A stretch of DNA of 64,000 nucleotides from contig NZ_CP101943.1 in NCBI RefSeq assembly GCF_024508235.1, positions 62,001 to 126,000 of the forward strand. Direction: 5' to 3'. Origin of the DNA: Halococcus qingdaonensis. Its GTDB lineage: Archaea > Halobacteriota > Halobacteria > Halobacteriales > Halococcaceae. Under the pieces are notes generated by a model. The model did not search any database and had not been told where the DNA came from. It saw only the letters and a program-made list of their open reading frames with translations. The position numbers were made by a program, and so were the translations under genes. Of this stretch, positions 1 through 64,000 are shown in pieces. Each line of letters opens with the position of its first letter. The first letter of the stretch is position 1.

Positions 1-140
1 GTCGGGATCGTCGTAGCCGTACACGTCGGCGAACGGACGATTGGTGTAGACGTACTCGTCGCCATCGAGCACACCCACCCCGTCGATCGACGCGGCCCCG
101 ACCTCCCGCCATTCGACGGGCCCGTGCGCCTGATCGCTCA
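1..140 (-). CDS. PAS-domain protein, N-terminal fragment
   Basis: Only the first 46 codons lie in the window; the gene continues beyond base 1. The ATG is at 138-140. The translation includes the stretch DGVGVLDGDEYVYTNRPFAD followed by VYGYDD, which is the usual start of a PAS sensor domain. In haloarchaea such domains generally head histidine kinases or bacterio-opsin-activator-type regulators, but the output domain is not visible, so only a PAS-containing signalling protein can be called. Confidence 0.6.
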
Positions 141-355
141 TAGCTACAGAAACCATGTCAACATGTATCAATCTTTTCCGCAACACTACGTCGTTAGCGC
201 CGGTGTTTTTGACGATCGGATATCGGGCCTCCCACAGTTGTCACCCGCTCCATATCATCCTCGCTGATCGCGACGAAGATCGAGAAAGACACATGGTAAT
301 CAGTCCTGCACGAACTGCCCACACAATTAAGTATAATTGGCTAACAATACATCGC

Positions 356-706
356 ATGGTTGCAGTGAACCTCCGCGAAGGCGTCCGGTATGGTGCCTAC
401 TTGCTTGGCTACTTCATCGTGCTGTTCCTGATCGGCGGCATCATCATCGAGATCGGTATCGAGCTGTTCCTCACGGATAGTCTGTTTCTCACTGTCATCG
501 GCGGGATCGTTGGTGCCATCGGCGGGTTAGTGATCTACGCCGGTCTGCTCGGTTTCGGATACAAGATCATCGCCGATGCCGTCGAGCAGGGCATTCGAAG
601 CTCTCAACGCCCGGTCGAAGAAGCCACCGGCCCATCGAGAAGCCAGCAGATCGTGGACGTCATCACGAACAATCCCGACGATCAAGACGTGCCACCGGAG
701 CAGTAG
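356..706 (+). CDS. Small two-helix membrane protein, unknown function
   Basis: A 116-residue protein. An in-frame extension up to base 155 exists, but the ATG at 356 is preferred: a TATA-like element (ttaagtataatt, about 327-338) lies 20-30 bases upstream, and the extension has no protein-like composition. Two hydrophobic segments (about residues 17-39 and 44-72) are followed by a polar acidic tail ending in DQDVPPEQ. It has no catalytic motif. It looks like one of the many uncharacterised haloarchaeal membrane proteins and stands alone between oppositely oriented genes. Confidence 0.6.
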   Translation: MVAVNLREGVRYGAYLLGYFIVLFLIGGIIIEIGIELFLTDSLFLTVIGGIVGAIGGLVIYAGLLGFGYKIIADAVEQGIRSSQRPVEEATGPSRSQQIVDVITNNPDDQDVPPEQ

Positions 707-729
707 CGACTGACAGTCGACCCTACCGG

Positions 730-2034
730 TCAGTTCGCAGTAGTCGCGGTCTCGATCGCCATCTCCAGATCCGCGATGATCCGGGCCGGTTCCTCGATAC
801 CGACCGAAAGACGCACGAGATCGTCGGTGACGCCGGAGGCGTCCCGTTCGTCGTCGGTAAGCTGCTGGTGCGTGGTGCTGGCCGGATGGAGGATCAACGT
901 CTTCGCGTCACCGACGTTGGCGAGCATACTCGCGAGCTCCGTCGATTCGACGGTCGTTCGCGCAGCCTCGTATCCACCCGCGACGCCGAAGGTGATCATC
1001 CCGCCATAGCCACCGTCCAGATACTCGCTCGCCGTTTGATGCGTCGGGTGGTCGGCAAGCCCCGGGTAGTTGACCCACGAGACGTCGTCGTGCTCCTGTA
1101 GCCACTCCGCGACAGCCAGTGCGTTCTGGCTGTGGCGCTCCATTCGCAGTGGCAGCGTCTCGATCCCCTGCAACGTCTGCCACGCGTCGAACGGAGCCTG
1201 CTGATTGCCCAGATCGCGCATTCCACGGGCGATCGCAGCGTAGGTGAACGCCTCCTCGCCGAACGTCTCCACGAAGTTGACGCCGTGGTAGGCAGGGTTG
1301 TCCTGCGCGAGTTCGGGATATTTCTCGGCGTGGTCGACCCACGGGAACGTCCCACCGTCGACGACGACACCGCCGACGGTCGTCCCCGAGCCGTGGAGCC
1401 ACTTCGTCGTCGAGTTCCACACGAGATCGGCACCGTGTTTGATCGGGCGACAGAGTGCGGGCGTGGCGAACGTGTTGTCCACGAGCAGCGGGACGCCGTG
1501 ATCGTGCGCGATATCCGCCACGCGCTGGATGTCCGGCGTATCGAGCGCGGGATTGCCGATCGTCTCGAAATGGACGTAGGCGGTATCCTCGTCGATCGCG
1601 TCGGCGTATGCCTCGTAATCGAGCGGATCGACGAACCGAGTGGTTATCCCTCGCCGCTCGACCGAGTGGGTAAAATAGGTGTACGTACCGCCGTACAGCG
1701 ACGAGCCGGTGACGATGTTGTCGCCCGCGGACGCGAGGAGGAACGTGGTGAGATCGAGTGCGGCCATCCCGGAGGCGGTGACGGCGGCTCCGACACCGCT
1801 TTCGAGCGTCGCAAGGCGATCCTGCAGCGTTTCGAGCGTCGGATTCATCAACCGGGAGTAGATGTAGCCCGGCTCTTCGAGCGAGAACTGTGCGGCGGCG
1901 TCCTCGGCATCGTCGAAGACGTAGGAGCTGGTCTGGTAGATCGGCGGTGCGCGGGAACCCGTTGTGGGGTCGGGTTCCTGACCGGCATGGACCGAGTCCG
2001 TCGCAAGGGAGCGGCCGTCTGTATTATCGCTCAT
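730..2034 (-). CDS. O-acetylhomoserine aminocarboxypropyltransferase/cysteine synthase family
   Basis: A 434-residue PLP enzyme of the Cys/Met metabolism family. The opening SVHAGQ..DPTTGSRAPPIYQTSSYVF is typical of O-acetylhomoserine sulfhydrylases (MetY/MET17-type), which make homocysteine from O-acetylhomoserine and sulfide. The PLP lysine is Lys211 in NSTTKWLHGSG, with the cofactor aspartate in LLVDNTFATP (about 186) and a full C-terminal domain with an SIGIE-like ending (VRLSVGIEEP). The ATG at 2034 is preferred over the longer frame to 2154, which runs through arginine/serine-rich non-protein sequence. Cystathionine gamma-synthase or gamma-lyase activity cannot be excluded by motif alone. 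It is monocistronic. Confidence 0.88.
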   Translation of the reverse strand: MSDNTDGRSLATDSVHAGQEPDPTTGSRAPPIYQTSSYVFDDAEDAAAQFSLEEPGYIYSRLMNPTLETLQDRLATLESGVGAAVTASGMAALDLTTFLLASAGDNIVTGSSLYGGTYTYFTHSVERRGITTRFVDPLDYEAYADAIDEDTAYVHFETIGNPALDTPDIQRVADIAHDHGVPLLVDNTFATPALCRPIKHGADLVWNSTTKWLHGSGTTVGGVVVDGGTFPWVDHAEKYPELAQDNPAYHGVNFVETFGEEAFTYAAIARGMRDLGNQQAPFDAWQTLQGIETLPLRMERHSQNALAVAEWLQEHDDVSWVNYPGLADHPTHQTASEYLDGGYGGMITFGVAGGYEAARTTVESTELASMLANVGDAKTLILHPASTTHQQLTDDERDASGVTDDLVRLSVGIEEPARIIADLEMAIETATTAN

Positions 2035-2228
2035 ACATGTCTCAACCAAGACGGTCGTCATGATGGTGTGTTTGGAGGCCAACGTTGCCGACGACGATGA
2101 CGGCATATTGAGCTCCTCCCCACACGACCAGTACGCAGAACGACCGCAGAGCACAGCGACAGCGATCTCTCAGATCTGATTCCGACGACGAGCACAGCAC
2201 CGGCTCGATATCCATGAGAAGCGCGTGA

Positions 2229-2302
2229 TAGCGGGAGGTGGATTTGAACCACCGATCTGCGGGATATGAACCCGCCGGAATGTCTGGCTATCCCATCCCG
2301 CT
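2229..2302 (-). tRNA. Initiator tRNA-Met (CAU)
   Basis: A 74-nt tRNA. The acceptor stem AGCGGGA/TCCCGCT begins with A1 paired to U72, the hallmark of archaeal and eukaryotic initiator tRNAs. The anticodon stem carries three G:C pairs next to the loop (GGG-TTCATAT-CCC) with anticodon CAT. The T arm (GGTGG-TTCAAAT-CCACC) is regular. No intron is present and CCA is not encoded. It sits between the MetY-type gene and asd with no obvious operon partner. Confidence 0.93.
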
Positions 2303-2454
2303 ATCCGATGCACGCTTCGCGGCGGGGTAAAGATTGCGACCACGACGCGCTAACCGATCCCTGTCGATCACATTTCACGCCCGCTCGCGCAGGGACGAGC
2401 GTTCCACACCGTGCCCGCCCCGCACAGCACCGCCAAAGCCCTCACTCGCTTCGC

Positions 2455-3153
2455 TCACGGCTCACTGTGTTCGCCGTTCGCGTGGCGGCGCGTCACTCCG
2501 TTCGCGCCGCCCGCCGCTCGTTCGCCCTTCATCCGCCAGGTCCGCCCCGCACCGCCGGCCAGCACCGTCTCGCCGGCACGAACGGGTTCATCTAATTCGA
2601 CGGCGAGATCCGCGCGGTCGATTGCGGGTGGAAAGAGCACGTCCACGCGGCTCCCGAAACTGATGTGGCCGATGCGCTCGCCGCGCTCGACCCGTGCGCC
2701 GGGTTCGACTGCCGGATGGATGCGGCGGGCGAACGCGCCGGCGATCTGGATCACTGAAAACGCGCCGCAGTCGATCTCGACCTTCTCGTTGCGATCCGAG
2801 TCCTTCGAGAACGCCGGCCGGTTCGCCCCCGGCGAGTGCGTAACGGTCTCGACGGTGCCGGCCAGCGGCGCGCGATTGACGTGGACGTCCGTGACGCCCA
2901 TGTAGATCCCGACGCGCAGTCGCCCGTTCTCGCGGCGCACGACCGACACGCGACCGTCGGCCGGCGCGACGATCCCCCTCTCCGGCGTCTCGCGCTCGGG
3001 ATCGCGATGGAAGACGAGCGCGAACAGCCCCGCCACGGCCGCCACGGCACCCGCGACCGGCGACAGCAGCGCCGCCAGTGGCGCGAGGGCGAACGCGGGC
3101 GTGGCGTATCGCCACGCATGGGGCGCGAATCGCACGCTCACCGCTATTCCCAT
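2455..3153 (-). CDS. asd: Archaetidylserine/phosphatidylserine decarboxylase proenzyme
   Basis: A 232-residue membrane-associated enzyme that decarboxylates archaetidylserine to archaetidylethanolamine. An N-terminal hydrophobic region (about 18-47) is followed by VFHRDPER, APADGRV, GVTDVHVNRAP and HSPG, all conserved in the PSD/Asd family. The self-cleavage site that makes the pyruvoyl cofactor is the Gly-Ser of HISFGSRVDVLFP. The last ~30 residues, after ETVLAGG, are basic and derive from a GC-rich palindromic stretch of the kind common between haloarchaeal genes, so the C-terminus looks extended by read-through. Its start at 3153 is 69 bases from the divergent priL. Confidence 0.88.
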   Translation of the reverse strand: MGIAVSVRFAPHAWRYATPAFALAPLAALLSPVAGAVAAVAGLFALVFHRDPERETPERGIVAPADGRVSVVRRENGRLRVGIYMGVTDVHVNRAPLAGTVETVTHSPGANRPAFSKDSDRNEKVEIDCGAFSVIQIAGAFARRIHPAVEPGARVERGERIGHISFGSRVDVLFPPAIDRADLAVELDEPVRAGETVLAGGAGRTWRMKGERAAGGANGVTRRHANGEHSEP

Positions 3154-3222
3154 CCCGTAGGTGTGTCTTCCGATATGCCCCGACCACCGGGTTTATTCGA
3201 CCGGCTCCAGTAGGCACGCCGA

Positions 3223-4296
3223 ATGGAGCGCCGTCACGCTCGCTACCCGTTCCTCGACGATGCGCGCCGTGCCGTCGGGAACGCGGAGTTCGATCTCCAG
3301 TCGCTCGCCGCCGACGAGCGGGTGCGCGAGCGCGCGAGCGAACGGGTCGAACGCGCGCTCGACGATGGCACCGTCGGCGAACCCAGCCGTGACACGCGCG
3401 TCGAACTGCTCTCCTACCCGCTCGCGCGCGTGCTCGTCTCGCTCGTCGACGAACACGTCCTCACGCGGAAATACGCCCGTGCCGAGGCCGCGACGGCTCA
3501 CGACCGCCTTGCCGACGCCGAGAACCGCCGCGAGTTGAAAAGCGCCCGTACCGAACGACTGACCAGCGAGGAGCTCCTCACAGAGTTCGATCTCGCCACG
3601 GACGTCCACGCCGACGGCGACGGCTACCGCGTCGCCGTCGGGGCCTATCTCCCGCTGGCGGCCGACATGCGCGGCGAGGAGTGGCGACTCGTCAACCGCG
3701 CACTCTCGGACGGGGAGGTCTCCATCTCGGCGACCGATCTCGCCGAACTCCTCCGGAAGGCGATCGAGCGGCGCGTCGCGGAGGGATTGCCGCTTTCCGT
3801 TCCGGACGGGATCGCCGATGCGCTCAAATCGACCGTCGCGGAGATCCGGGAACGTCTCGCCGAACTCGATCTCACGCGCGAGATCGACACCGTCGTGCCC
3901 GACCGGTTCCCGCCCTGCATGAAGGCGCTGCTCGATTCGGTCCAGAAGGGCGAGCATCTCCCTCATCACTCCCGGTTCGCCATCACCTCGTTTCTCGCCT
4001 CGATCGGGATGAGCACCGACGAGATCATCGATCTCTACATGGTGAATCCCGGCTTCGGCGAGGAAATGACCCGTTACCAGACCGACCATATCCGCGGCGA
4101 GACCAGCCCGACGGAATACTCGCCGCCGTCGTGTGCGACGATGCAGTCCTACGGCGACTGTGTCAACATGGACGATCGCTGCGAGACGATTTCGCACCCG
4201 ATGGCGTACTACGAACAGGCGCTCGACGACGCCGACGAGGAACTCACCGACTGGCGCGACGACGAGGGCGAGAACGAAGCCGATGCTGACGCCTGA
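3223..4296 (+). CDS. priL: DNA primase large subunit PriL
   Basis: A 357-residue regulatory subunit of the archaeal/eukaryotic-type primase, which works with PriS to synthesise RNA primers. The N-terminal helical domain (1-220) is followed by the Fe-S domain, with four candidate 4Fe-4S cysteines at 232 (FPPCMKAL), 304, 313 and 320 (PPSCATM...GDC...DRC). The PHHSRFAITSFL motif (about 247-258) is typical of PriL. The tail is strongly acidic. The ATG is within 70 bases of divergent asd, with which priL is often neighboured in haloarchaea. Confidence 0.93.
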   Translation: MERRHARYPFLDDARRAVGNAEFDLQSLAADERVRERASERVERALDDGTVGEPSRDTRVELLSYPLARVLVSLVDEHVLTRKYARAEAATAHDRLADAENRRELKSARTERLTSEELLTEFDLATDVHADGDGYRVAVGAYLPLAADMRGEEWRLVNRALSDGEVSISATDLAELLRKAIERRVAEGLPLSVPDGIADALKSTVAEIRERLAELDLTREIDTVVPDRFPPCMKALLDSVQKGEHLPHHSRFAITSFLASIGMSTDEIIDLYMVNPGFGEEMTRYQTDHIRGETSPTEYSPPSCATMQSYGDCVNMDDRCETISHPMAYYEQALDDADEELTDWRDDEGENEADADA

Positions 4297-4485
4297 TCAC
4301 TGGCCGGCGAGCCAGTAGCCCGCCGCGCTCATCACGACGACGAAGAAGACGATCGAGCCGATGAGCGCGAGCGGTCCCACACCGGAGAGGTTCGGATAGA
4401 GGAGACCTACGGCCACGATAGCGACGAGAAACAGCACGACGGCTGCGATGGAGACCGCGGCTTCGACGAACGTCTCCCGTTCCAT
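4297..4485 (-). CDS. Small membrane protein downstream of priL
   Basis: A 62-residue protein with two hydrophobic helices (about 10-30 and 37-60) separated by YPNLSGVGPL. The start MERETFVEAA is chosen at 4485; the frame stays open upstream but the composition there is not protein-like. Its stop directly abuts the stop codon of priL, so the two genes are convergent. Similar two-helix proteins are common in haloarchaea. No function can be assigned. Confidence 0.65.
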   Translation of the reverse strand: MERETFVEAAVSIAAVVLFLVAIVAVGLLYPNLSGVGPLALIGSIVFFVVVMSAAGYWLAGQ

Positions 4486-4729
4486 ACCAGTTCCTTCGCC
4501 GGCCGCGAGAAAAGCGCTTCGAAGCCCGCACGGCCGTGTGCATCGCTCCCTTCGACCGCCTCCAACGACTCTTCGAGCGAGCATCACCGACACGAACGGA
4601 CGAACACCGAAGCGACACCGAGGAGGGACCGTTTCGACAGCGCGATGAAGGATAAAAGATAAACCGTCCTGTGGCGATTCCTCCCTATGAACGGCGGTTT
4701 CTAGTCCCGATGGCGTCCTCGATTTCATC

Positions 4730-5215
4730 ATGAGTGTCTCCACCGACGAACCGAACGCTGCGCCCGCCTCCCGCCTCGCCAGAGCGCTTGCCGTGTTCGG
4801 CACGCTCGTCGCGACGCTCGCGGTCGGCGTAGCGATCGGCCCGCTGGCGGTTCTCGTGATCGTCGCCGTCGGCGGTACCCTCTTGTTCGCCTCGACGACG
4901 GCGGCCTTCGCGCTCGGGCAGGTCGTCCTCGTCGCGCTCGTCCCGCCTGGCGGTGCGCTCGCGATTCTCGTGATCGCCGAGATCGGCCTGCTCGGAGTGC
5001 TTTGCAGCCCTGCCGTCGACCATCACGATCCGGGACGGCTGCTCGTCGCGTCGCTGCTGGCCGGACTCGCGGTCGGGGCGACCGGCTGGCTCACCCTCCG
5101 ATCGAGTCAGGCGGTCTGGCTCGCCGCGGGCGCGCTCGTCGTCGCCACCGCCTTCCTCGCCTACGGGATCCACCGCTACGAACGCGTGACGTTGGGGTTG
5201 GTGGAGACCGCATGA
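4730..5215 (+). CDS. Multi-pass membrane protein, unknown (DUF7519-like)
   Basis: A 161-residue integral membrane protein with about five hydrophobic segments and a short charged N-terminus (MSVSTDEPNAAP). Its stop overlaps the start of the next gene in an ATGA arrangement, implying translational coupling. In other haloarchaea a membrane protein of this sort sits near the MoxR/DUF58 operon, which here follows convergently. The DUF assignment is from memory of that context and is tentative. Confidence 0.6.
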   Translation: MSVSTDEPNAAPASRLARALAVFGTLVATLAVGVAIGPLAVLVIVAVGGTLLFASTTAAFALGQVVLVALVPPGGALAILVIAEIGLLGVLCSPAVDHHDPGRLLVASLLAGLAVGATGWLTLRSSQAVWLAAGALVVATAFLAYGIHRYERVTLGLVETA

Positions 5216-6123
5216 GCGAGAGCGAACCACGTGACCGACCCGCCGACGCGGACGAGGAGGCGACCGACGCGGAACCGATCGAACCGGGAGACGAGCGATC
5301 GACCGAAAGCGCCGAACTCGCCGCGCAGATCGACGTGCTTCGGGAGGAAAACCAGCGCCTCCGCGAGGAGTACGCCCGGGCGCGCCGGACGCAGTACCGA
5401 CGGACGGCGCTCGCGCTGGCTGCGGTCGGCCTGCTCGCGACGCTCGGCGGTGTGGCTCTGCCCGATTCTCGAACCGTGCTCTTCGCGCTCGGCGGCACCG
5501 GTCTGTTCGCGGCCGCGCTGACCCGCTATCTCACCCCCGAACAGTTCATCTCGGCGTCGGTCGGAGAGGGGATCTACGGCTCGCTCGCGGCGACCGAGGC
5601 GGCGCTCGTGGCCGAACTCGGACTCCAGGACGAGCGGCTCTATCTCCCCGGGCCCGACATGCCGAACGGCGTCTCGATCCGGCTGTTCGTCCCCCAGCAA
5701 TCGGAGTACGATCTCCCTTCGCCGTCGGCGCTCGATTCGATGTTCGTGCTTGCCGACGACGAGGCCGAGCGTGGCGTTGCCCTCCATCCGAGCGGCGGCC
5801 CGCTGTTCGCCGAGTTCCGCCGCACGCTGTCGGGTTCGCTCGCCGACGAACCGGACGCGCTCGCCGCACAGCTCGCCGACGGGCTCGTCGAACAGTTCGA
5901 GTTAGCACGGAGCGCGACGCCCGACTACGACGAAGCGGGGCAGGTCACCGTCGCCATCGACGGCAGCGCCTACGGCGCGATCGACCGGATCGACCATCCC
6001 GTGGCGTCGTTTCTCGGCGTCGGGTTCGCGGCCGGGTTAGAACGTGCGGTGGCTGTCGAAACGACGTCGGCCGACGGCGACCGTGCCGACTTCCTCATGA
6101 CGTGTTCGTGGGACAACTCCTAA
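5212..6123 (+). CDS. Coiled-coil membrane-anchored protein, unknown
   Basis: A 303-residue protein. An acidic N-terminus is followed by a predicted coiled coil (about 37-62, with AAQIDVLREENQRLREEYA), two transmembrane helices (about 68-103) and a soluble alpha/beta domain of about 200 residues containing YLPGPDMPNG and GFAAGLERAV. The ATG at 5212 overlaps the upstream stop (ATGA). The C-terminal domain is conserved-looking but carries no catalytic motif I recognise. It ends four bases past the end of the convergent MoxR gene. Confidence 0.65.
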   Translation: MSESEPRDRPADADEEATDAEPIEPGDERSTESAELAAQIDVLREENQRLREEYARARRTQYRRTALALAAVGLLATLGGVALPDSRTVLFALGGTGLFAAALTRYLTPEQFISASVGEGIYGSLAATEAALVAELGLQDERLYLPGPDMPNGVSIRLFVPQQSEYDLPSPSALDSMFVLADDEAERGVALHPSGGPLFAEFRRTLSGSLADEPDALAAQLADGLVEQFELARSATPDYDEAGQVTVAIDGSAYGAIDRIDHPVASFLGVGFAAGLERAVAVETTSADGDRADFLMTCSWDNS

Positions 6124-7121
6124 CGGTCGTCGGGTGAGCCGCCATCGTGGACCGCCGCCCGCGTCGCCGGAGCCTGATCGCCGCCCGGTGGCTCGACGCC
6201 GCTCTCGATCTCCGCCAGCACGTCCGCGGCCGAGACGTCGCCGAGTGATGCGTCGGTGCTCAACACCAGCCGATGGACGAGCACCGGTTCGAGCAGCGCC
6301 TTCACGTCGTCCGGGATGACGTAGTCGCGACCGTTGATGGCCGCACGGGCTTTCGCCGCGTCGAGGAAGGCGAGCGTGGCCCGCGGCGACGCGCCGTACT
6401 CGACGTTCGGATTTTCGCGGGTCGCAGCCACGATATCGAGCACGTACTCCTTCACGGAATCGTCGACGTACACCTCGGTGACGGCCGCGCGTGCGTCGAG
6501 CAGTTCGTCGGCGGTGGCAACGCGCTCGATCGCCCCGGGATCGAGATCGGGATCGTCGTCGAAGCGGTCGAGCAGTCGCCGGCCTTCGTCGCGATCGGGC
6601 AGGTCGGCCGTGAGCTTGAGCTGGAAGCGATCGCGCTGGGCCTCCGGCAGCTCGAAGGTGCCCTCCATCTCGATGGGGTTCTGGGTCGCGACGAGCATGA
6701 ACGGCTCCGGCAGCGAGAGCGTCTCGCCGCCGATCGTGACCTGTCGTTCCTGCATCGCCTCCAGCAGCGCGCTCTGAGTTTTCGGCGTCGCCCGATTGAT
6801 CTCGTCGGCGATCACGAGGTTCGCGAACACCGGCCCGCGCTGGAGCTCGAACTCGCCGGTCGGCTCGCGGTAGACGTGCGTGCCGGTGACGTCCGCGGGC
6901 AGCACGTCGGGGGTCATCTGGACGCGGGTGTGTTCGAGCCCGCTCGCGCGGGCGAACAGCCGTGCGAGCGTCGTCTTCGCCACACCGGGAACGCCTTCGA
7001 GCAGCACGTGGCCTCGGGTCAGCGCGGCGATCGTCAGCCCCTCGACCAGCTCTTCCTTGCCGATGAGCACCGCGTCGATCTCCGCGCTCAGCGTCTCGTA
7101 GAGCTCCTCGGGGGCAGTCAT
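6120..7121 (-). CDS. MoxR-family AAA+ ATPase
   Basis: A 333-residue chaperone-like ATPase. Walker A is GVPGVAKTT (about 43-51), Walker B is LVIADEINRA, and sensor 1 is VATQNPIE; FELPEAQRDRF is the arginine-finger region of the MoxR/RavA group. MoxR proteins usually act with VWA or DUF58 partners to assemble or mature envelope complexes. It is the last gene of a minus-strand operon with the DUF4350 protein (6-base gap) and a small membrane protein. The expected DUF58 partner lies 16 kb away at 24371-25795. Confidence 0.9.
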   Translation of the reverse strand: MTAPEELYETLSAEIDAVLIGKEELVEGLTIAALTRGHVLLEGVPGVAKTTLARLFARASGLEHTRVQMTPDVLPADVTGTHVYREPTGEFELQRGPVFANLVIADEINRATPKTQSALLEAMQERQVTIGGETLSLPEPFMLVATQNPIEMEGTFELPEAQRDRFQLKLTADLPDRDEGRRLLDRFDDDPDLDPGAIERVATADELLDARAAVTEVYVDDSVKEYVLDIVAATRENPNVEYGASPRATLAFLDAAKARAAINGRDYVIPDDVKALLEPVLVHRLVLSTDASLGDVSAADVLAEIESGVEPPGGDQAPATRAAVHDGGSPDDR

Positions 7122-7127
7122 CGTCCG

Positions 7128-8189
7128 TTACTCATCCCGACGGGCCATAATCCCTTGTATGACGCGCTCGGTCCGCTCGTCGTCCCAGTCGGGGTGGCGC
7201 TCGCGAACGAACGCTGCCAGCGCCTCGGGCCGTGCGGTCAGCGACGACTCCTCGGTGCGGCCGACGCGATCGGTGAGCCGCCCAACGATGCCCGGGCGGC
7301 GCACGAACAACGCGATGGCACCGATCCCGAGCGCTCCGAGCAGGATCTGGAGCAGCGGGGCGTCCCTGACGACCAACAGCGCGACCGACAGCGGCGGCAG
7401 ACCGCCCGCATGCGAGTAATCCAGCAGCACGCGCTCGTGAGCGCCGAACACCGACCGGACGAACGCCTGATTGCCCGACCGCTTGACCATCGCGTTGATG
7501 AACAGGCTCGGATCGCCGACGACGAGCACGCGTCCGTCGCCGACCGCCTCGCTCGTCGCGACCGGTTTCGTACCGATTTCCTCGCCATCGCCGAGTTCGC
7601 CGTCACGATCGCTGTCGACGTACGCCACGTCCGACGTGCTCGCGAGCACCGTCGCGCCATTTGGACTGACGGGCGAGCCGTGATTGAGCGTGAGTCCGTC
7701 GACGCCGGTCAGCAGCGACGCGTTCGAGACGTTACGGGCGATCGGCAGCGCCGTCGACTGATAGTTGTACTGCTCGTCGCGCAACAATTGGCCGGGCACG
7801 CGCGCTTGCGCGCCGACCGCCTCCAGGAGGGGGTTCGCGTGCTGACCGAAGTCCTCGGCTACCAACAGCGTGCCTCCGTTGCGGACGAACGTGCGGAGGC
7901 GATCCGTCTCGCGCGGCCCGTAGCCACTTTCGGGTGAGAGGACGACCGCGATCGTTCCTTCGGGCGAGCTGTTCGCGTAGCGGTCCGTATCTCGAACGAT
8001 CTCGCTGTCGGCACCCGCAGCCTGAGCCTGCTCGCGGAGTTCGGAGGCTCCGTCCCACGCATCGTTGTACGAGCCGAACGCGACGCTCGACGTGCTCGCC
8101 GCGAGCACGAGTCCGACGACTGTGACGACGGTGAGCGCCACGAGCACGAGCTGTGGATAGCCGACGTCGAGACGGTCCCGTAGCCCCAT
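7128..8189 (-). CDS. DUF4350 domain membrane protein
   Basis: A 353-residue protein. One N-terminal helix (about 12-31) precedes an exposed domain with NDAWDGASELREQA, VVLSPESGYGPRETDRLRTF and RNGGTLLVAEDFGQHA, a glutamine-amidotransferase-like fold typical of DUF4350. A second helix (about 285-305) is followed by a cytoplasmic tail. The start MGLRDRLDVGYPQ at 8189 overlaps the stop of the upstream gene (TGATG); the longer frame to 8534 runs through the neighbouring gene. It is the middle gene of the MoxR operon and probably part of the same membrane complex. Confidence 0.82.
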   Translation of the reverse strand: MGLRDRLDVGYPQLVLVALTVVTVVGLVLAASTSSVAFGSYNDAWDGASELREQAQAAGADSEIVRDTDRYANSSPEGTIAVVLSPESGYGPRETDRLRTFVRNGGTLLVAEDFGQHANPLLEAVGAQARVPGQLLRDEQYNYQSTALPIARNVSNASLLTGVDGLTLNHGSPVSPNGATVLASTSDVAYVDSDRDGELGDGEEIGTKPVATSEAVGDGRVLVVGDPSLFINAMVKRSGNQAFVRSVFGAHERVLLDYSHAGGLPPLSVALLVVRDAPLLQILLGALGIGAIALFVRRPGIVGRLTDRVGRTEESSLTARPEALAAFVRERHPDWDDERTERVIQGIMARRDE

Positions 8190-8464
8190 CAGAGCACTCC
8201 TTCCGGCAGGATCGCGAGCACCCGGCGGACGACGATGTAGGCGAAGCCGGTCAGCCCGACCAGGACGATCCATCGCAGTCGCGAGCGCCATTCGGGTGTC
8301 ACCGAGAACGGTGCCGTGAGCTCGACGACGATCAGGAAGCCGATGAGCGAGACGACGAAGAACAGCTCCAGCGAGAGCGCCCCGAGCAGTGATAACCCGA
8401 CGACGGCCGCGAGCATCCAGGCCGTCTGCGCGTAGATGAACCGTTGCCGTCGACGGGTCGCCAT
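8189..8464 (-). CDS. Small membrane protein of the MoxR operon
   Basis: A 91-residue protein with three hydrophobic segments (about 12-30, 33-50 and 66-82). It is coupled to the DUF4350 gene by overlapping stop and start codons. In other haloarchaea a protein like this lies between the DUF58 gene and the DUF4350 gene. Here the upstream position is occupied by an AT-richer gap and then the sulfur island, so this gene marks the left breakpoint of the island. Confidence 0.68.
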   Translation of the reverse strand: MATRRRQRFIYAQTAWMLAAVVGLSLLGALSLELFFVVSLIGFLIVVELTAPFSVTPEWRSRLRWIVLVGLTGFAYIVVRRVLAILPEGVL

Positions 8465-8805
8465 ACGCTCTCGATGTGTGCCCACCACTAAAAACGCGCA
8501 GGTCTCCCCGCGTCGCTGTAGCGATCTCGCTCACTCACCTGCCACTCGTTTCGGGGACAGTTCACAAACGAGATCCTCTCGGGACCATATTATCGAGAGT
8601 CTGTAAAACTGATTTTATCGTATTTGAACATAAGCAATCATACTTCGGGAATATAGGAATTTTCTAAAGTCATATATCAGAGATTCGGAAGTGATTTTTC
8701 GGACGCGAGTAGAACCCTGAACCACATAGTTTCGTGAATGTTACCAGTAGCTGAGATAATACCTCCAGAGAACAGGTGTTTCCGCGTTCAAATTGGACCG
8801 GACAG
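8465..8805. other. AT-richer intergenic gap at the left edge of the island
   Basis: This 341-base stretch has no credible gene. It contains A/T-rich stretches (about 8590-8680) that could hold the promoter of the MoxR operon and the 3' end of the TrmB-like gene. I found no direct repeat shared with the right edge of the island near 24370, and no tRNA or integrase remnant. Confidence 0.5.
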
Positions 8806-9210
8806 TTAGCTTTCGGCAGCTGCGGCTGGCTGGTCGGAGGTATCGTATTTCGTTCGGAACTCCCCGATGAGTTGGCCCATTTTCGCATACCAGTCATTCA
8901 ACATCTGCTGCATATCGTCTGCGACGACATCGGGATCAGTCGGCGAGAAGACGTGGTAGTAGCCACCCTGGTCGTAGTTGATCTGTTCTTTCTGGACGAA
9001 TCCCGCCTGGCGAAGCCGCTGAATCGATCGATACACCGTCGAGCGCTCGCGGTCGACCTCGTCGGCGATTTCATCGATAGTCAGCGGTGCTTCGTCCGTG
9101 ACGATGACTTCGAAACAGTCTCGATCGAGATCGGTGAGACCGTGGAAACATTCGAGGAGGCCCTCGCATTCCATGTCTGCGCGGAGGTAGTCCGCCATTG
9201 AGTCGGGCAT
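8806..9210 (-). CDS. Cysteine-rich TrmB-like helix-turn-helix regulator
   Basis: A 134-residue transcription regulator. A winged helix (LTIDEIADEVDRERSTVYRSI, about 43-63, then LRQAGFVQKEQ) is followed by a short dimerisation helix and an Ala/Glu tail. Three cysteines in the N-terminal third (ADMECEGLLECFHG and DRDCFEV) would suit a thiol or persulfide sensor, which is inference from the neighbouring sulfur-transfer genes. It is the closest regulator to the divergent sulfur cluster. The start could also be the second Met (MADYLRAD). Confidence 0.78.
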   Translation of the reverse strand: MPDSMADYLRADMECEGLLECFHGLTDLDRDCFEVIVTDEAPLTIDEIADEVDRERSTVYRSIQRLRQAGFVQKEQINYDQGGYYHVFSPTDPDVVADDMQQMLNDWYAKMGQLIGEFRTKYDTSDQPAAAAES

Positions 9211-9307
9211 TGCTTGATATTCCTAGTGGATGAGTGGCTAAAGATGTTGTGCATATCCTGCACGACTATACACAACCGGCTTGAGAACGATCTTCGACGG
9301 CTCCGGG

Positions 9308-10021
9308 CTACTGTTCGGCGTCGCCCCAGACGTCGACATCCGTGAGGCGGAGTTCGCCGTTCGCCTTCCACGTCCGCGGCCGACAGGCGACCACCGCCGC
9401 CACGACGAAGAACGCGACGACGACACCGGATACGATGATCCCAGGGATGGCACCGATAGCGGCGCTCGCGGGCCACTCGGCTGCCTGCGTGAACGCAGTG
9501 ATCCGGACCGACCACGCGACGAGCAGGACGGTCATGAGTGGAAGGTACACACGGCGCAGGCGATGGGCAAGCGCCTCTTCGAAACTGATCTTGATCTTCG
9601 GCTGGCGGTAGTCTTCGCTCAACTCGCGTCGCCAGTGGGGATCGCTGATGTCTTTGGTGGCATCGAGCGCGTTCGCGAAGACGTTCTCCTGCATCAGCCG
9701 AACGCGCGAGCGCCAGAGGTCGTAGCCACGGTATCGGCGGGCCTCGATCACGAGGAAGACCGTGAGCATCACCATGCCGACGAGGAGGATGTAGTGGGGG
9801 TTGTCGCTCGTGAACGTCCAGGTCAGGATCGCCGCCATGATCGTGACCGCCCAGTTGGTCGTGCGATCTAAGCGCTCGCGCCAGAACTTCATTCGGTGGA
9901 TTTCGCCGCGATAGAGGTGTGCCATCGACGAGCCGGGGCCCATCTCTTCTTCGAACATTCCGCGACCGATGTGGCGCTCGGTTTCTCCGGTCGGATCGAA
10001 CGAGGCGGTGTCGTCGCTCAC
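9308..10021 (-). CDS. DUF2270 membrane protein
   Basis: About 237 residues. It matches the DUF2270 pattern: a cytoplasmic start with MAHLYRGEIHRMKFWRERLDRTTNWA, two transmembrane helices (about 53-90), EARRYRGYDLWRSRVRLMQEN, a basic linker, and two more helices (about 165-210). The GTG at 10021 (start MSDDTASFD) is preferred because GGAGG lies about 8 bases upstream and it overlaps the stop of a tiny upstream ORF (GTGA); a GTG two codons earlier is also possible. It is the last gene of a minus-strand sulfur operon. The family's function is unknown. Confidence 0.8.
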   Translation of the reverse strand: MSDDTASFDPTGETERHIGRGMFEEEMGPGSSMAHLYRGEIHRMKFWRERLDRTTNWAVTIMAAILTWTFTSDNPHYILLVGMVMLTVFLVIEARRYRGYDLWRSRVRLMQENVFANALDATKDISDPHWRRELSEDYRQPKIKISFEEALAHRLRRVYLPLMTVLLVAWSVRITAFTQAAEWPASAAIGAIPGIIVSGVVVAFFVVAAVVACRPRTWKANGELRLTDVDVWGDAEQ

Positions 10022-10116
10022 AAGCACTCCTCCGTTGGTGGCAGCTGGTCGTCGCCGTACCGGTCGCAGTCGTGTCGTTCGTGGTCAGCGTGTTGCTCGT
10101 GATCAGTTGTGGTCAT
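10018..10116 (-). CDS. Possible 32-residue His/Asp/Cys-rich microprotein
   Basis: An ORF encoding MTTTDHEQHADHERHDCDRY followed by GDDQLPPTEECL. It starts 21 bases after the stop of the second YeeE gene, and its TGA overlaps the GTG of DUF2270, so ribosome coupling is plausible. Five histidines and two cysteines could bind metal, but the ORF is short and conservation cannot be judged here. Confidence 0.35.
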   Translation of the reverse strand: MTTTDHEQHADHERHDCDRYGDDQLPPTEECL

Positions 10117-10136
10117 CTGTGAGTAGATCGAGTGTC

Positions 10137-10601
10137 TCAATCGCTTGGCGTGGCCGTTCCACTGGTGCTCTCTCGATAGGATCGCCAGTAGCCCTGCGCG
10201 TATGCGCCAAGGAACATTCCAGCGAGCCCGATCAGGATGGGGAAATTCCCGATTCCGAGGCTGGCGTACGCGGAACCGGGACAGAGGCCTGAGATTCCCC
10301 ACCCGACACCGAAGACGACCCCACCGAGGAGCACGCTTCGGTCGAAGGTCTTCTTGCGCTTTCCGTACTGCTCGTCGGTGAGCGGCGCACGGTCGAGGTA
10401 CCGCATCGCAAGTGTCATGACGGTTCCGGTAACGGTCGCTGCACCGCCCATCACGAACACCAGTCCCAAGTCTTGTAACTGGAGGAAATCCAGGACGATC
10501 TCGGGTTTGGCCATCCCGCTGTGGGCGAGTCCAAACCCGAACAGCGCGCCACCGAGAACGATCGTCGGCATGAACAGCGGGCTGCGCGACTCGCTGCTCA
10601 T
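10137..10601 (-). CDS. YeeE/YedE-type sulfur transport protein, second half-module
   Basis: A 154-residue integral membrane protein of the YeeE/YedE (DUF395) family, implicated in uptake of thiosulfate or other sulfane sulfur. Four or five helices carry the family signatures FGFGLAHSGM and FGVGWGISGLCPGSAY, where the conserved Cys sits in the second. Its ATG overlaps the TGA of the preceding half-module (ATGA), so the two short proteins probably form one transporter. They correspond to the two halves of the longer bacterial YeeE. Confidence 0.88.
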   Translation of the reverse strand: MSSESRSPLFMPTIVLGGALFGFGLAHSGMAKPEIVLDFLQLQDLGLVFVMGGAATVTGTVMTLAMRYLDRAPLTDEQYGKRKKTFDRSVLLGGVVFGVGWGISGLCPGSAYASLGIGNFPILIGLAGMFLGAYAQGYWRSYRESTSGTATPSD

Positions 10602-11107
10602 GGCGACACCCCCAGTGCTTGCATCGAGAGTGCGGCTCCGATCGCCGTCAGCATGAACGTCGCAACGTTCGCAAACGAGGTTCCCGACAGCGACGCGATC
10701 CCATTGATCCCGTGACCGGAAGTACAGCCCTTCCCGAGTCGGGTGCCAACGCCGACGAGCACGCCACCGGCGAGCAGCCGCCACGCCTGCACGTCGGTCG
10801 TCCAGCCGCCACCGCCGAGCGTGAGCGCGTAGATAGTCGCGCCAGCGACCATACTCAGTGTGAAGACGATCCGCCAGTCACGCGAGACGAGATATTTCGC
10901 CCGGTTGAACCGTGGGATCTTCGAGATGTACGATAGTGTCGACTCGAAGAACGTGCTCGCACCCGGTGTGATCGCCGTTCCGAGGTAGATGGTCGAGACT
11001 CCGAGTCCGATCAGGACGCCGCCGATGGCGTACTGGCTGATGCCACGTGGGAACAATCCCGCAAGTGCCGTCTGTCCAAAGTGTGTCAACTCCATCTCTC
11101 CGACCAT
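10598..11107 (-). CDS. YeeE/YedE-type sulfur transport protein, first half-module
   Basis: A 169-residue membrane protein with the YeeE motifs YAIGGVLIGLGVSTIYLG and VGVGTRLGKGCTSGHGINGI, the latter containing the conserved cysteine. It starts directly after the rhodanese/metallo-beta-lactamase gene (stop at 11108-11110) and overlaps the second half-module by 4 bases. The start may also be MELTHFG, four codons in. It probably delivers extracellular sulfane sulfur to the rhodanese, TusA and DsrE proteins encoded around it. Confidence 0.88.
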   Translation of the reverse strand: MVGEMELTHFGQTALAGLFPRGISQYAIGGVLIGLGVSTIYLGTAITPGASTFFESTLSYISKIPRFNRAKYLVSRDWRIVFTLSMVAGATIYALTLGGGGWTTDVQAWRLLAGGVLVGVGTRLGKGCTSGHGINGIASLSGTSFANVATFMLTAIGAALSMQALGVSP

Positions 11108-12295
11108 TCAATCACTCGTGAGCGCGTCTTGACTGGCCGCACAGTTGTTCGGTCCCTGTTCGAGTTCGAAGGCCTTCTCGTCGGTCGTCTCGCGCTGGCC
11201 GAGATTGGTCGCGATGATCTCCTCGTAGTTGCTGGGTCGGGGCGGCATGTCAGACTGAATGAACTCGACGAATTCTTCACGAGTCATCCCCAGTGCATTC
11301 ATTCGAGCTTCCAAATCGCCAAGGCGTGCAGTATAGGTGCCGCTTTCGGCCTCTGCGCTGTCGCTGAAGTGGCCGGGTGCAACGATGGTGTCGTCAGGTA
11401 GTTCGAGAATTGTGTTCTGGAGGGTGTCGTAGAGTTCCCTCGCGGCGTCGGCCGCCCCCTCCGCACCCTCTTCGAGGTCGGGACGAGCAACGCTCTCGGT
11501 GAACAAGCCGTCGCCGGCAAACAGGACGTCGTTCACGCGGTAGGACGTCATTCCGGACGTGTGGCCGGGCGTGTGGAGCACTTCGATCTCGGTCTCACCA
11601 ACAGCGATGGTGTCACCGTTCTCGACCGTCTCGTAGTCGCTATCGTACTCGATACCGCGCTCGGCGGCGGGTTGTGGAACGGTGGGCGTCGCCCCGAACT
11701 CCTCGGCGACAGTACGGACACCGCTGATGTGGTCAGCGTGGACGTGCGTGTCGAGCGCGTCGGTCAGTTCCGCGCCGAGTGCGCGCGCGTCCTGTTGGTA
11801 CGTATCGGCAAATGCCCGTAGCGGGTCGATGACTGCGGCTTCGTCGCCGCTGACGACGAGGTAGGCGAGACAGCCCGACGAGGGGCGCTGATACTGGGCA
11901 ATCGTCGCATCGGCGTCGGTATCGAGCTCGTGGTATTCGTAGAGTCCCGCCCAGCCGTTCATGCCGCGGGCGAGATGACTCACCTCGTAGCCGCGCTCTT
12001 TCAGTAGACCTGCCACGTACTCGCTCGAATCGCCCTTCGCACAGAGAACAGTTACGTCCCTATCGTCGGGAATTCCCTCGAAGATCGCCTCGTCAACGTC
12101 ACCGAGAAGGAATTCGAAGTACGGAACATTGTGGACGGTGACGTTCGGTCCGTCGATATGCCATTCCTCGAACTCCTCGGTTGCACGCGTATCGAGCAGG
12201 AACACCTCCTCGCCGCGGTCGATGCGTTCTTTCAATTGGTCGGGTTCGATTGACTCGACCTCGACTTCTGGCTCCGGGAACTCCTGTTCGCTCAT
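11108..12295 (-). CDS. Rhodanese / metallo-beta-lactamase fusion (persulfide dioxygenase-like)
   Basis: A 395-residue two-domain protein. An N-terminal rhodanese domain (about 12-120) has the active cysteine in TVLCAKGDSSEY. The metallo-beta-lactamase domain (about 130-350) carries THVHADHISG, HTPGHTSG and AGDGLF with the terminal metal ligand in PGHFSD. The arrangement resembles persulfide dioxygenase-rhodanese enzymes that handle glutathione- or protein-bound persulfide. It leads the minus-strand operon with the two YeeE genes. A paralogue at 19336-20487 has the same architecture and a shorter C-terminus. Confidence 0.9.
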   Translation of the reverse strand: MSEQEFPEPEVEVESIEPDQLKERIDRGEEVFLLDTRATEEFEEWHIDGPNVTVHNVPYFEFLLGDVDEAIFEGIPDDRDVTVLCAKGDSSEYVAGLLKERGYEVSHLARGMNGWAGLYEYHELDTDADATIAQYQRPSSGCLAYLVVSGDEAAVIDPLRAFADTYQQDARALGAELTDALDTHVHADHISGVRTVAEEFGATPTVPQPAAERGIEYDSDYETVENGDTIAVGETEIEVLHTPGHTSGMTSYRVNDVLFAGDGLFTESVARPDLEEGAEGAADAARELYDTLQNTILELPDDTIVAPGHFSDSAEAESGTYTARLGDLEARMNALGMTREEFVEFIQSDMPPRPSNYEEIIATNLGQRETTDEKAFELEQGPNNCAASQDALTSD

Positions 12296-12499
12296 CACTC
12301 TCCCATATCGAACTGAGTCCAATAAAGCTTTTCATAGTATAGTGTCTACTCCACAACTCTACGAAGCCGGAATCTCTCTATAAGTCCATCACACCGGGAT
12401 TTGAAGTGATTATCCTTGACACTCGGGTTTGGATATTGAATGACATTCGCAACACTTTTAGAGTCGTGTTCTGTATTGTGCGCCAGAGGCAAGACGGAC
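12296..12499. promoter_or_regulatory. Divergent promoter region of the two sulfur operons
   Basis: These 204 bases separate the minus-strand rhodanese/YeeE operon from the plus-strand TusA/DsrE genes. They hold AT-rich blocks on both sides (ctttttcata-like near 12330 and acacttttagag near 12452-12464) suited to archaeal TATA boxes. This is the most likely binding place for the TrmB-like regulator at 8806-9210, but I found no clear dyad. Confidence 0.45.
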
Positions 12500-12757
12500 A
12501 TGAGTACGGAATACGATGCTGCGACGACACTCGACGTACAGGGCGAGAACTGTCCGATGCCGGTCGTCAAGACCAAAGGGGCGACCGACGATCTCCAGTC
12601 CAACGAGGTCCTCGAAGTGCTGGCGACCGACTCCGGCAGTATGAGCGATATCAAAGGCTGGGCCGACACGACGGCGGGCGTCGAGCTGGTCGACCAGATC
12701 GAAAGCGAACAGGACGGCGAAGACGTCTACAAACACTACGTGCGCAAGACCGAATGA
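12500..12757 (+). CDS. tusA: TusA/SirA-family sulfur carrier protein
   Basis: An 85-residue carrier. The CPMP motif (NCPMPVVKTK, about residues 18-27) holds the cysteine that carries the persulfide sulfur in TusA proteins. The rest fits the two-layer alpha/beta fold (LEVLATDSGSMSDIKGWA). The ATG at 12500 is preferred over an upstream in-frame start with non-protein sequence. It is first in the plus-strand sulfur transcription unit and probably exchanges sulfur with the rhodanese and DsrE-like proteins. Confidence 0.9.
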   Translation: MSTEYDAATTLDVQGENCPMPVVKTKGATDDLQSNEVLEVLATDSGSMSDIKGWADTTAGVELVDQIESEQDGEDVYKHYVRKTE

Positions 12758-12813
12758 TGACGACGATTATCACCGAGATTTCGAACGCCCACGACATGGG
12801 TGGCCAGCGATGA
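12754..12813 (+). CDS. Possible 19-residue coupling ORF between tusA and dsrE
   Basis: An ATG overlapping the tusA stop opens an ORF (MMTTIITEISNAHDMGGQR) that ends by overlapping the ATG of the DsrE-like gene. It could let ribosomes pass from tusA to dsrE. Alternatively it is chance, as the fourth base of overlap on both sides is typical of compact operons. No function is claimed. Confidence 0.2.
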   Translation: MMTTIITEISNAHDMGGQR

Positions 12814-13382
12814 GCACGGAGACACAGTCGACCGCTGGCGAGACGATCGAGGACGCCACGGCGCTCGAAGCGCGCATCGAGGAACTCGAAACCGAGCTCG
12901 CTGAGATCAAGGTCGACGAGGACGATCAGCAGATGGTCATTATTGCCACGAAGGGTACCCTCGATATGGCCTATCCGCCGCTCATTCTCGCCTCGACGGC
13001 GGCGGCGTTCGGCTGGAGCGTGACGATTTTCCACACGTTCTGGGGTCTCGAAATCCTCCACGAGGACCACTCGAAGGAGCTGGGCCTGAGTTCGGTCGGC
13101 AATCCGAACATGCCCATCCCAAATGCTATCGCCGCGCTGCCGGGCATGGACCGGGCAACCGCGAAGATGATGGAAAAGCGCATCGCTGACAACGACGTCG
13201 CAAGCGTCGAGGATCTCATCGAGACCTCTCTCGACAGCGGTGTCGAACTCCAGGCGTGCCAGATGACAATCGATCTGCTCGACTACGATGAAGCCGACTT
13301 CTACGACGGCGTCGAGGTGGGCGTCGGCGCGGCGACGGCCTTCCAGCGTATGGCCGACGCGGAGATTCAGCTCCTCGTCTGA
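12810..13382 (+). CDS. DsrE/DsrF/DrsH-like sulfur-relay protein
   Basis: A 190-residue protein. An N-terminal helix with coiled-coil character (ALEARIEELETELAEIK) precedes a DsrE-like domain that starts MVIIATKGTLDMAYPPLILAS and continues with TIFHTFWGLEIL. The cysteine in VELQACQMTIDLL (about 150) matches the active-site Cys of DsrE2-type proteins. Proteins of this group accept sulfur from TusA, and the gene directly follows tusA, so a relay is likely. It is followed closely by a truncated YdhR-like gene and a DUF302 gene. Confidence 0.85.
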   Translation: MSTETQSTAGETIEDATALEARIEELETELAEIKVDEDDQQMVIIATKGTLDMAYPPLILASTAAAFGWSVTIFHTFWGLEILHEDHSKELGLSSVGNPNMPIPNAIAALPGMDRATAKMMEKRIADNDVASVEDLIETSLDSGVELQACQMTIDLLDYDEADFYDGVEVGVGAATAFQRMADAEIQLLV

Positions 13383-13430
13383 ACCGGCCGTATCGGTGGC
13401 ATTTTTCGCGCGAGCATCCGTAGCTCCAGT

Positions 13431-13616
13431 ATGGTAGCACAGCTGCTTTGGGTCAATCTCGAACTCGCTGGCGAGGTTTCGGACGAAGAGATGACGGAGT
13501 TCGCCGAAGGGATTGCCGAGTTTCCGGAACTTCGATGGAAAATCTGGCCGTTCAACGAGGAGCGAAACGAATCCCAAAGAGTTTTTCGCGGTGCATACAA
13601 TACTCCACACGGATGA
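13431..13616 (+). pseudogene. Truncated YdhR-like monooxygenase fragment
   Basis: Sixty-one residues. The start VAQLLWVNLELAGEVSDEEM continues with EFAEGIAEFPELRWKIWPFNEERNES, matching the first half of YdhR-type dimeric alpha/beta-barrel proteins (about 100 residues). After that the sequence switches to unrelated residues and ends in a TGA that overlaps the DUF302 start. A deletion has apparently joined the stub to the next gene. It is unlikely to fold as a normal family member. Confidence 0.6.
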
Positions 13617-14053
13617 CGCTCCCCATCGATCCGACTCAACTGGACGAAGACGACATCGGCACGAAGCGAACCACGCTAGAGATGAGTCACGAGGACGCCA
13701 TCGAACACGTTCGTGAGGTGTTTACCGACGCGGGCTTTGGCATCCCTACCGAGTTCTCACCGTCGGAGTTGCTCAACGAGAAGGTTGACGCCGACCGCGA
13801 CCCCTACTACGTGTTGGGTGCGTGCAACCCCTCGGTGGCGAACCGCGCGCTCGACGCCTCGGAGAACCGGCTGGGTGGCCTGTTCCCGTGTAACGTCGTC
13901 ATCTGGGAGGAAGAACCCGGTGTTCAGACCGTGTATCACGTGAGTATCATGCGGATCGCACGGCTCGTCGGAATGGCTCCGGACGACGAGGCAATGGCTG
14001 ACATCATCGCTGACACCGGCGAACTCGCCGACGAAGCGTTCGAGAGGCTGTAA
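13613..14053 (+). CDS. DUF302 domain protein
   Basis: A 146-residue protein. DUF302 signatures are visible: EDAIEHVREVFTDAGFGIPTEF, the YYVLGACNPSVANRALD block, GLFPCNVVIWEE and the VSIMRIARLVGM segment. DUF302 proteins are often found with sulfur or redox genes, but their chemistry is unsettled; the two cysteines (ACNP, FPCN) are typical of the family. The ATG at 13613 overlaps the truncated YdhR ORF. Confidence 0.85.
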   Translation: MTLPIDPTQLDEDDIGTKRTTLEMSHEDAIEHVREVFTDAGFGIPTEFSPSELLNEKVDADRDPYYVLGACNPSVANRALDASENRLGGLFPCNVVIWEEEPGVQTVYHVSIMRIARLVGMAPDDEAMADIIADTGELADEAFERL

Positions 14054-14055
14054 CG

Positions 14056-14616
14056 ATGGGCTATCACACCTTCGACGCCGACGGGGCCGACAAGTTAGAG
14101 CGGCCGGAACGACGCTATCGGTTCCTCTCGACCGAGGAACTACTGTGGGCACTCGCACTCTCCTCGGAGGATATCGTCGCCGACCTCGGCAGCGGGACCG
14201 GGTTTTTCACCGACGATGTCGCACCCCATGTAAGCGGGGTGTACGCGGTCGATATCCAGGAGGCGATGCACGAGTATTACGAAGAGAAAGGCGTCCCGGA
14301 GAACGTCGAACTCGTCACGACAGGGGTCGAAGAGCTTCCGTTCGAGGACGGAAGTCTCGACGCCGCGTTCTCGACGATGACCTTCCATGAATTCGTGAGC
14401 GACGACGCGCTCGCGGAGATTCGTCGAGTGTTCACGCCGGCGGGGCGGCTCGTCATCGTCGACTGGACTGCCACCGGCACCGGAGAGAACGGCCCGCCCC
14501 TCGACGAACGGTACACTGCTGACGCAGCCGCGGATGCCCTCCGTGACCACGGGTTCAGTATCGAACACCAGTTCAGCCGCCCGGAGACGTTCCTGCTGGT
14601 CGCCACGATCGAGTAA
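14056..14616 (+). CDS. Class I SAM-dependent methyltransferase
   Basis: A 186-residue enzyme. The SAM-binding glycine motif is VADLGSGTGFFTDDVA (about 36-51), the acidic loop VYAVDIQE, and motif III is SLDAAFSTMTFHEF; RRVFTPAGRLVIVDW is the usual strand 5 region. It begins 3 bases after the DUF302 stop, so it is co-transcribed with the sulfur cluster. The substrate is unknown; a thiol or metalloid is possible from context only. Confidence 0.85.
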   Translation: MGYHTFDADGADKLERPERRYRFLSTEELLWALALSSEDIVADLGSGTGFFTDDVAPHVSGVYAVDIQEAMHEYYEEKGVPENVELVTTGVEELPFEDGSLDAAFSTMTFHEFVSDDALAEIRRVFTPAGRLVIVDWTATGTGENGPPLDERYTADAAADALRDHGFSIEHQFSRPETFLLVATIE

Positions 14617-14759
14617 GGGAATTCTCAACCTGGTATCGTTGGCTGCTACTATATCGGTACTGGGTAACGATCGACGAAAGACAGCAGATCCTCGCCAGTA
14701 GACAGTATTGTATTGTCTTCACAAAATTCTTAAATACCAACGGGCCGTATTGGAGAGTG

Positions 14760-15119
14760 ATGGCAGCCGAAACAGCAGCCAACGCCAGTATCGACACCCC
14801 CACGGAACCGATACCCATCGGGGGCCGGGACGAGTTCGACGACGTCACGGCCGAGTACGATGTCGTACTCACGGATTTCCACGCCGAGTGGTGTGGGCCG
14901 TGCCAGATGCTCGAACCGATCGTCGATCGGCTCGCAACTGAGACTAATGCCGCGGTCGCGAAAATCGACATCGATGAAAACCAGCAACTCGCTCAGACCT
15001 ACGGCGTCCGTGGTGTCCCGACGCTCGCCCTCTTCGCCGAGGGCGAGCAGGTTGAGAAGGTCGTCGGCGTCCAGTCCGAGGAACAGCTTCGCTCGCTGAT
15101 TGAGCAGTACACCGAGTGA
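14760..15119 (+). CDS. trxA: Thioredoxin
   Basis: A 119-residue cytoplasmic thioredoxin with the active site FHAEWCGPCQML (about 39-50) and the cis-Pro region YGVRGVPTLALF. The acidic N-terminal extension of ~20 residues is common in haloarchaea. An A/T-rich TATA-like element (ttcttaaata, about 14726-14735) lies upstream. It is followed without a gap by the remains of a thioredoxin reductase gene, indicating an ancestral trxA-trxB pair. Confidence 0.93.
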   Translation: MAAETAANASIDTPTEPIPIGGRDEFDDVTAEYDVVLTDFHAEWCGPCQMLEPIVDRLATETNAAVAKIDIDENQQLAQTYGVRGVPTLALFAEGEQVEKVVGVQSEEQLRSLIEQYTE

Positions 15120-15305
15120 GTGAGTAGGAAGACTCAGGATCTCGTCATCGCCGGTTCGGGTATTGCCGGACTCTCGGCGGCCGTCTACGCCGCTCGTGCC
15201 GACCTCGAACCGCTAGTGCTCGAAGGCGACGAACCCGGTGGTCAGCTGACGCTCACGACCGTCACGAGGAGTTTTGCCTTCCGACGCACTGAGAGCGATT
15301 GGTAG
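15120..15305 (+). pseudogene. Truncated thioredoxin reductase (TrxB N-terminus only)
   Basis: Starting with GTG immediately after trxA, the reading frame gives [20 protein letters not shown], then [16 protein letters not shown], the classic FAD-binding start of TrxB. It then breaks off into unrelated residues and a stop at codon 62; a full enzyme has over 300 residues. The NADPH domain and CxxC are absent, so the local thioredoxin needs another reductase or the CcdA pathway. Confidence 0.85.
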
Positions 15306-15455
15306 ACGATACCGATTACTGTGTCGGTCCGGTCTTGAAACGGTCGCTGCAACCGCTTACTGTGCCGAGGTCAGTGATTAGTGGACGTCAAGACCAATAT
15401 TTCCTCAATTAGCACAACCAAAGATACATTCCGCAACCGCGCAAACTGGTAGGAA

Positions 15456-15710
15456 ATGGATCATTCGGACGTGGACGATATGTCTAGTGACAATTCTGGG
15501 CCACGGTGGTCGGTACTCGGACTAGCGGGTGTTGGTAGTCTCTGCTGTATCGTGGCTCCCACCGTAAGCGTCGCCAGTGGGGTGACGGCTGCCAGCGGGG
15601 CGACAGCGGCCGTCGGCGGCGGTCTTGTTCAGATACTGGTGACAGCACTAACAGTTGGAGTGATAGGTCTTGTAGTCCGGCACCGGATGGACCGCTCCTG
15701 TGAGCGGTGA
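15456..15710 (+). CDS. Small membrane protein with a Cys-Cys motif
   Basis: An 84-residue protein. After a polar start, a hydrophobic segment contains GVGSLCCIVAPTVSVASG (about 27-44), then a second helix and a basic tail ending RSCER. Adjacent cysteines inside a membrane helix recall small mercuric-type or thiol-relay membrane proteins, but the resemblance is weak. The start could also be the ATG nine codons in. It lies between trxB debris and the convergent ccdA. Confidence 0.55.
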   Translation: MDHSDVDDMSSDNSGPRWSVLGLAGVGSLCCIVAPTVSVASGVTAASGATAAVGGGLVQILVTALTVGVIGLVVRHRMDRSCER

Positions 15711-15733
15711 TGATCTCGTCGGTTCGTGCTGAA

Positions 15734-16690
15734 CTATCCAATGATTTCACCGCCTGATAGATGGCCGAGAGAGCGGAGCGTGTACCACGTCACGTACAGT
15801 CCGATGAGCACGAACGCAGCACTGCCGACCGACCGGACCGGGGCGGCGTAGCGCCCGAGCGAGAGCGAGCCCTCGGTGAGACTGGCGACGACGCTCAGCC
15901 CGACCATCAGCGTGCCCATCCCGGCGGCGAAGGCGGCGAAGACCGCCAGTCCCGAGAGGAAACTCCCCGTGAAAAACGACGAGAGCACGACGCCGAGGAA
16001 CACCGGGAGGTTGCAGGCGAGACTCCCGACGCCGTAGAGCAGGCCGAACGTGAAGAACTCCGAGTCGGACACCTCACCGCGCTCGGGGAGTTCGATGGCC
16101 TGCAACGGTGATATACCGTAGTAGTAGGCGGCCCCGAGCGCCACCAGCAACGGGCCGACGAGCAGTTGGAGCGACGCGAGATACGGGCGTACCCACTGGC
16201 CGACGACGAGCACGACCCCGCCGACGAGCAGGTACAGCAGGACGATGCCGAGGGTGGCGATCCCGCCGATACGGAGCCCGCGAACCGCGCCGCGACGGCC
16301 GGTCGCGGCGACCGACAGCCCCGTGCCGAGGAACACCGCCGCCACCGGCGGGAGGTAGCTGCCGGTGCCGAGTTTCGCCAGTGGGACGACGATCCCGTAA
16401 CCGGGCAACAGCAGACGGATCCCCGCCGTCGCCATGTAGAACAGTGGGATCGCCCCGGCGAGGAAGAGCAGGACGCCGTTCGCGAGCAGCAGCTGCCGCG
16501 CGAAGCTGCTCGATTCGCCGCCCGCCCGTGGATTCTCCGAGACTGTGGTTCCGCCGTCGGGTTCTGCGTCGTGGGTGAAGTAGTAGGTCAGATACGCGGG
16601 CAGGAGGCCGACGCTACACGGCGCGAAGAACATCAGCACGCCCGCGGCGTAAGCGGCGACCAGTAGCGACGGCTGATCGATGGTGACCAT
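15734..16690 (-). CDS. ccdA: CcdA/DsbD-type transmembrane thiol-disulfide transporter
   Basis: A 318-residue polytopic protein with about eight helices. FFAPCSVGLLPAYLTYYF near the N-terminus and VGSLACNLPVFLGVVLSSFF in the second half are the two cysteine-bearing repeats of the CcdA/DsbD core, which passes electrons from cytoplasmic thioredoxin to exported thiol proteins. It overlaps the regulon of the DsbA-like and Cys-membrane genes next to it, making a complete route from trxA through ccdA to exported Cys proteins. Confidence 0.9.
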   Translation of the reverse strand: MVTIDQPSLLVAAYAAGVLMFFAPCSVGLLPAYLTYYFTHDAEPDGGTTVSENPRAGGESSSFARQLLLANGVLLFLAGAIPLFYMATAGIRLLLPGYGIVVPLAKLGTGSYLPPVAAVFLGTGLSVAATGRRGAVRGLRIGGIATLGIVLLYLLVGGVVLVVGQWVRPYLASLQLLVGPLLVALGAAYYYGISPLQAIELPERGEVSDSEFFTFGLLYGVGSLACNLPVFLGVVLSSFFTGSFLSGLAVFAAFAAGMGTLMVGLSVVASLTEGSLSLGRYAAPVRSVGSAAFVLIGLYVTWYTLRSLGHLSGGEIIG

Positions 16691-16691
16691 C

Positions 16692-17222
16692 TCAACTCAC
16701 CCGACAGGCGCGCGGGTCGCCCGAGCGCGCGAGGAAGAAGAGCAACAGGACGATTCCCCCCAGTCGGAGAAGATTGCCGTCGAACGGCATCGCGGCAAGC
16801 GCGCCGGCGAAGCCCAGCAGGCCGAGCACACCCGCCCCGCAACTCGCACAGCCCGAGGCGAGCAGGCCCGGCACGACGCCGAGCAAGTCGCGCACGCCCG
16901 AGACGTCCTGTAGCCGGAGCTGTGTCGCCACGTTCGTCAGCGCAACGGCCGTGAGCACTGCATACATGACGACGAGACTCAACCCGAACGGACCGATGGT
17001 CGCGTACGTGTTCGCCGTCAGCGCGAGCACCGCCTCGTCGAGATAGCCGAAGCCGGCGGCGAGCATCTGTGCGGAATATTCGGGAAAGGAACTCAACACG
17101 AGCGCGACGTACGTCACGACCGCAACCACCGCCGCACCGAGCGCCCGGCGGTTCGTCGTCAGCGGGAACGACAGCGCCGCCACGAGGCCGCTGTCAGCGC
17201 CGATCGGGCGTTCGCCGCTCAT
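16692..17222 (-). CDS. Multi-pass membrane protein with CASCG motif
   Basis: A 176-residue protein with about five helices. The motif LLASGCASCGAGVLGLLGFAG (split here as a glycine-rich helix with C-x-x-C) lies about residues 125-145. Its stop is next to the ccdA start, so the two are probably co-expressed. The C-x-x-C within a hydrophobic helix suggests an intramembrane thiol partner of CcdA, which is inference. The ATG at 17222 (MSGERPIG) is preferred to one five codons upstream. Confidence 0.65.
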   Translation of the reverse strand: MSGERPIGADSGLVAALSFPLTTNRRALGAAVVAVVTYVALVLSSFPEYSAQMLAAGFGYLDEAVLALTANTYATIGPFGLSLVVMYAVLTAVALTNVATQLRLQDVSGVRDLLGVVPGLLASGCASCGAGVLGLLGFAGALAAMPFDGNLLRLGGIVLLLFFLARSGDPRACRVS

Positions 17223-17247
17223 GCCCACCTCCTGCACTGCCGGTTCG

Positions 17248-17979
17248 TCACGAATTGTTCACCTGTTCGATGGCGGATTCAAATTGATCGTACGGCTGTG
17301 CGCCGACGATTTTGCCACCCTCTTCGGACTGGCGATTGTAAACGATGAATCCGGGTGTGCCGCTGATACCGAGCGAGCGTGCCCGCTGGCTGTCTGCCTC
17401 GATGTTCTTCTCGATTGAATTGCGGTTTTGGCTCATACATTGCTCGACGTCATCGGTCGAGACCCCCTCAACGTCGCGGGTGATGTCGAGCAGATTTGCC
17501 TGTGAAGCCCACCCGGAGTTCTCCTTCCCTTGAGCCTCGAAGACTGCCGAGTGCCACCGCCAGTAGGCGTCGGGGTTCGATCCCTTGACCTGTCGCCAGA
17601 CACACTGGTCCATCACGGCGGCAGTCATCGAACTCTTCCCGATATAGGGAAACTCGATAAAGACCATGCGCACGTCGCCAGTGGAGACGTGGTTCTCAAT
17701 GAGTTTCGGCAGCGTGTCGCTTTCGAAGCGCTCACAGAACGGACACTGATACTCGCTCCAGTAATAGATGCTAACTGGAGCATCGAGCGCACCCATAATT
17801 GGACGCCCGCCGAGTTCGATGTCGAACGCACCCGTCCCGGTCGTCGCGTGCATCTCGGCTGAGACGGTTGACGAGGTATCAGATCCGAGTGTGGAAGCCC
17901 CATAGACGACACCGCCGCCAATCCCAACCGTAGCGATTCCACCGAGTACCGTCCGTCGTGTGAGTTTTGAATCGTCCAT
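17248..17979 (-). CDS. Tat-exported DsbA-like thiol oxidoreductase
   Basis: A 243-residue protein. The twin-arginine signal LTRRTVLGGIATVGIGGG (about 5-22) indicates folded export. The mature domain has the thioredoxin-fold start VSIYYWSEYQCPFCERF with the CPFC active site (about residues 79-82), the DsbA helical insert, and the cis-Pro in GISGTPGFIVYN. Two further cysteines (DQCVW, EQCMS) lie in the helical part. It is encoded 26 bases upstream of the CASCG protein in the same direction, and is a likely client of CcdA. Confidence 0.87.
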   Translation of the reverse strand: MDDSKLTRRTVLGGIATVGIGGGVVYGASTLGSDTSSTVSAEMHATTGTGAFDIELGGRPIMGALDAPVSIYYWSEYQCPFCERFESDTLPKLIENHVSTGDVRMVFIEFPYIGKSSMTAAVMDQCVWRQVKGSNPDAYWRWHSAVFEAQGKENSGWASQANLLDITRDVEGVSTDDVEQCMSQNRNSIEKNIEADSQRARSLGISGTPGFIVYNRQSEEGGKIVGAQPYDQFESAIEQVNNS

Positions 17980-17993
17980 TTTGTAATCTGTGG

Positions 17994-18257
17994 TCAACGA
18001 TAGATCGAGTGCAAGACAAATATCATTCCAGTGGTCAATACACAGGTTTGAATCAACCCTGAGAGAGGGGATTTGAGGTTCACCTGGGCTAGAAGCGAGC
18101 AGTCGATCGCACTCCCGAGACTGAGAAACAGGAAGCCGACCGACGTGAACAACATCGGACGACTCTGATGTCGCTGATATGCTCGATAGCCTTGATAGGC
18201 AATGAGCAACCCGAGGACAACGACGAGAAGTTTCCCGCCGACCAAAATCACGTTCAT
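17994..18257 (-). CDS. Three-helix membrane protein (DUF7521-like)
   Basis: An 87-residue protein with three hydrophobic segments (about 3-22, 33-53 and 64-85), one of which contains SAIDCSLLAQVN. The ATG overlaps the stop of the upstream winged-helix gene (ATGA). Pairs of an HTH regulator followed by a protein like this are common in haloarchaea; the pairing suggests membrane signalling to the regulator, which is inference. Confidence 0.68.
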   Translation of the reverse strand: MNVILVGGKLLVVVLGLLIAYQGYRAYQRHQSRPMLFTSVGFLFLSLGSAIDCSLLAQVNLKSPLSGLIQTCVLTTGMIFVLHSIYR

Positions 18258-18643
18258 TGATCCGACTCCCGAATGCCATCCCAGATGTGAGCGAACCGGT
18301 CGGCCGGATCGGACCGCCTCGAAACGGAGACGGTCACGGTTCCGGCGTCGAATTCGACGTTAATATCTTTGACAGTCGCTTGATACAGGCTGAAATGGTG
18401 TCCATCCTCATCGGCCTTCGTATACTCGTCAAGCAGGCCATGCTGTTGGAGCTCGTCGGCGCGTCGGTAGACGGTCGACAGCGATGCATCGCACGCGTCC
18501 CCGAGTTCTTTTGCTGACATTGGTTCATCACTCGTTGCCGTGAGGATACATCGCGCATACTGGTCGTCGAGGAGACGGAAGATTGCGGCGTCATCAGTAT
18601 CCCCACTCACGGTCGAATTACCGAGACGATCCCCTAAATACAC
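18254..18643 (-). CDS. Winged-helix transcription regulator (ArsR-like)
   Basis: A 129-residue regulator. The helix-turn-helix is in MSAKELGDACDASLSTVYRR (about 43-62), followed by the wing ELQQHGLLDEYTKADEDGHH. The C-terminal strand-rich segment (DINVEFDAGTVTVSVSRR) may bind a ligand or dimerise. It is coupled to the membrane protein downstream and lies divergent from the CPIC membrane protein gene, so it probably controls the DsbA/CcdA genes or that neighbour. Confidence 0.8.
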   Translation of the reverse strand: MYLGDRLGNSTVSGDTDDAAIFRLLDDQYARCILTATSDEPMSAKELGDACDASLSTVYRRADELQQHGLLDEYTKADEDGHHFSLYQATVKDINVEFDAGTVTVSVSRRSDPADRFAHIWDGIRESDQ

Positions 18644-18710
18644 GGGCTCTTTTGCTGAGCCAGCGAATCGTCACACGCTTTTACGGTCATCTCACCCTTC
18701 GATCGAGTCG

Positions 18711-19154
18711 ATGCCACCAACGCGGACTACAGTTGCCAAGGGCGCAGCGGTTAGCATCGGGTCGTTTCTGCTGTTCGGGATCGTGACGGGCCTTCTCCCG
18801 AATCCGCTGTACGTTCGAATGGTTCCACGAACCCTCTTCGATTACACGTTCCTCGTCCTTACCTCGTTGTTCGCGGGCATATACGTCGCCCAACAGTCGA
18901 CGACCGATCGCTCGAAGGACGACCGATTGGCCTTCGGCAGCACTATCGCAGGCTTTCTCGCCTTCGGTTGTCCGATCTGCAACGTGTTCCTGCTCGCGTT
19001 GTTCAGCAATTCCATGCTGATGACGTACTTCGACCCGTATCGTCCGCTGCTGGGAGCGGTTTCGGTTGCACTCTTCGCCGGACTGCTCTACTACCGTCAC
19101 CAGCAAGACTGTGAATCCTGTGGCCGAGCGGTCGAATCAGAGAGTTCCACCTGA
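18711..19154 (+). CDS. Membrane protein with CPIC motif
   Basis: A 147-residue protein with four helices. The third contains GFLAFGCPICNVFLLALF (about 80-97), a C-x-x-C within a hydrophobic helix, and the C-terminus has QQDCESCGRA, a second Cys pair. With the CASCG and Cys-Cys proteins nearby it makes a third membrane protein of this island with paired cysteines. The ATG at 18711 is preferred; the open frame upstream runs through the divergent regulator. Confidence 0.62.
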   Translation: MPPTRTTVAKGAAVSIGSFLLFGIVTGLLPNPLYVRMVPRTLFDYTFLVLTSLFAGIYVAQQSTTDRSKDDRLAFGSTIAGFLAFGCPICNVFLLALFSNSMLMTYFDPYRPLLGAVSVALFAGLLYYRHQQDCESCGRAVESESST

Positions 19155-19335
19155 TGATAGCTCGCGGCGAACGCTCTCGCTTATTGACAACGATACTGCT
19201 TATGCCGTCGTATTTGATGGTTCTCTATCCTATCGCCGACATCGCTGGTCCCCATGGATGGAGTGTCCAGCACGAGGAACAGTGATATGCAACAGAAATG
19301 TTTATCCATCCCAATACCGTACATGGTGGTATACG

Positions 19336-20487
19336 ATGTTCGAAAAGATCACCGCCAGAGGCCTCGCAAACAAACAGGATTCGGGCGCTGACGACTACGT
19401 TCTCATCGACACGCGGCCCGAGGACAGTTACGGCTCGTGGCGCGTGACGGGGGCGGAGCACCTCCAGTTCGGCCCGGCGGAAATCCTGAGCGACGACCAG
19501 AAAGAGCGCGTCGAGCAGTTGGCGGACAGCGACGAGATACTCACTATCTGCGGGAAAGGAGCAACATCGACACGACTCGCCTCCGAGCTCGACGCCAACG
19601 GCTTTGAGGACGTCTCGGTCGTAACTGGAGGGATGCGCGAGTGGAACGAGCTATACGAAACTGCGGAAGTCGAAACCGCGACTGACGACCTTCTCCTCAT
19701 CCAATTCCAGCGCCGCGCGAAGGGCTGTCTCTCCTATCTCGTCGGCTCGAAAACCACTGGAGAAGCTGTTGTCGTCGATCCCACTCGTCACACCGATCAG
19801 TATATTACTACTGCCGCCGAGCACGGGATGGAAATCACGCACGTCCTCGATACACACGTCCACGCTGACCACATTTCCGGCGGGCGCGACCTCGCAGCCA
19901 GACTCGACGTTCCGTATCATCTCGGCGAGCAGGCAACCAAGCGCGACCTCGCCTACGACTTCGAGGCGCTCAAAGACGGTGAAACGCTTTCGATGGGCGA
20001 CATCGATATCGAAGTCCTCGCGGCACCCGGTCACACTACCGAGATGGTCGCCTACCGCGTCGGCGATGAGGCCGTGCTCACGGGAGACAGCCTGTTTCTC
20101 GATTCGGTCGGACGCACTGAACTCGAATTCGGCGAGGAAGGGGCCGAGAACGGAGCGAGGATGCAGTACGAGACGCTTCACGGGACACTGCTCGAACTCC
20201 CCACGGAACTCACCGTTCTGCCGGGCCACGTCACAGTCGAAAACGACGGCACCTACGCGAACGCTTCGCCGGGCGAACTCGTCGGCGCTACGCTTGAGGA
20301 GGTCCATAGCCGACTTGACCTCGCCGATCTCGATGAGGAGGCGTTCGTCGAGCGAATGGTTGAAAATGTTCCTGCGAAGCCTGACAACTACGAGTCGGTC
20401 ATCGGTATCAATCGAGGCGTGGAGCGCGTCGAAAGTGACCGTAACGCCACGATGCTCGAAACGGGCGCAAACAACTGTGCAGCTTGA
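19336..20487 (+). CDS. Rhodanese / metallo-beta-lactamase fusion, second copy
   Basis: A 383-residue paralogue of the protein at 11108-12295: rhodanese domain with the Cys of ILTICGKGATSTR, then the metallo-beta-lactamase domain with THVHADHISGGRD, APGHTTEM and TGDSLFLD, and PGHVTVEN near the end. The C-terminus stops at NNCAA, whereas the paralogue continues for seven residues (SQDALTSD region). The TGA here coincides with the end of the TnpB element, so the element insertion probably trimmed the gene. A TATA-like stretch (aatgtttatcc) lies about 40 bases upstream. Confidence 0.9.
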   Translation: MFEKITARGLANKQDSGADDYVLIDTRPEDSYGSWRVTGAEHLQFGPAEILSDDQKERVEQLADSDEILTICGKGATSTRLASELDANGFEDVSVVTGGMREWNELYETAEVETATDDLLLIQFQRRAKGCLSYLVGSKTTGEAVVVDPTRHTDQYITTAAEHGMEITHVLDTHVHADHISGGRDLAARLDVPYHLGEQATKRDLAYDFEALKDGETLSMGDIDIEVLAAPGHTTEMVAYRVGDEAVLTGDSLFLDSVGRTELEFGEEGAENGARMQYETLHGTLLELPTELTVLPGHVTVENDGTYANASPGELVGATLEEVHSRLDLADLDEEAFVERMVENVPAKPDNYESVIGINRGVERVESDRNATMLETGANNCAA

Positions 20488-20556
20488 CATCCTCCCCGCC
20501 CTGCTCACCCCTTCGGGGTTCGCTGAGGACGGGGATTCCCGACCGTAGTTGGGATA

Positions 20557-20691
20557 TTAGGGTTCGCAGTTCGGCGCTTGTTCTCGCGAGGCGAAAGCGC
20601 CCTCGCTACGGTCGAACAAGTGAACCGCTGGCTGTGCCAACCAGCCGTTACTCCTATCCACCGCGTCGATGGACTCGGAGGTACTTTTCTG
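20557..20691 (-). pseudogene. C-terminal 44 codons of tnpB, severed by IS1595
   Basis: Read on the minus strand from 20691, this stretch continues the tnpB frame exactly after the codons of the 9-base target duplication. It gives QKSTSESIDAVDRSNGWLAQ, then PAVHLFDRSEGAFASREQAP and NCEP before TAA at 20557-20559. The RSNG.LAQP..HLFDR block is the normal end of haloarchaeal TnpB proteins. Removing IS1595 and one duplication copy gives an uninterrupted TnpB of 426 residues. Confidence 0.88.
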
Positions 20692-20758
20692 CCTGATGTT
20701 CGCTCATCTCGATAGATCGTAACGCCAATTCCTCTGGCAGATCAAACATCGGCCAACG

Positions 20759-21642
20759 ATGGACGAGGAGTCAGCTCAGGTCTTCCTTCCACCGCGTGAG
20801 CGATGCTTCGAGCGTCTCCGTCTCGCCCGCTTCGGCGAGACGGTGACGTGTGTCCATTGCGGAGATGACAACGTCGTCAAACGCGGAACGACCGACAAAG
20901 ACGCCCAACAGTACCGCTGCAAGCACTGCGAGACCTACTTCAGCGACCTCACGAAGACGATTTTCTGGCAGCATCGCTTCGAACTCGAAGAGATGTTCTA
21001 CATCGTCAAGGAGATGCGATCTGAGCCGACCGCTCAGATCGCTCGAGACCTCGATCGCGACTACGAAGCCGTCCTCAACTTCGTCCACAAAGTCCAGGAC
21101 GTCAGCGGTGAGATTGACGAATTCGATCTCTACGGCGTGTGTGAAGCCGACGAGGTCTACGTCACGGCTGGTGAGAAAGGAGTTGAAGACGAGAACGGGA
21201 GTCCGCGCGAGCGCGGACTCTCAAAAAAGGACGCGGAACCTTCAAGTCAGACAAACCGCCGGTCTTGACACTCGTCCGTCGGGATGACGGACGAGTTCGG
21301 TTTCTCGTTTGTGAAGATCTACAGGATGCTGACGAAGATATTGCCGAGTACGGCGACGGAAGCGTGATCCTCTGCACCGATGGCTACACGATCTACAACG
21401 ACATCGAGGATAAGGAGGGGGTGGACGGCCATTTGGCCGTCACCCACTCCGACACCTACGTGATCGGTGACGCCCACACAAACACCTGCGAGAACCGCCA
21501 CAGCTTCCTTCGCCAGTGGCTGGCGAAGTTCAGAGGTGTCTCGAAGCATCACCTTCAGAAATACCTCGGCTTCCTCGGACTGAAACTCAATTCACCGGAC
21601 GATTGGTTCGAGAAACTGCTTTGTTACGATGTATCGGGATGA
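20759..21642 (+). CDS. IS1595-family transposase with internal -1 frame change
   Basis: The first frame (from ATG 20759) holds a zinc ribbon (VTCVHCGDDN...YRCKHCETYF) and the start of the DDE domain (YGVCEADEVYVTAG). It would stop at 21265, but the rest of the transposase (VLTLVRRDDGRVRFLVCED, TDGYTIYND, the Asn/His region NTCENRHSFLRQWLAKFRGV) continues in the -1 frame. At 21223-21229 there is A AAA AAG in phase, a canonical -1 slippery heptamer, and reading through it joins the two frames as KK-GRGTF. This could be programmed frameshifting or a disabling indel. Confidence 0.82.
21199..21295 (+). promoter_or_regulatory. Candidate -1 frameshift site with flanking hairpins
   Basis: A perfect 10-bp inverted repeat (GAGTCCGCGC / GCGCGGACTC, 21199-21220) abuts the slippery heptamer A AAA AAG (21223-21229). 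A second perfect 10-bp hairpin (CTCGTCCGTC / GACGGACGAG, 21271-21295) follows 41 bases later. The downstream distance is longer than in classic stimulators, so activity is uncertain. Confidence 0.45.
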
Positions 21643-21645
21643 GCG

Positions 21646-22791
21646 CCTGATGTTTTCCGCACCGTTCGTGTCGGCATTCGCAACCAGCCCGCACTCATCG
21701 CAGACGTACAACCCGCGCTCGACGCGCTGGCTATCGTCGGTTCGGCCACAGGCCGAACACGACTTCGACGTACCACGTTCGTCTTTGCGGCGCACGTCGA
21801 TACCAACGGCTTCGCCCTTGTACTCAAGCATTGTCTCGAAACGGTCGAACGCCCACCCGTGCAGGTCGAGATTCCCGTGTGTGCCCCAGTTAGTGGGGTT
21901 ACCAGTCTCGTCGTCCTTGCGGATTCCCGCGAGGTCGCCGACCACGATTGTTCCGACGCTGCGGTCGGCGCACTCTTCGACAATCGTTTTCGAGAGCGTG
22001 TGCAAGAAGTGCGTCCGCCGGTCGGTACGCTTTCGGTCGAGTCGTCGCGCTTCGCGCGACGTACTCGAATCGCACTCGGCACGCTTCTTGGCGAAGTAGT
22101 AGTCGTCTTCTTTGAGCGCGCCACCGGGGTATAACAGGGCTTCGTCACCGAAGCTGACGGCGGCGAAATTGCAGATACCGAGGTCAACCCCGGCAACTCC
22201 GTTGCCGGGTGCGTCGGGTACGTCGATTTCGACGCGACAGACGATGTGCAACTGCCACACACCGTGTTCGTGAACGGCGCGCACCTGGTGGATGTTCTCG
22301 ACGGTGATTCCTTGCGGACCAATGACATCGTACTCACAGAGGACGAAGTCAGAGCGGTGATCTTTGAGATTCCGCCCTTTTGAGAGGCGAAGACGATTGT
22401 TCTTCGCATCGTGCTTGAATCCCTTCTGCTTGAACGTGACCGTCGAGCGTGGATGCTCGTCGTTGTGTTTGCGGTAGCCGGGCGGGTTCGCTTTCTCGTT
22501 CCCGTTGTCGCGGTGGCCATACCAGCCGGTAAACGCTTCATCGAGTTCTTCAAGAACTCGTTGACTGGATTGACTGTGTAAATCCACGTAGCGTCCGGCC
22601 CCTTTGAGGTAGGATTTGAGAACACCGTCGTCGGGAATCTGGCCGCAGGCATCCCAGACGCGGCCCGCTGTCCAGCGGGCGACGTTCCAGAGTTTGGCGG
22701 CGGCGAAACCAAGCTCATCGAGACTGTCGCGGACTTGCGAGTGATTTTGAATCTTCGCTCGATAGGTCCGTGTGACAGTCCGATTCGCCAT
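21646..22791 (-). pseudogene. tnpB: TnpB RNA-guided nuclease family protein, 3' end displaced by IS1595
   Basis: 382 codons before the IS1595 insertion. The RuvC-like core is visible: GVDLGICNFAAVSF (first Asp), IVVGDLAGIRKD at the second catalytic position, the zinc finger CSACGRTDDSQ...YVCDECG, and ANADTNGAENI (third Asp). In the second motif a Gly stands where the family normally has the catalytic Glu (vvvEdL), so nuclease activity is doubtful. Without IS1595 the protein would be 426 residues; as it stands translation enters the IS end and stops at 21592. Any guide RNA would come from the right end at 20485-20556. Confidence 0.87.
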
Positions 22792-23009
22792 ACATAACCA
22801 TGGTAAGGAGCACTACTAAGCGTTACGACACGGTGGAATATCCAGCCGGTCATCGGCAGGTGGCCGGCGGTTGCACAGCACCGAGACACAGCTGACGGCG
22901 CGTATCCCCGCCCTACTCGTGCCTCCAGTCCGACCATGCGGTCGGACTTTCTGCGCTCCTTGAGGGCGGGGTTTTGTGCCTGCCATTTGGATAACCCCAC
23001 GACTCCAGG

Positions 23010-23330
23010 TTTGCTTCGGATCGGGGAGAGAAGCCTGATTTGATGGACCGCTTCCAAAGCACCCGTCAACCCGATCATGAGTGGTGGAAGCAGCTCTGGC
23101 CAGATGCCGAGCAGTCGATTGAACTGCTCGGTTTCGGATCGGGTACGTCATTGGCCGATGTCGGCTGTGGCAACGGATTTTCACCCTTCTTGGGGCTCGA
23201 TTCGTCGACGAAGCGCCAGTATACGCAATTGACATCAATGAGGAGAGACTCGAAGTGGTAGAGACTGCCATGGCGGCTGAAGGGATTGCGAACGTCGAGA
23301 CGTTACTGGATTCGGTCTGGAGACCACGGT
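23010..23330 (+). pseudogene. Class I methyltransferase remnant, frameshifted
   Basis: Translation gives MDRFQSTRQPDHEWWKQLWP, then SLADVGCGNGF in one frame, and VYAIDINEERLEVVETAMAA and EGIANVETLLDSVW in another. Together these are the first ~90 residues of a SAM methyltransferase of the type that follows redox genes in haloarchaea. At least one frameshift near 23185 and loss of the 3' half make it non-functional. Confidence 0.65.
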
Positions 23331-23527
23331 TGGTGAGTATTGGTAATTTCGGATTCGTCTGCAGCAACACGGCCACTACGGAGGGCGAATCAGTCGAGCT
23401 CGAGAGCGATGACCGACACCTCGTCTGTTGTACCTCCTGTGCATCCCTCATCGCGGACCAGTGCGAGCAATTTCGAGAAAACAGCAGTACACAATCCTGG
23501 TATATTCCACATACACGCACAGAAACG
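23331..23527 (+). other. Gene debris: possible zinc-finger fragment
   Basis: The plus strand contains FGFVCSNTATTEGESVELES followed by DDRHLVCCTSCASLIADQ, a Cys-rich stretch that looks like part of a small zinc-binding protein. It has no start or clean end. It lies between two other remnants, so it is probably decayed. Confidence 0.3.
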
Positions 23528-23745
23528 CAGTACCTCACAAAGTTGATCAGGCGAGAGCAAACGGTGGCATCCGTGAGCCGGTCATCGCTGCTATCGACAT
23601 CACGCCGTGGCCGATCTTCACCTCGCCCTACAAGAATGACGAAGACGTAGCGTGTGGTGACGAGCCAGTGGTGGTGAACGGAGAAGAGCGATACCCGCGC
23701 GAGGCGTATCCGGAGATGGTACACGAGCTGACGGAGTCTCGCGTT
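23528..23745 (+). pseudogene. Transposase fragment (IS4-like DDE core)
   Basis: The plus strand reads VDQARANGGIREPVIAAIDI, then TPWPIFTSPYKNDEDVACG and NGEERYPREAYPEMVHELTE, the region around the first catalytic Asp of haloarchaeal IS4-like transposases. It begins next to CAGTACCTCACAAAG (23528-23542), the same terminal sequence as the MITE-like element at 59330-59675. It has no start, no end and frame breaks. Confidence 0.5.
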
Positions 23746-23945
23746 CGCCAACGCCGCGCTCTCGATTGCCAACGCCGAACGCTTCGTCGACGAGGGATCA
23801 CGCTCGCCCGACGGAAGCATCCCCATCCAGTAGATGGGCGGAACCAAGGGAGCGGACGAATCGCACTCGCTCAGAGGGCCGACCGACCAGCGCTGATCGC
23901 CATTCGTGACGTGTTCACGCCGAGGAGCCACTCGCGACCGCGCAA

Positions 23946-24311
23946 TTGGACGACTTTCTCGATCCGAATACGCTCGAAGTCAGCTTCGATGACGGTCTCG
24001 GCTCCACAGAGACCGCACGACTCGACGTCCAGTGGACGACGCGCGATGACTACAAATTCCACTACACGGATCCGGAGAGAGTGGATCTTCGCTGGGGCAA
24101 CCACCCTCACGGCGGCGACTACGTTCGCGTGAATGGACTCGAACACTATCACCCGCCACCGGATGTACCCTCAGACCCGAACACCGTCGAGAACTCTTGT
24201 ATCACGCAGTCGCCAGAGCGACTCGTCACTCGTGCAGTCCTCATGCACTGGCGAGTGGCATACCATGCGGACTCGTTTCCTCCTCTCAATGCGGGGACGA
24301 ACCCTCCGTAG
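23946..24311 (+). CDS. Conserved haloarchaeal protein of DUF7718/TumE-like type
   Basis: 121 residues from a TTG. The protein is rich in aromatic and His residues: LDVQWTTRDDYKFHYTDPER, then LRWGNHPH and HYHPPPD, ending FPPLNAGTNPP. This pattern is common in haloarchaea in small two-gene loci with an HTH protein, and resembles TumE-type toxin-antitoxin partners. No intact HTH partner is present here. It could be an orphan toxin-like gene or part of the surrounding debris. The start codon is uncertain. Confidence 0.5.
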   Translation: MDDFLDPNTLEVSFDDGLGSTETARLDVQWTTRDDYKFHYTDPERVDLRWGNHPHGGDYVRVNGLEHYHPPPDVPSDPNTVENSCITQSPERLVTRAVLMHWRVAYHADSFPPLNAGTNPP

Positions 24312-24370
24312 CTTGTCGTCTGTCGATTTCAGGTTCACACGCACACGGACCACTCTGGTCCCGAGGTGGT

Positions 24371-25795
24371 TCACCGCGCGTTCGCCGGACGGCTGCGCTG
24401 ACTCCCGCTCGCGAGCACGGCATCCAGTCGGTCGCGCGGGCCGACCTCGAACGCGGAGACGCGCCTGAGACGGGCGAGATCACGCCGGAACGACTCGAAC
24501 CGTCGGTAGCGCTCGTAGGCGTCCTCGAGATCGGCGAGCCCGCCCGGCTCGAACAGCGCCGTCGGCGTGAGGAAGACGAGCACGTGACCGTCGCCGCGCC
24601 GGGCGAGTTTGACCGTCTCGCGTAGCTCGGCACGGTTGCTGTCGTCGGTGAAGATCACCGTCCAGAGCGTCCCGGAGAGCTCGGAGCGGCTCGTCCGTGC
24701 GGTCTCGAACAGCGGATCGCCCGCGATCCGCTCGACGTACGTTGCCGTCGATTCGAGATACGGGGCGAGCGTTTGCTCGAAGTCGCTCCGACCGGTGAGC
24801 CCGCGGGCGGTGTGGCGCAGCGTGGCGGGCTCGTCGCGATCGTCGGCGCTCCCGGCGGTCGGATCGAGCGCACGGAGTCGGCGTTTGACGTCGTCGTAGC
24901 GGCCGGCGGTCGGTGGACGGCGATCGGTGATGCCGCCGTCGCCGACGGCGTAGTAGCCGAGCGGTTCGTCGAACCCGGCGACGCTGTCGACGAACGTCAG
25001 CGCGACCTCCCGCGCGTAGTCGAGTTTCGTCTCGCCGGTCGGTCCGTCAGCCATCGTCGTGCGATGATCGACGAGAAACGCCGTCGTCCGGTTGGTTTCG
25101 ACCTCGTACTCGCGGACGTGCGGCTCGTTCAGCCGTGCGGTCGCGTTCCAGTCGATGCGGTCGGCCGTGTCGCCGGGAACGTACTCACGGAGTTCGCCCG
25201 GATCGAGTCCGGTGTCCTGACGGCCGCTCTGCCGTCGCCCGTACGCTGCCATGAGCTGTTCGCCACCCTCGCCGACGTGGACGTTCCGCGGCCCCTCCGG
25301 TTCGACGACGATCGACGGCGTCGGCCCGCGCGATAGCTGCTCGACGAACAGCCCGTCGGCGTCTTCGAGCGTGAACGTCGGCTGAGGCAGGTCGTAGGAG
25401 CCGGCGACCGCCCAGGTGGCCGTCACCGTCGTGTCGGCCCGCTCGTCGCCGGGTGCGATGGTGAGCGTGCGTCCCTCGGCGTCCGTCCCCGTCGCGCTGA
25501 CCGGCAGCCCGATCTCGATATTGATCGCCAGCGGGGCGGGCCGGGCGAGCGACGCCGCGAGCGTGACCGGCGTCTCGGTGCCCGCGACCACTCGCTCCTG
25601 GGCGGGGAACTGCTCGACCGTCATCGTGTCGGTCGTTGCCGAGAGCGCCCGGACGAACAGATACTGGCGGCCGAGCAGCCACGCGCCGATGCTCGCCGCA
25701 CCGACCAACAGGGACGGGCGGGCGAACGCGACCGCGAGGACGGCGAGCAACAGCCCCGTCCCGGCGATCGTCCAGTAGCGGCGCGTGACCTGCAT
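24371..25795 (-). CDS. DUF58 domain protein, MoxR partner
   Basis: A 474-residue membrane-anchored protein. Two N-terminal helices (about 6-45) are followed by beta-rich sequence and the DUF58 signature GLDPGELREYVPGDTADRID, then WNATARLNEPHVREYEVE, and a VWA-like fold (AFLVDHRTTM). DUF58 proteins are encoded with MoxR ATPases. Here the MoxR operon (6120-8464, same strand) is separated by 16 kb of accessory genes, which suggests an insertion split one operon. The start MQVTRRYW at 25795 is chosen; the longer frame to 26164 has no homologous features. Confidence 0.85.
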   Translation of the reverse strand: MQVTRRYWTIAGTGLLLAVLAVAFARPSLLVGAASIGAWLLGRQYLFVRALSATTDTMTVEQFPAQERVVAGTETPVTLAASLARPAPLAINIEIGLPVSATGTDAEGRTLTIAPGDERADTTVTATWAVAGSYDLPQPTFTLEDADGLFVEQLSRGPTPSIVVEPEGPRNVHVGEGGEQLMAAYGRRQSGRQDTGLDPGELREYVPGDTADRIDWNATARLNEPHVREYEVETNRTTAFLVDHRTTMADGPTGETKLDYAREVALTFVDSVAGFDEPLGYYAVGDGGITDRRPPTAGRYDDVKRRLRALDPTAGSADDRDEPATLRHTARGLTGRSDFEQTLAPYLESTATYVERIAGDPLFETARTSRSELSGTLWTVIFTDDSNRAELRETVKLARRGDGHVLVFLTPTALFEPGGLADLEDAYERYRRFESFRRDLARLRRVSAFEVGPRDRLDAVLASGSQRSRPANAR

Positions 25796-26054
25796 GCCAC
25801 GAGGACGATCGGCCAGGTAGTTGAACTTACCCCATCGCCATCGCAAGTACCGCCGAACCACGACGTTCACGACGAAACGGCTACCGACGACACTGGCTAC
25901 GATAGGAGCTATCGGAACGATCCATCGTTCTGCGTGAAATCTTTCTGGCAGTTGAGAGATAAATCTTCTAGATCGGTTGTGGAGTTTCCGATAGCGATCA
26001 GACGGTTGGGGGTGGTCAGGGAACCTGGGACGTTCCGGATACTGCTCTGAGGGA

Positions 26055-26450
26055 CTACTGTGGACCAAAGTCCCGGACGGGGAGTAGTTCACGGAGACCG
26101 TCCGTATCGAAGTCAACGTCGGAGACGACGAGTTCCGTCCCTTCGGACCGAGCTGTCGCCGCAATCATGAGGTCGCGTGGTGACATGGGATCGCCGGATT
26201 CGAGAAGGCGATTTTGTATCCGAGCTGCTTCAAATGCGATCTCCTCGGAGAAGTCGAGAGCGGCGACTCGCCCGAAGTTCTCACGCGCCTCGACGAGGTC
26301 AGTCTCATCTGCCGAGAACACCTCACCAGCGAGGACTTCGTAAACACAGATGCTGGAGGTGACCAAGACCGGTTGCTCATCGACGAACTCGACGACTTCC
26401 TCGACGCCATCGAGGTAATCTATGATAACCGATGAGTCGAGAACGGTCAC
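26055..26450 (-). CDS. vapC: VapC-type PIN-domain ribonuclease toxin
   Basis: A 131-residue PIN domain protein. Metal-binding acidic residues are placed as expected: LDSSVIIDYLDG (Asp near the start), CVYEVLAGE (Glu about 39), MSPRDLMIAATA (Asp about 94) and VVSDVDFD. VapC toxins cleave specific RNAs such as initiator tRNA or rRNA. The ATG overlaps the antitoxin stop (ATGA), the standard vapBC layout. Confidence 0.9.
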   Translation of the reverse strand: MTVLDSSVIIDYLDGVEEVVEFVDEQPVLVTSSICVYEVLAGEVFSADETDLVEARENFGRVAALDFSEEIAFEAARIQNRLLESGDPMSPRDLMIAATARSEGTELVVSDVDFDTDGLRELLPVRDFGPQ

Positions 26451-26647
26451 TGCCCGTAGCTCTCCCGGGAACGCTTGATCGTTTCACGGGCCATCTCGGC
26501 CTTGCTCGTTCCCTTCCACACGCCAGCGTTCATCCCCGCCCCCTCGTTCGCCAGTCGGTCGAGGAACTCGTCCCAGTTCTCGTCTTCACGCTTCAGTCTC
26601 GCCAGCTTCTCCTTTGTTCTGTCAGAAACACGAATAGATGTGCTCAT
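26447..26647 (-). CDS. vapB: VapB-type antitoxin
   Basis: A 66-residue protein. The start STSIRVSDRTKEKLARLKRE is a ribbon-helix-helix DNA-binding segment, followed by DENWDEFLDRL and a C-terminal toxin-binding tail rich in Lys/Arg/Glu. The ATG at 26647 (MSTSIRV) is preferred; an ATG two codons upstream is possible. An AT-rich stretch (about 26655-26680) upstream could hold the operon promoter and operator. Confidence 0.85.
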   Translation of the reverse strand: MSTSIRVSDRTKEKLARLKREDENWDEFLDRLANEGAGMNAGVWKGTSKAEMARETIKRSRESYGQ

Positions 26648-26929
26648 GCGCATACGTTGTGTATGCAATCGGAAGTAGTTTGAGGGCCCGCTCACTGCTT
26701 GCTCGGTACGATGGGTTTGACGATCGTGACTGCTGTATGCACCCTCTGTGTCGTGCACACTAATTTCAACGAGACAACAACTCATGCTGTGAGATTTCTG
26801 CGAATCAGTGTGAATCACTATCGTCGATGTTCGCGTTCCTGTTCGCCGTCACGACAGTCGACGGTCGGCGTTCGGACGAACGGACGACGAAAGCAAGTCC
26901 TTTAGGTAGCCTTGGTGAAACCCGGGCGT

Positions 26930-28030
26930 ATGTCTGACGGGACGCTTCGGTTACTGCTGCCGCGCCCCCTTCGTCGGTTCCCCGCCGATCTCGCGGCGAT
27001 CGTTCTGCTCGTGCTCGCGACGGGGGTCGCCACGCTCGCGCCGGTCGTCAGCGAGACGCCGCTCCGGGTCGTGCTCGGGCTCGTCTTCGCGCTGTTCGCG
27101 CCCGGCTACGCGTTCATCGCCGCACTGTTTCCCGAACGCGGTCCCCGTGTCGAGGACACAGCGGCGACCGACGACGAGGAGAGCGAGCGCTCGGCGACGA
27201 CCCTCGACGAGTCCGTTCAGGAGGCCGCCGACGACCGTTCCGGACTGTCCGAGCGTGCCGATCCCCGCCGTGCGGGCAGCATCGACGGCATCGAGCGGGT
27301 GGCGCTGTCCTTTGGGCTCAGCATCGCGATCACGCCGCTGCTCGGGCTTCTGTTGAACTTCACCCCCTTCGGCATCCGGCTCGTCCCGATCGTGCTCTCG
27401 ATCGGCGGGTTCACACTGGCTGCCACTGTGGTTGCCGCGCTGCGTCGCCAGGCGCTCCCCGACAACGAGCGATTCCGCGTTCCGTACCGTTCCTGGATAG
27501 GATCGGCGCGGGCGGAACTGTTCGATCCCGAGACGCGCCTCGATGCCGTGTTGAACGTCGTGTTGGTCGTGAGCCTGCTGCTCGCGGTCAGCAGTGTCGG
27601 CTACGCCGTTCTGGTGCCCAAATCCGGCGAGAGCTTCAGCGAGTTCTACTTGCTCACCGAGAACGAATCCGGCGCGCTCGTCGCCGACGACTATCCACAG
27701 AACTTCACCGTCGGGGAGAGCCAGCCGCTCACCGTCGGGATCGGCAACCACGAACACGAGCAGGTCGACTACTCGGTCGTCGCCCAGCTCCAGCGCGTTT
27801 CGGTACAGAACAACTCGACGACCGTTCGCGAGCGCCGGGAGCTCGATCGGTTCAGCCGGTCGATCCCCGCGAACGGATCGGCCAACTGGACCCACGACGT
27901 GACGCCGACAATGACCGGCGATCGCCTCCGGCTCACCTATCTGCTCTATCGTGGCTCGCCGCCGGAGAGTCCGACTACCGAGAACGCCTACCGAGAGACG
28001 CATCTGTGGGTGAACGTCTCGTCGCGGTAG
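26930..28030 (+). CDS. DUF1616 membrane protein
   Basis: A 366-residue protein. Two N-terminal helices with the family motif LGLVFALFAPGYAFIAALFP lead to an acidic loop (EDTAATDDEESERSA), two more helices (about 125-180), one further helix (about 215-235), and an extracellular domain starting FSEFYLLTENESGALVADDYP that ends ETHLWVNVSS. DUF1616 proteins in archaea are found with envelope or glycosylation genes and often near MoxR/DUF58. The ATG at 26930 is preferred to a GTG six codons upstream. Confidence 0.83.
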   Translation: MSDGTLRLLLPRPLRRFPADLAAIVLLVLATGVATLAPVVSETPLRVVLGLVFALFAPGYAFIAALFPERGPRVEDTAATDDEESERSATTLDESVQEAADDRSGLSERADPRRAGSIDGIERVALSFGLSIAITPLLGLLLNFTPFGIRLVPIVLSIGGFTLAATVVAALRRQALPDNERFRVPYRSWIGSARAELFDPETRLDAVLNVVLVVSLLLAVSSVGYAVLVPKSGESFSEFYLLTENESGALVADDYPQNFTVGESQPLTVGIGNHEHEQVDYSVVAQLQRVSVQNNSTTVRERRELDRFSRSIPANGSANWTHDVTPTMTGDRLRLTYLLYRGSPPESPTTENAYRETHLWVNVSSR

Positions 28031-28138
28031 GGTCGTCGCGTCACTCTGGAGATCGGCTATTGTGCGTACGATCGTGTCCTCGGACGGGTATCGCTTGAGC
28101 CAACGAAACCCTAATGAAGCCTTCTGATAAGGAGTGAT

Positions 28139-29032
28139 ATGCACGAGACCGGTCGCCGGACTTCACGGCGAACATATCTGAAGCGGCTCGGTGCCGTCAC
28201 TGCGGTCGCCAGCACTGCTGGCTGTGTCGGCGGGCTCGGTGGCGGTGGCTCCGATTCCATGACGATCGTTCCGGGGACCGCTCCCGGATTCCCTCCGTTC
28301 GAGACGAAACAGGGCGGCGAGATCGTCGGCTTCGATATCGATCTCCTCTCGGCGGTGGTCTCGAACACCGATTACGAGCTCGAAGGCTGGAAGGACTTCG
28401 AGTTCAGCTCGCTCACTCCGGCGCTCAAAAACGACAAGATCGACGTCATCGCGGCCGCGATGACGATCAACGAGAAGCGCGACGAATCGATCGACTTCAC
28501 GAACCCCTACTACAGCGCCGATCAGGCGGTTCTCGTTCGGAAAGGAGCCAGCTCGCCGCCGTCGGAATTTGCTGGGCTCGCGGGACGGACCGTCGGCGTG
28601 CAGGAGGGGACGACGGGCGCGAGCGTCGTCGAGAAACAGCTCGTCAAACCGGGGAAGATCGCCCAATCGAAGTTCAACACCTACGGCAACTACGTGCTCG
28701 CGGTCGAGGATCTGGTCAACCGCAACCTCGATGCCGTAGTGCTCGACACCCCGGTCGCCCGTACGTTCGTCGACCGGCGAGCGGTAACGATCGCGGCGAC
28801 CTACGAAACCGGCGAGAAATACGGCTTCGGCGTGCGGACCGACGCCGATGACCTCACGAAGGCGCTGAACGACGGGCTCGAACAGGTCAGAAACGGCAGC
28901 AAGTACGAGGAGATCCGTGACGAGTGGTTCGCCGGTGGCGGCTCGGGCGGCAACGCGAGCGCCGGCAACGGAACCGGCGGCAACGCAAGCGCCGGGGCCA
29001 CGAGCAACGGATCCACGACGTCCTCCAGCTGA
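28139..29032 (+). CDS. Polar amino-acid ABC transporter binding lipoprotein
   Basis: A 297-residue family 3 solute-binding protein. The Tat signal with RRTYLKRLG ends in a lipobox (STAGC) at about residue 29, so it is anchored by lipid. The mature part shows PGFPPFETK, GFDIDLLSAV, MTINEKRDESIDFTNPYY and VGVQEGTTG, all typical of glutamine/arginine-type binding proteins. A Gly/Asn/Ser-rich tail (about 262-297) is an unusual low-complexity extension. It is first in a four-gene operon with two permeases and an ATPase. Confidence 0.9.
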   Translation: MHETGRRTSRRTYLKRLGAVTAVASTAGCVGGLGGGGSDSMTIVPGTAPGFPPFETKQGGEIVGFDIDLLSAVVSNTDYELEGWKDFEFSSLTPALKNDKIDVIAAAMTINEKRDESIDFTNPYYSADQAVLVRKGASSPPSEFAGLAGRTVGVQEGTTGASVVEKQLVKPGKIAQSKFNTYGNYVLAVEDLVNRNLDAVVLDTPVARTFVDRRAVTIAATYETGEKYGFGVRTDADDLTKALNDGLEQVRNGSKYEEIRDEWFAGGGSGGNASAGNGTGGNASAGATSNGSTTSSS

Positions 29033-29033
29033 G

Positions 29034-29825
29034 ATGCTCCCCGGAACCGGTATCGCCGGCGCTGTCGCGGTCGGCAGTCTCGAGCTCTCGATACGGACGA
29101 TCGCACAGCTCGGTAGCGACACCTGTGGGAGCCTCCCGCCGGACGTGGCGTTCGTCTGTGAGAACGCCGGCTATCTCGCCGGCGGACTGGTGTTGACGAT
29201 CGCCCTCACGATCGCGAGCCTGCTGGTCGGGCTGGTGGCGGGCTTTCCGGCGGGCGCGATCGAGGTGTACGGCGGCCGCTATGCGTCACTCGCCGTCGAG
29301 GCCGTCGGCACGGTGTTCCGCGGGACGCCGATCGTGGTAATCTTGATCTTCGCGTATTTCGTCGTCCCGATCACCGACTGGTTCCCGGTCCAGCGAGTGC
29401 TGCCCGTCGGCGGCGCGTTCGTCGCCGCGGTCGTCGGGCTCGGGCTGCGAAGCGCCGCCTACCAGTCACAGCTGTTTCGCGGCACCCTCCAGAGCGTCGA
29501 CGAGGGTCAGATGGAGGCCGCACGCGCCGTCGGGCTCTCGAAACTCGGCGCGATCCGCCACGTGATCGTCCCACAGGCGCTCCGGCGGTCGGTGCCCGGG
29601 TTCCAAAACGAGTTCACGATCGTGCTGAAGGACACGAGTGTCGCGATCGCGATCGGCCTCGCCGAACTGTTCACCCGGAGTCAGGATCTGTTCGTCCAGC
29701 GGACGACCGCGGTGACGGAGGTCATCCTCCTCATCAGCGCCGTCTACTTCGTCATGACCTTCGGAACGAATCGCGCTCTCGAATATCTCAACGACTACTA
29801 CGCGATCCCCGGTGAGTCGACGTGA
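29034..29825 (+). CDS. Polar amino-acid ABC transporter permease 1
   Basis: A 263-residue permease (His/Glu/Gln/Arg type). Helices flank the EAA-type loop in ARAVGLSKLGAIRHVIVPQA, and VFRGTPIVVILIFAYF is the conserved RGTP segment. The ATG is 1 base after the binding-protein stop. The N-terminal 60 residues with DTCGSLPPDVAFVCENAGY are longer than usual and include two Cys that may lie outside the membrane. Confidence 0.9.
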   Translation: MLPGTGIAGAVAVGSLELSIRTIAQLGSDTCGSLPPDVAFVCENAGYLAGGLVLTIALTIASLLVGLVAGFPAGAIEVYGGRYASLAVEAVGTVFRGTPIVVILIFAYFVVPITDWFPVQRVLPVGGAFVAAVVGLGLRSAAYQSQLFRGTLQSVDEGQMEAARAVGLSKLGAIRHVIVPQALRRSVPGFQNEFTIVLKDTSVAIAIGLAELFTRSQDLFVQRTTAVTEVILLISAVYFVMTFGTNRALEYLNDYYAIPGEST

Positions 29826-29870
29826 CCGTCCGATCCGATCGATCGTCGCGATCGCTGCATCAGAGCATCC

Positions 29871-30629
29871 ATGAGTGACCACGACCCCCTGTTGACAGTC
29901 GAATCGGTCTCGAAACGCTACGGCGACGAGCGCGTTCTGAACGACGTGAGCTTCACGATGGATCGTGGCGACGTCACGGTGATGATGGGGCCGAGCGGCA
30001 GCGGGAAGTCCACGCTGTTGCGCTGTGTCAACCGGCTCACCGACGTCGACGGCGGCGAGATCAGACTCGGCGATCACCGCGTGACCGATCCCGGCATCGA
30101 TGTCGACGCGCTCCGACGGGACGTCGGGATGGTGTTTCAGGACATCAACCTCTTCACCCATCTCACGGCGCTGAAAAACGTCACGCTGGGGCTGCGGGAA
30201 GTCCGCGGCTTCTCAAAGGACGATGCCCGCGAGGCAGCGACCGACCAGCTCGAACGCGTCGGGCTCGGCGATCAGCTCGACTCCTATCCGGGCGAGCTCT
30301 CGGGTGGACAGAAACAGCGCGTCGGGATCGCCCGTGCGCTCGCGATGGAGCCCGACCTGCTCCTCTTCGACGAGCCCACGAGCGCGCTCGATCCCGAACT
30401 CGTCGGCGAGGTCACGGCCGTGATGGCTGACCTCGCCGCCGAGGGGATGACGATGCTCGTCGTGACCCACGAGAAAGGGTTCGCCCGCGAGGCCGCGACC
30501 GACGCCCTCTTTCTCGATGCGGGATCGATCGCCGAACGCGGCCCGCCCGCACAGCTGTTCGAGAACCCCGAAAACGAACGCACCGCCGAGTTCCTCGATC
30601 GCGTCAGCACGGTCTCGGGTGAGCGATGA
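29871..30629 (+). CDS. Polar amino-acid ABC transporter ATPase
   Basis: A 252-residue ABC ATPase of the GlnQ/ArtP type. Walker A is GPSGSGKST, the Q loop VFQDINLFTHLT, the signature LSGGQKQRVGIARAL, Walker B LLLFDEPTSALD, and the switch His in VVTHEKGFAREA. It drives import through the permeases on both sides. The start MSDHDPLL follows a 45-base gap; the end overlaps the next permease by 4 bases. Confidence 0.93.
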   Translation: MSDHDPLLTVESVSKRYGDERVLNDVSFTMDRGDVTVMMGPSGSGKSTLLRCVNRLTDVDGGEIRLGDHRVTDPGIDVDALRRDVGMVFQDINLFTHLTALKNVTLGLREVRGFSKDDAREAATDQLERVGLGDQLDSYPGELSGGQKQRVGIARALAMEPDLLLFDEPTSALDPELVGEVTAVMADLAAEGMTMLVVTHEKGFAREAATDALFLDAGSIAERGPPAQLFENPENERTAEFLDRVSTVSGER

Positions 30630-31528
30630 GCAAGACCGGGGCCACGCGGACGACCGCCGACACCGGCAGAGTCGTCTCGGGCTCGCTCGGCCGCTGGCTC
30701 ACGATCGCCGGCGGTGTACTGTTCTGGGGCTGGCTTCTCGCCCGCTGGCTGAACAACTGGTTCCTCCCGGCCGGCGTCGGCGTCCCACCGGGTGAGTCGT
30801 TTCTCGATCCCGCAGCGGTCGCCCCGATCTCCGATTCGCTCGCGTTTGCGGTGGAGTACCTCCCACAGCTCGCCGACGCCGCGTGGCTGACCGTGGTGTT
30901 GACCGTCGTGAGCATCGCGCTCGGGTTCGTGCTCGCGGTGCCGGTCAGCGTCGCGCGCGTCTACGGCACCTATTCGAGCACCCTCTCGCTCGCGTTCACC
31001 GAGCTCATTCGGGGGACGCCGCTGCTCGCCCAGCTGTTCGTGCTCTACTACGCGCTGAATCTCTCGACGCTGTTCCGTGGGCTCCCCGACGGTGGCGTAC
31101 TCCCTTCGCCGGTGGTGTACGTCGCGATCATCGGTTTCACGATCAACAGCGTCGCCTATCAGGCCGAATACATCCGATCGGCACTGCTGTCGGTCGATCG
31201 CGAGCAGCTGACTGCGGCCCGTGCGATCGGGCTCTCGGAGCGCCAGGGCATTCGCCACGTCGTCTTGCCACAGGCGCTGCGATTCGCCATCCCCGGCTGG
31301 TCGAACGAGCTGGTCTATCTCATCAAATACTCCTCGCTGGCGGCGTTCATCACCGTCCCCGAACTGTTCAACGTCGCCCGCTCGATCGCCGCCGACAACT
31401 TCGCGTACACCGGGATCTTCGCGCTGGTCGCCGTGCTGTATCTCGGGCTCGTGATCTCGGCGTCGAAGCTGATGGCCGGCGTCGAGCGGCGGGTCGCGAT
31501 CCCTGGCCTCGGCAGCACGAGCCGGTAG
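30626..31528 (+). CDS. Polar amino-acid ABC transporter permease 2
   Basis: A 300-residue permease. IRGTPLLAQLFVLYY and the EAA-type loop ARAIGLSERQGIRHVVLPQA are typical of the same family as permease 1, so a heterodimeric channel is likely. The ATG overlaps the ATPase stop. A long periplasm-facing segment (about 45-80, FLPAGVGVPPGESFLDPAAV) separates the first helix from the core, as in other archaeal members. Confidence 0.9.
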   Translation: MSKTGATRTTADTGRVVSGSLGRWLTIAGGVLFWGWLLARWLNNWFLPAGVGVPPGESFLDPAAVAPISDSLAFAVEYLPQLADAAWLTVVLTVVSIALGFVLAVPVSVARVYGTYSSTLSLAFTELIRGTPLLAQLFVLYYALNLSTLFRGLPDGGVLPSPVVYVAIIGFTINSVAYQAEYIRSALLSVDREQLTAARAIGLSERQGIRHVVLPQALRFAIPGWSNELVYLIKYSSLAAFITVPELFNVARSIAADNFAYTGIFALVAVLYLGLVISASKLMAGVERRVAIPGLGSTSR

Positions 31529-31722
31529 CGCGACGACCGTCGATCTACTGGCCGGAGCAGCGATCGAGTCGAGTCGAACGGCGTTCGCCGCGGCGTCGGC
31601 GATGTCATCCCGTGGCGTTCGCTGCTTCTTTGAGAGTCGATCGAGCCATTCGCAAATCTTGCCCGATCACACCGATCGAGGGACAAAGCATTCATCCCCC
31701 TACATCGAAGCCCGACTTACGC

Positions 31723-32835
31723 ATGCACTACCGCTCCCTGCTCGTCGGCCTGGTGGTCGTCTCGATGCTGCTGGCCGGCTGTAGTTTCCTCTCGCAAGGG
31801 CCGGGCGAATCGACGACCACGGTCTCGACGATGAACGACACGGCCACGCCGGCGGACGCCACGACCACGGCGGCAACGGCGACCGCGACGACCACCAACG
31901 AGACGGCGTCACCGACCGCCTCAGCAGCGGTAACGACGACTGAGACCGCGACGGCCTCTCCGACGCCGACAGCAACCTCAACCCCGACGCCGACAGCCAC
32001 ACCAACACCGACGCCAACGGCGACCGAGACAGCAACACCAACCCCGACCGAAACGGCAACTCCAACGCCGACCGAAACGCCGACACCGACGCCCACGGCG
32101 ACGCCAACCGAGACGCCTACGGCGACACCAACCGCGACACCGACCGAGACGGAATCGTCGGGTGAGAACTGGCGTAACGTGACGATCGTCGCGGCCGGTT
32201 CGGGCGAATCCTACTACCGGATGTACGCCGGCAGTGGCCCCGATATCGAACTGGGAAGTGAAGCCGACACCGAAGCGTCGGTCGCCTACGAAGACCGCGT
32301 GGTCCTCGACGATCCGTACTACGCGGAAGGGTTCGTCGGCGATGGTGGCGTCGATAGCTACCGGTACTGGCCGACCGTCGAGGACAGACCCTCCCTCACC
32401 TTCGTCAACGATGGTGACGTGACGCTGAAGGTGTATCTCGATGGTGAACTGCACAAGACCGTCCAGCCGGGCGAGGGGACGGGCGACGAGCGTGTCGATC
32501 CCGACGCACCGCCGGAGGGCGAGCATCTCATCAGAGTCGAGGCGGTCGGTGATGGCCAATCCGAGTACACCCTCACGGCAGGGGCTGGCGGCACGGAATC
32601 GTTCTACTACGAGGCACAGGCCAACCCCGGCACTACGGCTGACAATCCCGATTACACGGGCTACGTCTCAGGCGCGTACGGATTCGTCGGTGATGGCGGC
32701 GTCGATTCGTACTCGACGAACGGTGACCTTTCGAGCGTCGACAACCAGGGTTCGGCAACGTTGAAGGTCTACCAAGACGGCGAACTCTGGGCGACCGTCG
32801 ACCCCGGCGAGACGATCGAGCAATCGAACGAGTGA
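31723..32835 (+). CDS. Thr/Pro-rich surface lipoprotein
   Basis: A 370-residue predicted lipoprotein. The signal peptide ends in the lipobox LLAGC (about 17-21). Residues ~30-145 are almost only Thr, Pro, Ala, Glu and Ser in TPTPTAT/TPTET-type repeats, a likely O-glycosylated stalk. The folded C-terminal part (about 150-370) contains two related modules, each with EGFVGDGGVDSY-like sequence and VTLKVYLDGEL / ATLKVYQDGEL, suggesting an internal duplication. The function is unknown; a surface binding role is possible. Confidence 0.78.
   Translation: MHYRSLLVGLVVVSMLLAGCSFLSQGPGESTTTVSTMNDTATPADATTTAATATATTTNETASPTASAAVTTTETATASPTPTATSTPTPTATPTPTPTATETATPTPTETATPTPTETPTPTPTATPTETPTATPTATPTETESSGENWRNVTIVAAGSGESYYRMYAGSGPDIELGSEADTEASVAYEDRVVLDDPYYAEGFVGDGGVDSYRYWPTVEDRPSLTFVNDGDVTLKVYLDGELHKTVQPGEGTGDERVDPDAPPEGEHLIRVEAVGDGQSEYTLTAGAGGTESFYYEAQANPGTTADNPDYTGYVSGAYGFVGDGGVDSYSTNGDLSSVDNQGSATLKVYQDGELWATVDPGETIEQSNE
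31960..32155 (+). repeat. Low-complexity ACxCCx repeat coding TPT stalk
   Basis: About 195 bases of degenerate hexamer-like repeats (accccgacgccg-type) inside the lipoprotein gene encode alternating Thr and Pro. Such tracts can change in length by slippage, so stalk length may vary between strains. Confidence 0.7.
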
Positions 32836-32857
32836 TCGAGCAGTAGCGGCGAGTTCG

Positions 32858-32980
32858 TTACCGCGAGCGCGACACCCGCTCGAAGGTACCCCGGAGATCG
32901 ACCCGCCACAGCCGCGCCAGTGTAGGCACGCCGATCGCAATGCCCGCCGCGAGTCCGGCGAGGAAGACTAGTTCGTCCAT
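32858..32980 (-). CDS. 40-residue single-helix membrane microprotein
   Basis: ATG at 32980. The protein begins MDELVFLAGLAAGIAIGVPT, one transmembrane helix, then a basic tail (LARLWRVDLRGTFERVSRSR). The charged ends and codon use look genuine, and it fills an otherwise empty gap between the lipoprotein and the next gene. The function is unknown. Confidence 0.45.
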   Translation of the reverse strand: MDELVFLAGLAAGIAIGVPTLARLWRVDLRGTFERVSRSR

Positions 32981-33160
32981 GTGCGCTCTTCGCTCGTCAT
33001 CACTAAAGAACTGAGCCATGGAGAGTGAAAGTGGAATCGTCCGCCCGGGCCGACGTGGTGGCTGTGGATCGATATCCGGCTACATTTCTCGTCGATAACG
33101 ACACGTATTCACCGGTCGGGGACGTCCGATCGATAGCGCCACTACTGCGGCGACATTCCC

Positions 33161-33355
33161 ATGAGAGATTTTTACAAGAAGCTGATGAAGATGAGTCTCG
33201 AGGACGCACAGGAGATCGCCCGCGACTACGAAAGCGATGCGGTCGACGAGATGGCGATGCAGCTGTATCAGACACGCGTCCAGCACTGGCAGATGAAATC
33301 GATGGAGAGCCAACAGTTAGACTTCCCGGACGATCCAACCACGATGTACGATTGA
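33161..33355 (+). CDS. Small acidic helical protein, unknown
   Basis: A 64-residue protein of mostly helical, charged sequence (KKLMKMSLEDAQEIARDYES, then DEMAMQLYQTRVQHWQMKSM) and an acidic C-terminus DFPDDPTTMYD. There is no Cys, signal peptide or membrane segment. It stands alone, and I do not recognise a family. Confidence 0.55.
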   Translation: MRDFYKKLMKMSLEDAQEIARDYESDAVDEMAMQLYQTRVQHWQMKSMESQQLDFPDDPTTMYD

Positions 33356-33393
33356 ACCGGGTCCTCGGGGTTGCGCCTCACTGCTCGTCGTGA

Positions 33394-33780
33394 TTACTCG
33401 CTCCCGATACCGACGTTCTTGATCGAAACCGTCGACTCCTCGATCGTGACACTGAGCTCGTTGAGCCCGATCTCGGTGTCGTTGATCGTCATCGTCAGTC
33501 CGTCGAGTGTGATCGTGCGCTCGGCAACCGAGTAGGTGCGCTCGTCGATACGCATCTCGGGGAGACCATCGCTGGTGATCCGGATGTCCTCGAGAGTCAG
33601 ATCGAGCCCGTCGATGGTGACATCACTCTCACCCTCACCCGTATGCTCGGAGTGGACGTTCGCGGCTCCAGTATCGGACGGGCCGGTGTCGGCGAGTACC
33701 GTTGCTGTGCCGGCACTCACGACTAGGACGCTGACAAGCAGGGCCACTGCGCCCCGCCGGAGGAGTGTCGAATTCTTCAT
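33394..33780 (-). CDS. Secreted beta-repeat protein, unknown
   Basis: 128 residues. A basic start and hydrophobic stretch (RRGAVALLVSVLVVSAGTAT) form a signal peptide. The mature part is a series of short strands of similar pattern (VTIDGLDLTLEDIRI, RTITLDGLTMTINDTEIGL, ELSVTIEESTVSIKNVGI), which suggests a beta-solenoid-like fold. It is exported by Sec. No catalytic residues are obvious. Confidence 0.65.
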   Translation of the reverse strand: MKNSTLLRRGAVALLVSVLVVSAGTATVLADTGPSDTGAANVHSEHTGEGESDVTIDGLDLTLEDIRITSDGLPEMRIDERTYSVAERTITLDGLTMTINDTEIGLNELSVTIEESTVSIKNVGIGSE

Positions 33781-34011
33781 GGGGAGCTGATCATCGACAG
33801 TTAGTGCGTGCGCCCATCAACGTGGCGATTGGCCACTGGCTCGGTCGCTTTGCAAGCTGCCCGGAGTGGCAGCGACCGGTTGATCTGATCGGCTCTCAGG
33901 TACGGGGTCTGCCGTCGACGCGGCTGCAGAGCAGCGCTAATGGCCCACTTTTCAGACATCGTCTTTCAGAGTACTACTGAGGTATGTGCAGCGTTCTCTG
34001 ACGTCATCTCG

Positions 34012-35085
34012 TCACCCGCTCCCGGCCGCTTGCGCACGTGCCACGTCGGTGGGATCTTCGAGTTCGCCCATCACTTCCTCGAAGGCATCGGTCGCGGTGA
34101 GTAGGCCGACGATCTCCCCGTCGTCTTCGATGAGTGCGAGCTCTTGGTTTTCCTCCTGAAACCGATCGATCGCGTCGCTGACTTCCTCGTCGGCCGGCAG
34201 CGTCATCGGCGGTGTGGCGAGCTCTTCGATGGCGAGATCGCCATCCATCAGCTCGGTGAACCGTGTCGTGATGGCCGGCAGATAGACGACGCCACGGAAG
34301 TCCTGGAGACTGTCGCCGACGAGCGGATAGCGCGAGTATGCGGATTTCTCGATAATGGCACGGTTCTCGGCGGGCGTGTTCGTCGTCGAGAGGGCCGCGA
34401 TCTCCTCGCGAGGGACCATGATCCCTTGGACCGGCACGTCACCGGCGACGAGTGCGTTCAGCACCTCGCTGCGTTGCTCGGTGTCGATATCGCTGCCGTC
34501 AAGCACCGTTTCGAGCCGTTTGTGTAGATCGGCCCGACTGTCGACGTCCTCGTCGCCGGACTCAAGCCACGCGCCGGTCATCTCGACGCCGACCAGCCCG
34601 AGCGTCCCCTTGGCGAACAGATCACCGAGGCGAAGCAGCGGCCAGATGAGCCACGTAAACCAGTACAGCGGCGTCGCGCCGTACCGACAGACCTGCCTAG
34701 AGCGTTCGACGCCGAGATAGGTCGGGGCCTGTTCGCCGTGGGTGAGATGCAGGAGGTTGATGATGAGAAAGCCGAGGATCGCTCCCGCCCCGACCGATGC
34801 GAGCACGGTCCCCCCGAACAGTGGCTCGAAGAGCGCGGCGAGGGCCGGCTCGGCGACGATCCCCACCGCGATCGAGGAGGCGGTGATCCCGATCTGACAG
34901 CCCGTGAGATAGATCTCGAGGTTTTGGGTCATCTCCCAGGCGCGTTCGAGTCCCGGCCCGGCGAACTCGGCTTCGGTGTACTGTTGGGCACGGGTCAGTG
35001 CGAACTCGATGGTGACGAAAAAGCCGTTCGCGAGGATCAACGCGAGTCCCGCGAGCAGCCGGATGGTGATCTCAGGAGTGTTCAT
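34012..35085 (-). CDS. CNNM/CBS-domain membrane protein, copy B
   Basis: A 357-residue protein with the DUF21/CNNM transmembrane domain (about 1-165: FFVTIEFALTRAQQY, LTGCQIGITASSIAVGIVAE, HGEQAPTYLG) followed by a pair of CBS domains (about 205-345, with IMVPREEIAAL and VGLLTATDAFEEV). CNNM/CorC-like proteins are tied to Mg2+ or Co2+ efflux. No CorC C-terminal domain is present. The start overlaps the stop of copy A by 4 bases. Confidence 0.88.
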   Translation of the reverse strand: MNTPEITIRLLAGLALILANGFFVTIEFALTRAQQYTEAEFAGPGLERAWEMTQNLEIYLTGCQIGITASSIAVGIVAEPALAALFEPLFGGTVLASVGAGAILGFLIINLLHLTHGEQAPTYLGVERSRQVCRYGATPLYWFTWLIWPLLRLGDLFAKGTLGLVGVEMTGAWLESGDEDVDSRADLHKRLETVLDGSDIDTEQRSEVLNALVAGDVPVQGIMVPREEIAALSTTNTPAENRAIIEKSAYSRYPLVGDSLQDFRGVVYLPAITTRFTELMDGDLAIEELATPPMTLPADEEVSDAIDRFQEENQELALIEDDGEIVGLLTATDAFEEVMGELEDPTDVARAQAAGSG

Positions 35086-36197
35086 ATCGACTCACCTCTC
35101 GTGTCGGTGGTGGTCGCGTTGCCACGGTCCCGCGAGCGTTCGTCGATATCGATGGGATCTTCGAGTTCGCCCATCACCTCCTCGAAGGCGTCGGTCGCGG
35201 TGAGCAACCCGACGATCTCCCCGTCGTCTTCGACGAGTGCGAGCTCCTGGGCCTCGTCCTGGAAGCGATCGATCGCGTCGCTGACTTCCTCGTCGGCCGG
35301 CAGCGTCATCGGTGGGGCGGCGAGCTCCTCGATCGAGCGGCTCCCGCTTTCGAAGGCCTCGAACTCGGCCGTGAGTTCGGCGAGATAGACGATGCCACGA
35401 ACGTCCTCCTCGCTTTCGCCAACGAGTGGGAAGCGGAGGTGTGGGTGCTCCTCGATGATGGCGAGGTTCTCGGCGGGCGTGTTCTCAGTCGAGAGGGCTG
35501 CGATCTCCTCGCGGGGGACCATGATGTTGCGAACCGGCAGTTCGGTGACGGCGAGTGCGTTCATCACTTCGGCGGAGCGTTCGGACGGCAGATCGCCCGC
35601 ATCGAGCACCGATCCGAGATGGCGGTGCAGATCCGCACGGCCCTCGATCACGTCGGCTTCGGAGTCGAGCCATGCGCCGGTCATCTCGACGCCGAACAGC
35701 CGCAGCGTCCACTTTGCCACCGTATCACCGAGATCGAGGATCGGTCGGATCACGCGGGTGAACCAGTACAACGGTGTGGCCCCGTACCGACAGACCTGCC
35801 GCGAGCGCTCGACCCCGAGATAGGTCGGGGTCTGCTCGCCGTAGACGACGTGAACGAGGTTGACGATGACGAACGCAAGCAGTGTGCCGGCCCCGATCGT
35901 GGCGAGAACGGTGCCGCCAAACAGAGGCTCGAAGATCGCGGCGAGGGCCGGCTCGGCGACGATCCCAAGCGAGATGCTGGCGGCGGTGATCCCGACCTGA
36001 CAGCCCGTGAGATAGATTTCGAGCTCTTCGGTCATCGCCCACGCGCGTTCGAGGCCGGTGACCCCGGGTTCCACGAACTCCGACTCGGGGTACTGACGGG
36101 CGCGCGTCAGCGCGAACTCGATGGCGACGAAAAAGCCATTGGCCAGAATAAGTACTGCACCGGCGGCTAGTCGCAGGAGTATTTCTGGTGGATCCAT
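35082..36197 (-). CDS. CNNM/CBS-domain membrane protein, copy A
   Basis: A 371-residue paralogue of the downstream gene, with near-identical blocks (FFVAIEFALTRARQY, LTGCQVGITAASISLGIVAE, YGATPLYWFT, NIMVPREEIAALSTENTPAEN, VGLLTATDAFEEVMGELEDP). The last ~20 residues diverge. Tandem overlapping copies indicate a recent duplication and probably a heterodimer, since CNNM proteins dimerise. A TATA-like A/T segment precedes the ATG at 36197. Confidence 0.88.
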   Translation of the reverse strand: MDPPEILLRLAAGAVLILANGFFVAIEFALTRARQYPESEFVEPGVTGLERAWAMTEELEIYLTGCQVGITAASISLGIVAEPALAAIFEPLFGGTVLATIGAGTLLAFVIVNLVHVVYGEQTPTYLGVERSRQVCRYGATPLYWFTRVIRPILDLGDTVAKWTLRLFGVEMTGAWLDSEADVIEGRADLHRHLGSVLDAGDLPSERSAEVMNALAVTELPVRNIMVPREEIAALSTENTPAENLAIIEEHPHLRFPLVGESEEDVRGIVYLAELTAEFEAFESGSRSIEELAAPPMTLPADEEVSDAIDRFQDEAQELALVEDDGEIVGLLTATDAFEEVMGELEDPIDIDERSRDRGNATTTDTRGESI

Positions 36198-37221
36198 CGG
36201 CGCTACCCCGGGGTTATGAGATTCAGCGGGAAAAAGGGTCAGTTTTCTGCCTATCGGTGGCTTCGTGGTTGGCTGATGCTCATCATGATAGTGTAACGGA
36301 ATGATCGCGTCGACGAGAGTGCGAACGGTTGCTCATTGACCAACAAGCCATCCCCGCTAGACAACGTATCCCCGGTAGCCATCGTATTGACCACAAATTC
36401 AATAAGTACCTATAAATATCACCTACCATAATATATCCTTGACGACTCATTTAGCGGACAAAAGTCTTCAATCTGCAATCTACTGTACCACATAAATCAT
36501 TTCGAGAACGTCCTCGCGAAAGGCCTCCAGCCACTTCTGATGAAGGTTGGGAAGAAAGCCTACACAGCGGTTGATGGCGGCGATCAACTGGAAAAAGCGG
36601 TGTCCGGCAGACGGACATCGCTCAACGCTACAGATACGCACAGAGATGCTCCCTCAACGGCTCATACGTCCAAAACGGCCAAAACAGAACTGTTCAAGAA
36701 TGGTGTCCATTACGGATCTCATTCAGTCATCCGATCGAACACATGGACAATACGCGAGCAGTTCGTGAACACGTTTTACGCCATCCGAGGGAGTCGAGAT
36801 CAATGCGGGAATCGGTCGGTCGCTGCGGTGTAGTTGTCGGTTGATCGGTTGTCGGGATAGAGTACGCGATTCCCGCCCGCCTCCGGCCTCACTGGCATTC
36901 GGTCTAAAGGCTGGGATTCCCTCGCTGAATAAAGATGGAGCACTCGCTGCATCCAACGATATCTTTTTATAGCTCTCATTACTCGCTTATGTCTGTATAC
37001 TGTAGATCGTTACCTCGTACCAGATTTGAATAAATATCGCCTATTTCACTGATTACCAGAGTGGTATTATTGCGACCTATGAATTCATGTATACGCCCTC
37101 ACCTCCTTGCCGGTTATTGCACATTCACTATGACAGTAGTCTTCCGTCATAGATATCCTGTATGGCAGTACTTCTTTCATTACGTGCTTGGTCTTCTGAT
37201 GCGACGTCACCGGTCTGCTGT
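36198..37221. other. Gene-free, AT-richer gap with possible IS end remnant
   Basis: About 1 kb without a credible gene; the open frames here have no protein-like composition. Around 36850-36935 there is a GC-rich stretch ending ctgggattccctcgctg that resembles the right end of tnpB-type elements, so this may be the scar of a lost element. A/T-rich blocks near 36360-36460 and 36960-37060 show no clear repeats. Confidence 0.4.
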
Positions 37222-38028
37222 CTACGAGCGGGGCTCTGTCGTGGCCGTTTGAGCGATTTCGTCTTCGACACGCTCCACGGCGGCTAAGAGAGCGTCAATG
37301 CTTCCGGACTCCGAAGACGAGTCGACATGGAAACGATACGCTGGTCCACCGATCGAGAGTGCACCGAAGACGCTTCCATCGGACTGGTGAACGGGCGCAC
37401 CGACCGATCGGTATCCCCGTTCGAGTTCCTCGTTGTTGGTCGCATATCCCTGTTCTTGGACAGCTTCGAGTTCGCTCAAAAGTGTGTCTCTCTCGGTTAT
37501 CGTCTCGTCTGTCGTGGCCGGAAGCCCACGCAGCTGTAGGATTCGTTCGATCCTCTCCGAGGGCAGTTCGGCAAGGACTGCCTTTCCAGGGGCAGAGTTG
37601 TGCATGTGGAACCGGCTTCCAACCTCGAGAAACTGACTTCCCGCTTCGGGGTTCGCTGGGCTAGGATCACCCATCATGTATTCGATGGAGTACATGAATC
37701 CGTTTTCTGCCACCGCGAAGTTGACCTCTTCGTTGGTGGATTCAGCGAGCCGATACACCTCCATTTTCGCCGGTCTGTACACTTCTCGCCGATTCCGTGC
37801 GTATTCTCCGAGCTGCAAAAATCCAAGACCGACGGAATAGCACTGATCCTGCCGAACCAGAAAGCCCTCCTTGGTGAGTGTGGCAAGATGGTTGTGAACT
37901 GTACTTTTTCCCAAATCCAACGCTTCAGCGATCTCGGTCATGGACGCGCCGTTTTGTCGTTCGATCTCCCGAACGATTCGAATCGACGTGAGGGTCGTCT
38001 CGACCGGACGCGCGTTGTCGTTGTGCAT
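37222..38028 (-). CDS. IclR-family transcription regulator
   Basis: A 268-residue regulator. The N-terminal winged helix (GASMTEIAEALDLGKSTVHN, about 26-45) is followed by the IclR effector domain with MHNSAPGKAVLAELPSE, GYATNNEELERGYRSVGAPV and FGALSIGGPAYRF. IclR proteins bind small organic acids or catabolic intermediates. It is divergent from the NCS1 permease/hydantoinase genes, which it very likely controls. The start MHNDNARP at 38028 is preferred to one nine codons upstream. Confidence 0.88.
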   Translation of the reverse strand: MHNDNARPVETTLTSIRIVREIERQNGASMTEIAEALDLGKSTVHNHLATLTKEGFLVRQDQCYSVGLGFLQLGEYARNRREVYRPAKMEVYRLAESTNEEVNFAVAENGFMYSIEYMMGDPSPANPEAGSQFLEVGSRFHMHNSAPGKAVLAELPSERIERILQLRGLPATTDETITERDTLLSELEAVQEQGYATNNEELERGYRSVGAPVHQSDGSVFGALSIGGPAYRFHVDSSSESGSIDALLAAVERVEDEIAQTATTEPRS

Positions 38029-38067
38029 GGTCGTAGTGGGTACTCTAATCACCAAGATACCTAAGTG

Positions 38068-38082
38068 TTCGCAACACGTGAA
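38068..38082. promoter_or_regulatory. Candidate IclR operator 1
   Basis: TTCGCAACACGTGAA, a 15-bp imperfect dyad (TTCRC-N5-GTGAA). It lies 40 bases upstream of the iclR start and shares the pattern with two further copies in the same intergenic region. Confidence 0.5.
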
Positions 38083-38251
38083 ACAGGATAGCGATCCTCA
38101 CGCGAGAATCGTCTTCCGGTCCGTGTGAACTCGTGTATTCGTGGTTCGACGAGTTCGATCTTCGGTTGTGGATAGCGGCCGATGTCTCGCCACGCCCGAA
38201 TCTAATAAGTAGAATTTACTACAATAATATTTCTACGAAAAACTTGAATTT

Positions 38252-38266
38252 TTCACACGGCGTGAA
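38252..38266. promoter_or_regulatory. Candidate IclR operator 2
   Basis: TTCACACGGCGTGAA, whose arms TTCAC/GTGAA are perfect. It lies in the middle of the iclR/permease intergenic region. Confidence 0.5.
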
Positions 38267-38364
38267 CAGTCATCGCTACGTTCTCCTCCCGATCGCCGTG
38301 TCAATGCACATGGCCCTCATACAGCATGCAAGACGTACTTGTGCTAATTAATGAAAATAGAGGT

Positions 38365-38379
38365 GTTCGCATGGCGTGA
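38365..38379. promoter_or_regulatory. Candidate IclR operator 3
   Basis: TTCGCATGGCGTGAA, with the same arms and spacing as the other two copies. A TATA-like ttttata at about 38525-38531 lies between it and the permease start at 38586. Confidence 0.5.
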
Positions 38380-38585
38380 AATGACATACAACAATCCATA
38401 GAACTAAGAAACTGAATATATAAAAAGACGCCTTTAAAGATATGCAGCAAAACCTCAATTAACCGTTGTAAGAGCGTCTCTGCGGCTTGTGCGAAAAAGC
38501 AGACATTATTGCCACTTAAGAAGGTTTTATACGATAGGGAAAAGTTGCACTGGGACATGGTGGCATCACCACCGGAGAGGTTAGC

Positions 38586-39947
38586 ATGAGCGGAGAATCA
38601 ACCCCGGAAGACATGAGTCCGGTTTCACCGGACAACCGGTCGATGAAGCTGTTTCAGTACATCCCGCTTTGGTGGGCCGCAGTCATCGTTGTCCAATCGA
38701 TGGCTGTGGCGTTCTTCGCGATCTATCCACAGGGCGAGCTCAACCTGCTCCAAGTCATCGTTGCATCACTGATCGGGACCCTCATCCTGGGACTACTGTT
38801 CTTCCTCAACGGGTTCCCCGGATTCGAGGAGGGGATCCCGTTCGCCGTCCAGACACGTTCGGCATTCGGAATCCGTGGTGCGGCGATCCCCAACTACCTC
38901 CGGGCGATCCCGGGGATCATGTTCCTGGGCATCGGGAACTGGATCGGCGCATTGGCGATCAATACGATCACGACGACGCTGTGGGGCTTCGGAAATCTTC
39001 GGGTGTATTTCGTGCTGTTTGCGCTCCTGAACATCGTCCTCGCGTGGTCCGGCGTTGAATCCATTGCGTGGTTCGACTCGCTTTCGGCGATCGTGATCGT
39101 GGTGCTACTGTCGTACACCGCATACGTGATCCTCACGACACGATCGATCCCGACGGCACCGATCACGTACGGTGGGTCATGGGGACTACCGTTCGTCGGG
39201 TTTATCGCAGCAGTCGGTGGCCAGCTCATCACCGCCGCGCTGAACATATCGGATATTGCCAGACATTTGGACACGGAGCGCGGGTCGGTGAATCTGGCCG
39301 TGGGCAACATGCTGGGTCTCGTTCCAGCGTACCTGTTCATGTTGCTTGTCGGGCTCCTATTTAGTGTGACCACCGGGATCACGAACCCTGTTCGTGCGAT
39401 AATGGCCGTCGCCCCGAGCCCGCTACTCGGGGCAGCCATGTTGCTGTTCGCGATTCTGGCTCAGATATCCACCAACCTCGTGAACAACCTCCTCCCCCCG
39501 ACTCACGTCTTTCAGGATTCGCTGGGTGTCTCCTGGAAGCAGGGGCTGATCCTCACGTCCGTGCTCTCGTTCCTGACGTTCCCCTGGATGTTGTTCAGTA
39601 GTGCTCTGTTCTCCACGTTCATCCAGTTCTACTCCGCTTTCCTTGGCCCGATCGTCGGCATTCTGCTGGCGGACTACTGGGTCGCGAGAGAGCGCGACAC
39701 GGACATCGAGTCGTTGTACAACCGATCCGATGGGTCGAAATTCTGGTTTGTCAGAGGATTCTCCGTGAGTGGTATTGCAAGCATGCTCATCGGAGTGGCC
39801 GTGAGCCTTCCCATTCTGGATCTGTCCTGGGTGATCGGCCTCCCGGCGGCTTTCGTCGCATACACTGTCCTCACGAAAGTCGAGATCAACGAGTACGCAG
39901 CCAACTCCCTGTCGGAAGACCGGACGCAAGCGCCGGGCGGTGACTAA
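38586..39947 (+). CDS. NCS1-family permease 1 (hydantoin/pyrimidine/allantoin type)
   Basis: A 453-residue transporter with about 12 helices of the nucleobase:cation symporter-1 family. Recognisable blocks are IPLWWAAVIVVQSMAVAFF, GIPFAVQTRSAFGIRGAAIP, LGIGNWIGALAINTITTTLWGF (as two parts) and FLGPIVGILLADYW. The next gene is a hydantoinase-type hydrolase, so the substrate is probably a hydantoin, dihydropyrimidine or allantoin. The paralogue at 41657 has the same length and gene partner. Confidence 0.87.
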   Translation: MSGESTPEDMSPVSPDNRSMKLFQYIPLWWAAVIVVQSMAVAFFAIYPQGELNLLQVIVASLIGTLILGLLFFLNGFPGFEEGIPFAVQTRSAFGIRGAAIPNYLRAIPGIMFLGIGNWIGALAINTITTTLWGFGNLRVYFVLFALLNIVLAWSGVESIAWFDSLSAIVIVVLLSYTAYVILTTRSIPTAPITYGGSWGLPFVGFIAAVGGQLITAALNISDIARHLDTERGSVNLAVGNMLGLVPAYLFMLLVGLLFSVTTGITNPVRAIMAVAPSPLLGAAMLLFAILAQISTNLVNNLLPPTHVFQDSLGVSWKQGLILTSVLSFLTFPWMLFSSALFSTFIQFYSAFLGPIVGILLADYWVARERDTDIESLYNRSDGSKFWFVRGFSVSGIASMLIGVAVSLPILDLSWVIGLPAAFVAYTVLTKVEINEYAANSLSEDRTQAPGGD

Positions 39948-40135
39948 GCGAAAGCCCACCGACCGACGAACCCGCTTCCGGATGCCGGAATCGGTCACAG
40001 TGAGCTCGAGAACGAGAATGCCGGACCAGTCCGGTCGCCCGGACGAGCCCTTCTCTCCCGTACTGTGCTTTCCGTTGTTTATATGTCTGTAAGTATCGGT
40101 AAGTTTCAAGTAGAAGAGCCGGTTCGTGTGATAGT

Positions 40136-41521
40136 GTGACGGTAGACCTAGTCATCGCGAACGGGACACTGGTAACACCCGATCGATTGCTCGACAGCGC
40201 CATCGCCGTCGACGACGGCGAGATTGCCGCGGTCGGCGACGAGCGAACGTTACCCGATGCCGACGAACGGGTCGATGCCTCGGACATGCTGGTGTTACCG
40301 GGCGTCGTCGATCCGCACGTCCACATCGACGGCTATCTCTCAAGGGACACCTACGAGGCGGGCACGAGCGCGGCCGCACTGGGTGGGATCACCAGCTGCA
40401 TCAACTTCGCCTGGGAGGCCTGGACCGGCGATCTGAGCGTCTGGGACGAAGAGGGAACGCTGCTCGAAGCCGTCCACCGCCAGAAGGAGAAAGGTCAGCA
40501 GTCGCTGATCGACTTCAGCCTGCACGGGGCGATCACGCGCGAGGACCCCGCAGTGTTCGACGAGCTCGAAGAGGTGATCGACGAGGGCGTGACGTCGGTG
40601 AAGATGTTCACCGCCTACGAGATCGGGCTCTCGAACGGGTTCATGGATCACGTCTTCGAGCACGTTGCCGATCAGGACATCGTCGCCGTGCTCCACACCG
40701 AGGACGCCTCGGTTTGCAACCGTCTCGAAGCCCGACTGAAAGCCGAGGGCAAGAGCCATCCGCGCTACTACCCGCAGTCACGCCCGGATTACGCCGAAGC
40801 CATGGCCGCCGAGAGCGCCGTCCGCATGGCCCAGGAACAGGGCGCGAAATACTACGGCATTCACACGACCAGCGAGAAGGCCGCCGACGTGCTCGGGCGC
40901 TATCAGGACGACGGGAGCAAGGTTCGCGGGGAGACCTGTACCCAGTACACGACGCTCGACGAATCGATCTACGAGGAACAGGACAGCCTCCCGATCATGG
41001 CACCGCCGCTGCGGACGCCCGCCGATCAGGACGCTCTGTTCGAGCACCTGCACAACGGCGCGTTGAGCGTCGTCTCGACCGACCACAACGCGTTCAAGCG
41101 CGCGGACAAGACCGTCGAGAACTGGTGGGACAGTTCGTTCGGCGCGAACGGCCTCCAGACGAGCCTCCCCGTGTTCTACGACGAGGCCGTGAACCGGCGT
41201 GGCTACTCCCCGTCGTTCGTCGTCCGGATGATGTGCGCGAACCCCGCGCAAACCTTTGGATTCACGGAGAAGGGCACGCTCGATCCCGGCACCGACGCCG
41301 ACATCGTCCTGTTCGACCCGAACGAGAGCTACACGATTACAGCGGAGGACAACGCCTCGATCTCCGATTACTCGATCTTCGAAGGCCGCGAGGTCACCGG
41401 GCGCGTCGAGCGGACCTACCTCCGTGGCGAGCCGATCGCCGACGACGGCGAGATCGTCGCCGAGCCCGGCTACGGGGAGTTCGTCGCCCGCGAGCGACCC
41501 GATTGGCAGACCGATCGATAA
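40136..41521 (+). CDS. Hydantoinase/dihydropyrimidinase-type amidohydrolase
   Basis: A 461-residue cyclic amidase. Metal site residues are all visible: HVHID after VVDP (about 62-66), the carboxylated Lys in VTSVKMFTAYE (about 155), His in VLHTEDAS (about 186), His in GIHTTSE and Asp in VSTDHNAF. This is the dihydropyrimidinase/hydantoinase/allantoinase group; the exact substrate cannot be decided. The start is a GTG. A TATA box (gtttatatgt, 40077-40086) lies 50 bases upstream, so it has its own promoter. It sits between two NCS1 permeases. Confidence 0.87.
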   Translation: MTVDLVIANGTLVTPDRLLDSAIAVDDGEIAAVGDERTLPDADERVDASDMLVLPGVVDPHVHIDGYLSRDTYEAGTSAAALGGITSCINFAWEAWTGDLSVWDEEGTLLEAVHRQKEKGQQSLIDFSLHGAITREDPAVFDELEEVIDEGVTSVKMFTAYEIGLSNGFMDHVFEHVADQDIVAVLHTEDASVCNRLEARLKAEGKSHPRYYPQSRPDYAEAMAAESAVRMAQEQGAKYYGIHTTSEKAADVLGRYQDDGSKVRGETCTQYTTLDESIYEEQDSLPIMAPPLRTPADQDALFEHLHNGALSVVSTDHNAFKRADKTVENWWDSSFGANGLQTSLPVFYDEAVNRRGYSPSFVVRMMCANPAQTFGFTEKGTLDPGTDADIVLFDPNESYTITAEDNASISDYSIFEGREVTGRVERTYLRGEPIADDGEIVAEPGYGEFVARERPDWQTDR

Positions 41522-41656
41522 CGCCGAGATTCCGGCAGTAGTTCCACCGGCCTTTTGTATGTGAACTTTAATGTAATTGTACCAATAGTCACTAAACAAA
41601 AAATATATAACGGTGTTTCTCGACGTGTGTTGTTGTATGCCAGAAAAGGGTACACC

Positions 41657-43021
41657 ATGAGCGAGTCGAATTCCGAAGGACTGAGTCCGATCTCCGACGA
41701 CCAGCGGTCGATGAGTCTCTCTCATTATATCCCTGTTTGGTGGGCTTCGTTCATTATCGTGCAGGGGTTTTCGACGGCGTTTTTCGGCGTGTATCCACAG
41801 GGCCCGCTGAACGTGCTCCAGGCCGGGGTCGCGATGTGTATCGGCGCGGTGACGTCGGCGGTTTTCTTCGTCCTCAATGGCAAGTGGGGCTACGAGAAAG
41901 GGATCCCGTTCGTTGCCCAATCGCGTGCCGCGTTCGGCGTCCGGGGATCCGTGATCCCGAACCTCGTCCGATTGCTTCCCGCAATCATCTGGCTTGGTAT
42001 CGGGAACTGGATCGGTGCCTTGGCGATCCAGAGCATCACCACGTCCCTCTGGGGGTTCGGCAACGTGCAAGTGTACTTCGCGCTGTTCTTGCTGTTGAAC
42101 ATCGCTCTCGCGTGGAACGGGATGTCCTCCATCAAGTGGTTCGACTCGATTTCGGCCGGAATCATCATTCTCCTGCTGGCGTACACCGTCTCCGTCGTCG
42201 TTTCGAAGCAAGGGATCTCGACGGCCTCGATCAACTACGAAGGGACCTGGGGACTGCCCTTCTTCACCATCATCGCAGCCCACGTCGGGACGGCAATGGC
42301 CGGTGCCCTCAACGCGGCTGATCTCAGTCGCCATCTCGAAAAACGCCGTGGATCCTGGAACCACGTTCTCGGTCATCTCCTCGGTGTCGCCCCGGCCATG
42401 CTCTACATGGCACTCGTCGGTGTCATCTTCGGGACGTCCATCACGACGGACACGCAAAATCCCGTCTTCGCGATCATGCAGATCGCACCGAACCAGACCG
42501 TGGGTGTTGCGGTTATGATATTCATCCTGGCCGCACAGGTGTCGTCGAATCTGACGCTGAACCTCATCCCGACCGTGCACGTGTTGCAGGACGCCATCGG
42601 GACCTCATGGGAGCGGGGCCTGATCATCACGAGCGGGCTCTCCGTTGTCACGTTCCCGTGGGTGCTGTTCTCCGCCGAAGGCGGCATTTACTTCCTCATG
42701 ATCAACGCCTACTCCATCCCACTGGGTCCGGTTCTCGGTGTTTTGCTGGCGGACTACTGGGTGTTCAGAGCCGAAGACACCTCCATTCCGTCACTGTACG
42801 ACAAGAGCCCGGACTCGAAGTTCTGGTACGTGCGTGGGTTCTCCGTCACGGCCATCACAAGCGTCCTGATCGGGTCCGTCGCGAGTCTCGCCTTTCTGGA
42901 TCTGTCCTGGATGATCGGCCTGCCGATTGGCTTCGTCTCCTACGTCGTCTTGCAGAAAACGCGTTTCGAGGAACGTAGCGCCAACTACTTCTCCGAGTCG
43001 ACGTCACCGGCAGCGGACTGA
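41657..43021 (+). CDS. NCS1-family permease 2
   Basis: A 454-residue paralogue of the permease at 38586 (IPVWWASFIIVQGFSTAFF, GIPFVAQSRAAFGVRGSVIP, LGIGNWIGALAIQSITTSLW, LGPVLGVLLADYWVF). Its own TATA-like stretch (aaatatataa, 41601-41610) precedes the ATG at 41657. Two permeases around one hydrolase suggest import of two related substrates, or substrate import and product export. Confidence 0.86.
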   Translation: MSESNSEGLSPISDDQRSMSLSHYIPVWWASFIIVQGFSTAFFGVYPQGPLNVLQAGVAMCIGAVTSAVFFVLNGKWGYEKGIPFVAQSRAAFGVRGSVIPNLVRLLPAIIWLGIGNWIGALAIQSITTSLWGFGNVQVYFALFLLLNIALAWNGMSSIKWFDSISAGIIILLLAYTVSVVVSKQGISTASINYEGTWGLPFFTIIAAHVGTAMAGALNAADLSRHLEKRRGSWNHVLGHLLGVAPAMLYMALVGVIFGTSITTDTQNPVFAIMQIAPNQTVGVAVMIFILAAQVSSNLTLNLIPTVHVLQDAIGTSWERGLIITSGLSVVTFPWVLFSAEGGIYFLMINAYSIPLGPVLGVLLADYWVFRAEDTSIPSLYDKSPDSKFWYVRGFSVTAITSVLIGSVASLAFLDLSWMIGLPIGFVSYVVLQKTRFEERSANYFSESTSPAAD

Positions 43022-43151
43022 CCTCGTTCGGCTCCCGTTCTATCGTGTTCGGAGAGTCGCTCACACCAGCAAGAGATCTCTATCGGTTCGGCGGCGTAGA
43101 TCGTCCGAACCCCAACCGAAGGAATCGTCGCCCTTCAGAGCGGGACGGCTG

Positions 43152-43580
43152 TCATTGGTCGATGGACACCACAGTGGGACACTCGGAGTTCAGTATCACC
43201 GACTGCGTAACGCTTCCAAACGCCGTTTTCCCTGCCGGTGACCGCTTCCGACCCGCGACGACGATATATCGGGCGTTCTGTTCCACCGCGTACTCGACGA
43301 TCCGACTCTTCGGATTCCCGATCAACCCGACGGGTTCAGCAGACACATCGAGATCTGCAATCGCGCTTGCTGCTGCTTCCGTTGCCGCTTCCCGCACTTC
43401 ACCGTCGCTGATCTGAATGTTCGGCCTGGTAGCGTGTACACCGTCCATTTTGACCATTTCGGCTTTGGTCAACGCGTGTACTGCCTGTATCGTGTCATCG
43501 AAGGCTGTCGACAGGCTCTCCGCTTCCTTGATGGCTTTCGATGCTCGATCCGAGCGATCTACTGCAGCGATGATCACCAT
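43152..43580 (-). CDS. UspA-family universal stress protein
   Basis: A 142-residue single-domain Usp. The start VIIAAVDRSDRASKAIKEAE, the NPKSRIVEYAVEQNARYIVV helix-strand unit, and the ATP-binding loop GRKRSPAGKTAFGSVTQSV (a G-x2-G-like pattern followed by Gly-Ser) match the family. It is convergent with permease 2. The role is general stress or nucleotide sensing, without specific evidence here. Confidence 0.88.
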   Translation of the reverse strand: MVIIAAVDRSDRASKAIKEAESLSTAFDDTIQAVHALTKAEMVKMDGVHATRPNIQISDGEVREAATEAAASAIADLDVSAEPVGLIGNPKSRIVEYAVEQNARYIVVAGRKRSPAGKTAFGSVTQSVILNSECPTVVSIDQ

Positions 43581-44159
43581 GGCCGGCCCTTCCGAGAGAG
43601 GGGTCTTACGCTTTTCCCTTATAGTAACAAATTTGAATAGATAGGGTCTGCTTTGAGGATATTCGGATGAATCTCGGGTCGAATTGCGTGTCAGTCAGCC
43701 AGTGCGGCCACTGTTTCTGTGGACACCTCAGTAACCATTGGACACCCTTCGTTCTCTCCGCTTTGCGATGGCCGTGTGGATCCCGTTCGGAGAAGGGGCG
43801 GACAGCAGACCTGCACGGAGCCATGTCTGCAGTCAACTACCCCGCCTTACTCGCAGCTAAAGCAACTCCTCCGTCTCTGTTTCGTTCTCAGAACGTGGGG
43901 TTGTGGGAATGTATGACGACCAGGCCACGCTCTCCAGTTGCGATACGGTGTTTGCAACTGTATCTTAACTGAGAGAGCAAACAAAGAAAAATCTTTCGAT
44001 TCATATGGAACATGTGATCATGTCATTGAATCACAGGACTGCGGTATGGCGTGGAAACGAGCGAAGACTCCGGACCTCGAATAGCGGAGAACTGTCATTG
44101 CATTATCCACTGCACACCTAGCATCCTGACGTTCTGTATGCGTATCACGCTTTGACATC
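43581..44159. other. Gap without genes before the Orc1 element
   Basis: About 580 bases with no credible gene on either strand. The open frames have Ser/Arg-rich shadow composition. A short A/T-rich area (43970-44010) might be a terminator or promoter. I see no tRNA, att-like repeat or CRISPR-like structure. Confidence 0.45.
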
Positions 44160-44288
44160 GAGCGTAGATGAATGAATCTGTAGACATAACTACGAGGAGA
44201 AATCCAACGGTTCGATCGAAACAAGCACGGCGAGAACGGCAGCGCGACGTTCGTCGAATTCCTCGACGGGCTGATGACGTGGCGGAGG
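44160..44288 (+). pseudogene. Fragment of an IS630-like DDE domain
   Basis: On the plus strand about 44222-44278 reads KHGENGSATFVEFLDGLM, which resembles the segment before the second catalytic Asp of IS630-type transposases. No start or end remains. It abuts, in the opposite direction, an orphan HTH domain of the same family. Confidence 0.35.
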
Positions 44289-44723
44289 TCACAGCCCAGC
44301 CTCGGTCAGCAACCGTCGGACGTGCCGGTCACAGTACTCGACGTCGAACTCTCGGTCGAGATACTGCTGGGCGAGCGGAACCGTCCACGCATGCGCGTCG
44401 AGACCAGCCTCTGCAGGCGGTTCGTGGAGCGCATCGACGAATCGCCGATGTTCTGACTCGGAGAGTTTTGCCGGCCGTCCGGATCGAGGTTCGTCGTAGA
44501 CGACGTCCTCGAACGGCTCGTCGGTGAGCCGTTCGAGACGGGTGAACCACTTCGAGGCCCAGGTACTGGAAAACCCGTAGAGCGCGGCGGCTTCCCCTTG
44601 GGTTAGATCGTCGATTTCCTTGAACGTGATCGCCGCCATCAGACGTTGTGCAGCGTCAGCATCATCGACCTCCGCCAGAACTCGGCGGAGGTCTTCAGCG
44701 GAGACGCTTTCGAGAGCTGTCAT
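44289..44723 (-). CDS. Orphan IS630-type helix-turn-helix domain protein
   Basis: A 144-residue protein: LTQGEAAALYGFSSTWASKW is a helix-turn-helix, followed by DEPRSGRPAKLSESEHRRF and a second winged-helix region (VPLAQQYLDREFDVEYCDRHVRRLLTEAGL), the usual DNA-binding part of IS630 transposases. The catalytic domain is missing; either it is the first ORF of a two-ORF element or a truncated copy. A co-opted regulator role next to orc1 is possible but unsupported. Confidence 0.6.
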   Translation of the reverse strand: MTALESVSAEDLRRVLAEVDDADAAQRLMAAITFKEIDDLTQGEAAALYGFSSTWASKWFTRLERLTDEPFEDVVYDEPRSGRPAKLSESEHRRFVDALHEPPAEAGLDAHAWTVPLAQQYLDREFDVEYCDRHVRRLLTEAGL

Positions 44724-44867
44724 ACCACCACAAATGAACTAGAGATACATGAACTTTTGTCTGCTAGTATATAGGATGTATTTCATTATCGAAAGACAAA
44801 CTTATCTCGGATCTTGTACGGTTCCTGGTCCCACAGCCGTCAGCGGACCCCCTCCCTCCTTCCGCAG

Positions 44868-44917
44868 GTTTATATGTACGATCACACAGACACACTCGTA
44901 GTTCCGCTGGAGAACCC
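44868..44917 (+). promoter_or_regulatory. orc1 promoter with origin-box-like dyad
   Basis: A TATA box (gtttatatgtacg, 44868-44880) is followed by GTTCCGCTGGAGAAC at about 44898-44912, ending a few bases before the ATG. The dyad recalls half of a haloarchaeal origin recognition box (GTTCC-x-CTGG-x-AAC). Only one copy is seen, so an origin is not proven; autoregulation by Orc1 is possible. Confidence 0.4.
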
Positions 44918-46153
44918 ATGACCGACTACGACGACCTCTTCGACGACACCGCGCCCGACGACAGCGTGTTCACCGACAAAGGCGCACTCGATCCGTTGGG
45001 CGACCCCGAGGAGATTGTGGCTCGCGAGGACCAACAACGTGAACTGGCGACCCTGCTCAACGGGGTCCACGAGGGCTATCTCCCGACGACGGTGTCGATC
45101 TACGGACCGCCCGGCACCGGCAAGACGCTCGTCACTCGGCGTCTCTGTGAGGCGTTCGCCGCCCGCACCGACGTGATGGCCGTCGAGTACGTCAACCTCA
45201 AGGAGTGTCGCTCGCTGTTCAGCGCCGCCAACGAGATCCACTTCGAGCTCACCGGCGAGAAAAAGGGTGCCTACGAGGGTCTCGACGGCGTCTTCGAGGG
45301 GATCTGGGCGGCGCTTGCGGACTATCCCGAGTGGACGGTCCTGCTCCTCGACGAGATCGATCAGCTGCGCCACGATACGAACTACGACCCAAGCGAGTTC
45401 TTCTATCGGCTGTTGCGCGGCGAGGGCAAGCGCACACACGACGTCCAGCTGTCGGCGTGGCTCCTCAGCAACGAACTGCTGGAAGTCGATCTCCGACTCG
45501 ATTCGCGCGTCGAGAGCGCGATGGGTGGCGAGGAGGTGTTCTTTCCGCCGTACGGGAGAACGGAGCTCGAAGCCCTACTGGAGCCACGCGTCGAGCGGGC
45601 GTTTCGTGAGGGGGCCTTACCCGAATCAGTGTTCTCGGAGGGTGTTCGGGTGGCCGCAAACCGATGGGGCGACGCCCGGAAGGCGCTGCGCCTGTTCCGC
45701 CAGACCGGCGAGACTGCGACCGAACGCGGGCTCGAGCAGGTGAGCATGGCCTGTCTCGAGGCCAACTACGAGACGACCGAACGCGACGCGGTGCTCGAGA
45801 GACTCTCCACGCTGCCGCGGAATCACTTCCTGGTGTTGGTGGCGATCACGGGCTACCGACAGGGCGGGACGATCGTCCAACCCGTGACGACCGACCAGAT
45901 CGAGTCGTATTTCGCAACCGAGCAGGTGCCCGAGGCGTTGCAACTCGGCACGCGGGCGATTCGGGAGGTCGTGACCGACCTCGAGACGATGGGGCTGGTC
46001 GAGACGTGGATCGAGTCCCGTGGGCAGGGTGGACGGGTCAAACAGCTCGCAACCAGCTTCGAGCCGGAGTGGGTGCGGGCGGCCTACCACGAACAGCGGG
46101 CCGGGACGCCGACGGCGGTCACCACCGCGTCGTCGGATGGCACCGAATCCTGA
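44918..46153 (+). CDS. Orc1/Cdc6-family replication initiator
   Basis: A 411-residue AAA+ initiator. Walker A GPPGTGKT (63-70), Walker B VLLLDEIDQL (141-150), sensor 1 AWLLSNELLEVD, arginine-finger region DSRVES, sensor 2 GDARKALRLFRQTGE, then a C-terminal winged helix (LVLVAITGYRQGGTI...). Plasmids and integrated elements of haloarchaea usually carry their own orc gene. With recombinases nearby, this one is more likely an element-borne than a chromosomal initiator. Confidence 0.92.
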   Translation: MTDYDDLFDDTAPDDSVFTDKGALDPLGDPEEIVAREDQQRELATLLNGVHEGYLPTTVSIYGPPGTGKTLVTRRLCEAFAARTDVMAVEYVNLKECRSLFSAANEIHFELTGEKKGAYEGLDGVFEGIWAALADYPEWTVLLLDEIDQLRHDTNYDPSEFFYRLLRGEGKRTHDVQLSAWLLSNELLEVDLRLDSRVESAMGGEEVFFPPYGRTELEALLEPRVERAFREGALPESVFSEGVRVAANRWGDARKALRLFRQTGETATERGLEQVSMACLEANYETTERDAVLERLSTLPRNHFLVLVAITGYRQGGTIVQPVTTDQIESYFATEQVPEALQLGTRAIREVVTDLETMGLVETWIESRGQGGRVKQLATSFEPEWVRAAYHEQRAGTPTAVTTASSDGTES

Positions 46154-46461
46154 CGGGCGCTCGATGGACGCTGTCCGCTGGGTTGACGGTCGACCACGAC
46201 GTCGTTGACGGCAGCTGTCAGATGGATGGATGATTGGTGCAGTATCGTGTCGGGCTCACAGAGCGAGTGTCATGGGAGTTCACTAGCGCGGACGTTCGGG
46301 ATCGACTCCCGCCTGTTTCACTTTCACCCCGCTCGAGGAACTTTTTCGGTCCCCGCCGCCGAATGGGAAACCATCGCATCCATGGATAGTCATCACCGGA
46401 TCGTCCGATCATGGCTCGATTCACGGGTAGTGCGGCCAGCAGCAGTCCGATGGGTGGTACG
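46154..46461. other. Gap after orc1, no gene seen
   Basis: About 300 bases. I looked for origin boxes on both strands and found no convincing repeats. The sequence could hold the promoter of the following three-gene unit. Confidence 0.4.
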
Positions 46462-46743
46462 ATGAGCGTTCCACCGAACGAGCATGACGATGGAGGCTCC
46501 GAGCGCGACGCGATCCTTTCGATTCTGGCCGACCAGATCCGCGAGATCGACGCCCGGCTCGACCGCCTCGACGACGAGATCGACCCCGAGGATCTGGAGG
46601 CCCAACGAATGCAGGTCAAATGGACGCGGACGCTCGGCTATCTCTCCGGACAGTATCGCAAGCTGATGAAAGACACCGACATCGACGAACTCGAAGAGGA
46701 CGTCGAGTTGCTCGAAACGGTCGCTGGGATGGACGATCGATGA
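46462..46743 (+). CDS. Coiled-coil protein, unknown
   Basis: A 93-residue acidic protein. The segment ADQIREIDARLDRLDDEIDP (about 22-41) is a coiled coil and DELEEDVELLETVAGMDD closes the protein. The ATG at 46462 (MSVPPNEHDD) is preferred to one 17 codons upstream. The stop overlaps the ATG of the next gene (ATGA), so it is co-translated with the paralogous pair. Confidence 0.55.
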   Translation: MSVPPNEHDDGGSERDAILSILADQIREIDARLDRLDDEIDPEDLEAQRMQVKWTRTLGYLSGQYRKLMKDTDIDELEEDVELLETVAGMDDR

Positions 46744-47453
46744 CCAAGCGCAGTGTCGAAACCGATTTGGCGGAACTGAGTGAGGATATCCTCCACGACC
46801 TCAGCCACAAACAACGCTTTGCGCTGCTGTTGAAAGCCACTGAGGACGACCGTGAGCAGTGGAAAGAGCGGTTGGTCGATACCATTCCGACCGCGACCTA
46901 TCGTGGGCCCGATCCGGCCTACAGGAATCGAGGCTACATCCTGTTCGAGATGGCCTCACGAGCGTTCTACGAACTCCACACTCTCGCATTGCGATTCCAG
47001 TGGCTCCAGAGTCGGCGAACTCATCAGGAGCTGCTCGAGCTGCTCACGGACAACGACGATGAATCTCTCCCCGACCCGATTCGAGAACCCGAGACGAACC
47101 CACTGCTGCTGCTCGCCGAACTGTACATCACCTATCACGCCTACGAGCGCTTTGCAGCGCAGATCGTTGGCGTCGATCTAGAGACGTGGGCGATATCCCA
47201 TCTCGATGGACAACAGATCCTCGAGTTGGTCGAAACGCTTCTGGACAGCTATCCCGATCTTCTCAACCAAGCAAACACCGAGTTCGAGCCCGTTCCCGAA
47301 GCGGAGCTTGAGGTGGCCGACGAGTACCTTCCCGGCGAGTTTCCCGAGGAGCCTCTCGATCAGCACGCCCTCCACGAGTACAGCCTGCTTGTGGACGTCT
47401 TCGACTATCAATTCGAGACGATAATGGCGGACCCGGGCCATCTTGGACTGTAG
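46740..47453 (+). CDS. Element-borne protein of unknown function, paralogue 1
   Basis: A 237-residue acidic, mostly helical protein beginning MTKRSVETDLAELSEDILHD followed by LSHKQRFALLLKA. It contains LLLAELYITYHAYERFAAQI and EYLPGEFPEEPLDQHALHE. The next gene shares the start and overall plan, so this is a divergent tandem duplication. No known motif is visible. Co-translation with the coiled-coil gene suggests a complex. Confidence 0.6.
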   Translation: MTKRSVETDLAELSEDILHDLSHKQRFALLLKATEDDREQWKERLVDTIPTATYRGPDPAYRNRGYILFEMASRAFYELHTLALRFQWLQSRRTHQELLELLTDNDDESLPDPIREPETNPLLLLAELYITYHAYERFAAQIVGVDLETWAISHLDGQQILELVETLLDSYPDLLNQANTEFEPVPEAELEVADEYLPGEFPEEPLDQHALHEYSLLVDVFDYQFETIMADPGHLGL

Positions 47454-47474
47454 AACGGAGCGCTGATTCGCACC

Positions 47475-48122
47475 ATGACCAAACGAAGCCTCGAAAACGA
47501 TATCGAGGCGTTGAACCAGGAGGTCCTCGGGGATCTCTCCCACGACGAGCGATTGGAGCTGCTCCTCGAGGCGAATGCGAACCGCAAAGACAGCTGGCGA
47601 GAACGTCTGGCCGAGACGGCTCCACGGGCCATCTACGAGCAGATGGAGGTGGGCCTGACCCGTCGCGTGGAGGTCTCCTACACGATGGGACAGACAGCGA
47701 CCGTTCACCTCCAGTCGAGTGCGCTCCGATATCTGTGGGCGTCGTCGGTGTTCGAGTACTCGGCCCAGGTCACGCTGGCCGACGAGGAGTTGCCACCCCA
47801 TCCACTGGTTTCGATGGACGACTTCGACCCGACCGAGTTCCTCGTGGAGCTGTACGTTACCACCGACGCCTACCGACGGTTTGCCACCGAGGACCTGGGT
47901 GTCTCGCTCGAGACGTGGCTAGCGGGAGTGCCGGAGGGTGCTTCCGTCGTTGCTAGCGCGACCGACATCCTCGATGCGGAGGCCGATCGACTACAGCGAC
48001 TCCAGGACGACTCGGAGCCGCTTCTTGGGGTGGCCGCGGACCTTCCCGACGATTTCGACGCCGCAATCGACGAGCGCTATACGATCATTTCCGACTTCTA
48101 CAACGACGTTCTCGGAACGTGA
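47475..48122 (+). CDS. Element-borne protein of unknown function, paralogue 2
   Basis: A 215-residue relative of the preceding protein: MTKRSLENDIEALNQEVLGD and LSHDERLELLLEANANRKDS align with its start, FLVELYVTTDAYRRFATEDL with its middle, and DERYTIISDFYNDVLG with its end. The central region (YTMGQTATVHLQSSALRYLW) differs. The function is unknown. Confidence 0.6.
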   Translation: MTKRSLENDIEALNQEVLGDLSHDERLELLLEANANRKDSWRERLAETAPRAIYEQMEVGLTRRVEVSYTMGQTATVHLQSSALRYLWASSVFEYSAQVTLADEELPPHPLVSMDDFDPTEFLVELYVTTDAYRRFATEDLGVSLETWLAGVPEGASVVASATDILDAEADRLQRLQDDSEPLLGVAADLPDDFDAAIDERYTIISDFYNDVLGT

Positions 48123-48197
48123 CGCGATATCGCATCGACATCCATCGCGTACAGCCTTGTGATCTTCCGTGCATCGGCAGCGTGTGATCTAGCTGTC

Positions 48198-48779
48198 TCA
48201 CGTCGCCACGTCGTCCGATGGTGATCCGATCTCGACGGCAGCAACGGGGTCTTGGGTTCCCGTGTGAGTGTTTCTGTGGGTCGCGTTTTCGAGAGTTGCG
48301 GTGGCGTCCGTGTCGACATCACAGTGGGCGAGGATGACGCTCCGCCAGCGATCCAGTGCTGGTAGTGTCGTGAACACCGCCTCTCTGTCGGCTGGACCAG
48401 CAAACAGCTCGTAGTCGGGATCGAGGTCGAGTTCCGTTGCGATCCCGTAACAGACATCGTCCCAGCGGGCCGCGCGAGCGATCGGCCGCTCGTCGTCGGC
48501 CGTTCGGGGCTGTTTGTGTTCGGATAGCGACGACCACCACGGCACGAGCCACGCCTGCCATTTTCGGTGGCCGCCGTTGCCCGTGGGTTCGACGATTCCG
48601 AGGGCGGCCAGCTCGTCGATGTTGCGGTCATACGAGGCCGTGGAGATGTCTGCGCGTTTGATGATCGTGGCTCGCCCGAGTGGCTCGTCGGCGACGAGCA
48701 GCGTCTTGAGGACCGACTGCATCGTCGGTGGCAGCGCGGGCATGAGTCGCTCGGCGGGCAGCTGTGTGAGCGCGTACAA
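48198..48779 (-). CDS. Winged-helix protein downstream of the RAMP operon
   Basis: A 193-residue protein. A winged helix is in LPPTMQSVLKTLLVADEPLG, RATIIKRADISTASYDRNID and ELAALGIVEPTGN. It is followed by a Trp-rich stretch (WQAWLVPWW) and an acidic region. It resembles the DNA-binding ends of plasmid replication or regulatory proteins. A 99-base gap with an A/T-rich TATA-like segment (about 48790-48805) separates it from the RAMP operon, so it probably has its own promoter. Confidence 0.6.
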   Translation of the reverse strand: MYALTQLPAERLMPALPPTMQSVLKTLLVADEPLGRATIIKRADISTASYDRNIDELAALGIVEPTGNGGHRKWQAWLVPWWSSLSEHKQPRTADDERPIARAARWDDVCYGIATELDLDPDYELFAGPADREAVFTTLPALDRWRSVILAHCDVDTDATATLENATHRNTHTGTQDPVAAVEIGSPSDDVAT

Positions 48780-48878
48780 ACTGTTGGTAATATGATTTCT
48801 TTATTTGCTACCTGTTGTGACTGTTTGCCAGGCGATTCATCTCGTCGGATTTTGGCTTGTGAGTGTTTCTGTGCTGTA

Positions 48879-49778
48879 TCACACCCCTTGCTCCTGCCCA
48901 GCAATCGGTTTGACCTGGAGTTCTCCAAAACCATACTGGGAGTGCGATCCGACTCGTGTGAGACCGTTCTTCGCGGTTTCTACTGGCCGATCGCCGCGGT
49001 AGCGCACGATCTGCCCATGGTCAACCGTCTTGAGGTCGAATACCTTACGCTGTTCGAGGATCTTCTCCTGACGGAATCGCAAGTCCTCGCTGCTCTCAGC
49101 CCACCACCACGGTACGGGCCGATCGTTCACCGCGGGATACTCCGACTCCAGCACGAACGGCGTCACCAATTCGATGAGGTACGTCTCTGCGCCGTCAAGC
49201 CGCGAGTAATCAAGCGTGTCGAGATCAACCATCTGTGTGTCCTTCAGCATGACTTCGCCGTAACCGTAGTTACGCTTCCCGCCGAACTGGTGTCCGTCCA
49301 GTACACCTTCGCCAAGCGGGAGTACCGTTGGGTCATTGGTGTGCAGGTAGGCGTGAACGTACCAGTTCGTGGTCCGTCGTTGCTTCCGCTTGTCCTCCCG
49401 GCGACCCATGATGGTTTCGTGAGCAAGCGTCGGGTGACCCCCGTGGACACGGAGGTCGTGGGTGTTCAGTGTGTCGCGGGCACGACCGTCGAGAAGCCAG
49501 GTGTGTGACGCCTGCCGCTGGATGAAGAGATCGTCATACGCTTCCACGTCGGGGAGCCCGCTGCCGAGATACGGCCGGACACCCGACTGACTGTGTTCGT
49601 CGGGGAAACGACCGAACTGGCCGGGCACGAACACGCCGTGGCTCGCCGAGAGCGTAGCGTGTGTCTCGGGATCGAGCCGGTGGCCGAGCGCATGCAGGAT
49701 GGCATTGCCCGACACGTAGTAGGGATGGCCGATGTAGTCCATCTGCAGTTCCCAGAGGACCTGCTGAATCCTCGTCAT
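48879..49778 (-). CDS. RAMP-superfamily protein, Cas5-like (HRAMP-type)
   Basis: A 299-residue protein and the last gene of the operon. Near the start, YYVSGNAILHALGHRL (20-35) matches the first-helix region of Cas5/Csf3-like RAMPs. Two glycine-rich loops typical of RAMP folds follow: GGKRNYGYGEV (166-176) and GLTRVGSHSQYGFGEL (272-287), suggesting two ferredoxin-like domains. The ATG overlaps the upstream stop (ATGA). The likely role is holding the 5' end of a guide RNA in a derived class 1 effector; no nuclease residues are evident. Confidence 0.68.
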   Translation of the reverse strand: MTRIQQVLWELQMDYIGHPYYVSGNAILHALGHRLDPETHATLSASHGVFVPGQFGRFPDEHSQSGVRPYLGSGLPDVEAYDDLFIQRQASHTWLLDGRARDTLNTHDLRVHGGHPTLAHETIMGRREDKRKQRRTTNWYVHAYLHTNDPTVLPLGEGVLDGHQFGGKRNYGYGEVMLKDTQMVDLDTLDYSRLDGAETYLIELVTPFVLESEYPAVNDRPVPWWWAESSEDLRFRQEKILEQRKVFDLKTVDHGQIVRYRGDRPVETAKNGLTRVGSHSQYGFGELQVKPIAGQEQGV

Positions 49779-50515
49779 CGGTCGGGCCTCCACGCGGCGA
49801 AGTCTTCGAGATACTGGAGTGCGGTGCTCCACGACTGGATGCGGCGGAGATTTGCATCGAGGGTCATGTCGTATTTGTCGCGGTCGGTCGCAAGTGGGTG
49901 CGCTGTCAACCGATTCCACACTGCCGCCCACGATCGCCAGGGGCGGCTTCCGAGCCGAGCGGCGGGTCGTTCCTTGCTGTTCGCATCGATTCGAAGCGTA
50001 AACCGCTCACCCTCGAAGATCGTTCGAAACGGCTCGATTTCGTCTGGTGGGGAAACGGTGAGTCGGAGGGCAGCGAACGCGTTGTCATTGCGGTAGTTGT
50101 CGAGCAGCGCCGCTACGAGGAGCGTGTGATACTTCAGACTGGTGTAGGGGTGGTAGACGGACTCGTTGAACTCAGCGGCCACGTCACTTTCCAGCCACTG
50201 CTCGTGGGCGCTTGCAGCGTTCTCGATGGTGAGGAGGTCACGCACGTCGCTCTCGACGACCCCCTGTGAGAACTCACGGTGGTCGTAAACGGGGTCGCCG
50301 GTAAGCAACGAGAGCCGATAGCGATCCTCGTGAGTCGGGACGGTCCGCTCTCGTATCTGCTGTGGGCGTGAGAGCGCCGCCGCATCGTGGTCTGCACCCT
50401 CAGGGACAGCCTGATTGACGGCCACCCCAGCGAACGTCTCCCGGGCATCGTCATGGCTCTCACCCGTGAACTTGTGGGCGTCGTGGCGCAACGCCGCGAG
50501 CATCACGTCGTTCAT
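49775..50515 (-). CDS. RAMP-operon protein of unknown function
   Basis: A 246-residue protein lying between the Cas7-like and Cas5-like genes and overlapping both by 4 bases. It is mostly helical with conserved-looking blocks HDAHKFTGESHDDARETFAG, YHPYTSLKYHTLLVAALLDN and RLGSRPWRSWAAVWNRLTAH. There is no zinc site, HD or DEDD motif. By position it could be the equivalent of the large or small subunit, or the uncharacterised conserved protein described in HRAMP loci. Confidence 0.6.
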   Translation of the reverse strand: MNDVMLAALRHDAHKFTGESHDDARETFAGVAVNQAVPEGADHDAAALSRPQQIRERTVPTHEDRYRLSLLTGDPVYDHREFSQGVVESDVRDLLTIENAASAHEQWLESDVAAEFNESVYHPYTSLKYHTLLVAALLDNYRNDNAFAALRLTVSPPDEIEPFRTIFEGERFTLRIDANSKERPAARLGSRPWRSWAAVWNRLTAHPLATDRDKYDMTLDANLRRIQSWSTALQYLEDFAAWRPDR

Positions 50516-51396
50516 GGCCCGGCCTCGATACGCTCGGCGAGTGCCGATGCGAACCCGGGCAGATACTCATCAGCCCACTCGGCGTCCTTGTCGTCCATCC
50601 CCTGTGTGCTGGTCTTCCCACGATCGAACACCCGACAGAGTTCGGTGTCGGTGTAGAGCGGATTCACTAGCTCACAGTCGACGATTCCACCGCCGAAGTT
50701 CCGGGCACCGCCGAGTTGGTGCATGAACTCCGTTTTCCTTTCATTCAGTAATTCGATAGATTCAACGAGCAGGCCGACGAACGCGGGTTTGGGCTCCCGA
50801 AAGGACAGATGCCAGGTGCCGTCGACGTTCGCGACGGCGTCGATCGTGGTGTTTCGCAGCGGTTCGCGGCCGTCTTCTTGGTTCCGTGAGACGACGTTTC
50901 GATTCAGCCGGCGGTAGTGACCTTCCGCTTGGCCACGCGTGTACTCCACGCTCGAACGGACGGGCGAGAACGTGATCGGCCGGCGCATCACCTTGCCAGG
51001 GCGATTCTCGAATCCGCCGAAGAGGTCCAAGATGACGCATCCGTCGCCGTCGTCGGTGTTGAGACAGTCGCCTTTTGGGTGATACCCGGCGTCGAGATCG
51101 CGTGCGTACACATCTTCCTTTCGGAAGTTGGCGTTGGCCTCACCGGGATGGCAGGCGGTACCGCCGCGCTCCTGCACGACCTGCTCCATCCCGTGACGGA
51201 GCCACCCCGATAGCGAGAATGCGGGAATGATGCCGCCGATCTGGTTTTGTGGATCCGTGTCTTCGTAGTTCCCGTTCGAGGCATGGTGGCGATCGGTCAT
51301 GATCGTATCGCCAATGACGAGTAGATCCGACTGAAGGCGGACGTACACGTCTCGGATCTCCGATGGTGGTGTCCCAGCGTCCGTAGCGTTCGCCAT
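50512..51396 (-). CDS. RAMP-superfamily protein, Cas7-like (HRAMP-type)
   Basis: A 294-residue protein. After the first strand (DVYVRLQSDLLVIGD), IPAFSLSGWLRHGMEQV (57-73) matches the Cas7/Csm3/Csf2 motif IPgSSlkGwlR; LFGGFE (125-130) and the glycine-rich loop LGGARNFGGGIVD (228-240) complete the RAMP pattern. Cas7 proteins form the backbone that binds guide RNA. The Asp in a position like the Csm3 slicer residue (IGDT, 29-32) cannot be judged by reading. Four cysteines (82, 111, 120, 241) might bind zinc. Confidence 0.72.
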   Translation of the reverse strand: MANATDAGTPPSEIRDVYVRLQSDLLVIGDTIMTDRHHASNGNYEDTDPQNQIGGIIPAFSLSGWLRHGMEQVVQERGGTACHPGEANANFRKEDVYARDLDAGYHPKGDCLNTDDGDGCVILDLFGGFENRPGKVMRRPITFSPVRSSVEYTRGQAEGHYRRLNRNVVSRNQEDGREPLRNTTIDAVANVDGTWHLSFREPKPAFVGLLVESIELLNERKTEFMHQLGGARNFGGGIVDCELVNPLYTDTELCRVFDRGKTSTQGMDDKDAEWADEYLPGFASALAERIEAGP

Positions 51397-51797
51397 TAGC
51401 TCACCTCCTCTCGACGAAACGCCGCCGAGCCCTCGTCTGCGTCCGCGTAATCGAGCACGGCCGCGGGCCCCTCGTCGGCGGTGAAGACGAGGCGATGGCC
51501 CTGGGTCGCGGCGTCACCCCGCAGTGTCAGTCGACCGCTGACGACGATCTCGGCAGCGCCCGTGGTGGGCGTGGTGATCGTGCCGTGGTCGGGAAGACAG
51601 CGCGCACAGTGGATCGTGGCGGTGGTCCATCGGGCTTCGTCCGAGAGGCGATGAGCCCCTAGCGCGACGTCGCTGCCCTCGCCGATCGAATGATGACATG
51701 ACGAACACTGGGCGAACGAGCCGGTGCCGACCCCAGTCCCCGAGAGTACTTGTTGTGGAGTGGTCGAAATGGTGGTGACAGTGTGTTCGACAGTCAT
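51396..51797 (-). CDS. Zinc-ribbon protein of the RAMP operon
   Basis: A 133-residue protein. CSSC (31-34) and CARC (64-67) form a C4 zinc ribbon; the rest is strand-rich (ATQGHRLVFTADEGPAAVLD). Its TAA overlaps the ATG of the Cas7-like gene (TAATG), and its start overlaps the preceding gene by 4 bases. In type IV systems Csf1 carries a C4 zinc finger, so this could be a reduced Csf1-like subunit, an analogy only. Confidence 0.58.
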   Translation of the reverse strand: MTVEHTVTTISTTPQQVLSGTGVGTGSFAQCSSCHHSIGEGSDVALGAHRLSDEARWTTATIHCARCLPDHGTITTPTTGAAEIVVSGRLTLRGDAATQGHRLVFTADEGPAAVLDYADADEGSAAFRREEVS

Positions 51798-52201
51798 AGT
51801 GGTGTTCGGATGTCGGATACAGCCGGGTCGGTGTCTTTCGTGGTTGATGTGTTCTCGTTGCTATTGGTGGCCATCCCCTTCCGTCGCTTGGCGTAACTCA
51901 CTGCTTCCGTCGCGTTGTCCTGTGGCATGCGCTCCCCGCGATCGATCGCTTGATCGATTTCGTTGATCATGTGGATCCCGGCGAGTACCTTACGGACATC
52001 GCACTCGGAGTAGATCCTGACGATGTGGGTCGGAACGTCGCCATCATAGCGTACTGCTTCGCCGTCCGTGCGGCGATAGGAATCGACGAAGATGACGGTC
52101 GCGCTAGGGAGGGCGACCGGCCCAGAACTGTCGAGGTCTAGGATACGATTATCGGTTGGAAGCTGTTCAACATCGTTTTCAATCGTTTGGGGCGTAACCA
52201 T
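51794..52201 (-). CDS. First gene of the RAMP operon, unknown
   Basis: A 135-residue acidic protein. It begins MVTPQTIENDVEQLPTDNRI, contains a strand-rich core (VALPSATVIFVDSYRRTD, HIVRIYSECDVRKVLAGIHM) and ends in a Ser/Thr/Asn-rich tail. The core could be a small alpha/beta domain. The ATG at 52201 is chosen; the open frame upstream is low-quality. It is co-translated with the zinc-ribbon gene. Confidence 0.5.
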   Translation of the reverse strand: MVTPQTIENDVEQLPTDNRILDLDSSGPVALPSATVIFVDSYRRTDGEAVRYDGDVPTHIVRIYSECDVRKVLAGIHMINEIDQAIDRGERMPQDNATEAVSYAKRRKGMATNSNENTSTTKDTDPAVSDIRTPL

Positions 52202-52383
52202 TGATGCTCTCGTCTCCCGAGAGCGAGGTCCCGCGCTGCAACGCGGGGCCAGTCCGATTCTGACAGCGCCTCGCTCTCTGATCGCGGCTACGTCTCTCAG
52301 CATCTTAAACTTTGCGTAGCAAATGTGCTATACAGGTATGCTAACGGAAAAGGTATAGCAAATGGTTACGTATAGGGTCACGT

Positions 52384-52650
52384 ATGGCGACGAGACAACT
52401 ACAGATGGTAAATGAGGATCATCAACCGAGCAAGTCCGAAGAGCGAGTCTTGGAATTTCTGCTCGAAGGGCGTGACGAGGGCTGTCCGTGGGGGCGCGCG
52501 AATCCAAAACTCATTCGCGAACACACAGGGATGAGCAAAAGCACGGTCGAGTATGCGCTGCGGACGCTTCGGACGGCCGGGTGGGTTCGCAACCCTGCCG
52601 AGGGAATTTACGAATACAATGAAGACCCACGGGAGAACAAAGACGGCTGA
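52384..52650 (+). CDS. Winged-helix regulator divergent from the RAMP operon
   Basis: An 88-residue protein. PKLIREHTGMSKSTVEYALR (about 40-59) then TLRTAGWVRNPAEGIYEY make a MarR/PadR-like winged helix. The first 30 residues (HQPSKSEERVLEFLLEGRDE) form the first helix. Divergent transcription and the A/T-rich gap 52300-52383 with tatag repeats suggest it represses the RAMP operon and itself. Confidence 0.7.
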   Translation: MATRQLQMVNEDHQPSKSEERVLEFLLEGRDEGCPWGRANPKLIREHTGMSKSTVEYALRTLRTAGWVRNPAEGIYEYNEDPRENKDG

Positions 52651-52746
52651 GCTTAGAGTGTAGGCGGTGGTAGTGTTCAGCTTAGCTGCGTTTCTAGTTT
52701 TCTAGTCAACAAGAACGATCACTGTCTATTGGTTTCGTTTGTAGAA

Positions 52747-53435
52747 TCAGTCATTCTCCGATGTTCTGGGTAGTTCACCGATATACCGCTCGCGGTTGTT
52801 GGCGATCTTTCTCACTGTCGAGCGTGCGATGCCCGTTCGGCGCGCGAGCCCGCGTTTGCTCGCACCCTTATCGAGTTCATCGAGGATCACGACGGCCGCC
52901 TCATAGTCGTCGTTGGGCGTCAGATATCCTTCTGGACCCACATCGAAGCCAAACGGCGGGCGACCGTGCCACTTGCCCTGTTCGCGGCTCGCGGCGATGC
53001 CTTCGGTGATGTTGTCGCGTTTGATCTCGGCTTCGAGCTCCGCGAACGTCGCGGCCACGGTCAAGAACGCGCGCGCGTGTCGGGGTCGCGGTCGCCGGGA
53101 TCGAGGTAGATGCCCATATCGAGGATGTGGAGCGCGACTTCGTTTTCGTCGACGATTCGTTCGACGGTCGCGGCGAAGTCTCGTACTGACCGCGAGAGAC
53201 GTGAAACCTCCGAGGCAATCACGCGCTCGACGTCACCGTCTTCGATGGCTTCCATCAACTCTCGGTACCCGTCTCGGTCGGTGTCGGTGCCGGTCTGCTT
53301 GTCGGAATACACTTCGATAACGGAGGGTTCGACACCGAGACGGTCGGTGGCGTACTCGCTGGTGCGCTGACGTTGGCGTGCAAGATTTTGGTCGGTGGTG
53401 CTGACGCGACAGTAGAGGGCGGTTTTCGGGGTCAT
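52747..53435 (-). pseudogene. Serine recombinase (resolvase family), frame broken in a CG repeat
   Basis: The N-terminal catalytic domain (YCRVSTTDQNLARQRQ with the nucleophile Ser12, then SEVSRLSRSVRDF) stops early at 53061. The rest (VAATFAELEAEIKRDNITEG, PPFGFDVGPEGYLTPN and an HTH end GLARRTGIARSTVRKIANNR) continues in another frame. The frames meet at a run of five CG dinucleotides (53068-53077); four units would restore GDRDPDTRAFLTVAATFAE. This is either decay or reversible slippage. Confidence 0.8.
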
Positions 53436-53935
53436 CTGGAGGTACTTTGTGCACCCCCGGTGTTGACTTAAAGATATCCACCTTTACGCCAGTCTGGCGA
53501 GAAACTATAGTTTTTGACCATGCCACTAAGCAGCAATTTGGTTCTTATTTTCGAATCGAACGGCCTGATTCGCTGACTCATGCTGATCCCGCCTGTGCCG
53601 CAGCGAGCCATCTTTTCTCCAGGGTGGAGAGAACCGTTCTCTTCTTTCCCACCTATTCTGGCTTGCTCCCCCGCTCAGAATGGTCCACCGGTAGCCAGGA
53701 GATACTTCCAGAGAGGCTTAAACCGCATATAGCAATACATTTTGGTTGGCTCGTCAATATATTGTTTGTGGGTTTGTGGCGACGGAGCAATCATTGAATG
53801 GTCGTCATTTCTTCGGCGCGTGAGATGAATCCGATCTCGCCGGCCCCCTGTAATGAAGCACATGGATCATTGCAGCCTGCAACAAACCCGCCCACATTTA
53901 TACACAAAGCACCCGGTAACAAAGACGACTCCAAA
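53436..53935. other. Gap between two recombinase genes
   Basis: About 500 bases without a credible gene. It contains the promoter of the second recombinase (atttatacac, about 53895-53905) and an A/T-rich area (53480-53560). No inverted-repeat resolution site was recognised by eye, though a res or att site would be expected in such a place. Confidence 0.4.
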
Positions 53936-54687
53936 ATGGTCCGCTACGCCACCTACATCCGCGCCTCCACCGACACCCAAGAGACCGTCCACCAGCGCGA
54001 CGCGATCAACAACTGGCTCGACGACCATGACGCCGACCCGAACGACGTCGACCGCTACGCCGACCTCGGCTATTCCGGCTCAGACCCCGGCCGCGAACAG
54101 TTCTCCGAACTCATCGACACGATCGATGCTGGTGAATACGAGTACGTCGTCGTCTGGGAAATCTCGCGGTTGGCCCGCCTCGGTAGCATCTACCAGCGGT
54201 TTTCGAGCGCTGCGAAGACGCCGGAACCACTGTGGCGATTACTGATGGGTGGATCTCCGAAGTACGTCCCGATGGCACTGGGAAGTTGATCGCGGACATC
54301 TCCGCCGCCGTCGCCGAAGAAGAACGCCGACGACTCATCAAGCGCGTTGAGGCCGGTGTCGCTTCCGCACAGGAGCAAGGCAAATGGACCGGACGGGTTC
54401 CCACCGGCTTCCACCATAACGACGACGGCTATCTTCAAGTCCTCCTCGACCCCGACCGCGAAGCTGGTGAGGTCGGCTATCTCGAAGTTCGCCGAGCGCT
54501 GGAGCGCGTCAACGATGACGAGTCCTACCGAGCGGTCGCGCGCGATATGCCGAACCTCACCCGGCAAGGTCTCATGAAAATCGACAAAGATCCCGCCCGA
54601 CGCGGGTGGTATCTTGGAGCCGAAGCCGACGATAAGCGTGTGAGCACTGCGCTCGATGCTTTTGCCGAATCTAGTGAAACACGTTGA
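53936..54687 (+). pseudogene. Second serine recombinase, frame broken in a T run
   Basis: The start MVRYATYIRASTDTQETVHQ has the nucleophile Ser11. The catalytic domain runs to ISRLARLGSIYQRF, then the frame is lost. The other frame continues with VAITDGWISEVRPDGTGKLI and ADISAAVAEEERRRLIKRVE, KWTGRVPTGF and a helix-turn-helix end. One T missing from a short T run (54200-54203) explains the break. A TATA-like atttataca lies 35 bases upstream. Confidence 0.8.
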
Positions 54688-55365
54688 AGGCGAAGCAGTC
54701 AATAAGCCCGTGTAGCGGTGCTCCAACGAGGTTCAACGCTGTACGAACCCGGAGTTCATTGCGTGCGAGCGAGCCGCGCAGGGCGCGGTCGTTCGGCCAC
54801 CTTCGTTCCTCGGCGCTCTTCTGTAGTACAGCGGAACCGAGTCACGGAGGTTAGGGCATCCCACCGACAGTAGTCGTCCATGTCCAAGGAACGCGCTGCG
54901 CTCGGCGGGATGCTTGAGCAACTCGTCGACCTCGGAGTAATAGAGTTCTGCCCCGAGCCGCTCAACGCCATCGTCGAGCGGCGACTCAAGGCTATCTTGA
55001 CCACTCGAACCTGTCCAAACTGTGACGCCGATGCTCTCCACGCTCTCGACGGCTCAACGCGGATCTGGTGTGGGCGCTGTGGCTGGAAAACCACCTATAC
55101 TCGTGGCACACCGTTCTACAGCTCGGAACTCGCCGGGAGCGAGTTCCTCGTCGCCTTCATCCTCTACGCTGATACCCTCCTCAGCATCAATCAGATCGCG
55201 CCGCTGCTCGACCACACTTACAAAACCGTCTTCGACGCGATCAAGAACATGGAAGCTGCGTTCGCTCGCGGCTTCCCCACCGTCTGGGACCGTATAGGTC
55301 ACAGAACCACTGGACCGACACAGGTCGATGAGACCCAGCAGGTTTGCTCGGGATTCAAGGAGCAA

Positions 55366-55400
55366 GACCCACCGCGGGACGGACTGTCCCGCGGCGGGTC
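55366..55400 (+). repeat. 15-bp intragenic inverted repeat (14/15)
   Basis: GACCCACCGCGGGAC / GTCCCGCGGCGGGTC with a 5-base loop, inside the second IS1595-like transposase. One mismatch. Confidence 0.85.
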
Positions 55401-55548
55401 GCCAGAGGGCGGACGGACACGGTGGATGGGAGAACAAGGCGACGAGATGACGCTCGTCGCGGCGTGCCGCGACGTGCTGCGTGTCGTCTTAGCCGAGGAA
55501 GGCTCAGCGTATGATAAGAATCTCGGTCCAGTGATCAAGGTAGCAGGC

Positions 55549-55575
55549 GATCTCTCCCAGCCGTTGGGAGAGATC
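55549..55575 (+). repeat. 11-bp perfect intragenic inverted repeat
   Basis: GATCTCTCCCA / TGGGAGAGATC with a 5-base loop, inside the same transposase gene. Confidence 0.85.
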
Positions 55576-55725
55576 TGGACCGATGAGTTACCGGCCTACC
55601 AGGGCATGGAGTACGATCACCAAACCGTGGTTCATGACGAGCACTACGTCTCAGATGAGGGAATTCATACGAACCAAGCTGAGTGTCTCTGGTCGTTGTT
55701 GCAGCCGTGGCTAGCGAAATTTCGC

Positions 55726-55756
55726 GGCCTGCTCCAAGCAGGGCTTGGAGCAGGCC
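55726..55756 (+). repeat. 14-bp perfect inverted repeat at a frameshift
   Basis: GGCCTGCTCCAAGC / GCTTGGAGCAGGCC with a 3-base loop. The extra C that breaks the transposase frame is the base that completes the left arm. Confidence 0.9.
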
Positions 55757-55970
55757 GCTCGGACCTATGGGTTCCTCCGGTCGTTGAATCTCGTCGGGGC
55801 ACTGATCCATAGCCTCATCGATTGCGTCGCTGTCAATGCATTCCGCTAATCTACACAAGAGCGACCGCAGAAGTACAGAGAAGAACGACTGCGGAAATGG
55901 GATTTCTATAACAGATGGGTTCTCTACGGCATCCACGACGACCTCCCACGTTTGTGAGTTCTTGATGGTC

Positions 55971-57470
55971 TCACCTCTCGGGATCGAATCGTTCGGCCAA
56001 TACCGACAGTAACTCCTGTTCCTCAGTTTCGATACCTCCGGACACGATGACAACAATAAGATATGGAATTGCGAATACGATTGCGGCGACCATCAGCAAT
56101 AAGAATCCGTCGATAGGAAGTATCGCCGAAAGGGAGTACGTGCCGACGGCGATGACCGCTCCCCCCACACAGGGATATACCACGGTCTTTTGGATTGGAT
56201 GAGCCCCGTTAAGCGTATAGAGTTGGTAGGAATAGAGACCATTGAGCATAAAATAAGCGACAGTCGTCGCAATGGCTGCCCCCACGTAGGAATACTCCGG
56301 TATGAGGATAAGGTTCAATACGAAGTTCACCACCGCGACGGCCACATTGTCGAGCATCATGGTTTTCGTTTTTCCAAGGGATGTCAACATATTGCCGTTT
56401 GGACCGACAATCGTGTGCGATAAGAACCCAGTAGAGAGCACGACAAGCGCTACTGCTCCCGTGACGTATTTCGGTCCGAACGTCAATCGGATGATTTCGC
56501 CGGGAAACATGACGAGAAACGCGAACAGCGGAACAGTAAATATGACTATCCATTTCACCGCTAATTGGTACATCCGGCGCATTTCAGTCATCCGTCCGTC
56601 GGAGTGCATCTCAGAAACCACCGGCATGAACACGAATCCAACCGAGCTCTGGACGAGCGTGAGCAGAATGGCAGTCGGATATACCGCGTTGTAGATACCG
56701 ACGACACGAGTTGAGGAGAAGTATCCGAGCATCAGCGTATCGAGGCTGGTGAACACAAGCGAGACCGCCGCAGTAATCATTAGCGGTGCCGAGAACGAAA
56801 GAAGTTCTCGGCGGATGGAGACGGACCGGAGACGTTTCAAAAGAGGTGTGTGTCGAACGAGGTAGTAAACGCCGACCATCCCTGCCAATGCATACGACAG
56901 GACATATGCAGCGGCCATCCCTGTCGCCGCGAACCCGAGCGTGAAGAAGACCGCTATCAATCCGAGACGACTCACAGGGAGCGCGATATTCTGAATATAG
57001 ACTTTTGGGAGCGAGCGCTGATTTCCCCGCATTGCTCCGACCGCGAGCTTTGCGATAGCCGCGAACGGTATTGCCAGCGAGAACAGTCTAATCACCGGCT
57101 TAGTGGCAGGAGCATCAAACACGTCTCGCGCCAAAGGACCCGCTGCGAAGAACAAGACCGCCGTCGCGCCGAGCGATAGTGGAATGACAAATTTAAGCGA
57201 GGCGATCAGAACACTTCGCTTGAATACGTCAGTATCGTCCCGCGGAAGATACCGGCTGACGCCGGTGTCCAATCCAACAAGTGCCATCGTTGAGGCTATC
57301 GTCAATATCGTGAGTCCTATCGAGATTGCTCCGTATCCTCCGCTCGGGAGAAATCGCGCGATCAAGAGTCGCCCGACAAACGAGAGGCCGCGTCCGAGAA
57401 CGAACCCAGCGAAGAGTATTCCACTCTCCTTGAGAATGAGACCGAAGAGGGAATCGAGCGTTTGAGCCAC
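55971..57470 (-). CDS. Polysaccharide flippase (Wzx/MOP superfamily)
   Basis: A 499-residue protein with about 12-14 helices. It starts KESGILFAGFVLGRGLSFVG and contains GYGAISIGLTI and DTGVSRYLPR, usual for archaeal oligosaccharide flippases; the GPNGNMLTSLGKTKTMMLDN loop before the last helices is also typical. It would move lipid-linked glycans across the membrane. The neighbours include a glycosyltransferase and a CDP-glycerol transferase-like gene. Several IS fragments lie between them. Confidence 0.87.
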   Translation of the reverse strand: MAQTLDSLFGLILKESGILFAGFVLGRGLSFVGRLLIARFLPSGGYGAISIGLTILTIASTMALVGLDTGVSRYLPRDDTDVFKRSVLIASLKFVIPLSLGATAVLFFAAGPLARDVFDAPATKPVIRLFSLAIPFAAIAKLAVGAMRGNQRSLPKVYIQNIALPVSRLGLIAVFFTLGFAATGMAAAYVLSYALAGMVGVYYLVRHTPLLKRLRSVSIRRELLSFSAPLMITAAVSLVFTSLDTLMLGYFSSTRVVGIYNAVYPTAILLTLVQSSVGFVFMPVVSEMHSDGRMTEMRRMYQLAVKWIVIFTVPLFAFLVMFPGEIIRLTFGPKYVTGAVALVVLSTGFLSHTIVGPNGNMLTSLGKTKTMMLDNVAVAVVNFVLNLILIPEYSYVGAAIATTVAYFMLNGLYSYQLYTLNGAHPIQKTVVYPCVGGAVIAVGTYSLSAILPIDGFLLLMVAAIVFAIPYLIVVIVSGGIETEEQELLSVLAERFDPER

Positions 57471-57495
57471 GAATCAACTTTCTAACGTTGAAGTA

Positions 57496-57870
57496 TTAGA
57501 CCGCTTCGAAACGCGAATTCAGCACGCTTGCGATAGTAGTAGCTGGTCTGATCTCACGGGAACCCGCTAGCACCGATTGCTTCGGTACCCGAAATGCCCA
57601 CCTGCTTCGTTGATGGCGGAGCAGGCTCCGCAACTCCCGCATTGAGAACTCTCTATCCCAGGTCCAGAATGTAGTGTGATCCGGCGATTTCTCTAGCCCG
57701 TACACATCAAAAATTCCGGGCATCACGTTGAAGTAGCCCTCACAGTGTCGGAGCAGTTTCCCGATTTCCTCGTATTGCAGCAGCATGTCAGTTTTGAGTC
57801 ACTCAGCATACTCACTATCGTCATCTTTGTCGGCGACAGCAGATGTGTCTGGATCGTAATCTGCAGAAGG
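57496..57870 (-). pseudogene. IS5-type (ISH) transposase fragment
   Basis: The readable part includes HTTFWTWDREFSMRELRSLL and, in another frame, remnants matching the DPDVPA...GDSGYAEW region of the intact relative at 60574-61392. The catalytic domain is missing. It sits between the flippase and glycosyltransferase and is a decayed copy. Confidence 0.7.
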
Positions 57871-57925
57871 AAGCGGTGATCAATAGAATATGGAAAAGGA
57901 ACTCCACCTACTTCAGCCGACTAAG

Positions 57926-59011
57926 TTAACAGTGCCTGCTATAGAGTGATGTCATCGAAGAAATAAAATCATTCCCAATCTTCAAATTCGCATTCCTACC
58001 AACAACCTTTTCTAAACCATTATCCCCAAATTGTGCCCTGAGCTGCCTGTTTTCAAGCAGCTCTCGGACATGAGTGCGAGCAATTTCTGTTTCACTAACG
58101 TCAAACAAATATCCAGTCTCATCATGAGTGACTTGTTCTCGCATACCAAATGAATTATTGGCAATAACCGGAAGGGCCGAACTCATTGCTTCCAAAATAA
58201 CATTAGGATAGCTATCGGCATAAGACACATAGAAAAAAACGTCCGAATTAGCATATGACTGGGCAACATCTTTTTGAAACCCGGCCAATGATATTTTTTC
58301 AGATATATTTTCTAAATTTTCCTCCACATAGCTCTCTAGTTGGGTATAATACCTACCACCTCCGACAATCATATACTCCACCCCATTCTTTTCTTCAAGT
58401 ATTGGACGTAGTATTTCAAGACTTCGCTGAACACCAGCGTATTTTTTCCTGAAACCAAGATTAGTGACAGTAGTTATGGTTAGGGAATCATTATTATATG
58501 GCTCAGACCGCTGAATGAAGTTTGAGCTAATCGGCACATTGACCACTTCAATCTTATCGGCTTCGATATTCGCATCTTCACTGATCTCTTTTTTAAGACT
58601 ATCAGAAACTGTAATGACTCCATCTGCATGTTCAAGCACTGAAATAGTAGAAATATAGAATAAATAATAGTATATTGCCGAGAGATATTCTGATTCAGAT
58701 ATCAAATCATCCAATTCAGAACGTTCTACAGTATAAGGATTACCACCTAATCGAAAGATTAGCTGCTTCCTTATCACTTTTGAAAATATATACATAATAA
58801 TAGCAATAGCTCCACCCCCATCAAGTAAGATGATGTCTGTATTCTGTCGCACACTCTTTTTACCACAGATGGCGAGTAATGATAATATACGCTCAAATAA
58901 CCCATTCGAGGAAAGGTCAATATGAAAACCACTTGAAGAAGCAATTCGCAACGGCTCAACCGTATTTTCTGGACGACGATCTGATATCGAGAGTATATTA
59001 ATACTCATCAT
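57926..59011 (-). CDS. Glycosyltransferase family 4-like, AT-rich
   Basis: A 361-residue GT-B enzyme. The C-terminal Rossmann half has LGFRKKYAGVQRSLEILRPI, YMIVGGGRYY, SLAGFQKDVAQSYANSDVFF and the nucleotide-sugar signature VSYADSYPNVILEAMSSALP (E-x7-E type). The N-terminal half is degenerate (LLDGGGAIAIIMYIF). The base composition is distinctly AT-rich compared with its surroundings, and the codon use favours A/T third positions, so it was probably acquired from a different source. A sugar donor cannot be inferred. Confidence 0.83.
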   Translation of the reverse strand: MMSINILSISDRRPENTVEPLRIASSSGFHIDLSSNGLFERILSLLAICGKKSVRQNTDIILLDGGGAIAIIMYIFSKVIRKQLIFRLGGNPYTVERSELDDLISESEYLSAIYYYLFYISTISVLEHADGVITVSDSLKKEISEDANIEADKIEVVNVPISSNFIQRSEPYNNDSLTITTVTNLGFRKKYAGVQRSLEILRPILEEKNGVEYMIVGGGRYYTQLESYVEENLENISEKISLAGFQKDVAQSYANSDVFFYVSYADSYPNVILEAMSSALPVIANNSFGMREQVTHDETGYLFDVSETEIARTHVRELLENRQLRAQFGDNGLEKVVGRNANLKIGNDFISSMTSLYSRHC

Positions 59012-59329
59012 TCATGTGAAGATATTATCGTTTCAGTACTGGTGTTGGGATAAAAGTTCCAACCAAGAAGCATTAGGTGCATAGATACGAGTTGCTGTGT
59101 TGTCTACAAATGAATTTCGGAAGCAGGATCCAAGTTGCAGAGGTATTGATAATTCCGATTCGACTATTTAAATTGCCCTCCGAGAGTCGACTGTCCGAGA
59201 GTTTGTTCATAACAATTGGCGAGCAGAGCAGAGAGTACACTGGCAATTCGGTCTCCAGTATTCAGTCATACCCAGCGAATGTGACGGAAGACACACCGAT
59301 TCCGAGACGGAGAAGGCGGTGGCGCAGAA
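59012..59329. other. Gap without genes upstream of the MITE
   Basis: About 320 bases without a credible gene. It may hold the promoter of the AT-rich glycosyltransferase. A 15-base segment (ggcggtggcgcagaa, 59315-59329) occurs again at 59838-59852. Confidence 0.4.
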
Positions 59330-59675
59330 TCAGTACCTCACAAAGCCATCTTTCTGATATTACCGTAATTTGCCCGATGTTTACTGTAACGGTGCAGTCG
59401 TGCGGTTTTGACGCCTATTCGGCGAGTCGTTGAGCGAGAAGTTGAGCCAGAGCTGCTTCATCGTGTTCAAGTGCGATTGCTGACGCGGTCGCAACCGCGT
59501 CGGCGATGCTGTCACAATCGTACTCGATCATGACCTCAGTTACCTGTTCAAAGACCTCATCAGGAACTGTGATCGCGTTGTAGCCTTCTGGAGGCATACC
59601 TCGTTCTCCGCTCAATTACAGTAAAAGCGTGGCGATTTACGGTAATATCAGTGATCTAGCTTTGTGAGGTACTGA
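59330..59675. mobile_element. MITE-like element with 60-bp inverted ends
   Basis: A 346-bp unit. The ends share three perfect inverted blocks at equal spacing: TCAGTACCTCACAAAGC (59330-59346) with 59659-59675; GATATTACCGTAA (59356-59368) with 59637-59649; and TTTACTGTAA (59380-59389) with 59616-59625. The gaps between blocks are 9 and 11 bases on both sides. GAA flanks both ends, possibly a 3-base duplication. It carries a small ORF and no transposase. A solo end occurs at 23528-23542. Confidence 0.75.
59415..59597 (-). CDS. Small acidic ORF inside the MITE
   Basis: 60 residues from the ATG (MPPEGYNAITVPDEVFEQVT, then EVMIEYDCDSIADAVATASA and IALEHDEAALAQLLAQRLAE). The start resembles short CopG/antitoxin-like proteins (AITVPDEV), though no full fold is clear. 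A TTG six codons upstream is also possible. One inverted block of the element (59616-59625) lies just upstream. Confidence 0.5.
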   Translation of the reverse strand: MPPEGYNAITVPDEVFEQVTEVMIEYDCDSIADAVATASAIALEHDEAALAQLLAQRLAE

Positions 59676-60006
59676 GAATGGTTCTCATAGCGTGATGGTT
59701 GGACTGGCGATGTCGTTGTCTCGTTGGTGATTCGTGAGTGCAACAGCGAGCCGAAGACACAGTGCCAAGAAGACGTGAGATTCGACTCTGACTCGGCCTC
59801 GGACCCGTGGGGTCCCGAGGCCGAGATCCTTACAGACGGCGGTGGCGCAGAAGTCTTCACATGGATTGCGGTAGGACGGATCTGACGTGTCTACCTCCAA
59901 ATCCATCCTACCGGATAACGCGACGGGCGAACAGGTCTTCAAAGCACTGGAGACTGAGACAGCAGCGCTTTTCGAACACCTCGATCTCTCGTTTCTCGTC
60001 AGCTAT

Positions 60007-60043
60007 CCCGTGTTCGCCCTCGATCCGAGGGGGCGAACACGGG
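60007..60043 (+). repeat. 13-bp perfect intragenic inverted repeat
   Basis: CCCGTGTTCGCCC / GGGCGAACACGGG with an 11-base loop, inside the truncated IS5-like transposase. Confidence 0.85.
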
Positions 60044-60249
60044 TTCACCGGCCCCCGGAGCTCCTGAAAGGTCTCCTTCACTGCTTCTACCATGATATCT
60101 ACGGTCCGCGTCCAATGGCCCGAGAACTCCATAACGAGGATGTCTGGCGGCAATGTGGATTCACGCGTCCGCCGGGACGGCGGACGCTTGAGCGATTCAT
60201 CACTGACTTCGCGCTCGTTGCCGAGGACGTGTTCATCACGTTGGTTCAC

Positions 60250-60282
60250 GAGCTTGCCGAGCAGGTTCCGCTCGGCAAGCTC
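60250..60282 (+). repeat. 13-bp perfect intragenic inverted repeat
   Basis: GAGCTTGCCGAGC / GCTCGGCAAGCTC with a 7-base loop. It lies just before the first catalytic Asp codon of the transposase. Confidence 0.85.
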
Positions 60283-60375
60283 TATCGGATCGATGGTACC
60301 GATATCCCTGTCGACCAGCAGGATGATGATGCTGAGTGGAACTACGATCACGCTGAAGATGACTTGCCCTGTTGA

Positions 60376-60573
60376 ACGCAAGACAGCGGCGGGGTGGGGT
60401 CAGTAGACCGCTACTCCACAGCGAGAAACGCACGATCCTCCGATCAGAAGATGCAGTAGCTGTCGCCGATGACGTTCTGTGAACACCCAGAAGAGCATCA
60501 TCTTCGGACTTCTCTTGGTGATGACGGCGATGCCTCTGACCAATACGCTGGAGAAAGAGAGCAGGCGGCGAGC
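60376..60573. other. Debris between two IS copies
   Basis: About 200 bases without an intact gene. It may contain leftovers of the truncated transposase and the left end of the next IS. No inverted ends were recognised. Confidence 0.35.
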
Positions 60574-60589
60574 CTAACTCGCCGCCTGC
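60561..60589 (-). terminator. Hairpin across the stop codon of the IS5-type transposase
   Basis: GCAGGCGGCGAG / CTCGCCGCCTGC, 12 bp, with the loop cctaa containing the stop codon (TAG at 60574-60576 on the minus strand). It could shield the 3' end of the mRNA. Confidence 0.5.
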
Positions 60590-61392
60590 GACAGATTATG
60601 GACGATGCACTTGCGAGTGAGCTCTCGGAACTGGCCGTGCCAGCTTCGAGAGCGCAGCTTCTTACCGTCGTCTTCCTTGAGTAGTGAGAAGCCGGTCTCG
60701 CCCATCCACCGCTGGTGGTAGTCATCAGCGTCCATCCGCGCGTTGTGTGCCTGTTTCAGCGGGGTGTGCTCCTTGTGCTTGATGAGCGGGCGCGTTGACT
60801 CACCGCGACACTCCTCGCGGAGGTCGCTCCATGAGTAGTTCGCGTCCGCGGCCAAGACCCGCAGGTCTTCCGCGTTCCGGCGGAAGACCTGCATTCCGAT
60901 GTGACCATCCCAGCTCTTGCGCGTCGTGTAGTGGACATCCCTGATCGCCAGCGTGTTCATATCGACCAAGGTCGTCGTTTTCAGCGACTGGAAAGAGTAA
61001 TCAGCACGATTGCGGTAGTGGTGGCTGGTCTGATCGCGTTGGAAGCCACTGGCGTCGATGGCTGCTTCACCACTCCAGCCGGCCTGCTCCGCCGAAGTGC
61101 GGAGCAGGCGGCGTAGCTCACGCATCTGAAACTGCTGCTCCCAACGGCAGAACGAACTGTAGTGCGGTGCTCGTTCGAGGGCGAATTCGTCGAGGATAAC
61201 GGTTGAATCATTGAACCACGCCTCGGTCTCACGGAGACTCTTGTCGAGTTCGACGCGCATCAGAATCAGCGCGATCTGGACCCACTCGGCGTACCCGCTG
61301 TCGCCATCCGGCGCAGCGGGTACGTCTGGATCGTCGACGTGCTGTTTGCCAAGGCGCTTACACTGTCGCGCGAGCGGTCGTTTCGACTTCAT
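60574..61392 (-). CDS. IS5-type (ISH) transposase
   Basis: A 272-residue DDE transposase that looks intact. The N-terminal part has DKSLRETEAWFNDSTVILDE and HYSSFCRWEQQFQMRELRRL; the first Asp lies in AAIDASGFQRDQTSHHYRNR, the second in LRVLAADANYSWSDLREE, and the catalytic Glu in HQRWMGETGFSLLKEDDG. The start MKSKRPLARQ at 61392 is preferred to one 24 codons earlier. Four long intragenic inverted repeats are present. A decayed relative is at 57496-57870. Confidence 0.85.
   Translation of the reverse strand: MKSKRPLARQCKRLGKQHVDDPDVPAAPDGDSGYAEWVQIALILMRVELDKSLRETEAWFNDSTVILDEFALERAPHYSSFCRWEQQFQMRELRRLLRTSAEQAGWSGEAAIDASGFQRDQTSHHYRNRADYSFQSLKTTTLVDMNTLAIRDVHYTTRKSWDGHIGMQVFRRNAEDLRVLAADANYSWSDLREECRGESTRPLIKHKEHTPLKQAHNARMDADDYHQRWMGETGFSLLKEDDGKKLRSRSWHGQFRELTRKCIVHNLSQAAS
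60861..60892 (+). repeat. 13-bp perfect intragenic inverted repeat
   Basis: GCAGGTCTTCCGC / GCGGAAGACCTGC with a 6-base loop inside the IS5-type transposase. Two further ones are at 61082-61109 (11 bp) and 61290-61324 (11 bp). Confidence 0.85.
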
Positions 61393-61475
61393 ATCGCAAG
61401 AGGGCGTCCAAATCCCCACAAGTCTCACGAAAACACCAGGGAAACCGGCTGAGTGTAGCTTCAAGCATAGTCTTG

Positions 61476-61598
61476 CTAGCTTTCTTCGAGCGGAACAGGG
61501 TAGAGCCGACGTAGCTTGATCCGGGCGTCATCGGTGGTGAACTGCCAGTCGATGAGTCGGTCAGCCGCATTGCGATCCACCTGCCACGCAGCGACCTC
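61476..61598 (-). pseudogene. C-terminal 40 codons of IS630 A transposase
   Basis: Read on the minus strand it gives EVAAWQVDRNAADRLIDWQF and TTDDARIKLRRLYPVPLEES before a TAG at 61476-61478. The QFTTDDARIKLRRLYP block is the normal end of haloarchaeal IS630 transposases and is exactly what is missing from the main part at 62709-63719. Confidence 0.85.
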
Positions 61599-61648
61599 CG
61601 GGAGTGGTCTGCGAAAGAGTTGAACCCTTAGAGAGCCTCTCTACGGTG

Positions 61649-62708
61649 ATGAAGAACAATCGGCGAGGTCTGTTGGTGAGGCATCTGACGGGAGGTGAGC
61701 TTGATCAAGCGATTGCAGATGCTCAGAAGGCAGACGAGACCCGTCTCGTCCGGCGGCTGTGTTACGTGAAGAACCTCTACGTTGGCGATACGCGCGAGGA
61801 AGCAGGCGACCGCGTCGGGATCTCCCGATCCACGACGCGGCGGTGGGCACGCGCGTGGAACGAAGCTGGTGTCGAGGGCCTTCGGCCGGGCTTCGGCGGC
61901 GGTCGGCCGCCGAAGCTCTCTCCCGAACAGTTCGACGAACTCTGTGACATCCTCAAGGAAGGTCAGCCCTGGACGCCGCGAGCGATCCACACACTCATCA
62001 AAGAACGATATGGCGTCACGTACGATCCAGCTCACCTGAGCCGGAAGTTGCGTACGAGCGGGATGCACTACGCTAAACCACGCCCGATGGATCCACGTAG
62101 TCCCGAGAACGCAGATGAGATACTCGCCGAGCGCCTCGCCAAGGCGCTCGGCGAGAAGGATACCGATGAACAGGAGGATGATCCCGTCGTGCTGGGGTTC
62201 TTTCGATGAAGCGTGGCCGCAGCCGTTCGACAATTCTCAGCGAATGTGGTCGTACGACCGAACGGTAACGATCGAGAAACCGCTGGTGACAGCTCCGTGG
62301 CGCTCGTTCGGCTTCTATGCACTCACTGGAAAGAGTACGATCTCGTTCGGTGAACGAATCATCAAAGAAACCGTCTGTGAGGCCTTGGAGACGATCCGTG
62401 AGCAGAACCCGGTCGGTCGGATTCTGCTCGTGGCGGACAACTACGGATCCCATCACGCGAAGCTCACGCAGGAACGGGCCGACGAACTCGGCATCGAGTT
62501 CGTCTTCATCCCGCCGTATTCGCCGACGTTGAACGCGATCGAACCGCTCTGGAAGAGTCTCAAACGAGAGATCTCACCGGAGATCTACGAGGACGAAGAT
62601 CACTTTCGAGAGTTCCTCACCGAGAAATTTCTTCGATTGAGCCGTCAGCTGAGCTTTGCGGTTGATTGGATCGACACGTTTCTCCCAGATGTCCAAAAGC
62701 TACGCTGA
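61649..62708 (+). pseudogene. IS630 transposase of element B, +1 frameshift
   Basis: The first frame has the helix-turn-helix (TREEAGDRVGISRSTTRRWA) and GVTYDPAHLSRKLRTSGMHY. Near 62200 the frame is lost at ggttctttcgat. Dropping one T gives VVLGFFDEAWPQPFDNSQRM with the first catalytic Asp, followed by LLVADNYGSHHAKL (second Asp) and YSPTLNAIEPLWKSLKRE (Glu). All three catalytic residues are therefore present but in two frames. Confidence 0.85.
62123..62155 (+). repeat. 14-bp perfect intragenic inverted repeat
   Basis: CTCGCCGAGCGCCT / AGGCGCTCGGCGAG with a 5-base loop, inside element B's transposase. A second one is at 61890-61916 (11 bp). Confidence 0.85.
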
Positions 62709-62908
62709 TCACTCCCGGAGGGTCGCTGCGTGATAGATCCGCCGGTCGAGACATTCGCGTTTGAGCACCCCCAGTTCGATCTCGGCCATGTTCAACCAAC
62801 TCCCGTTCTTCGGGGTGTAGTGAAACTCGAAGCGATCAAGATACGCTTGGGCTTCCTCCGGTGGGAAGAACCGGTAGAAGCCAGCCGGATTGTGCGTGTT
62901 GAGATTGT

Positions 62909-62949
62909 CGAGCACCACCCGGATGCAGTCCGCATCCGGGTAGTGCTCG
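62909..62949 (+). repeat. 18-bp intragenic inverted repeat (17/18)
   Basis: CGAGCACCACCCGGATGC / GCATCCGGGTAGTGCTCG with a 5-base loop and one mismatch, in element A's transposase. Others in this gene: 63095-63119 (10 bp, extended past a 1-base bulge) and 63322-63344 (10 bp). Confidence 0.87.
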
Positions 62950-63563
62950 TCGGCGAGTTCGACCATCCGGTCAATCCACTCGGTAGTGCGTCTGCGCTCA
63001 GTGATTTCGACGTCAACCCAGCCAGTCAGCGGTTCTGTAGCGAGGTGGATACGCTGTTTGCCGTTACGTTGGTAGTGATGATCGACGCGTGCGACCGCTC
63101 CCGGTTCCGCCGGGAGCGGGTCGCGTTCGTGGCCGCGAAGCGCTTTGCTGGACTCGTCGAAACAGACGACTGGGCGGTTCTTGTCGTATGGTTCGTGGTA
63201 GAGGTCAAGGACGTCTTCCATGCAGTAGACGAAGTTAGCGTCTTGTTCGGGCGGGATCGCCCAGTATTCAGAGAGATGCGGTTTTAGGGTGTTTTTTAGA
63301 CGCTGACGAACGGTTTCGTGAGAGATCGACTCGAAGTCGATCTCGTCGAGGGTAACGAGTTCGTCGGCGAGGAGATGTAGCGTCCAGCGTGAGTGGCCCT
63401 CTGGAGGGTCGCTACAGGCGAGTTTGATGAGATGAGCTTCGGCTTTTCCGTCAAGCTTGGGCGTGTATTCACGGTCGGGCTTGCGGCGATGAATCGCCAC
63501 GAGCCCTCGTTCGGCGTAGCTCTTGCGGGTATTGTAGGCGGTTTTCCAGTGACAACCGACGTG

Positions 63564-63587
63564 CTCACTGATTCGCGAATCAGTGAG
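63564..63587. repeat. 24-base perfect palindrome without loop
   Basis: CTCACTGATTCG followed directly by CGAATCAGTGAG. It covers codons of the helix-turn-helix region of element A's transposase. Confidence 0.9.
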
Positions 63588-63801
63588 GCCATCATCGGCT
63601 TTCAGGAGAATCCGGGCACGGGTGTTGTCCTCGGCCTTTCGCTCGCCGGTCGAAATGAACCACTCAAGCGTTCTGCGGTCTTCGTCAGAGAGATCGACAA
63701 CGTGCTTTTTCGTTCCCATTCCAGTAGAGATGCGCCGAGAGAGCATAACCTAGCAGGTCAACGGTTGAAGCTACACTGAGTGAGGTACTGAAATAGCCAG
63801 A

Positions 63802-64000
63802 TTAACTGATTTCATCACAGATTGACGAGAACGCGTCATAGGAGGGATATTCGTAGCAATCCGTGAAAAATTCCTCTTGTAACTCTGCGCGATCTTTTTC
63901 ATAGCGATCGATTCCATTAAGTGCGCTTTCCAGGTCAGCACAAAGTTCGTCTGTAGACTCAGAGACCGGACCAGGAACGTGTTCTTCGTAATCAAAATAT
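63802..64000 (-). CDS. CDP-glycerol glycerophosphotransferase-like C-terminus, partial
   Basis: The last 66 codons of a gene that continues beyond the window. YFDYEEHVPGPVSESTDELC is the typical end region of TagB/TagF-like CDP-glycerol:polyol transferases (Y-x2-D-x5-PGP), followed by a short helix (DLESALNGIDRYEKDRAELQ) and EEFFTDCYEY. It fits the surface-polymer theme of the flippase and glycosyltransferase. It is slightly AT-rich like the glycosyltransferase. Confidence 0.65.
   Translation of the reverse strand, partial: YFDYEEHVPGPVSESTDELCADLESALNGIDRYEKDRAELQEEFFTDCYEYPSYDAFSSICDEIS

Follow-up and report, generated by a model that had tools for sequence, protein, structure and literature searches.

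Near the right-hand end of the stretch of Halococcus qingdaonensis DNA analysed here (64,000 bp in all, called the window below) lies a short segment bounded by inverted repeats, with one small gene and, according to the list of open reading frames of the region, no transposase. How does such a segment move, and what does the gene do in it? A preliminary description called it a MITE-like element of 346 bp with 60-bp ends made of three inverted blocks; its mobile nature is borne out by ISH3-type ends, a 5-bp target duplication and copies in other genomes. The inverted arms (59330-59389 and 59616-59675) are 60 nt long and 80% identical, and they are real; the longest perfect arm is 17 bp, longer than any in 1000 dinucleotide-preserving shuffles (maximum 15). 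Inverted repeats do lie at the proposed bounds, but the outermost base on each side (T and A, respectively) is part of a perfect AGAAT target duplication, so the element proper is 344 bp (table 1). The outer block is the 15-bp terminal repeat (plus two neighbouring bases), but the inner two blocks are a pair of TTACNGTAA palindromes at each end that are linked to the cargo gene.

Homologous elements of 344–347 bp with the same ends are present in Halococcus dombrowskii, Halorubrum sp. BOL3-1 and other genomes, and the cargo gene is present four times in one Halorubrum genome (G201). Perfect 5-bp duplications, which differ from copy to copy, flank seven of the eight complete same-end copies in several genera. 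That of the window element has the A...T form, and those of the others are AGATT, AGGAC, AACAT, AACCT, AATAT and AGACT (AGGAC is without the final T). The empty-site check that had been suggested shows that other genomes of the genus carry the target sequence uninterrupted, with a single AGAAT. Past mobility of the element is thus written in these sequences. In its own genome the whole element is single-copy, but its 15-bp end is not.

The same 15-bp end bounds two insertion sequences on the same contig, outside the window (one base differs in one of them); both are full-length and have 5-bp duplications, and the transposase of the one at 1673030-1674429, the one tested against NCBIfam, is of the ISH3 family. 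In other haloarchaea this end bounds elements of 1387–1400 bp. The 5-bp duplications of ISH3 elements are generally flanked by A and T (PMC2266710), so the window element resembles ISH3-family insertion sequences in its 15-bp ends and its duplication; it differs from them in having no transposase and an unrelated interior, with sites that ISH3 elements do not have. The two full-length elements are, as judged from their ends, most likely the drivers, and an ISH3 transposase supplied in trans would move the window element. The preliminary description had noticed that the outer end recurs at 23528, and an exact copy is indeed there (23528-23542), solitary and adjoining unrecognised coding debris. 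The transposase fragment that it placed beside this copy and proposed as driver did not hold up, because behind that end there is no likeness to the genome's ISH3 elements and no transposase recognised by NCBIfam. A third ISH3-type element (L129, G000:C1:127082 onward) lies just past the window and is broken inside its transposase gene where TAATGACTAAGACAATTTTTGAAAG starts, a sequence similar to the end of IS630 elements of the second group discussed below.

Table 1. Features of the element and its surroundings (window positions unless marked as contig positions)
Feature	Position	Strand	Basis or remarks
Whole element	59331..59674	none	344 bp; terminal repeats and target duplication; homologous copies elsewhere
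Left end of older target insertion sequence	59315..59330	+	Uninterrupted copies in G208 and G235 begin here
Target duplication, left copy, AGAAT	59326..59330	+	Sequence; one copy in uninterrupted site of L253
Target duplication, right copy, AGAAT	59675..59679	+	Sequence
Left terminal inverted repeat, CAGTACCTCACAAAG, of ISH3 type	59331..59345	+	Exact match (15 of 15 bp) with ISH3-type insertion sequence ends in the same genome
Terminal inverted repeat, right, 15 bp	59660..59674	-	
Palindrome TTACCGTAA	59360..59368	none	29 bp from left end; probable operator downstream of gene
Palindrome TTACTGTAA	59381..59389	none	50 bp from left end; probable operator downstream of gene
Cargo gene, 60 aa from ATG, probable ribbon-helix-helix protein	59415..59597	-	Conservation, purifying selection, predicted fold
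Palindrome TTACAGTAA	59616..59624	none	50 bp from right end; probable operator before gene
Palindrome TTACGGTAA	59637..59645	none	29 bp from right end; probable operator before gene
Transposase remnant, right flank, weakly IS1182-like	59887..60375	+	NCBIfam E 1.8e-4, below cut-off
Full-length ISH3-type insertion sequence	1673030-1674429 (contig)		1400 bp; 5-bp duplication; ISH3-family transposase, NCBIfam E 2.5e-107
Full-length insertion sequence with the same ends	1495888-1497286 (contig)		1399 bp; 5-bp duplication

The single 60-residue reading frame noted earlier is a real gene. Relatives are found in 26 of 391 sampled haloarchaeal genomes of the class (the sample behind all genome-wide counts given here) by single-sequence search and in 35 by profile search, although some of the extra matches are fragments. 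Searching haloarchaeal genomes for the element's end and comparing the cargo, as had been proposed, finds the 15-bp end again and a cargo that is conserved between copies. Substitutions fall mainly at third codon positions, with dN 0.11 and dS 1.35 between the window copy and L133, and dN/dS for the gene is about 0.1–0.2. In three relatives (L140, L150 and L157) a stop codon or frameshift disrupts the gene, yet most of the palindromic sites are still there. The idea that this is simply an internally deleted ISH3 element with a chance reading frame accounts for the ISH3 ends, and ISH3-ended elements of 382–384 bp without the cargo gene do exist (L018 and L032), but it is contradicted by copies in which the frame is conserved and under selection, and by cargo relatives that sit between ends not of the ISH3 type; we reject it as next to impossible.

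The protein is probably a ribbon-helix-helix (RHH) DNA-binding protein, to judge from its predicted structure. AlphaFold gives helices at residues 13–25 and 31–59 and an N-terminus without regular structure, which fits an RHH monomer because the strand of this fold pairs only in the dimer. RHH proteins lead the fold matches of the window protein, with E-values of about 1 or higher, none of them individually significant, and a model of a relative from another clade is compatible with this fold, if less clearly so. No RHH profile matches the window protein above its curated cut-off; the best Pfam match in the protein family is RHH_1, seen in 2 of 22 relatives with a lowest E of 0.0016. The window protein belongs to no known family in Pfam, NCBIfam or PHROGs, and a PDB sequence search gives only chance-level matches. 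A viral origin of the gene was considered and rejected, as searches of phage records and of viral contigs found no relative. RHH proteins include many antitoxins, so the antitoxin-like appearance ascribed to the start of the peptide was a fair observation, but no toxin partner accompanies it; the gene is the only one in the element and no partner gene is common to the annotated relatives. A toxin-antitoxin module is ruled out by the lack of an adjacent toxin gene in the unit. In its predicted N-terminal strand region, its helix at 13–25 and a second helix from 31, and in the palindromic paired sites near its promoter, the system resembles RHH repressors and antitoxins such as ParD, VapB, NikR and CopG; it differs from them in having no toxin partner and in having sites downstream of the gene as well, and the sequence similarity is very weak.

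The four palindromes of the element are the only copies of TTACNGTAA in the 64-kb window, and in the 2.7-Mb genome a 21-bp-spaced pair (allowing one mismatch) occurs only at the element's two ends. Almost all complete relatives have similar sites on both sides of the gene, as a rule two before it and one or two after it; the background density in flanking DNA is 0.007 sites per 100 bp. In all copies with the window element's ends (type a below), sites lie at distances of 29 and 50 bp from the left end, and on the right at 29 bp (and at 50 bp, where that site is kept); several of these copies have only one clear downstream site left. Their alignment shows conserved terminal repeats and sites, but not conserved spacers. 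The distance between paired sites differs among the clades of the protein, 20–21 bp in the 60-aa clade, 12 bp in the 71-aa clade and 11 bp in the remaining group, spacings of about one or two helical turns. The exact site was not found in the ISH3 and IS630 elements examined, nor in the gene-less ISH3-ended L018 and L032. Two elements with Tn5-like ends (CTGTCTCTTA ... TAAGAGACAG; L295 in G219:C57 near 151603, and L306 in G129:C1 near 516419) each have one 21-bp-spaced TTACNGTAA pair and no cargo gene, and may use the cargo protein in trans. A 75-bp mini-element with type b ends (L222, G219:C82, 92258-92332) has a single TTACCGTAA and no gene.

At least seven end types enclose the cargo relatives, and four of these types match the ends of insertion sequences (a those of ISH3, c and g those of two groups of IS630 and d, weakly, those of IS6). 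Type c ends (TGTAGCTTCAA) match 1210–1213-bp IS630-family elements in the same genomes, and type g ends match the second IS630 group and have flanking TA. The weakest assignment is that of type d ends (GGGTGTCAACCTTAG), which match decayed IS6-family-like copies (L208 and L209, of which L209 alone was tested, NCBIfam E 1.8e-5); no target duplication is seen at the type d elements. A search for autonomous insertion sequences with end types b and f found none. Three type g elements (L151, L154 and L161) seem to be inserted in other transposase genes, which by eye are IS1595-like and IS66-like. The protein tree places end types a, b and f within the clade with 21-bp site spacing (support 97/94) and types c and g within the 12-bp clade (support 96/96); support is weaker for the 11-bp group, and because the tree rests on 70 columns it extends only to the main clades. 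Site spacing therefore tracks the protein clade and the ends do not, which argues that the gene and its sites have come as a unit between different ends several times. It appears from these comparisons that one operator-bracketed regulator gene is carried by different insertion sequence families, namely ISH3, two IS630 groups, probably IS6, and others.

We favour, with reasonable though not high confidence, the reading of the window element as an ISH3-type transposon that is not autonomous, in other words a coding MITE or mobile insertion cassette, and that carries a regulator gene with its own operator pairs. Points that weigh against this reading are the want of an individually significant RHH match for the window protein, the single copy of the element in its own genome, the several type a copies with one clear downstream site, the weak IS6 assignment, the end types b, e and f without a matching driver, and the two Tn5-like-ended elements with a site pair but no gene. 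The co-occurrence of gene and sites, and the co-variation of protein clade and site spacing, suggest that cargo dimers would bind the TTACNGTAA sites with one or two helical turns between them, and that the protein binds these sites is very likely. The upstream pair lies in the promoter region in all clades, so the bound pair would repress the cargo gene, and we consider such self-repression likely. The downstream mirror-image pair would be superfluous for simple autorepression. It mirrors the upstream pair, and the same arrangement recurs in two unrelated protein families (see below), so a further role at the element ends is suggested; bound protein would most likely bridge or mark both ends, and so would either shape the transposase's use of them or insulate the element from read-through transcription. 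Looping, insulation and an action on the transposase may each be the role in question, and sequence comparison does not distinguish among them. That the protein acts on transposition, and not on transcription alone, is accordingly a conjecture to which we give somewhat less than an even chance.

Pure autoregulation is the simpler account; the protein would only repress its own gene, the downstream pair would assist as a further operator by DNA looping, transposition would be a matter for the transposase alone, and the gene would persist because tight self-control makes it nearly cost-free. The promoter position of the upstream pair is what this account expects, and paired operators are common among RHH repressors. 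By itself, however, it leaves unexplained both the equal distances of the sites from the two ends in type a copies and the same bracketing in two unrelated RHH families, and we think it unlikely. The protein could also serve the host or another element by regulating genes elsewhere, the transposon being a vehicle for a valuable cargo. Strong purifying selection on the gene, its spread between genera and the site pairs in a few gene-less elements would all agree with this, but the confinement of the 21-bp pair to the element within its own genome and the lack of a neighbouring partner gene kept across copies make it highly improbable.

The second protein family is that of ISH2. ISH2 of Halobacterium and its Haloquadratum relatives are coding MITEs of about 520 bp with a 10-bp duplication (PMC3119063, PMC10264941), and ISH2 has been assigned to the ISH8 family (PMC10134880). 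Among the MITEs of Haloquadratum, the ISH2 type alone has been described as coding; its ORF is reported to be expressed in Halobacterium (PMC3119063), and the protein has been detected (PMC10134880). We find that the ISH2 ORF (pNRC100; L224, 70600-71300) encodes a CopG-like RHH protein (RHH_1 matches down to E 8e-6 among relatives) and that on pNRC100 its gene has the palindrome CGTGCACN3GTGCACG on both sides. ISH2-like genes are present in 46 of the 391 genomes, and many of the relatives (L264-L293) lie between other ends; one sub-clade has a different palindrome, GTTGCAGN3CTGCAAC, on both sides. ISH2 and the window element, whose RHH nature is probable, thus share a plan: each is small and non-autonomous, its one gene is RHH-like and has palindromes, probably operators, on either side, and relatives lie between several kinds of ends. 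On the other hand, ISH2 has ends CATTCGTCTTTAGTTAAGA and a 10-bp duplication where the window element has ISH3-type ends and a 5-bp one, and it has its own operator and a protein not detectably homologous to the window cargo. Profile comparison of the two families (E 0.098, probability 0.6%) detects no common descent, so the plan is convergent or very old. In the open-licence literature we found no description of a gene bracketed by operators in this way, nor, in the literature, one of the function of the small ISH2 protein. The window element offers a testable reading of ISH2, in which the architecture is shared and the RHH protein and the operator are not.

The usual view of miniature transposons is of elements that carry nothing and ride on a single transposase. 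In the present family the ends switch from one insertion sequence family to another, yet the regulator gene and its probable sites are not parted, which suggests that both do something for the element. We tentatively propose, as a possibility and not an expectation, a general strategy of haloarchaeal mobile DNA in which an operator-bracketed gene for a small DNA-binding protein takes on ends belonging to many unrelated transposases and so makes use of these enzymes, while its protein, bound at both ends, controls or assists transposition; if this is true, ISH2 and the window-type family are two separate instances of it. Mobile insertion cassettes, in which insertion sequence ends surround a passenger gene without a transposase (PMC5444012, PMC6542083, PMC2266710), are similar in having such ends around a non-transposase gene and in their presumed movement in trans. 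The window element differs from them in that its passenger is a probable DNA-binding protein with probable sites inside both ends, and in that the gene-plus-sites unit occurs with several insertion sequence families.

The element has itself landed in mobile DNA, 16 bp inside the end of an older multicopy insertion sequence, to which the transposase remnant in the right flank probably belongs. Insertion sequence debris is dense around the element, from 57496 to 62233; it includes two IS5-family fragments (a weak match at 57496-57786 and a strong one at 60574-61464) and an ORF at 61604-62209 that by its appearance resembles part of an IS630-type transposase.
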